From positions 1 through 23,043 of the IMG/VR virus record IMGVR_UViG_3300033146_003702: a DNA stretch of 23,043 bases, one strand, 5' to 3'. The notes below the pieces were generated by a model. It worked only from the letters and a program-made list of their open reading frames with translations, was not told the DNA's origin and searched no databases. Positions 1 through 23,043 of the stretch are shown piece by piece (the first letter of the stretch is position 1; every line of letters starts with the position of its first letter). The position numbers were made by a program, and so were the translations under genes. The DNA is from a virus.

Positions 1-34
1 TATAGTAGCTTTAAATCAGTAGAAAGGGGTACGT

Positions 35-1243
35 ATGTTTCCATATTTGGTGCCAGATGTTTTGTTATCTGATTCTGAAAAACTATTAATTTCTATAATG
101 CTTCAATGTATTTACTTAACAAACCGCAATATTGAGGAAAATCAATTTACATATACAAACTATGCTGAATTGCTGGGTTGGACAACTCGAAAAGTGAAAC
201 GAGTGGTTAAAGAATTAAAAGAAAAAGAATTGCTTTTATCAGTTAAATTAAAACTCCCCAATACAAAAAAACAACCAATAGTTGAGCTACCAAATTTAAT
301 TGAAATAGAAAAAGCACACACATTGTATAAAGCCAATACAACCATTCCCCTAAGTACAAATTTATTTAATTTATTTCATAAAAATATCTATAAAAGTGAT
401 TATATTTCCATTTTACAGAAGTTCTACACAAATACCACTGCTGGTGGTTCTATAATCATTCCTTTTACAGAAAAAAAGCAAAAACGCCCCACCATTGCAA
501 AACCAAAAGAGGACAATTCTCCCCCTATTAAAATTACCAAAAATGTGCGATTGATGGTTAAATATTGGAATGCTCAACCTGAATTGACAACTTTATATGA
601 ATTTGCAAGAGGGAGCCGTTCACATCTACAAACTAAAACATACAAAACCGTTGTGACTGGGCTAAAAAAATTCCTATCTGGTGCATTATACAATAATAAA
701 ATAAATATCCCAGATGGGTTTGCCCCCACTGACCAAAAATTCACAGTTGCTGATTTTTGTAAATATGTTGACCGGTTTGTGCAGATTTTAATTGATAGAA
801 AAATAGAACCACAAAATAAGCGTATTTTTCAAAACAGAACCAGTTTATCCTCTTTTTTATTCACTTCATATTCTGGTGCACCATGTATTTTATTAAAATA
901 TTGTTATAAAGAGCTGCAAACGGTTGTTCCCTTAACTAATTCAGATGCAGAATTAAATAATATAAAAATTATGTGGTTGAAATTAAACCCAAATGCTGTT
1001 TTTTCAAGTAGGGATATGGTGGAATTAGATAAATTTGTAACCTACGCTCTTAAATACTGTTCTACAATACCCAAGTTTAAAACAAGAAGTGGTTCTGTTA
1101 TAGCTAAAATTAGCGGAGTTGTGGAAGCATCCTTGACTAAAGGGTGGAGTAATGAAAAACGTAGGGGGTTGAAAATCACATATCTAAACACTAATCATTT
1201 TAAAGGCAGTTTTGAAGCAGAAATAAAAAGATTGGGGTATTGA
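35..1243 (+). CDS. Winged-helix protein, probable phage replication initiation/helicase-loading factor
   Basis: 402 residues. The start is set by AAAGGGG about 8 bases before the ATG. Residues about 38-70 (FTYTNYAELLGWTTRKVKRV followed by KELKEKELL) form a clear winged-helix DNA-binding segment of the kind at the N-terminus of phage replisome-organiser proteins. A low-complexity basic linker follows (about 147-168, rich in K, P and T). The remaining ~230 residues are a mixed basic domain with many aromatic residues that I do not recognise. It lies upstream of a DnaB-type helicase, separated only by a small chromatin-like gene, so a role in origin recognition or helicase loading is plausible. 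That role is inferred from the winged helix and position; a transcription regulator is the alternative. No catalytic motif is visible. The first six bases of the window (TATAGT) could be the -10 of its promoter, but the -35 lies outside. Confidence 0.4.
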   Translation: MFPYLVPDVLLSDSEKLLISIMLQCIYLTNRNIEENQFTYTNYAELLGWTTRKVKRVVKELKEKELLLSVKLKLPNTKKQPIVELPNLIEIEKAHTLYKANTTIPLSTNLFNLFHKNIYKSDYISILQKFYTNTTAGGSIIIPFTEKKQKRPTIAKPKEDNSPPIKITKNVRLMVKYWNAQPELTTLYEFARGSRSHLQTKTYKTVVTGLKKFLSGALYNNKINIPDGFAPTDQKFTVADFCKYVDRFVQILIDRKIEPQNKRIFQNRTSLSSFLFTSYSGAPCILLKYCYKELQTVVPLTNSDAELNNIKIMWLKLNPNAVFSSRDMVELDKFVTYALKYCSTIPKFKTRSGSVIAKISGVVEASLTKGWSNEKRRGLKITYLNTNHFKGSFEAEIKRLGY

Positions 1244-1252
1244 AAATAAGTA

Positions 1253-1281
1253 TTGACAAACGCATATTATTATGATATATA
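1253..1281 (+). promoter_or_regulatory. Sigma70/sigmaA-type promoter with extended -10 (P1)
   Basis: The -35 is a perfect TTGACA (1253-1258), followed by a 17-base spacer and TATATA (1276-1281) as -10. TATG at 1271-1274 forms a TATGn extended -10. Transcription would begin about 1288 and cover the 61-residue Hc1-like gene. TTGACAAA-N10-TATGATA is shared exactly with the promoters at 3146 and 20993. Confidence 0.8.
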
Positions 1282-1324
1282 TAGCATATTAAATGCAGTT
1301 AAATACAAAAGAAAGGAATTAATT

Positions 1325-1510
1325 ATGGCTAAAAAAGTGTACGATGTTGTGGTGGAAAAAATTGATGCTGCTATTGAAGAGTATCAGAGTAACATTGATA
1401 AAGCAGAATCCGTTGCTGCTGCTGCCAAACGGGCCAGAAAAGCGACAAGTGCTTTAACGCATCTATTTAAAGAGTTCCGTGCCTTGTCTGTAGCAAAGTT
1501 CAAAAAGTAG
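1325..1510 (+). CDS. Small Hc1 / histone H1-like nucleoid protein
   Basis: 61 residues, Lys/Ala-rich and basic. I take the ATG at 1325 because GAAAGGAATTAATT directly precedes it; an in-frame non-ATG start further upstream would overlap the promoter. The sequence is almost wholly helical, with a central KAESVAAAAKRARKATSAL and a C-terminal FKEFRALSVAKFKK. This pattern (helix, KAE, AAAxRxR, then a basic helix ending in Lys) matches, from memory, the core of the histone H1-like Hc1 family of Chlamydia and Bacteroidota. Those proteins coat and compact DNA. It sits alone between its own promoter (1253) and a strong terminator (1533), a unit suited to high expression. The family assignment is by eye; a generic small basic helical protein is the alternative. 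Confidence 0.55.
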   Translation: MAKKVYDVVVEKIDAAIEEYQSNIDKAESVAAAAKRARKATSALTHLFKEFRALSVAKFKK

Positions 1511-1532
1511 TTGCAGTTTTCTTTCCTTATTC

Positions 1533-1570
1533 ATGGGGCTGGTTGCTACGCCAGTCCCATTTTTATTTTT
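1533..1570 (+). terminator. Rho-independent terminator after the Hc1-like gene
   Basis: A 10-bp stem, ATGGGGCTGG (1533-1542) with CCAGTCCCAT (1551-1560), contains one G-U wobble. The loop is 8 bases and the tail is TTTTATTTTT. The next gene's ribosome binding site (GGGGA, about 1573) follows at once. Confidence 0.85.
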
Positions 1571-1581
1571 ATGGGGAATAA

Positions 1582-3138
1582 ATGATTAAAGTTACAGAAA
1601 TTGATACAGGAATAGAAGAGTTGGTTATTGCAGGAATGGTATATTCAGAGCCATTCCTGCAACAAACATATAAAGCCACATTACCAGAATACTTTAATTC
1701 TGATGCTGCAAAAATCCTCTGTTCTTGGTGTAGAGAATATTTTGATACAACAGGAACTGCCCCAAAAAACGATATTGAGGAAGTATACGAAGTAAACTCT
1801 CCTGATTTGCCCGAAGATTCAGCTATTGTAGTTAAAACCCTGCTTACTTCCATTATTTCCACGTATAAAAATAAAACTTACAATCATAAGTATATTGCCG
1901 ATAAAGCCCTGCCATATCTTGAATCTAATGCACTACTTCAACTTTCTGCAAACATGCGGATTCTTGTAAAACGAGGGGAATTAGATAAAGCCAGGCAATT
2001 ACGAGAATTTAGTGTTAAAGAAGTGTTTAAACGAACTACTAAAGTAACGGACATCACTTCATCTGAGGTAACTCAAAAGGTTTTTTCAGAAAAACAACAG
2101 GCGATTTTTGAATTTGGGGGTGCGTTAGGAAAATATTTACATCCATTAAAGCGTGGAAAACTAATAGCTTTTCTTGGGCCGCCAAAACGAGGAAAAACAT
2201 TTTGGTTATTAGAATGGGCATTTCAAGCATACCATAGCGGATGCAAGGTAATATTCTTTTCATTAGAAATGCAGGAAGAAGATATTTACCAGCGGTTTAT
2301 TGAACGATTAACAGGAAAAGAATTGCTGGATTCTCTTACGGTGAAGAAAAAGAAATACCGAATACCAGTTATGGATTGTGTTAAAAACCAATCGGGGGCA
2401 TGCAAACGCCCTGATTGCACAAGTCCAGGTACTGCAGTTCTGGACTCTCAAGATAAAATGACCCCCTTTGAAGAAAATAAATTGCACCGTGCTTGTGTGG
2501 TTTGTCGAGGAAAGAAAAATAGGTTATTTGAACCGGCATCTTGGTTTGAGGAAGTAGAAAAGAAAACTCTTTCAAGAAAAGAGGCAGAAAAAGCATTAAA
2601 AATGATACATCGAGACTCTAACGGTGGCTCTTTAAAAGTGCAAACATTTCCTATTAGAACCGCCGGTGTATCTGATATTGAGTCGGTTCTTAATGATTTA
2701 GAACTTATGGAAAAATGGATACCAGATGTGGTAGTAATTGACTATGCGGGAATTATTAAGGAAGATTATCGTGTATCCACTGATAAAAGGCATAGAGTAG
2801 GGGATATATGGGAAAATCTTTCAAGAATTGCTAAATCACGAAATGTTCAATTAGTAACGGCAGGACAAGGAAATCGTGGTGCAAAAGACAAAGACCGTTT
2901 AAGTGCTACTGACATGGCAGAAGATTGGTCAATTATTATGACTCTTGATGCTTTAATTGGAATTAATGAGGGGGGACAAGAAACAAGAGAGCGGGTACAA
3001 AAGGATAAATACTGGCAACGACAATTTATTGAAATTTTAGAGTGTCGGTATAAAGAATTACGACCAACAGAAGAAGTTATGACATTAAATGCTCTTGCAT
3101 TAGGACAGGCTGTTTTAGATTCAGAAATTGTATACTAA
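1582..3138 (+). CDS. DnaB/gp41-type replicative DNA helicase with Cys-rich insertion
   Basis: 518 residues. The start has GGGGA about 6 bases upstream. Residues 1-150 form a helical N-terminal domain. The RecA-like motor starts near 175 with Walker A GPPKRGKT (199-206), then FFSLEM (the DnaB-type H1a region), Walker B VVVIDYAG (Asp387) and a VTAGQGNR segment corresponding to the Gln-bearing motif H3. This supports a hexameric, ATP-driven 5'-3' replicative helicase that unwinds the fork for the polymerase encoded at 9130. An unusual insertion between Walker A and Walker B contains Cys266, Cys274, Cys279, Cys305 and Cys308 with a nearby His302, and looks like a zinc-binding module. There is no primase domain, so primase must come from elsewhere. 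Stop codon and promoter P2 are only eight bases apart. Confidence 0.85.
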   Translation: MIKVTEIDTGIEELVIAGMVYSEPFLQQTYKATLPEYFNSDAAKILCSWCREYFDTTGTAPKNDIEEVYEVNSPDLPEDSAIVVKTLLTSIISTYKNKTYNHKYIADKALPYLESNALLQLSANMRILVKRGELDKARQLREFSVKEVFKRTTKVTDITSSEVTQKVFSEKQQAIFEFGGALGKYLHPLKRGKLIAFLGPPKRGKTFWLLEWAFQAYHSGCKVIFFSLEMQEEDIYQRFIERLTGKELLDSLTVKKKKYRIPVMDCVKNQSGACKRPDCTSPGTAVLDSQDKMTPFEENKLHRACVVCRGKKNRLFEPASWFEEVEKKTLSRKEAEKALKMIHRDSNGGSLKVQTFPIRTAGVSDIESVLNDLELMEKWIPDVVVIDYAGIIKEDYRVSTDKRHRVGDIWENLSRIAKSRNVQLVTAGQGNRGAKDKDRLSATDMAEDWSIIMTLDALIGINEGGQETRERVQKDKYWQRQFIEILECRYKELRPTEEVMTLNALALGQAVLDSEIVY

Positions 3139-3145
3139 AAAGAAC

Positions 3146-3174
3146 TTGACAAATCATAATATATATGATAATAT
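3146..3174 (+). promoter_or_regulatory. Sigma70/sigmaA-type promoter with extended -10 (P2)
   Basis: TTGACA (3146-3151), 17-base spacer, then TAATAT (3169-3174), with TATG at 3164-3167 as extended -10. It lies immediately after the helicase stop and about 40 bases before queD, so it should drive the 7-deazaguanine cluster. Confidence 0.8.
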
Positions 3175-3212
3175 TTTAAATTAATAATGACTAAAAAATT
3201 AAAGGAGGAAGT

Positions 3213-3608
3213 ATGTTTATTGCAACAAAAATATTCAGGTTTGCTGCAGCACACAAGTTGTCAAGAACGGATGCAGAAAAATGTACTATTTTACATGGAC
3301 ATTCTTATAAGGTGGAAGTGTCCGTATCAGCACAGTGTTTAAATTACAATGACATGGTTTTGGATTTCAACACATTAAAAAATTGTGTGGACATTGAGCA
3401 ATATGACCATTCATGTTTAAATGATTTTGAAGAAAATCCCACGGCAGAATGGTTATGTGGTAGAATGGCTGCTGAAATTCAACAAAAATTGAGCTCTTTA
3501 TGCACTGAAAATTTTGTACGGTTGTATAAAGTAAAAGTATGGGAAGAGATTGATAGTTGTTATGCAGAGTATATCAATGAAGAAAATAATGCCGCAAAAA
3601 GAGGATAA
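3213..3608 (+). CDS. queD: 6-carboxy-5,6,7,8-tetrahydropterin synthase
   Basis: 131 residues, close to the usual 120-150 for QueD. The start follows AAAGGAGGAAGT. It converts 7,8-dihydroneopterin triphosphate to 6-carboxytetrahydropterin, the second step from GTP toward preQ0. The T-fold signature is present: zinc-ligand His14 in AAAHKL, catalytic Cys24 before the HGH zinc ligands (His28, His30) in CTILHGHSY, the Asp-His pair in QYDHSCLN, and a C-terminal substrate-binding glutamate in VKVWEE. First gene after P2, followed by the zinc-ribbon gene with no gap, then queE, folE and queC, so the pathway is encoded as a block. The FolE partner supplies its substrate. In phages this set normally serves DNA modification rather than tRNA queuosine. 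Confidence 0.93.
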   Translation: MFIATKIFRFAAAHKLSRTDAEKCTILHGHSYKVEVSVSAQCLNYNDMVLDFNTLKNCVDIEQYDHSCLNDFEENPTAEWLCGRMAAEIQQKLSSLCTENFVRLYKVKVWEEIDSCYAEYINEENNAAKRG

Positions 3609-3773
3609 ATGATGCAGATAAATGAACAAAAATGCACAAAGTGCGGGCATATATGGTTGCCGAGAAAAGAAGGCCGCCCTGTGCAGTGCCCCTTTTGCAA
3701 ATCAGTAAAATGGGATGCTGTAAGACAAGATAGTAAAATTATAAAAAGGAGGGAAAATGACAGAACAAATTAA
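3609..3773 (+). CDS. 54-residue zinc-ribbon protein inside the que cluster
   Basis: A short reading frame directly abutting the queD stop and overlapping queE by 17 bases. Translation starts at ATGATG (the first or second ATG may be used; AGAGGA lies just upstream). The product has Cys9-x2-Cys12 (CTKCGHIW) and Cys27-x2-Cys30 (CPFCKS) separated by 14 residues, with Trp16 and Trp35 flanking the two knuckles: a typical small zinc ribbon. The C-terminal 20 residues are basic (KIIKRREND). Its position between queD and queE, without spacing, suggests co-translation with the preQ0 enzymes. Function is unknown: a DNA- or tRNA-contacting accessory of the transglycosylase is possible, but many phages carry small zinc ribbons unrelated to their neighbours. 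Confidence 0.7.
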   Translation: MMQINEQKCTKCGHIWLPRKEGRPVQCPFCKSVKWDAVRQDSKIIKRRENDRTN

Positions 3774-4458
3774 AGTTGCGGAAATATTTAATTCCATTAG
3801 TGGTGAGGTAAATCCGTATGGGCAGGGGGTTCTTACTACATTTCTTAGATTTTCTGGATGCAGCCAGACTTGCCATTATTGTGATACGCCAATTTCAGAT
3901 TCACCCATGTTATTTGAAAGTACAGAAAGCGTGTTTTTTGCGGTTGTGCCCCTTTTGCAGAAAACAGGGGTGCTGTGTATTACTGGTGGGGAACCATTAG
4001 AGTCAAATATAGATTGGCGCACATTTTTTTCATTGCTAAACGAATTAGCAGCTAAAAATAACATCTTTAAGGGGCTATATATAGAAACTAATGGTTGTGA
4101 GGACATTTCTACCATTACAAATTTATTTTCAACAAATCTTCTTTATTTTGCACACTCTTTTGTTTTAGATTGGAAAGCAAAAAATGAAAATTGGAAACCT
4201 GAAAACATGCAGTATTTACGGGAGTTAGATTTTGTAAAATATTTGGTATACGATTTGGAAACTTTTTTTACTGCTATTGATTTAATTGAAGTATCAAAAT
4301 TTTTATACGGGGTATCCGGGTTCCATACTGCAATTTCTTTAGTTAATGGTAGCGATAGCAATTTATCAGAAAAATTCATTATTGAAACTTTGTTAGAACG
4401 TAATTTACATTGGGTGGTATTAAACACACAAATCCATAAATTTTGTAACTTAAAATAA
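3757..4458 (+). CDS. queE: 7-carboxy-7-deazaguanine synthase (radical SAM)
   Basis: 233 residues. The start follows a strong AAAAGGAGGGAAA. QueE rearranges 6-carboxytetrahydropterin to 7-carboxy-7-deazaguanine (CDG) using S-adenosylmethionine, a [4Fe-4S] cluster and Mg2+. The cluster motif is Cys35-x3-Cys39-x2-Cys42 (GCSQTCHYCD), the canonical radical-SAM spacing, and TGGEPL (76-81) is the SAM-binding GGE motif. The N-terminal VAEIFNSISGE resembles the conserved QueE opening that contacts substrate. Length is normal for the family. It sits between the zinc ribbon (17-base overlap) and the Lys-repeat protein. Confidence 0.92.
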   Translation: MTEQIKVAEIFNSISGEVNPYGQGVLTTFLRFSGCSQTCHYCDTPISDSPMLFESTESVFFAVVPLLQKTGVLCITGGEPLESNIDWRTFFSLLNELAAKNNIFKGLYIETNGCEDISTITNLFSTNLLYFAHSFVLDWKAKNENWKPENMQYLRELDFVKYLVYDLETFFTAIDLIEVSKFLYGVSGFHTAISLVNGSDSNLSEKFIIETLLERNLHWVVLNTQIHKFCNLK

Positions 4459-4468
4459 GGAGGATACA

Positions 4469-5218
4469 ATGGCAGAAAACAAGTTTGAAATCAATGTAAT
4501 TAAAGCAGTAACAAAAGAATTAAACGAATCTGCTGTAATGAAAGACAGAAAGCCCCTTTCTTTAAAAGGAAAGTTAGGGGAACTGCAAGAGGCGTTTTTA
4601 TCCGAGTTAGAAGCATTGGATGATGCTGGTTTGGGGGATGATATTCCTGAAAATAGCATTGTTTTATACAATGATTTGGTTGATAACGAAAATCGAGAAA
4701 AAGAGGAAAAAGAAATGGCTGCAAAAAAGAAAGCTCCTGCAAAGAAGAAAGCTCCTGTAGAGGGTAAGAAGAAAGCTCCTGTAGAGGGGGGTAAGAAGAA
4801 AGCTCCTGTAGAGGGGGGTAAGAAGAAAGCTCCTGTAAAGGGTAAGAAGAAAGCTCCTGTAGAGGGGAAGAAGAAAGCTCCTGTAGAGGGGAAGAAGAAA
4901 GCTCCTGTAGAGGACAAGAAGAAAGCTCCTGCAGGAAGTAAGAAGAAAACCGAGGCTACCAAAGCAGAAGAAGCTAAATTGGCAAAAGAGGCATTAACTG
5001 CATATGGGAGTAAACCAAATTGTGCAAGTGGTCGTATTGACCAGTGCATTCATATTGGGGGCACCCTAACTGAAATTGCCAATACTGCCAAAACATCAGA
5101 AACAAGGGTGCGCCGTTACTTACGGACTCTTAAACGAAGGGGGCTTACAGTAATGGAGAAGATCGACCCTGATAACAAAGCAAACACCACTTATCGGGTA
5201 AAAGAAAAATCTCTGTAG
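4469..5218 (+). CDS. Lysine-repeat, histone H1-tail-like protein with C-terminal winged helix
   Basis: 249 residues with three regions. Residues 1-82 are an acidic helical domain I do not recognise (LSLKGKLGELQEAFLSELEA, then many D and E). Residues 86-157 are nine imperfect repeats of KKKAPVEG, strongly basic, Ala/Pro-rich and like the C-terminal tail of histone H1 or Chlamydia Hc2. Residues about 170-249 look like a winged helix (LTEIANTAKTSETRVRRYLR, then LKRRGLTVMEKI and a hairpin wing), a sequence-specific or general DNA binder. The start follows AAGGAGGATACA. It is the only non-biosynthetic large gene inside the que/dpd cluster and is followed by a terminator hairpin. Likely role: phage chromatin protein or regulator binding modified DNA, by inference only. 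An internal start at 4715 could yield a form lacking the acidic domain. Confidence 0.6.
   Translation: MAENKFEINVIKAVTKELNESAVMKDRKPLSLKGKLGELQEAFLSELEALDDAGLGDDIPENSIVLYNDLVDNENREKEEKEMAAKKKAPAKKKAPVEGKKKAPVEGGKKKAPVEGGKKKAPVKGKKKAPVEGKKKAPVEGKKKAPVEDKKKAPAGSKKKTEATKAEEAKLAKEALTAYGSKPNCASGRIDQCIHIGGTLTEIANTAKTSETRVRRYLRTLKRRGLTVMEKIDPDNKANTTYRVKEKSL
4703..4717 (+). promoter_or_regulatory. Possible internal ribosome binding site and ATG in the Lys-repeat gene
   Basis: GAGG at 4703-4706 lies 8 bases before an in-frame ATG (4715, Met83), exactly at the junction between the acidic N-terminal domain and the basic repeats. Initiation here would give a 167-residue basic repeat plus winged-helix isoform. 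The region is purine-rich anyway, so this may be chance. Confidence 0.3.
4724..4939 (+). repeat. In-frame tandem repeat encoding nine KKKAP units
   Basis: Tandem copies of an 18-27 base unit built on AAGAAGAAAGCTCCTGTAG. Unit lengths are 18, 24, 27, 27, 24, 24, 24, 24 and 24 bases; the two longest gain one Gly codon. All are multiples of three, so slippage changes the copy number without breaking the frame. Confidence 0.92.
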
Positions 5219-5232
5219 TTTACTATGTATTT

Positions 5233-5270
5233 AGGGCTATGCAGATACTAATTGCATGGCCCTTTTTATT
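5233..5270 (+). terminator. Terminator-like hairpin between the Lys-repeat gene and folE
   Basis: An 11-bp stem, AGGGCTATGCA (5233-5243) with TGCATGGCCCT (5253-5263), has one wobble pair, a 9-base loop and a TTTTATTT tail. It ends only ~13 bases before the folE start and no promoter is visible downstream, so folE-queC-dpdA must depend on read-through. Confidence 0.8.
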
Positions 5271-5283
5271 TAAGGAATTAAAA

Positions 5284-5841
5284 ATGATAAATGTAATAGA
5301 AAAATTATTAGACATAAAATATCCTGATTGGCGCAATGACTACAATTTTAAAGGAACCCCAGAAAGAGTGTCCAGGTTTTATGATTCCTTAACTTGGGAT
5401 AAGGTAAAAAGAGAAGAAAATGCCATAAAACATATTGTAACATTCCCTGGCAATGATTCAAAAATCATAACTGTCCCAGCTATTTCTGCTGGAAGTTTGT
5501 GCCCCCATCATTTACTACCAGTTTCATATAAAATTACTTTGGGGTACATGACCAAACAGAATACTCCTGTATTAGGGGCATCTAAATTAATCAGAATTGC
5601 ACGGGAATTGGCAAATGGCCCCGTTTTGCAGGAAGACTTAACTACAAATATTGGTTCATTTTTAAATGGATGTGTGAAAACTCATGGTACTGCGGTTATT
5701 ATCAAAGGGGTTCATGGGTGCATGCAATCAAGAGGTGTTCACAGTATAAATCCTTATATTACATCTGAACTTACTGGTGTGTTTAAAGAAAATGCAAAAG
5801 TAAGGGATGAGTTTTATCATCAAATAGTTGGGGAGTATTAA
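5284..5841 (+). CDS. folE: GTP cyclohydrolase I
   Basis: 185 residues from the ATG at 5284, chosen because TAAGGAATTA precedes it; an upstream in-frame ATG at 5239 lies inside the terminator stem. FolE converts GTP to 7,8-dihydroneopterin triphosphate and formate, the entry step to preQ0. The family motifs are clear: zinc ligands Cys73 and His76 in CPHHLLPV, LGASKLIRIARELA (the GxSKxxR segment), and the third zinc ligand Cys146 in HGCMQSRGV. The length is slightly short for the bacterial enzyme (about 190-220), with a reduced N-terminal helical region as in other phage forms. queC begins two bases after its stop. A folate role is less likely given queD, queE and queC beside it. Confidence 0.92.
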   Translation: MINVIEKLLDIKYPDWRNDYNFKGTPERVSRFYDSLTWDKVKREENAIKHIVTFPGNDSKIITVPAISAGSLCPHHLLPVSYKITLGYMTKQNTPVLGASKLIRIARELANGPVLQEDLTTNIGSFLNGCVKTHGTAVIIKGVHGCMQSRGVHSINPYITSELTGVFKENAKVRDEFYHQIVGEY

Positions 5842-5842
5842 A

Positions 5843-6526
5843 ATGGATACAGTGGCACTGGTTTCTGGTGGAATGGATAGCTATGTTGGCACATTGTTGT
5901 TGGAACGGCAACTCAAAACCAAAATCAATAAAATATACATAGATTATGGTGGGAAATGTTGTGCTATGGAAAAGTTTTATGTGATGCGGCAATTTCCTGA
6001 TGTTGAGATTGTTAAGGCATTTTCTTTTCTGAATGGCACTGAAACAGGGGATGGTGCTTTTATGTACGCCCGGAATTTGTATTTTGCTCTATACGCATCA
6101 AGATTGCATAAGGAAGTGGTTTTATTCGGACATAAAAATTCTGAATTTGCGGACAATACTATTTCTGGCAGATTACAAATGAGTGCGCTTTTGTCCACTC
6201 TTAAACAGGACACAGTTACAATATATTCTCCGATAGAACAATTAGAAAAAGAGGAGGTTGTAGATGCTTATATAGAAATTATTTGTCCTGATATTTCAAT
6301 TTTATTTATGCAAACCTTAAGCTGCACCGAGGGGAAACATTATTGTGGTAAGTGTGTTAATTGTTTCTATTTTTATTGTGCATTATTTTCCCATTTACCA
6401 CAGATGTGTGATATATCATTTTATAACATGGATATAATTGAAAAATACTACAATAAACTGGATGAGCTTTCCCCTATTAGAAGAAAAACAGTGAGTGCAA
6501 TAGCAGCTAAGTACGGGGTTAAATAA
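5843..6526 (+). CDS. queC: 7-cyano-7-deazaguanine (preQ0) synthase
   Basis: 227 residues. I use the ATG at 5843, with GGGGAG 7 bases upstream; an in-frame TTG at 5828 lies inside folE. QueC uses ATP and ammonia to convert CDG to preQ0. The PP-loop SGGMDS (8-13) matches the SGGxDS signature. A C-terminal zinc site appears as Cys in LSCTEG followed by CGKCVNC, the QueC four-cysteine pattern, though the Arg that often follows the last Cys is replaced by an aromatic stretch (FYFYC). The stop overlaps the dpdA-like start by one base (TAATG), implying translational coupling between preQ0 synthesis and its insertion. Length fits the family. Confidence 0.9.
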   Translation: MDTVALVSGGMDSYVGTLLLERQLKTKINKIYIDYGGKCCAMEKFYVMRQFPDVEIVKAFSFLNGTETGDGAFMYARNLYFALYASRLHKEVVLFGHKNSEFADNTISGRLQMSALLSTLKQDTVTIYSPIEQLEKEEVVDAYIEIICPDISILFMQTLSCTEGKHYCGKCVNCFYFYCALFSHLPQMCDISFYNMDIIEKYYNKLDELSPIRRKTVSAIAAKYGVK

Positions 6527-7362
6527 TGCCTAAAATATTTTTAGATAGCGGCGCATTTACAGTAAAATCAACAGGAATTCCTGTAGATATTCAAGCATAT
6601 GGTGAATTTATAAAAGAAAATTTAGATACCATAGAAGTATACGCAAATCTTGATGTTATTGGAGATAGCAAAGCTGGTTGGGAAAATCAAAAGATTTTAG
6701 AAAATATGGGACTAAACCCATTGCCTGTGTTTCATCCTATTTCTGATAAAATAAGTGATTTACATAGGTGTTTGGATAACTATGAATACTTTGGGGTGGG
6801 TGGGATAGCGCATGGGGCTACATTTAAACGTAGAATATCTGTATTGGATAACGTATGGGATATTTGCACAGATAAAAAAGGAATGCCTCTCGCAAAAATA
6901 CATGGGTTTGGTTTAGCAGACATTAAATTAGTTAATCGCTATCCCTGGTTCTCAATAGATAGTTCCAGTTGGGCCACTTATTCTCGATATGGAACAATGC
7001 TTTTGCCTAAAATGAAAGCAGGGGTTTGGGATTATACAAGAGTTCCTGTAAAAGTATTTGTATCGAATAACTCACCGTTTAAATGGAATCAAAATGATGA
7101 CCATGTATCAAATTTTTCAAAAAGCAATAAAAAGGTATTTGACCTTTATTTAGAAGAGAAAGAAGTTCCTTTTGGGGTGTCAGAATGGGATAAAAATTCT
7201 GATGGGGAAATAGAGGAAATTGTCATAGAACCTGGGGTAAGCAATGATAATTTCTGGAGGGATTTCATAAATTTTTGTTTTTATCAAGATATGTGTAATG
7301 CCCAACCAGAATGGCCATATGTTTGGAAAGAAAAACAAAAATATAATGTGAGGTTATTCTAA
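6526..7362 (+). CDS. dpdA: DpdA-like 7-deazaguanine DNA transglycosylase (TGT superfamily)
   Basis: 278 residues, shorter than bacterial tRNA-guanine transglycosylases (about 370). Motifs parallel TGT: LDSGAF at 6-11 corresponds to the TDSGGF segment carrying the base-recognition Asp (here Asp7); NLDVIGD (41-47) and VGGIAHG (91-97) follow the barrel order; KIHGFGLAD (124-132) precedes FSIDSSSW, where Asp145 is the likely nucleophile. There is no obvious C-terminal zinc site of the CxCxxC type found in tRNA TGTs. Known DpdA proteins swap guanine in phage DNA for preQ0 or a derivative. One-base overlap with queC and the complete preQ0 pathway upstream support DNA rather than tRNA as target. Which DpdA subfamily it belongs to and its sequence specificity cannot be read from here. 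Confidence 0.82.
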   Translation: MPKIFLDSGAFTVKSTGIPVDIQAYGEFIKENLDTIEVYANLDVIGDSKAGWENQKILENMGLNPLPVFHPISDKISDLHRCLDNYEYFGVGGIAHGATFKRRISVLDNVWDICTDKKGMPLAKIHGFGLADIKLVNRYPWFSIDSSSWATYSRYGTMLLPKMKAGVWDYTRVPVKVFVSNNSPFKWNQNDDHVSNFSKSNKKVFDLYLEEKEVPFGVSEWDKNSDGEIEEIVIEPGVSNDNFWRDFINFCFYQDMCNAQPEWPYVWKEKQKYNVRLF

Positions 7363-7363
7363 A

Positions 7364-7591
7364 ATGAAATTTTATACATCGGGAAACTTTCTTTATATGG
7401 CAAAAATGTATAGGGAAAAGCGGTTTATAAAAGAAGCTACATATAGGTATGGATTTACTTTTAATAGACTGGTGAGTTTCTTTTTCCCAAGAGAGTGTAA
7501 AAATGTATTTGATGCCGTAAATGGATTAGAAACAAATAAAAAAGGGGTGTGCTATGATCGTAGTAAAGCAATTAAGAGAAGAAAGAAGTAA
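7364..7591 (+). CDS. 75-residue basic protein of unknown function, next to dpdA
   Basis: Starts two bases after the dpdA-like stop and overlaps the next gene by 38 bases. The product opens MKFYTSGNF, continues with a basic helix (MAKMYREKRFIKEATYRYG) and FNRLVSFFFP, and ends in KRRKK. The combination of a short beta strand with SGNF and a RLVSFF strand looks like the start of a small alpha/beta domain. I do not recognise the family. Tight linkage behind dpdA suggests an accessory to the base exchange or a stump of a larger protein; nothing in the sequence decides between them. No transmembrane helix or cysteine cluster is present. Confidence 0.6.
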   Translation: MKFYTSGNFLYMAKMYREKRFIKEATYRYGFTFNRLVSFFFPRECKNVFDAVNGLETNKKGVCYDRSKAIKRRKK

Positions 7592-7931
7592 GGGGCCATT
7601 GAAATTGGGATATTCTACTCCCGAAGAATTTATAATTGATAATTTTAATGATATAGAAAAATACCCTGATGTGGCTGATTTATGTGAAGTATTAAAAGCA
7701 TCCAGAGAAGCCGTGTATCAATGGGCTAAAATCTTGGGTGTGAAACCCAAAAGACCTTTAGGGGCAAAAGCCGCAATTAAGCGAAATGACGTGCGGAATA
7801 AAGAAGTGGTTGCCTACATAAAATCCCCAGACCCCCACAGTGTAAAAGAGGCCGCAGAGCATTTTAAAGTGTCACAAACAACAATATATAACATCTGGCA
7901 TGGGAGACGAAAAGAACATGGAATTACTTAA
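7554..7931 (+). CDS. Small DNA-binding protein with two helix-turn-helix segments
   Basis: 125 residues. The start follows AAAGGGGTGTGCT and lies inside the end of the 75-residue gene. Two HTH-like segments are visible: residues about 43-66 (LCEVLKASREAVYQWAKILG) and about 97-118 (VKEAAEHFKVSQTTIYNIWHG). The second reads like a resolvase/homeodomain-type HTH ending in a basic GRRKE. A basic linker (VKPKRPLGAKAAIKR) joins them. It is probably a transcriptional regulator or a DNA-targeting protein. Its place at the end of the 7-deazaguanine cluster and before the replisome genes would suit control of either. No operator is evident, and no enzymatic motif is seen. Confidence 0.65.
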   Translation: MIVVKQLREERSKGPLKLGYSTPEEFIIDNFNDIEKYPDVADLCEVLKASREAVYQWAKILGVKPKRPLGAKAAIKRNDVRNKEVVAYIKSPDPHSVKEAAEHFKVSQTTIYNIWHGRRKEHGIT

Positions 7932-8079
7932 TACTATTGGGATGCTTACGATATGTATTTTAACAACAGTGTTTGTTTTTATGGAAACAGGGGTTGTAAC
8001 CCTAATAATACTGTTTTGTATGTTTTTGCAGTTACTTACTTTAACCAGAAAAATAAGGAATTACAATGAAAAAAGATGA
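7918..8079 (+). CDS. Small hydrophobic (membrane) protein
   Basis: 53 residues, overlapping the preceding HTH gene and the following clamp gene by 14 bases each. After MELLNTIG there are two hydrophobic stretches, about 8-22 (GMLTICILTTVFVF) and about 26-43 (VVTLIILFCMFLQLL), separated by METG, then a basic end (TRKIRNYNEKR). This fits one hairpin of membrane helices or a single long one, with the positive end in the cytoplasm. A purine-rich GGGAGACGAAAAGAAC lies upstream as a weak ribosome binding site. Without this frame the region would be a 134-base gap in an otherwise gapless operon. Function unknown. Confidence 0.55.
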   Translation: MELLNTIGMLTICILTTVFVFMETGVVTLIILFCMFLQLLTLTRKIRNYNEKR

Positions 8080-9115
8080 AATACTTACAATTTTAGAAGA
8101 GGTGCTTTTTGGGGTTTCTGAAAAAGGATTGTTTGAAGAAATGGCACATGTTGTTTTTTACAATGGGACAATACTTACTTATAATGACAGTATAGCGGTT
8201 AGTGCGGCTCTTCCTGATGGTGAAGGGGGGTTTCAATGTGGTGTAAATGCACAAGCTTTTTATCATGCCATAAAATCCATTCGTACAAAAAACATCGCTG
8301 TGGAATTTGATAAAGCGTTGTCTGTTATCGGTGGGAAAACAACAATCACGTTACCCGTATCCAAGTCTACCCGCTTGCAAGAGTTACATAATTCTATAGA
8401 TGTTGAACATGTGTTAGATTATGCTTCCGTTCTCCCTTCCCAATTTATACAATCTTTAAAATCCGTTGCAGTTATGGCTTCAGATAATATTCATGCTGGG
8501 CAAGGAATGGCTTATGTTAGGATTACTCCAAAATCATTAGAGAGTTCTAACGGTGTTAAAGCAGGGTATGTAAAAATGCCAATTAAAATTTCTAAAGAGG
8601 TTTATATTCCAAAAACTATTATTTCTGAGGTTCTAAAATTCAACCCCCAGGAAATTGCGATTGATGATTCTTGGGCGCATTTTATTTCAACAGAGGGGAC
8701 AATTTTATCGGTGCACTTACCGGAGGTTATTAATGGGTTTCCAAGCCCTTCCACTTTTATAAAAGCAGCAACAAAAAAAATTGGAACATTGGAAGTAACA
8801 CCAGAAATAGTTTCCTCTATTGAAGATTATGGGTATTTTTCTGATGGCTTTACAAAACAAGATAAGAGCATCACTGTATCTTTATCAACAAACACCCTAA
8901 AATTATCTATTGTTGGGAATAAAGCAGACGTAGAATCAGAATTAGCAATAGATTATGAAGGAGAGGAAGTGACCTTTGTTTCCTCCGCCCCCTTTTTATC
9001 AGAAGTTCTTATTGGTTCTCAATTACAAATTTTTTCTATTTCCGATAACACAGGGATTCTCGTAACCCAGGTAGACGATGGGACATACATAGTGGCTGTT
9101 CATTTAAATAATTAA
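8066..9115 (+). CDS. DNA polymerase sliding clamp (beta-clamp-like)
   Basis: 349 residues; start after AATAAGGAATTACA. The protein has the alternating strand-rich composition of DNA clamps. It shows repeated features of the three-domain beta fold: N-terminal LFEEMAHVVFYNGTILTYND and ISVSAALP-like strands, a middle domain starting around LPSQFIQSLKSVAVMAS, and a C-terminal end resembling the bacterial beta-clamp terminus (FSISDNTGILVTQVDDGTYI then VAVHL). It would encircle DNA and tether the polymerase encoded just downstream; the clamp loader at 11797 completes the set. Sequence similarity to cellular DnaN is weak, so part of the assignment rests on position between polymerase and loader. Length is close to the 360-380 usual for beta clamps. 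Confidence 0.72.
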   Translation: MKKDEILTILEEVLFGVSEKGLFEEMAHVVFYNGTILTYNDSIAVSAALPDGEGGFQCGVNAQAFYHAIKSIRTKNIAVEFDKALSVIGGKTTITLPVSKSTRLQELHNSIDVEHVLDYASVLPSQFIQSLKSVAVMASDNIHAGQGMAYVRITPKSLESSNGVKAGYVKMPIKISKEVYIPKTIISEVLKFNPQEIAIDDSWAHFISTEGTILSVHLPEVINGFPSPSTFIKAATKKIGTLEVTPEIVSSIEDYGYFSDGFTKQDKSITVSLSTNTLKLSIVGNKADVESELAIDYEGEEVTFVSSAPFLSEVLIGSQLQIFSISDNTGILVTQVDDGTYIVAVHLNN

Positions 9116-9129
9116 AGAAAGGAAAAAAC

Positions 9130-11793
9130 ATGGGGGCTTTTCTATTTCAAGTAAATAAAGAGTTTGCATTTTGTAGTAAATGCAAACTACATGCAAAATG
9201 CCGTAACCCACGGATGCCCACAATGGGGAACCTCAAAAGAGATATTATGATTATTAGAGAGTGCCCTACTGCTATTGATGATAAGAAAAATTCTTACTTT
9301 TCAGGAGAACAAGGAAAATTCCTACAAAATGCCTTTGCTAAGTATGGTTACGATTTTTATAAAGATTTCATCTTTGAAAATGCACTGGCTTGTTTTTCTG
9401 CTAAAGAGCCCACTAAAACGCAAATTAAATACTGCAGGGAGCGTTTACTGACAGCCATTAAAGTAACTGCTCCTAAAGTAATAATTACTTTTGGAAATGC
9501 AGCCACATTCTCTGTGCTGAGCCCTGTACTGAAAAACACATCTGTGCATAGTATTGATGGGACAATCATTCCCTACCATGATATTGGGGCCTTTGTAATT
9601 CCAATGCAACATCCGAATCGTGTTATCAAATCTAAATTTGATAAATTGTTCCCCGCACACTGGGATAGAACATTAAAAACGTGTTTAGAATTTTGTCAAA
9701 ACATTCCCCCACTACAAAAAATAAAATATGCCGATAAAATTGAATTTATTACAACAATAAAAGGAATAAAAAAATTATTTAATGCTATCTTACCAAACGA
9801 AATAAAGCAAAATAAAGCATTTGCAATAGATTATGAAACATCAGGGCTTACTTTACAGGCGCAAGAGCATTCTGTGTTTTCATGCGCTATAGCTATTGAA
9901 AACGGACAATCCTATGCTTTCCCAATTTCACACCCTGAAGCGGGGTTTACCGAAGATGAGCAAGATTACATTATTGATTTACTAAGTAAATTTTTGATAA
10001 GCGGTGCTTATTTGATTGCACATAATTCTCATTATGAAACCTCTGTTTCAAGGAACGTTTTGGAATCTGTACCAATTATTGATTGGTGTACCATGAATAT
10101 ACAGCATATTATTGATGTGCGCCCTAAAATAACTGGTTTAAAACATCAGGTATTTGTGCGATGGGGGATTTCTTATGATGAAAATGCTCAAAAATATATA
10201 TGTGCTGATGAAAGTGGCTTTAATAAAATGCACAAACAGCCATTATCAGAACAGTTAATGTATGTAGGATTGGATAGTTTCTTTACAATGAAATTATTTT
10301 TAGCTCAAGAAAAGGAGGTTTATACTGTAGAAGGGGCTGACTTTTTTAATTCAGCCGTTCGTATGTTGGAAAAAGTAAACAATAATGGCTTTTGTGTTAA
10401 TGAAACATATTTTAAAACTACTACAGAAACACTAAAAAATGAAATTGATGCGTTAACCACTGAAATACACAGGGATTCTGATTTACAAGGGTACTTAAAG
10501 CAACAAAGAATGGCAAAAGAGGATTTTAATGTAGACTCACCAACACAACTGGTTCCTTTTTTTTATGAGTACCTAAAAATACCTATTAAGCATAGAACTA
10601 ATACAGGAAAGCCGTCTGCAGATGAAACAGCATTACTTGATATTAACCACCCAATTATTGATAAAATATTAAAACGTAGAAAATATAGTAAGGCACTCTC
10701 CACTTATGTACTGCCTATAATAGATAAAATTTATGACGGTAAAGTTTACCCCCAGTTTTTATTAAATTCTGCTCGGTCATTGCGAAGCTCAGCGGTCGCT
10801 CCTAATATCCAAAACCAGCCAAAAAGAAATGAGGAGATCAAAAAAATAGTACGTAGTGGTTATTTTCCAGCTAAAGGACATCGTTTATTTGAAGCGGATT
10901 TTTCAGGAGTTGAAGTTGCTACATCTGCCATCTATCACCAAGACCCCGTATTTATCGAGTATCTTGAAAATGATGATGCTGATATGCACAGGGATAATGG
11001 TTGTGATTTATGGGTGCTATTGCCTAATGAAATATCAAAGGAAATTAGATTTTATGTAAAAAATGGGTGGACGTTTCCAGAATTTTACGGGGATTTTTTT
11101 GGAAGTTGTGCTGAAACTTTATGGGAGAGTAGTTTAAATTTACCTCTTAATGGGAACAAAACAACTATTAAAGAACATATACAAAGCGAATCCTTTTGTT
11201 CCCGGTTTAATCGTTCTCCGTTTGTTATAGAGTATAAAAAATATGCAAAAGGAGCATTAACAAAAGAAGATAAAAATACAATGCTGTCTGCTATTGCACA
11301 AATAGAAACAAATGGTATTACTTCGTTAGAGTTATTTAAACAACATGCTCGTATGGTTGAGCATTATATGTGGAATGTTCGGTTTAAAGTATATACGAAA
11401 TGGAAAAATTTAATTCGGAATGAGTACATAAAAACTGGCATGGTTACAACTAAAATGGGGTTTAGATTTACAGGATATTTAGATAAAAAACAAGTTACAA
11501 ACTATCCCATTCAATCAACAGCATTTCATATTCTACTATGGTGCATGATACAACTGCAGGAGTATTTAGAATCAATTAATGCACAAAGTTTTCTGTGCGG
11601 GGAAATCCATGACTCAATGATAATATCTATTGCCCCAACAGAAGAAAAACGGATTATCCGAAAAATAAAACAAATATGTGAAGTGGATGTGCGAAAGGAA
11701 TTTTTGTGGATTAATGTTCCTTTTAAAATAGATTTAGAGGCTACACCAGAAGTTAATCAATCATGGTATTATTTAGAGGATTATAAGGAGTAA
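9130..11793 (+). CDS. Family A DNA polymerase with N-terminal family-4 UDG-like Fe-S domain
   Basis: 887 residues; start after AAAGAAAGGAAAAAAC. Domain 1 (about 1-190) resembles family 4 uracil-DNA glycosylase: four cluster cysteines Cys15, Cys18, Cys88, Cys102 in family spacing, ECPTAIDD (44-51) in place of the GEAPGxxED motif, FGNAAT (121-126), and the catalytic-loop HP (161-162). Domain 2 is a DEDDy 3'-5' exonuclease: DYE (234-236), HNSHYE (298-303, with Glu where Asp is usual) and YVGLD (378-382). Domain 3 is polymerase A: motif A DFSGVE (Asp590), motif B with Arg640, Lys644 and FYG (652-654), and motif C HDS (827-829) instead of the usual HDE. It is the replicative polymerase working with clamp and loader. 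A fused glycosylase domain could act on or sense uracil at the fork. Whether it is active is uncertain because the motif-1 glycines are lost. Confidence 0.9.
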   Translation: MGAFLFQVNKEFAFCSKCKLHAKCRNPRMPTMGNLKRDIMIIRECPTAIDDKKNSYFSGEQGKFLQNAFAKYGYDFYKDFIFENALACFSAKEPTKTQIKYCRERLLTAIKVTAPKVIITFGNAATFSVLSPVLKNTSVHSIDGTIIPYHDIGAFVIPMQHPNRVIKSKFDKLFPAHWDRTLKTCLEFCQNIPPLQKIKYADKIEFITTIKGIKKLFNAILPNEIKQNKAFAIDYETSGLTLQAQEHSVFSCAIAIENGQSYAFPISHPEAGFTEDEQDYIIDLLSKFLISGAYLIAHNSHYETSVSRNVLESVPIIDWCTMNIQHIIDVRPKITGLKHQVFVRWGISYDENAQKYICADESGFNKMHKQPLSEQLMYVGLDSFFTMKLFLAQEKEVYTVEGADFFNSAVRMLEKVNNNGFCVNETYFKTTTETLKNEIDALTTEIHRDSDLQGYLKQQRMAKEDFNVDSPTQLVPFFYEYLKIPIKHRTNTGKPSADETALLDINHPIIDKILKRRKYSKALSTYVLPIIDKIYDGKVYPQFLLNSARSLRSSAVAPNIQNQPKRNEEIKKIVRSGYFPAKGHRLFEADFSGVEVATSAIYHQDPVFIEYLENDDADMHRDNGCDLWVLLPNEISKEIRFYVKNGWTFPEFYGDFFGSCAETLWESSLNLPLNGNKTTIKEHIQSESFCSRFNRSPFVIEYKKYAKGALTKEDKNTMLSAIAQIETNGITSLELFKQHARMVEHYMWNVRFKVYTKWKNLIRNEYIKTGMVTTKMGFRFTGYLDKKQVTNYPIQSTAFHILLWCMIQLQEYLESINAQSFLCGEIHDSMIISIAPTEEKRIIRKIKQICEVDVRKEFLWINVPFKIDLEATPEVNQSWYYLEDYKE

Positions 11794-11796
11794 AAA

Positions 11797-12732
11797 ATGA
11801 CACAAGAATTGCATAAGAAATACCGGCCCGCTTCTTTATCAGAATTAGTTGGGAATAAAGAATCCATTTTGGCCATTAAATCAATCTTAAAAAAAGATAG
11901 AGATAAAATACCCCACGCATGGTTATTTTGTGGCCCGCCCGGAACTGGAAAAACCACCTTACAACGAATTATGAGAGACGAATTAGGTTGCTCTACCATG
12001 AATTATTTTGAAATGAACAGTTCAATGGTTACAGGTATTGATAATATTAGAAATGTGGAATCACAGGCAAACATGGGTTCTTTGTCTGGGGGAAGCAAAA
12101 TATATGCTTTTGATGAAGCACACCGCATTTCAAAGCAGGGGTTTGATGCCATGCTTAAAATGTTAGAAGATGCCCCTAAAAATGTATTTTATTTTCTTGG
12201 AACCACAAATCCAGAAATGCTCCCTGCAGCAATTAAAAGCAGGTGCACCATGATACACACTACATTATGTAATTCAAAGACCCTTTCTACTCTGATTAAA
12301 AAAGTTATTAAAAAAGAAACTGATGAAGAATTCCCATCTGATGTTATTAAGGCTATTGTAAAAGCCAGTGGGGGTGCCCCAAGAGATGCTTTGAAACTTT
12401 TAGATTTTGTAATTGATATGGAAGATTTTGATTCCATGATTGCATGTATTGAAAGTACGATTGTTTCTGAGGGGGATACGGATACAATCGAATTGTGCAG
12501 GGCATTACTTACCTATAAGCAAACCACATGGAAAGAGGTATCAAAGATACTCCGCACAATCAAAGGTGATGCTGAGGGAACTCGTAGGATGATTTTAGGA
12601 TATTGCAATAAAGTGTTGCTTAATAATGGGAATGAAACAGCTTTTGATATCATCAGACAATTTAGTGAAAACTATTTTGATACAGGAAATGCGGGATTAA
12701 CTGCTGATTGCTACGAAATTTTCCAAAATTAA
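11797..12732 (+). CDS. Clamp loader ATPase (RFC/DnaX-like)
   Basis: 311 residues; start three bases after the polymerase stop, with AAGGAG just upstream. It opens with the RFC-box-like KKYRPASLSELVGN (7-20), then Walker A GPPGTGKT (46-53), Walker B with DEAH (106-109) and the SRC arginine-finger sensor (148-150). A three-helix lid domain follows (SGGAPRDALKLLDF is sensor 2). The C-terminal ~100 residues are helical, as in the collar domain, but shorter than in cellular subunits. It would load the clamp from 8066 onto primed DNA using ATP. Only one loader gene is visible; phage loaders are often made from one ATPase subunit plus a small partner, which I do not see here. Confidence 0.93.
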   Translation: MTQELHKKYRPASLSELVGNKESILAIKSILKKDRDKIPHAWLFCGPPGTGKTTLQRIMRDELGCSTMNYFEMNSSMVTGIDNIRNVESQANMGSLSGGSKIYAFDEAHRISKQGFDAMLKMLEDAPKNVFYFLGTTNPEMLPAAIKSRCTMIHTTLCNSKTLSTLIKKVIKKETDEEFPSDVIKAIVKASGGAPRDALKLLDFVIDMEDFDSMIACIESTIVSEGDTDTIELCRALLTYKQTTWKEVSKILRTIKGDAEGTRRMILGYCNKVLLNNGNETAFDIIRQFSENYFDTGNAGLTADCYEIFQN

Positions 12733-12872
12733 TCGTATTTGAATGAAAAACGTAGAAAATGTATCAATACAGGGGCAAAATCTCTCCTATTTCCAGTTTT
12801 TATTGAAAAAAATAGATTTTACTTTTTAGAAAAATTATAGTATACATGTGTCTACAATCAATAGGGGATACT
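12733..12872 (+). other. AT-rich intergenic spacer, 140 bases
   Basis: The longest gene-free stretch in the window. It is very AT-rich and contains the promoter at 12818. A 28-codon open frame (12743-12829) has no ribosome binding site and I do not count it. No strong hairpin is seen, so transcription from upstream probably continues through. Confidence 0.6.
12818..12846 (+). promoter_or_regulatory. Probable sigma70/sigmaA promoter for the recombination genes
   Basis: TTTACT (12818-12823), a 17-base spacer, then TATACA (12841-12846). It lacks the TATGn extension of the other three promoters, so it may be weaker or differently timed. It sits 27 bases before the UvsY-like gene start and heads the SSB/RecA/nuclease block. 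Confidence 0.55.
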
Positions 12873-13424
12873 ATGAGCAGAACAGAATATGCTTTTGATG
12901 TTCAAGTGGATTCAGACAATCTTCCTTGGGAATGGGGCCGCCAATCTTCTATTTATATGAAGTATGGCATAAAAGAAGCAAATGCCGCATACACTAAAGA
13001 CAAAACAAAAGAGCGGTTAGATTTATTAATTTCTAAAAAGAAATTAGAAGTAGTTAGAAACAAAGAAAAATACAATCTTCCTGATAATGCAAAAATTGGT
13101 GAGATTGATGCGGTTGTATCCCTATTTCCAGAAATCATTGAATTACAAGAAGAGTATTTGTTAGATTGCAAAGAGTGTCGGGTACTGAAACATGCTCTTC
13201 GTGCGCTTGATCATAAAAAAACAGCACTCGAATATGCAACAGAATTAATTTTTAAATATCACTATTCCGAACCAAAAATTGAAATGGAGGTAAAAAACAA
13301 AGTTACTGGAAACGGCAGTGAAGAAGAACGAACAGCATTGCGGGACAATAGTCGTATGCAAAGTCGCAAAAAGCGGAGATTGCAAAAACTTAAAACCCAA
13401 AACAAAGGACAAGAAAATGGCTAA
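12873..13424 (+). CDS. Probable UvsY-like recombination mediator
   Basis: 183 residues from the ATG at 12873, preceded by AATAGGGGATACT; an upstream in-frame ATG at 12846 overlaps the promoter. The protein is helical with a DSDNLPWEWGRQSSIYMKYG opening, a long charged helix, and LKHALRALDHKKTALEYATE. T4 UvsY shares this plan (short N-terminal strand region, Ser/Tyr helix, long coiled helix, C-terminal helix), and similar proteins commonly sit beside SSB and RecA in phages. UvsY helps load recombinase onto SSB-coated single strands. Overlap with the SSB gene (8 bases) supports this. The basic tail (SRKKRRLQKLK) is an extra. The family call is pattern-based and could be wrong. Confidence 0.55.
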   Translation: MSRTEYAFDVQVDSDNLPWEWGRQSSIYMKYGIKEANAAYTKDKTKERLDLLISKKKLEVVRNKEKYNLPDNAKIGEIDAVVSLFPEIIELQEEYLLDCKECRVLKHALRALDHKKTALEYATELIFKYHYSEPKIEMEVKNKVTGNGSEEERTALRDNSRMQSRKKRRLQKLKTQNKGQENG

Positions 13425-14664
13425 AGGAAAAAAGGTATCAAAATTTAGACAAAAGATGAAGACAAAAGGCAAGAGTTCTATTGAAAAGCAGTTGAAAACT
13501 TCGTATGAATCAAAAGAAGGGTCAGGCAAGTTTAAAACATATCTGCAAGACTTGCCCCGCCCTAAATGGAAATGCACAAATGGTGACCATATTATTGACA
13601 TCATCCCTTGGTTTGCCGGCAACAACCACCCCACACTATCTGCAGAGGAAGATACTTATGCTGTGGATTTGTTTACCCATTCAAACGTTGGTGTTGTGGA
13701 AGAGCAAGTGGTCTGCCCTGCAATGACTTTTCAGGAACGCTGTCCTATTTGTGAACGAAAGAAATTTTTACAGGGAAAAGGGCTGTACGATGAAGATAAA
13801 AACCCTCTTAGGACTTCCCGTAGAATGGTGTACTATGTTGTTGTGTACGATACACCACAAGAAGAAGCAAAAGGGGTGCAGGTGTGGGAGTGTTCCCATC
13901 ATTTAGCAGAGAAGCAATTTATAGGATTGGCTAAAAATAGAAAAACTGGTGGGTACCGCTCCTTTGCCGACCCTGATAAAGGGAAATCTATTGAGTTTAC
14001 ACATGAGGGCAAAGGTGCAGGAACCAGATATACAGGGGTGCAGTTTGTTGATCGAGATGAACCAATTTCTGATGATATACTTGATCAAGCTGATTTTCCT
14101 TTAGATGAGTGTGTTGAAATTTTGACATACGATGAATTATTTGCTAAAGCTTTTCCTGATATTGACTCTATTACTGACACAGAAAAAATAGAAGAGCCAG
14201 CAGAAGAGCCAGCAGAAGAGCCAGCAGAAGAGCCAGCAGAAGAGCCAGCAGAAGAGCCAGCAGAAGAGCCAGCAGAGCCAGCAGAGCCAGCAGAGCCAGA
14301 AGAGCCAGAAGAGCCAGCAGGTAAGCCTACTTGTTTTGGTGATGCCGATTATTATGATAAAAATGATGATGAATGTATAGAATGTTCATTTTTTAAACTT
14401 TGTGGTAAAAAAGCAGCCCCTCCTTCAAAAGGGGAAAGAAAGAGGGGAAAAGTAGAAGAGCCAGCAGAAGAGCCGGCAGATAAGCCTACTTGTTTTGGTG
14501 ATATAGACGAATACGACCCTGCAGATAAAGTCTGTAGTAATTGTGCATTCTATACACCCTGTGGTAAAGCAGCCGACCCCACTCCAAATCCAAAAGGGGG
14601 GAAGAAAGTAGAAGGGTCAGAGGAAGAATTGCCAAAAGTAACAAGACGCAGAAGAAGAAGGTAG
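13417..14664 (+). CDS. gp32-like single-stranded DNA-binding protein with repeat tail and two Cys modules
   Basis: 415 residues from the ATG at 13417, preceded by AAAGGACAAGAAA. The basic N-terminus (1-30) corresponds to the gp32 cooperativity segment. The core OB-type domain contains His88-x11-Cys100-x8-Cys109-x2-Cys112 (CPICER), nearly the spacing of the T4 gp32 zinc site. From 259 to 301 there is an acidic EEPA repeat tail. Residues 306-329 and 359-382 are two Cys4 modules with identical spacing (C-x13-C-x2-C-x5-C) joined by a basic linker plus another EEPA copy. The C-terminus is RRRRRR, the opposite charge to the acidic tip of most SSBs. It coats single strands during replication and recombination; UvsY-like and RecA genes flank it. 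A terminator hairpin follows. Confidence 0.8.
   Translation: MAKGKKVSKFRQKMKTKGKSSIEKQLKTSYESKEGSGKFKTYLQDLPRPKWKCTNGDHIIDIIPWFAGNNHPTLSAEEDTYAVDLFTHSNVGVVEEQVVCPAMTFQERCPICERKKFLQGKGLYDEDKNPLRTSRRMVYYVVVYDTPQEEAKGVQVWECSHHLAEKQFIGLAKNRKTGGYRSFADPDKGKSIEFTHEGKGAGTRYTGVQFVDRDEPISDDILDQADFPLDECVEILTYDELFAKAFPDIDSITDTEKIEEPAEEPAEEPAEEPAEEPAEEPAEEPAEPAEPAEPEEPEEPAGKPTCFGDADYYDKNDDECIECSFFKLCGKKAAPPSKGERKRGKVEEPAEEPADKPTCFGDIDEYDPADKVCSNCAFYTPCGKAADPTPNPKGGKKVEGSEEELPKVTRRRRRR
14191..14319 (+). repeat. 12-base tandem repeat encoding EEPA units in SSB
   Basis: Seven exact codon-level copies of GAAGAGCCAGCA (14191-14274) are followed by shortened units (EPA, EPA, EP, EEP, EEPA). All are multiples of three, so copy-number changes stay in frame. 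The tract encodes an acidic, proline-spaced flexible tail. Confidence 0.95.
14323..14568 (+). repeat. Duplicated Cys4 module in the SSB C-terminus
   Basis: Two copies (14323-14409 and 14482-14568) begin with the same AAGCCTACTTGTTTTGGTGA and encode KPTCFGD..YD..., each with cysteine spacing 13, 2 and 5. Downstream bases have diverged, so this is an older duplication with a retained cysteine frame. Confidence 0.85.
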
Positions 14665-14680
14665 AGTTTGTATATTTTAG

Positions 14681-14715
14681 TATGGGGGGCTGTTCTTTTG
14701 GCCCCCCATATTTAT
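14681..14715 (+). terminator. Strong hairpin between SSB and RecA genes
   Basis: A perfect 10-bp stem, TATGGGGGGC (14681-14690) with GCCCCCCATA (14701-14710), has a 10-base loop. The following tract is only TTTAT, so it may be a weak terminator or an mRNA-stabilising 3' structure. AAGGAG for the next gene starts at 14716. Confidence 0.7.
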
Positions 14716-14731
14716 AAGGAGAATATATATA

Positions 14732-15772
14732 ATGGCCAAAATAAGCAGGCGCAGAAAAAGATTAGCAGAAGAAATTGAAGAAGAAATTGAAGAATCTGGT
14801 AAAAAATTATTATACACCCCTGTGCAGACAAAATTAATGATTAGCTCAGGTTCCACCCTGGTTGATTTGGCAATTAGTGGTGGGCGTGTGCGAGGGGGCG
14901 GCATTCCAGGTGGGATATTGGTAGAAATTTATGGAAGAAGCAGCAGTGGCAAAACTGCAATGGCAATGGAAATATGCGGTTCAGCCCAACACAAAAACGG
15001 CAGCGCAATGGTTCTTGACCCTGAAAGTCGTCTCGATAAAGAGTATGCAAAAACTTATGATGCAGAAATCCCCAAAGATAATTATTACCGCCCAAATACG
15101 GTTAATGAAGTTATCAGTAAAATACAGGAATGGGAACCTAAAGATACCAATGTCATAAATGCTTGTATTGTGGATAGTATTGCTGCCCTATCCACTGAAA
15201 ATGAGATGGATACTGAAGACAAACGAGGGCAGCAAAGGGCCAAAGATTTGTCTGCTGGTATGAGAAAAACTGCTCGAATAATATCGGTTCCACATAAATT
15301 GACTGTATTTACAAATCAAGTTCGTGCTGGCGATTATGGTGACGTGACTCCGGGCGGTTTTGCAGTTGGGTTTTATGCAATGCTTAGAATGCGATTACAG
15401 CCCGGTAAACCAAAGAAGATAGAGCAACAGAAAAAATTATCTTCTGGGGTGACTGTTAAAAAAGTAATTGGTGTTAATACTATGGTAACAATGGTAAAAA
15501 ATCATATTGATAACGAATATAGAACAGCACCACTATCTGTCATCTATGGTGTAGGGATTGATGATATACGTGCTAATTTACAGTGGTACAAAGATATGAC
15601 ACAGGGGCGTAAGTATGATTGTGTGACAAAAGAGTTTTCTTCTATGGATTCAGCCATCAGACACATTGAAAAAGAAAATCTGGAAGCTGATTTACGAGAA
15701 AATGTAATTGATTTATGGGAAGAAATTGAAAACAAATTTAGAAAAGATCGCAAAAAGAAAGTGAGGTTTTAA
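14732..15772 (+). CDS. RecA/UvsX-type recombinase
   Basis: 346 residues; start after AAGGAGAATATATATA. The N-terminal 25 residues are alternately basic and acidic (RRRKR, then EEIEEEIEE). Walker A is GRSSSGKT (68-75), DPESR (96-100) holds the glutamate that senses ATP, and Walker B is ACIVDSIAAL (Asp148). FTNQVRAGDYGD and TPGGFAVGFYAM match the L1/L2 DNA-binding surroundings of RecA-family proteins. It forms ATP-dependent filaments on single-stranded DNA and catalyses strand exchange, here with the SSB and UvsY-like protein upstream. Length is typical. Residues after 300 are highly charged and end KKKVRF. Confidence 0.9.
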   Translation: MAKISRRRKRLAEEIEEEIEESGKKLLYTPVQTKLMISSGSTLVDLAISGGRVRGGGIPGGILVEIYGRSSSGKTAMAMEICGSAQHKNGSAMVLDPESRLDKEYAKTYDAEIPKDNYYRPNTVNEVISKIQEWEPKDTNVINACIVDSIAALSTENEMDTEDKRGQQRAKDLSAGMRKTARIISVPHKLTVFTNQVRAGDYGDVTPGGFAVGFYAMLRMRLQPGKPKKIEQQKKLSSGVTVKKVIGVNTMVTMVKNHIDNEYRTAPLSVIYGVGIDDIRANLQWYKDMTQGRKYDCVTKEFSSMDSAIRHIEKENLEADLRENVIDLWEEIENKFRKDRKKKVRF

Positions 15773-15773
15773 A

Positions 15774-15998
15774 ATGGGGAAAGTAACCACAATCCAAAAA
15801 ACAATCACAATCCAAAAAACAGTACAAGAGAAGCAGTTCGAACCACTCAGTATCACTGTATCAGAAACAAGAGAATTGTCCTATTCTTCTGTTAAAGATT
15901 TACAACAACAAACAGATGCGTTTTTTGAAGACATCTTTTTTGATTTGAAAGACATGTTCTTACAGAAAGGAATGGATATAGGAGTTCTCAATGGCTAA
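15774..15998 (+). CDS. Small conserved phage protein of unknown function
   Basis: 74 residues; starts two bases after recA with GTGAGG upstream and overlaps the exonuclease gene by 8 bases. The N-terminus contains a near-duplicate (TTIQKTITIQKTVQ), then KQFEPLSITVSET, a beta-strand pattern with QFEP that I have seen in short phage proteins near recombination genes, and finally an amphipathic helix (LQQQTDAFFEDIFFDLKDMF). No catalytic or metal motif. A partner of RecA or the exonuclease is possible from its position only. Confidence 0.6.
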   Translation: MGKVTTIQKTITIQKTVQEKQFEPLSITVSETRELSYSSVKDLQQQTDAFFEDIFFDLKDMFLQKGMDIGVLNG

Positions 15999-16848
15999 AA
16001 CATTGTTAATTGATTGTCATTTTCTTGGGCACAGGGCCAGATTTATACATGGGGAGTTAATTACCCGTTCCGGGGTTCCATCAGGTGTTATTTTTGGGTT
16101 TTTAGACCAGATAAAAACACTAATGTATGCAATGGAAACCACTGATATTGTATTTTGTTGGGACTCTTTCCATTCTATCAGAAAAACAATGTCATCTGAA
16201 TATAAAAATAAGAAAGGAAAACCATTATCTCCTGTAGAAATACAATCTTTAAAGGTAGCAAAAGACCAGTTTAAGAAATTACGCAGGTCATTACTTCCTG
16301 ATATGGGATTTGTAAATAATTTTATTCAAAAGGGATACGAGGCTGATGATGTAATGGCCTCTATTGTTAATTCATACAAGAATAAAGAATTTGTGATTGC
16401 TTCTGCAGACCAAGACCTTTATCAATTACTTAATGACCACACCTCTATGTATGATATGAAAAAGAAAATATTATACACAGAGGCTTCCTTTGAAAAAGAG
16501 TTTGGCATCCCAATAAACAAGTGGCCGCAAGTAAAAGCCATTGCCGGATGTTCCAGTGATAATGTGATTGGAATTGAACGTGTGGGAGAAAAAACTGCCT
16601 GCTCTTATTTACGGGGAGAACTAAAATCCCATACCAAAGCATACGCTAAGATTGAGGCGCAGCAGGAGGAAATGCTACAACGCAACATGCCCCTTGTTAA
16701 ACTCCCTTTATCGGGAATAAACAAATTTATAATTAGGAAAAACAAATTAAATTTTGAGCATTTTTTAGATGTTTGCTATGCGTATGAATTTGAAAGTTTT
16801 ATTAACGGCCCCATTATTGAAGAATGGAGGACAATATTCAATGACTGA
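15991..16848 (+). CDS. FEN-type 5'-3' exonuclease / RNase H
   Basis: 285 residues; ATG preceded by GGAGTTCTCA. The metal-binding acidic residues of the FEN/PIN fold appear in order: Asp8 (LLIDCH), Asp58 (FCWDS), Glu117-Ala-Asp-Asp120 (YEADDVMAS), Asp140 and Asp142 (SADQDLYQL), and Asp190 in the helix-hairpin-helix region (KAIAGCSSDNVIGIERVGEK). It would remove RNA primers or 5' flaps during lagging-strand synthesis; the ligase at 17407 would then seal the nick. Because the polymerase at 9130 has a UDG-like rather than a 5' nuclease domain at its N-terminus, this separate gene supplies that activity. Confidence 0.9.
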   Translation: MAKTLLIDCHFLGHRARFIHGELITRSGVPSGVIFGFLDQIKTLMYAMETTDIVFCWDSFHSIRKTMSSEYKNKKGKPLSPVEIQSLKVAKDQFKKLRRSLLPDMGFVNNFIQKGYEADDVMASIVNSYKNKEFVIASADQDLYQLLNDHTSMYDMKKKILYTEASFEKEFGIPINKWPQVKAIAGCSSDNVIGIERVGEKTACSYLRGELKSHTKAYAKIEAQQEEMLQRNMPLVKLPLSGINKFIIRKNKLNFEHFLDVCYAYEFESFINGPIIEEWRTIFND

Positions 16849-17410
16849 AAAAACAGAATTAGCTAAGTACACAAGCAGGCGTGTTCGTACTGGAAAAGCC
16901 AAAGGAAGGAGACTACAAAAATATGTTGCGGGAAAAATCTCTGAAATGACTGGCATTTCTATGGGAAAAGATAGAGATATTGAATCAAGGGAAATGGGGC
17001 AAGCGGGGGTGGATATCAAACTATATGGGAAAGCAAAAGAGCTGTTTCCTTATGCCATTGAGTGCAAGAACGCACAAAATTGGAGTTTCAAAGGGTACAT
17101 CAAACAGGCCAGAGATAATAATACGGATGGTTGGGATAATTGGCTATTATTTGTTGGTAAAAACCACTTTAAACCGATTGTGCTTATGGAAGCCGATTTG
17201 TTTTTTGAATTATTTAATGGCATAGAATTATATGAAAAAACACTTAAATCTAAAGTGCAATGGAGTGTAGCAAAAAATGTAATAGCTGCCCGGAAAAAAA
17301 TAAAAGACAATCTTTTTATTTTTCATTGCATGAATGACAAAGAAGAGCGCTTTGCGATTATGGATGCAGATTTGTTTTTTAAACTATATGCAGAAAGGAT
17401 AATTAAATGA
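16841..17410 (+). CDS. PD-(D/E)XK-fold nuclease, possible Holliday junction resolvase
   Basis: 189 residues from the ATG at 16841 (GGAGGACAATATTCA upstream), overlapping the exonuclease gene by 8 bases. The catalytic pattern is GVDIKL (Asp58) followed by YAIECKN (Glu74, Lys76), the classic D-(x)n-ExK of this fold. The N-terminus is very basic (RRVRTGKAKGRRLQKY), consistent with DNA binding. The ligase gene starts in the overlapping ATGA at 17407. In this setting (RecA, FEN, ligase, Mre11) a structure-specific or junction-resolving nuclease is the best guess; an ssDNA nuclease or a homing-type enzyme are alternatives. Confidence 0.68.
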   Translation: MTEKTELAKYTSRRVRTGKAKGRRLQKYVAGKISEMTGISMGKDRDIESREMGQAGVDIKLYGKAKELFPYAIECKNAQNWSFKGYIKQARDNNTDGWDNWLLFVGKNHFKPIVLMEADLFFELFNGIELYEKTLKSKVQWSVAKNVIAARKKIKDNLFIFHCMNDKEERFAIMDADLFFKLYAERIIK

Positions 17411-18717
17411 AAAAATACCAAAAGTTTTTTCAAAAATTAGAAAAAGCCAATGGAACTATAAATAAAAAAATTCTTTTAAATGACATGCTACAAGACGCGG
17501 TATTCCAGCGCATTTGTAATTTGGCATTAAACCCCAAATACTCATTTAAAATAGCATCAGTATCCCCGCCCTTGTTCCCAAAAGAAAAGAAAACAACTGG
17601 GGATATACTTGATTTATTAGAACAATTTGCTGAACAATCAGGGGTGTCTAAAGAGGACAAAAAACAATTAGTTTCCTACTGCACTACCCCCGCTAAAGTA
17701 GACGTGGTTAATCGGATATTGCGTAAAAATTTAGGGTGTTCTGTGGCAGCAGCAGCAATTAATAAAGCATGCCCCGGTCTTATTCCAGTATTTTCTTATC
17801 AACGGTGTTCTACATTTAAAAAAATAGACAATATAACTTTCCCTGCTTTAATTCAGCCAAAAATGGACGGCCTCTTTACAAATGTATTTTCAAATAAAGT
17901 GCTTTCAAGGAAAGGAAAGCCCTTTCTTTTTTGTTCAACGAAATTATACAGAGATATAAAAAAATTACATGATTGTGCTGAAAAAGAATATATTTTTTTA
18001 GGGGAGGGCTTGGCTACTTCTCCTAAAACTGGTGAAATTTTAGACAGACAAACAAGTAATGGTATTTTGACTAAAGCAATCAAAGGCACAATTTCTGAAA
18101 GTGAAAGTGAAAGTGTGGTATTTATTTTTTGGGACATAGTGCCACTTAGTAAATGGTCTGCAGGAAAATCATACCATATTCCTTATGAAGAACGGTTAGC
18201 TTTATTGGATACAATCCTTGAGGAATGCGACAATCCCCGATTTCAGACTATCCCAACTTTTTGTGCAGAAACAAAAGAAAAAGCAGTGCAAATTGCAGAG
18301 GGGTTTATTGAAGATGGGGGGGAGGGTGCCGTAGTCAAATCAAAGAATTTTATTTGGTGTAATTCCACATCTAAATTTATGATTAAAATAAAAGCAGAGG
18401 AAACCTGTGATTTAGTTATTGTTGATTGGGAATATGGTAAAGCTGGTGGAAAGTATGAACATGGCTTAGGAGGATATGTTTGTGAAACAAGGGATGGGAA
18501 GTTGCGGGTCACAGTAGGTACTGGATTATTAGAAAAATATAGATTATCAAAAACAGAAGTATTTGATAATGCAATCGGAAAAATTGTTGAAGTTACTTAT
18601 GGGAATAAAATACAAGATAAAAAAGGAAGTTTGTATTCTCTATATTTACCAAGATTTGTAGGCAATCCATTTAGAGTTGACAAAGATATTGCAGATTCAA
18701 TAGAGGAGGTTGAATAA
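17407..18717 (+). CDS. ATP-dependent DNA ligase
   Basis: 436 residues; start overlaps the preceding stop by four bases (ATGA). The nucleotidyltransferase motifs are present: motif I KMDG with adenylated Lys152, motif III FLGEGL (Glu200), motif IIIa FIFWDIVP, motif IV EDGGEGAVVK (Glu306) and motif V MIKIKA (Lys327, Lys329). The N-terminal ~130 residues form the helical DNA-binding region seen in T4-type ligases, and the C-terminal OB fold ends PRFVG. It seals nicks with ATP. Length is a little below T4 ligase (487). One-base overlap (TAATG) with the next gene. Confidence 0.93.
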   Translation: MKKYQKFFQKLEKANGTINKKILLNDMLQDAVFQRICNLALNPKYSFKIASVSPPLFPKEKKTTGDILDLLEQFAEQSGVSKEDKKQLVSYCTTPAKVDVVNRILRKNLGCSVAAAAINKACPGLIPVFSYQRCSTFKKIDNITFPALIQPKMDGLFTNVFSNKVLSRKGKPFLFCSTKLYRDIKKLHDCAEKEYIFLGEGLATSPKTGEILDRQTSNGILTKAIKGTISESESESVVFIFWDIVPLSKWSAGKSYHIPYEERLALLDTILEECDNPRFQTIPTFCAETKEKAVQIAEGFIEDGGEGAVVKSKNFIWCNSTSKFMIKIKAEETCDLVIVDWEYGKAGGKYEHGLGGYVCETRDGKLRVTVGTGLLEKYRLSKTEVFDNAIGKIVEVTYGNKIQDKKGSLYSLYLPRFVGNPFRVDKDIADSIEEVE

Positions 18718-18959
18718 TGAGTAGGCTTAATCGTAGAAAAAGAGAAGTGGTGGCGAAAGAACCAACTCAAAAATACAATGGCCATTATGCTGGTGGTGGT
18801 TTTATTTTTAAACCCGGCAAATGCAGAACGAAAAGAACACATAATTTTGGAGAGGGGGATTGTGTAGATGTGGCCATTTGTATGACAAAATGCTACCCCA
18901 TGCTTTGTAAAACCGCCGCTTCTGTGTTGTTACCCATTGATAAGGGGGTTTGGAGATAA
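18717..18959 (+). CDS. 80-residue Cys-rich basic protein of unknown function
   Basis: The start overlaps the ligase stop (TAATG) with GAGGAGGTTGAA upstream. The N-terminus is basic (RLNRRKREVVAK), followed by Gly-rich YNGHYAGGGFIF and a C-terminal half with Cys at CRTKRTHNFGEGDC and ICMTKCYPMLC: five cysteines plus two histidines, suggesting a zinc site or disulfides. I do not recognise it. It lies between ligase and the Rad50-like gene and is expressed with them. Confidence 0.6.
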   Translation: MSRLNRRKREVVAKEPTQKYNGHYAGGGFIFKPGKCRTKRTHNFGEGDCVDVAICMTKCYPMLCKTAASVLLPIDKGVWR

Positions 18960-18961
18960 TT

Positions 18962-20056
18962 ATGATAAAAACGATTGATATACAGGGGTTTCAGTCTCAT
19001 TTAAATACTACTTTATATTTACACCCAGGTTTAAATGTAGTATTTGGAGAAACAGATTCAGGGAAGAGTGCTATTTACCGGGCTTTGGAGTTTGCAGCAC
19101 TAAACAAGCTGCCCCGCATTAAATCAAATGGCAATCGTGATGAGTATATTAATTGGGATTTGAAAGATAATAACTCTGCTACTATACGAATTGAATTTGA
19201 TGATGGCACCTTTATTGAACGAGAAAAAACCCCAACTGGAAAAATAAACCAATATAACATTACTGGATTTGATGAACCATTAGTGGCACTGAGACAACAA
19301 TTACCAAAAGAGGTGTTTGCTATATCAAAAATGGAGGCGGCTAATTTTCAAAGCCAAAAACATCTGTATTTTCTTTTAAATGAATCAGCAGGCACAGTAG
19401 CAAAGGAATTTAATAAACTTTCTAATATTGAGATTTCTGATATTATCCTTAAATTGCTGCGGTCAGATAGTTTGTTGGCTAATTCCCAAATTAAAGCAGC
19501 GGATACTGAAATTAAACGATTAGATAATGAACTCCATAAATATAATTCCTTGGAAGAAGCACAAAAGGAATTTTATAAATTAGAAAAATTAGAAAAAACC
19601 ATAAAGAAATACTCAGATAAATGTGAAACACTGGTTGAAGTGTATAACCAGTTTATTGATACTTCTGAAGAATTGGAAAAATTTAAACCTGTTTCCTTTG
19701 CAGCAAAAGAAGCAAAAAAATTAAAAAAACAAGAGGAAGTTATTTTTGAGTTAAAAGAAACAAGAGATGCGTCTTTCCTGCTAAGCCAGCAACTCATAGC
19801 AGCAAAAAGAGAGCTTGGGGCATACAAACACATAGCCCCTGCAAAAAAACAGCTTAAAAAGCTAATCACAGAACAAAAGAAAATTGATGCGTTAGAAACA
19901 ACATTTGCTGTGTGGGTAGCTGTTTATAATTCTTATGTAGAATTGCAAGAAAATGATGTTACTTCTGAACTTTCTAAAGCAGAAAAAGCATTAGATACAA
20001 TGCAAAAGCATTTGCGTGTGTGTCCTCTTTGTAAATCACCATTTAAAGGAAAATAA
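18962..20056 (+). CDS. Rad50/SbcC-like protein comprising only the N-terminal half
   Basis: 364 residues from the ATG at 18962, with GGAG at 18952; the frame also contains a TTG at 18950. MIKTIDIQGFQSH opens the SMC/Rad50 N-lobe, with Walker A GETDSGKS (29-36) and a Gln-loop region (FQSQ, about 130). From about 165 to 345 the chain is coiled coil, ending in the zinc-hook CPLC (354-357) seven residues before the stop. The second coiled coil and the C-lobe (ABC signature, Walker B, D-loop) are absent, and no matching gene follows in this window. The SbcD/Mre11 gene begins one base after. It may pair with a separate C-lobe protein or act as a single-lobe protein; a sequencing frameshift is less likely because the downstream frame starts cleanly. 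Confidence 0.78.
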   Translation: MIKTIDIQGFQSHLNTTLYLHPGLNVVFGETDSGKSAIYRALEFAALNKLPRIKSNGNRDEYINWDLKDNNSATIRIEFDDGTFIEREKTPTGKINQYNITGFDEPLVALRQQLPKEVFAISKMEAANFQSQKHLYFLLNESAGTVAKEFNKLSNIEISDIILKLLRSDSLLANSQIKAADTEIKRLDNELHKYNSLEEAQKEFYKLEKLEKTIKKYSDKCETLVEVYNQFIDTSEELEKFKPVSFAAKEAKKLKKQEEVIFELKETRDASFLLSQQLIAAKRELGAYKHIAPAKKQLKKLITEQKKIDALETTFAVWVAVYNSYVELQENDVTSELSKAEKALDTMQKHLRVCPLCKSPFKGK

Positions 20057-20057
20057 A

Positions 20058-20996
20058 ATGAAAATATTATGTTGTGCTGATATACATATCACTGACCAAA
20101 AACCTAAATTTAGAACATCCAAATATACAAACCAGTTATTTAACAAATTAGATTGGATACTCAAGGTTGCGAAAGAGGAAAACTGTTCAGTAATTGCAAA
20201 TGCAGGAGATTTGTTTGATACTTCAAATATTTCTTATTCTTTGTATACCAGAACAGTACGAACATTTAAAAAAGGCACTGTTGATTTTTTAACCATAGCG
20301 GGACAGCATGATTTACGTTGGCATACCACTCCACTTGAAGATACTCCTTTAGGAGCATTAGAAGCATCAGGATTTGTTATAGTTCCCGATGAAACCACTG
20401 TGTATAAACGAAACGTACATTTTTATAATATGGGGTGGGGACAAGAAGCACCAAAGAGTATTAACCAAGAAAATGTTAATATTTTATTAATACATACCAT
20501 GGTTACAAAAGCAGGACCATTATTTGAAGGACAAGAAGTAACCGCATATACTACTGGAAAAGCGCTACTTAAACGATACAAAGAATTTGATTTTATTATT
20601 TCAGGTGACAACCACGAAACACACACAACTACAGTTAATGGGAGAATAAATATTAATCCAGGCTCTTTGATGCGAAAACGAAAAGATCAAATAGATCACC
20701 AGCCCTGTATTTATATTTTAGATACTGTGAAGGGAAAAGCAAAACAAATATTTATTCCCGTAGAACCAGTAGAAGATGTTTTTGAATTAGAAAAAATAGA
20801 AACTGAGTTAGAAAAAAAAGAAACTGAAAAAGCTAATATCTCAAAATTTACTGATGCCCTGACTTCAACATTAGCAGCCCCTAAATTTATTGATACTCTG
20901 CAAAACATAATTACCGTCAATAAAATTAAGAAAAACACAAAAACCCTTTTGGACAATAAAATTGAAGAAGCAAAAAAAGAAATAGAAAGCACTTGA
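20058..20996 (+). CDS. Mre11/SbcD/gp47-type nuclease
   Basis: 312 residues from the ATG at 20058 (AAAGGAAAATAAA upstream). Metallophosphoesterase motifs in order: DIHITD (Asp8, His10), NAGDLFD (Asp51), GQHDLR (82-87, Gln in place of the usual Asn of GNHD), LLIHTM (His146) and SGDNHETH (182-189). The C-terminal ~70 residues are charged and helical and probably bind the Rad50-like coiled coil. The complex processes DNA ends for recombination. The stop codon TGA lies within the -35 hexamer of P3. Confidence 0.87.
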   Translation: MKILCCADIHITDQKPKFRTSKYTNQLFNKLDWILKVAKEENCSVIANAGDLFDTSNISYSLYTRTVRTFKKGTVDFLTIAGQHDLRWHTTPLEDTPLGALEASGFVIVPDETTVYKRNVHFYNMGWGQEAPKSINQENVNILLIHTMVTKAGPLFEGQEVTAYTTGKALLKRYKEFDFIISGDNHETHTTTVNGRININPGSLMRKRKDQIDHQPCIYILDTVKGKAKQIFIPVEPVEDVFELEKIETELEKKETEKANISKFTDALTSTLAAPKFIDTLQNIITVNKIKKNTKTLLDNKIEEAKKEIEST

Positions 20997-21021
20997 CAAA
21001 TTATACATATTATGATATACA
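20993..21021 (+). promoter_or_regulatory. Sigma70/sigmaA-type promoter with extended -10 (P3)
   Basis: TTGACA (20993-20998) overlaps the SbcD stop codon, with a 17-base spacer, TATACA (21016-21021), and TATG at 21011-21014. Same TTGACAAA-N10-TATGATA layout as P1 and P2. It should drive the accessory genes from 21092 on, with a leader of about 64 bases. Confidence 0.8.
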
Positions 21022-21091
21022 ATGTACTAAGTAATCAGCAGAGTTTTGTAATTAATCCGTTTAAAAAGGGGGAATTAAGAGGTGCCAAACA

Positions 21092-21391
21092 ATGAATAGT
21101 TTATTATCAGAAGAAGTCAATACAGCTTTTATGAATATCAGCAATGATATAGCAGATATTGCTTATAATAATGGTATGTATGATTGGTTGTTTGGGTTTT
21201 TCACATTGTCGATAGACGAAAACCAGAGCTGTATTATATCATTTTTAAAGATGGAAATTTGGTGCAGTGAGAACGATGAACGAGATTATGTTGAAGATAA
21301 TGATGAGTATGAACCACTGGAACCGTATCTACGAAAAGAAATTAAGAAAATCCTAACCATGATATTGTCGTTTATTGCTATTAAAATTTAA
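21092..21391 (+). CDS. 99-residue acidic protein of unknown function
   Basis: First gene after P3; AAGAGGTG lies 8 bases before the ATG. The product is acidic (SENDERDYVEDNDEYEPLEP in the middle) with a helical N-terminal half (DIADIAYNNGMYDWLFGFF) and a hydrophobic C-terminal helix (IKKILTMILSFIAIKI). Small, acidic and first in an early-type transcript is typical of phage host-takeover or DNA-mimic proteins, but nothing here proves that. Not recognised. Confidence 0.6.
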   Translation: MNSLLSEEVNTAFMNISNDIADIAYNNGMYDWLFGFFTLSIDENQSCIISFLKMEIWCSENDERDYVEDNDEYEPLEPYLRKEIKKILTMILSFIAIKI

Positions 21392-21410
21392 GGAAGAGGA
21401 GGATTTTGGA

Positions 21411-21959
21411 ATGGGTTATCAAACAGTAAACACCGGTACTATTTATAATAATTATAACATACAAACAAAAACAAAGCATATTTACCATATTAATGACCAA
21501 CAATTTTTTAATGATAATTTATTCTATATTTTAAAAAAGCACCAAGAGTATCTTTTACCAGAATTGGGCATTGAAAATAGAAGGAGTTATATAATAAATA
21601 GTTGGTGGGTTTGGGAAACAAAAGATAAAAACAGCAATATATCTGTTAGAAAAATAGAGGTAAGGCCCCTTAAAATGAAAGTCACAGAAGAACCACAAGG
21701 CTTAAAAATCGAATTTGAGGGCGGGCCAACAGGGTTTGAAAAATATTATGTTGAAGATTTAATAAGAAGCAAAGAAAGAGAACTTTGTATTTGTGCGGGA
21801 ACATATAACTCATATCCAGTTGTATATGTTCCCCTAAAACAAGTATTCTTGTTTATTAAATATAATATTGCCGCATTTGCTGTATTAGATGCGGTTGATA
21901 TATTAGACCCTGATTGTCCAGACCCAGATGCGTATATTGATGGTAATTGTTGTTTTTAA
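21411..21959 (+). CDS. 182-residue protein of unknown function
   Basis: I choose the ATG at 21411 because AGAGGAGGA (21395-21403) precedes it; an upstream in-frame ATG at 21375 lies inside the previous gene. The N-terminus is Asn/Tyr/Thr-rich (TVNTGTIYNNYNIQTKTK), the middle has Trp-rich SWWVWETKDK and strand-like RKIEVRPLKMKVTEE, and the C-terminus is Asp/Pro/Cys-rich (DILDPDCPDPDAYIDGNCCF). No known motif. Probably cytoplasmic. Confidence 0.6.
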   Translation: MGYQTVNTGTIYNNYNIQTKTKHIYHINDQQFFNDNLFYILKKHQEYLLPELGIENRRSYIINSWWVWETKDKNSNISVRKIEVRPLKMKVTEEPQGLKIEFEGGPTGFEKYYVEDLIRSKERELCICAGTYNSYPVVYVPLKQVFLFIKYNIAAFAVLDAVDILDPDCPDPDAYIDGNCCF

Positions 21960-21986
21960 AATTCAAACAAGGAAAATATTATGGTA

Positions 21987-22021
21987 GGATTGTGGTGAGG
22001 CTTTAAAATGAAAATCACAGA
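21987..22021 (+). repeat. Repeated start-region element, copy 1
   Basis: 35 bases beginning GGATTGTGGTGAGGCTTTAA and running through an ATG to AAAATCACAGA. It matches the copy at 22295-22329 with one difference (C/T). It contains GTGAGG and an ATG, i.e. a ribosome binding site plus start. Confidence 0.9.
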
Positions 22022-22037
22022 GATTTGGCCGCAATAA
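22008..22037 (+). CDS. Nine-codon upstream open reading frame (MKITEIWPQ)
   Basis: ATG within repeat copy 1, with GTGAGG upstream; reads MKITEIWPQ and stops 32 bases before the zinc-finger gene. Its first five residues and Trp7 match the frame at 22316. It may be a leader peptide or a remnant start of a lost gene. Confidence 0.3.
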   Translation: MKITEIWPQ

Positions 22038-22069
22038 AAACAACTGAATTTTAAAAAATGGGTAGGGTT

Positions 22070-22285
22070 ATGATAAATTATACAAAAGACGAACTTACAG
22101 AAGAAAAATTTTTCAAAATAATGGATGGGATGGAAGATGTAAATAGAAAAATGGTGCAAAAAATTGAAAAAAAAGCACCAATCTGTCATTTCAGAAAAAT
22201 GGATAGGGAACAGTCAGATGCGGTTGATGGATATTATACGGCATGGTGGGAATGTTCTGTATGTGGACACACAAAGGCATTATAA
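22070..22285 (+). CDS. 71-residue zinc-finger-like protein
   Basis: The ATG at 22070 is preferred because TAGGG precedes it; an in-frame ATG at 22058 lacks a ribosome binding site. The N-terminal half is a charged helix (LTEEKFFKIMDGMEDVNRKM). The C-terminal half has Cys39-His40, then Trp59-Trp60 and Cys62-x2-Cys65 with His67 (WWECSVCGHTKAL), which looks like a one-zinc finger. The ending resembles the finger of the last gene in the window (WVCEKCG). Function unknown. Confidence 0.6.
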   Translation: MINYTKDELTEEKFFKIMDGMEDVNRKMVQKIEKKAPICHFRKMDREQSDAVDGYYTAWWECSVCGHTKAL

Positions 22286-22294
22286 CAAATGGTT

Positions 22295-22329
22295 GGATTG
22301 TGGTGAGGCTTTAAAATGAAAATTACAGA
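22295..22329 (+). repeat. Repeated start-region element, copy 2
   Basis: Second copy of the 35-base element at 21987, 34 of 35 bases identical. A third, degenerate copy (GATTGCGAGGAGACTTTAAA then TG) is at 22813-22834 and contains the start of the last gene. Confidence 0.9.
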
Positions 22330-22363
22330 AGCATGGATGAAAAAACTACAAGGAATGAAATAA
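22316..22363 (+). CDS. 15-codon leader frame coupled to the nucleotidyltransferase (MKITEAWMKKLQGMK)
   Basis: Begins in repeat copy 2 with GTGAGG upstream. Its TAA stop overlaps the ATG of the nucleotidyltransferase (TAATG), and AAGGA for that gene lies inside it, so translation of the two is probably coupled. N-terminal similarity to MKITEIWPQ at 22008 is clear. Confidence 0.4.
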   Translation: MKITEAWMKKLQGMK

Positions 22364-22791
22364 TGAAAGATAAACTTGCTATTATCGAAAAAGGCTTACA
22401 AGGGGAAAAATGGACTATAACAGGTTCATCATCGTATGACTTACCTGATTATCAGCCCAAAGATATAGATGTGTGTGTCTTGTGTGATGATAATCAGAAT
22501 AGAATTATAAGCGCAATCTCTGGTATTTTTCCAGAAAAGCTAATCTCTTTATCCCCCGATTATAAAGTACCGTTTGGGTGGGGAGGGGAAACGGATTATA
22601 GAATAAAAGTAAATGATTTTGATTTTTTTATGGTCCCTCCGTGGTCTTTTGATATTATTAAAAAAACCACGGAGGCGTTAAAAGCTATGCCAGCAGCCAT
22701 AAAGCAAATGATGGCAATCGACAAAGAATTTAGGGTAGAGTTATTTCAACTGATAGCCCGTAATTTTTTTAAGATAACAACTAAAAAATAG
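22363..22791 (+). CDS. Minimal nucleotidyltransferase (pol beta-like fold)
   Basis: 142 residues from the ATG at 22363 (AAGGA 8 bases upstream, overlapping the leader stop). The signature is GSSSYDLPDYQPKDIDVCV: Gly21-Ser22 followed by Asp34-x-Asp36, with the third acidic residue in NDFDFFMV (Asp85 or Asp87). This is the hGS...DhD pattern of nucleotidyltransferases that transfer NMP to tRNA, proteins or small molecules. No antitoxin-like HEPN partner is visible next to it. Substrate unknown. A perfect 10-bp inverted repeat lies inside the gene at 22636-22675. Confidence 0.72.
   Translation: MKDKLAIIEKGLQGEKWTITGSSSYDLPDYQPKDIDVCVLCDDNQNRIISAISGIFPEKLISLSPDYKVPFGWGGETDYRIKVNDFDFFMVPPWSFDIIKKTTEALKAMPAAIKQMMAIDKEFRVELFQLIARNFFKITTKK
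22636..22675 (+). other. Perfect inverted repeat within the nucleotidyltransferase gene
   Basis: CCTCCGTGGT (22636-22645) pairs with ACCACGGAGG (22666-22675). After one mismatch, TTTT pairs with AAAA, leaving a 10-base loop. There is no U tract on either strand, so it is not a terminator. It is a GC-rich stem in an AT-rich gene. Confidence 0.85.
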
Positions 22792-22831
22792 GAGACAGAA
22801 CAATATGACCATGATTGCGAGGAGACTTTAA

Positions 22832-23043
22832 ATGGTTGTCAGTAAAGAACGATTATCCAAAGGGTTTAAGCAAGTATCTTGCCTCCGCCACAAATGGACA
22901 GATGGCTGGGTATGTGAGAAGTGCGGTATTAAACGAGCGGATTATCTGGAGCAGACAGGCCGTCCGGCGAACACTATGCCAAGAGTGCGGCGGGTTGACA
23001 GGGGTATAGAGCTTCTCACAGAGCTGCTATTGCGCCAGAATAT
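22832..23043 (+). CDS. Partial gene: zinc-finger-like protein, open at the window end
   Basis: Seventy complete codons without a stop, continuing past the window. The ATG at 22832 has GAGGAG 7 bases upstream, in a degenerate copy of the 21987 repeat. The product has Cys17-x2-His20 (SCLRHKW) and Cys28-x2-Cys31 (WVCEKCGIKRADY), a compact zinc site, followed by a basic linker (RPANTMPRVRRVDRG) and a Leu-rich helix (IELLTELLLRQN). A competing frame from 22815 to 23009 lacks these features and I treat it as a shadow. GC content of the last 180 bases is 53% by hand count, against about 37% just upstream, suggesting recent acquisition or a different region boundary. Confidence 0.6.
   Translation, partial: MVVSKERLSKGFKQVSCLRHKWTDGWVCEKCGIKRADYLEQTGRPANTMPRVRRVDRGIELLTELLLRQN

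Follow-up and report, generated by a model that had tools for sequence, protein, structure and literature searches.

Phages CAjan and Rosebush, which belong to group 2 of Hutinet et al. (2019), carry the genes for preQ0 synthesis without an amidotransferase gene and have dPreQ0 in their DNA (PMC6884629). In a dpdA mutant of CAjan dPreQ0 is lost and the DNA becomes sensitive to restriction, and the dpdA gene of phage 9g fails to complement an E. coli tgt mutant (PMC6884629). A conserved His, at position 196 in 9g DpdA, separates DpdA1-type enzymes from DpdA2 (PMC6884629). In 9g and in CAjan/Seurat (Queuovirinae) DpdA is a single chain.

tRNA-guanine transglycosylase (TGT) bears a zinc domain. 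It resembles DpdA in its barrel fold and its pair of catalytic Asp residues (archaeosine TGT, PDB 1iq8; Z. mobilis TGT; residue roles in PMC5395182), and is likewise a single chain, but it acts on tRNA.

Here we describe a DpdA locus in a 23,043-nt fragment of the viral record IMGVR_UViG_3300033146_003702 (positions 1 to 23,043; hereafter the window). The best explanation, to which we give a probability of about 0.85, is a preQ0 cassette in which DpdA is split into a core and a 75-residue protein, p75, which together make one barrel enzyme from two genes. The homology, the complementarity between what is missing from one part and present in the other, the fusions in both orders and the co-localisation were all computed; the physical assembly, the activity and the base made are what we infer. 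No split DpdA or small subunit of DpdA turned up in a literature search, and an earlier notice may exist in papers that treat DpdA subfamilies and their motifs (gkad657; PMC7544227). Most likely the novelty here is the 75-residue gene as a detached part of DpdA, the gene cluster and dPreQ0 being of a kind already known.

The preQ0 cassette and its surroundings

The cluster, all features of which lie on the + strand, begins with queD (3213–3608; 6-carboxytetrahydropterin synthase, CxxxHGH motif; PF01242, 1.8e-26; TIGR03367, 3e-24), followed by queE (3757–4458; 7-carboxy-7-deazaguanine synthase, radical SAM, CSQTCHYC; phrog_2076, 5e-15), folE (5284–5841; GTP cyclohydrolase I; PF01227, 9e-34), queC (5843–6526; 7-cyano-7-deazaguanine synthase; PF06508, 5e-11) and dpdA (6526–7362; DNA guanine transglycosylase; phrog_887, 1.5e-40). 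QueC, with its ATG at 5843, has the PP-loop SGGMDS, the motif CTEGKHYCGKCVNC and a Cys4 zinc site. The first-pass annotation had placed five enzymes here, and each was matched by profile search (Pfam/PHROG E-values of 9e-34 to 5e-11, and 1.5e-40 for DpdA), with catalytic and metal motifs intact in QueD, QueE, FolE, QueC and DpdA. FolE, QueD, QueE and QueC would build preQ0 from GTP, and DpdA would swap guanine in phage DNA for preQ0, giving dPreQ0.

This is the gene set of group 2, and it supports the prediction of a dPreQ0 cassette. The same base had been proposed earlier as the simplest one, a proposal which fares well: QueF/QueF-L, ArcS and a Gat domain were not seen among the ORFs of the 23-kb fragment, and its QueC has no Gat extension. 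Later-step genes may sit elsewhere in the genome, since the record is only a fragment. In 15 relative records, all fragments, there was no QueF above the cut-off; weak matches in five of the relative records fell below it, and since one of them sits at a FolE T-fold gene, all were taken as FolE. Within the limits of a partial genome the base prediction itself is ordinary, because the gene set of CAjan and Rosebush gives dPreQ0, which is lost in the CAjan dpdA mutant.

The TGT fold would also suit a transglycosylase which acts on tRNA and boosts host queuosine rather than modifying DNA. We regard this as highly improbable. The matches to the window protein are phage DpdAs, with 37% identity to 9g DpdA over the core, and no tgt/queA/queG-type gene was seen in the window. 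Moreover, deletion of dpdA in CAjan abolishes DNA modification, and the 9g gene does not complement the E. coli tgt mutant (PMC6884629).

The neighbourhood of helicase, que genes, folE, dpdA, sliding clamp (8066–9115, a conserved neighbour 3′ of dpdA) and polymerase is common to the window and the DpdA1 phages 9g, Seurat and BcepGomr. The window shares with 9g and CAjan/Seurat the preQ0 gene set, the position of dpdA between helicase and sliding clamp/polymerase, and a DpdA1 core with both Asp residues and the conserved His. It differs from them in gene order, which is queD-queE-folE-queC-dpdA in the window and queE-queC-queD-folE-dpdA in 9g, CAjan and Seurat, and in having barrel strands 1 and 2 in a separate downstream gene. 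The best-scoring isolate match for the window polymerase is the group of Edwardsiella phage ZHS and its relatives (L012, L082, L091), which has the same order QueC-FolE-DpdA-clamp-polymerase-clamp loader and module-like ORFs near dpdA. Unlike the window, this group has no queD or queE annotated nearby, and its module-like ORFs, which are of other classes, lie about 0.5–1 kb downstream. Several of them surround a nucleoside deoxyribosyltransferase gene. The annotated DpdA start in these three phages may be too late, with an in-frame upstream segment in L012 and L082.

Other features of the surroundings were also observed. The window polymerase (9130–11793) is a family A DNA polymerase fused to a uracil-DNA glycosylase domain (PF03167, 8e-14), and its counterparts in relatives have a similar N-terminal Cys-rich domain. 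In the nearest relative the polymerase gene (L094:5511–8789) is split by an HNH-like ORF (7261–7836), which is probably a homing endonuclease or an intron. In another relative (L014:4962–6533) an insert which resembles an intein and has an HNH-type segment breaks QueE at its CxxxCxxC motif. A putative PDDEXK nuclease (16769–17410) lies in the window between a 5′-3′ exonuclease-like ORF and a ligase-like ORF.

A promoter-like site is well placed upstream of queD (3146–3174; TTGACA, 17 nt, TAATAT, with a TG before the −10 box, i.e. an extended −10). Across the region such sites are not commoner than in shuffles (22 observed, 24.9 in shuffles). Within the cluster there is a strong terminator-like hairpin (5233–5263; 12-bp stem, T-rich tail), which covers the first folE ATG at 5239, and therefore the true start of folE is probably 5284. 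This hairpin argues against one simple transcription unit. Together with the count of promoter-like sites it means that the cluster is not established as one block behind a single strong promoter, as had been claimed.

The four passenger genes described in the first annotation are all real ORFs, and some were put forward there as possible new parts of the modification system. This guess did well for p75, albeit in an unforeseen way, as a detached part of DpdA. Nothing ties the Lys/Ala/Pro-repeat protein (4469–5218) to site choice. Modules of the p75 type co-occur with dpdA at 43 of 49 short loci. The 54-residue zinc ribbon (3609–3773) has one clear counterpart, at the matching position in L014. 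Besides p75 only the winged-helix protein is broadly conserved among the passengers; the C-terminal winged helix of the repeat protein is common to nine relatives, 5′ of dpdA, where the linkers are acidic or otherwise of low complexity. In the window the winged helix is preceded by histone-tail-like KKAP repeats, encoded by a 24-bp tandem array (4742–4948). Homologues of the 125-residue double-HTH protein (7554–7931) and of a 59-residue membrane-type ORF (7900–8079) were not found in the relatives.

A DpdA core and the segment it lacks

The comparison drew on 146 unique DpdA loci from viral contigs, isolate phages and MAG contigs. Relatives were recovered by alignment-based searches only; none were found when the DpdA or the polymerase of the window served as a single query against viral contigs. 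Host naming from MAG names (Sulfuricurvum, Pacearchaeota, Spirochaetes and others) was dropped because short phage contigs are often mis-binned.

In the alignment the first catalytic motif, DSGAF, follows the start of the window DpdA after only 6 codons, and an in-frame stop lies immediately 5′ of that start. Ordinary 9g-type DpdAs have 50–70 residues ahead of this motif, so that the window protein lacks about 60 N-terminal residues, which the first annotation had not noticed; position 57 of the phrog_887 profile aligns to its residue 3. The gene does not encode a complete one-chain barrel including the N-terminal 50–70 residues. The catalytic pair is present, with Asp7 (DSGA[FY]) and Asp145 (S-x-DS) invariant in alignments A1 and A2, and His126 is invariant in A1 and almost invariant in A2. 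Such short forms account for 49 of the 146 loci.

Structure prediction is consistent with a missing quarter of the barrel. The window core modelled alone with AF2 has six barrel strands (pLDDT 89.6), and a naturally longer DpdA from a relative, L139, has eight (pLDDT 91.6), the first two of which (residues 2–5 and 32–37) lie in the N-terminal segment while the third runs into the catalytic Asp. The strand counts come from the secondary-structure listing, in which strands and helices alternate; for the shortest strands the DSSP line was used. In Foldseek searches against the PDB the core matches archaeosine TGT (1iq8) with an E-value of 0.13, and the L139 protein with 9.8e-4, at rank 1. A profile search of PDB sequences with alignment A3 gave chance matches only and did not find TGT.

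The p75 gene (7364–7591), immediately 3′ of dpdA, encodes a protein which resembles the absent segment. It reads MKFYTSGNF, a helix, NRLVSFFF and a second helix (b1-a1-b2-a2, 'NFP' class), and is the sole match in the window to the pattern of an M-x-[IL]-Y-x-A-G strand, a helix, an R-L-x-S-[FY] strand and a helix. The stand-alone p75 family aligns to the N-termini of ordinary DpdAs in hhalign with a probability of 94 (E 9.5e-8, score 36.4), against a best score of 14.6 among 222 decoy tiles. When p75 and seven further modules were scanned against Pfam and PHROG, they matched no family. An HMM trained only on the N-termini of long DpdAs matched 133 small ORFs (E<0.01) among all six-frame ORFs of the unique loci, and 125 of these are on the strand of dpdA and no more than 2 kb from it, where 12.3% would be expected (P ~1e-102). 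Window p75 by itself scores weakly against the N-terminal HMMs of long DpdAs (6.7 bits, with 5 of 1962 shuffles equally high), and therefore its link to DpdA runs through the family and the fusions. Judged by sequence, it is a clear member of the module family, with 49% identity to its counterpart in the nearest relative, L094, where dpdA has 43% (tblastn).

Modules (E<0.1) are present at 43 of the 49 short dpdA loci, and p75 itself is conserved immediately 3′ of dpdA in several short-dpdA phages. In 27 short loci the module starts at most 20 nt from the dpdA stop, mostly with overlapping start and stop codons. Among the six short loci without a module at E<0.1, ORFs that resemble modules can be seen by eye in L016, L049, L056 and perhaps L034. 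There are no stand-alone modules at 62 long-form loci, which are mostly those of classical Queuovirinae-like phages. Some module copies are short or overlap in odd frames, as might be the case if modules were degenerating remnants of dpdA genes that had been broken or recombined. The start/stop overlap with dpdA, good ribosome sites, 30–50% identity kept across phages and classes that occur once per phage make this very unlikely.

Fusions and the proposed assembly of the barrel

In L139 the module is the N-terminus of DpdA, and this fused module matches the free module of L172 (BLASTP E 1e-14) as well as window p75 (E 2e-6). In L168 the module is instead the C-terminus (residues 320–373, HMM E 2.4e-15), and because it follows the core, as in the gene order of the window, L168 is a natural circular permutant. 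Its sister on the tree (SH-aLRT 96), L161, has a short DpdA and a free downstream module. Five clusters are mixed, with a module class that is fused in some phages and free in others, and on well-supported branches of a quick tree the state switches between fused and split at least 9 times.

In the split enzyme the dpdA product would supply barrel strands 3–8 and both catalytic Asp residues, and p75 the absent strands 1 and 2 with their helices, the two coming together as a single, non-covalent (beta/alpha)8 barrel. Judging from TGT, p75 would form the wall of the pocket that takes the target sugar and the 3′ phosphate, and would carry a loop-helix motif beside the dimer interface, an assignment of residues read from aligned motifs and not from a computed superposition.

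A different possibility is that proteins of the p75 type are separate regulators or inhibitors of DpdA, as decoy subunits, and that short DpdA is complete on its own, e.g. through strand exchange in a homodimer. At 35 loci a long DpdA is paired with stand-alone modules, and hence not every module is needed for a barrel. However, the module corresponds exactly to the part that short forms lack, modules are fused at either end of DpdA and the six-strand core matches TGT weakly, so that we consider this possibility unlikely.

Loci with several modules

We found 172 modules in 74 loci, with up to six per locus; 44 of these loci hold 2–6, often of different classes. Of 142 modules with a paralogue at their own locus, 139 find their nearest match in a different phage. 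The largest classes have about one copy per locus (29 modules in 28 loci, 14 in 14, 13 in 13, 10 in 9 and 7 in 7). The commonest class (MKIY.ATWL....) is found at 28 loci, with a single copy at 27 of them, often directly after dpdA (e.g. L126:6870–7022 and L125:6193–6348). At the core boundary an internal start and a Shine-Dalgarno sequence are present in 20 of 35 long dpdA genes with extra modules and in 6 of 62 without (P 8e-7), and therefore the former may also yield free core.

Such a pattern suits parts that are retained for distinct tasks, and our most natural guess for the candidate role is the choice of DNA target. Different modules might complete one DpdA core as exchangeable specificity subunits, each giving another DNA context or activity. 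The several modules per locus, their closeness to modules of other phages, the once-per-locus classes, the mixed fused/free clusters with frequent switching and the enriched internal starts all point this way. Nevertheless, the window fragment shows one module only, and the variation could instead serve dimer pairing, regulation or escape from inhibitors, so that we put this extension forward tentatively, at somewhat less than even odds. Type I restriction-modification systems have separately encoded specificity subunits, HsdS, beside a shared catalytic core. The comparison is of how the systems work only, homology being absent, and target choice by DpdA modules is putative.

Natural examples of barrel splitting and circular permutation are rare, and a TIM barrel cut between strands 2 and 3, with the small piece encoded 3′ and joined to one end or the other in relatives, is one of them. 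The split accounts for an orphan gene family without a Pfam or PHROGs match, and short DpdA genes expressed alone may look inactive. The family may possibly consist of a catalytic three-quarter barrel and interchangeable quarter-barrel subunits from separate small genes, each of which would complete the active site and redirect base exchange to another DNA sequence context, a putative modular and reprogrammable DNA transglycosylase. If the modules set the DNA target, site selection by DpdA would become directly testable by swapping 60-residue parts.
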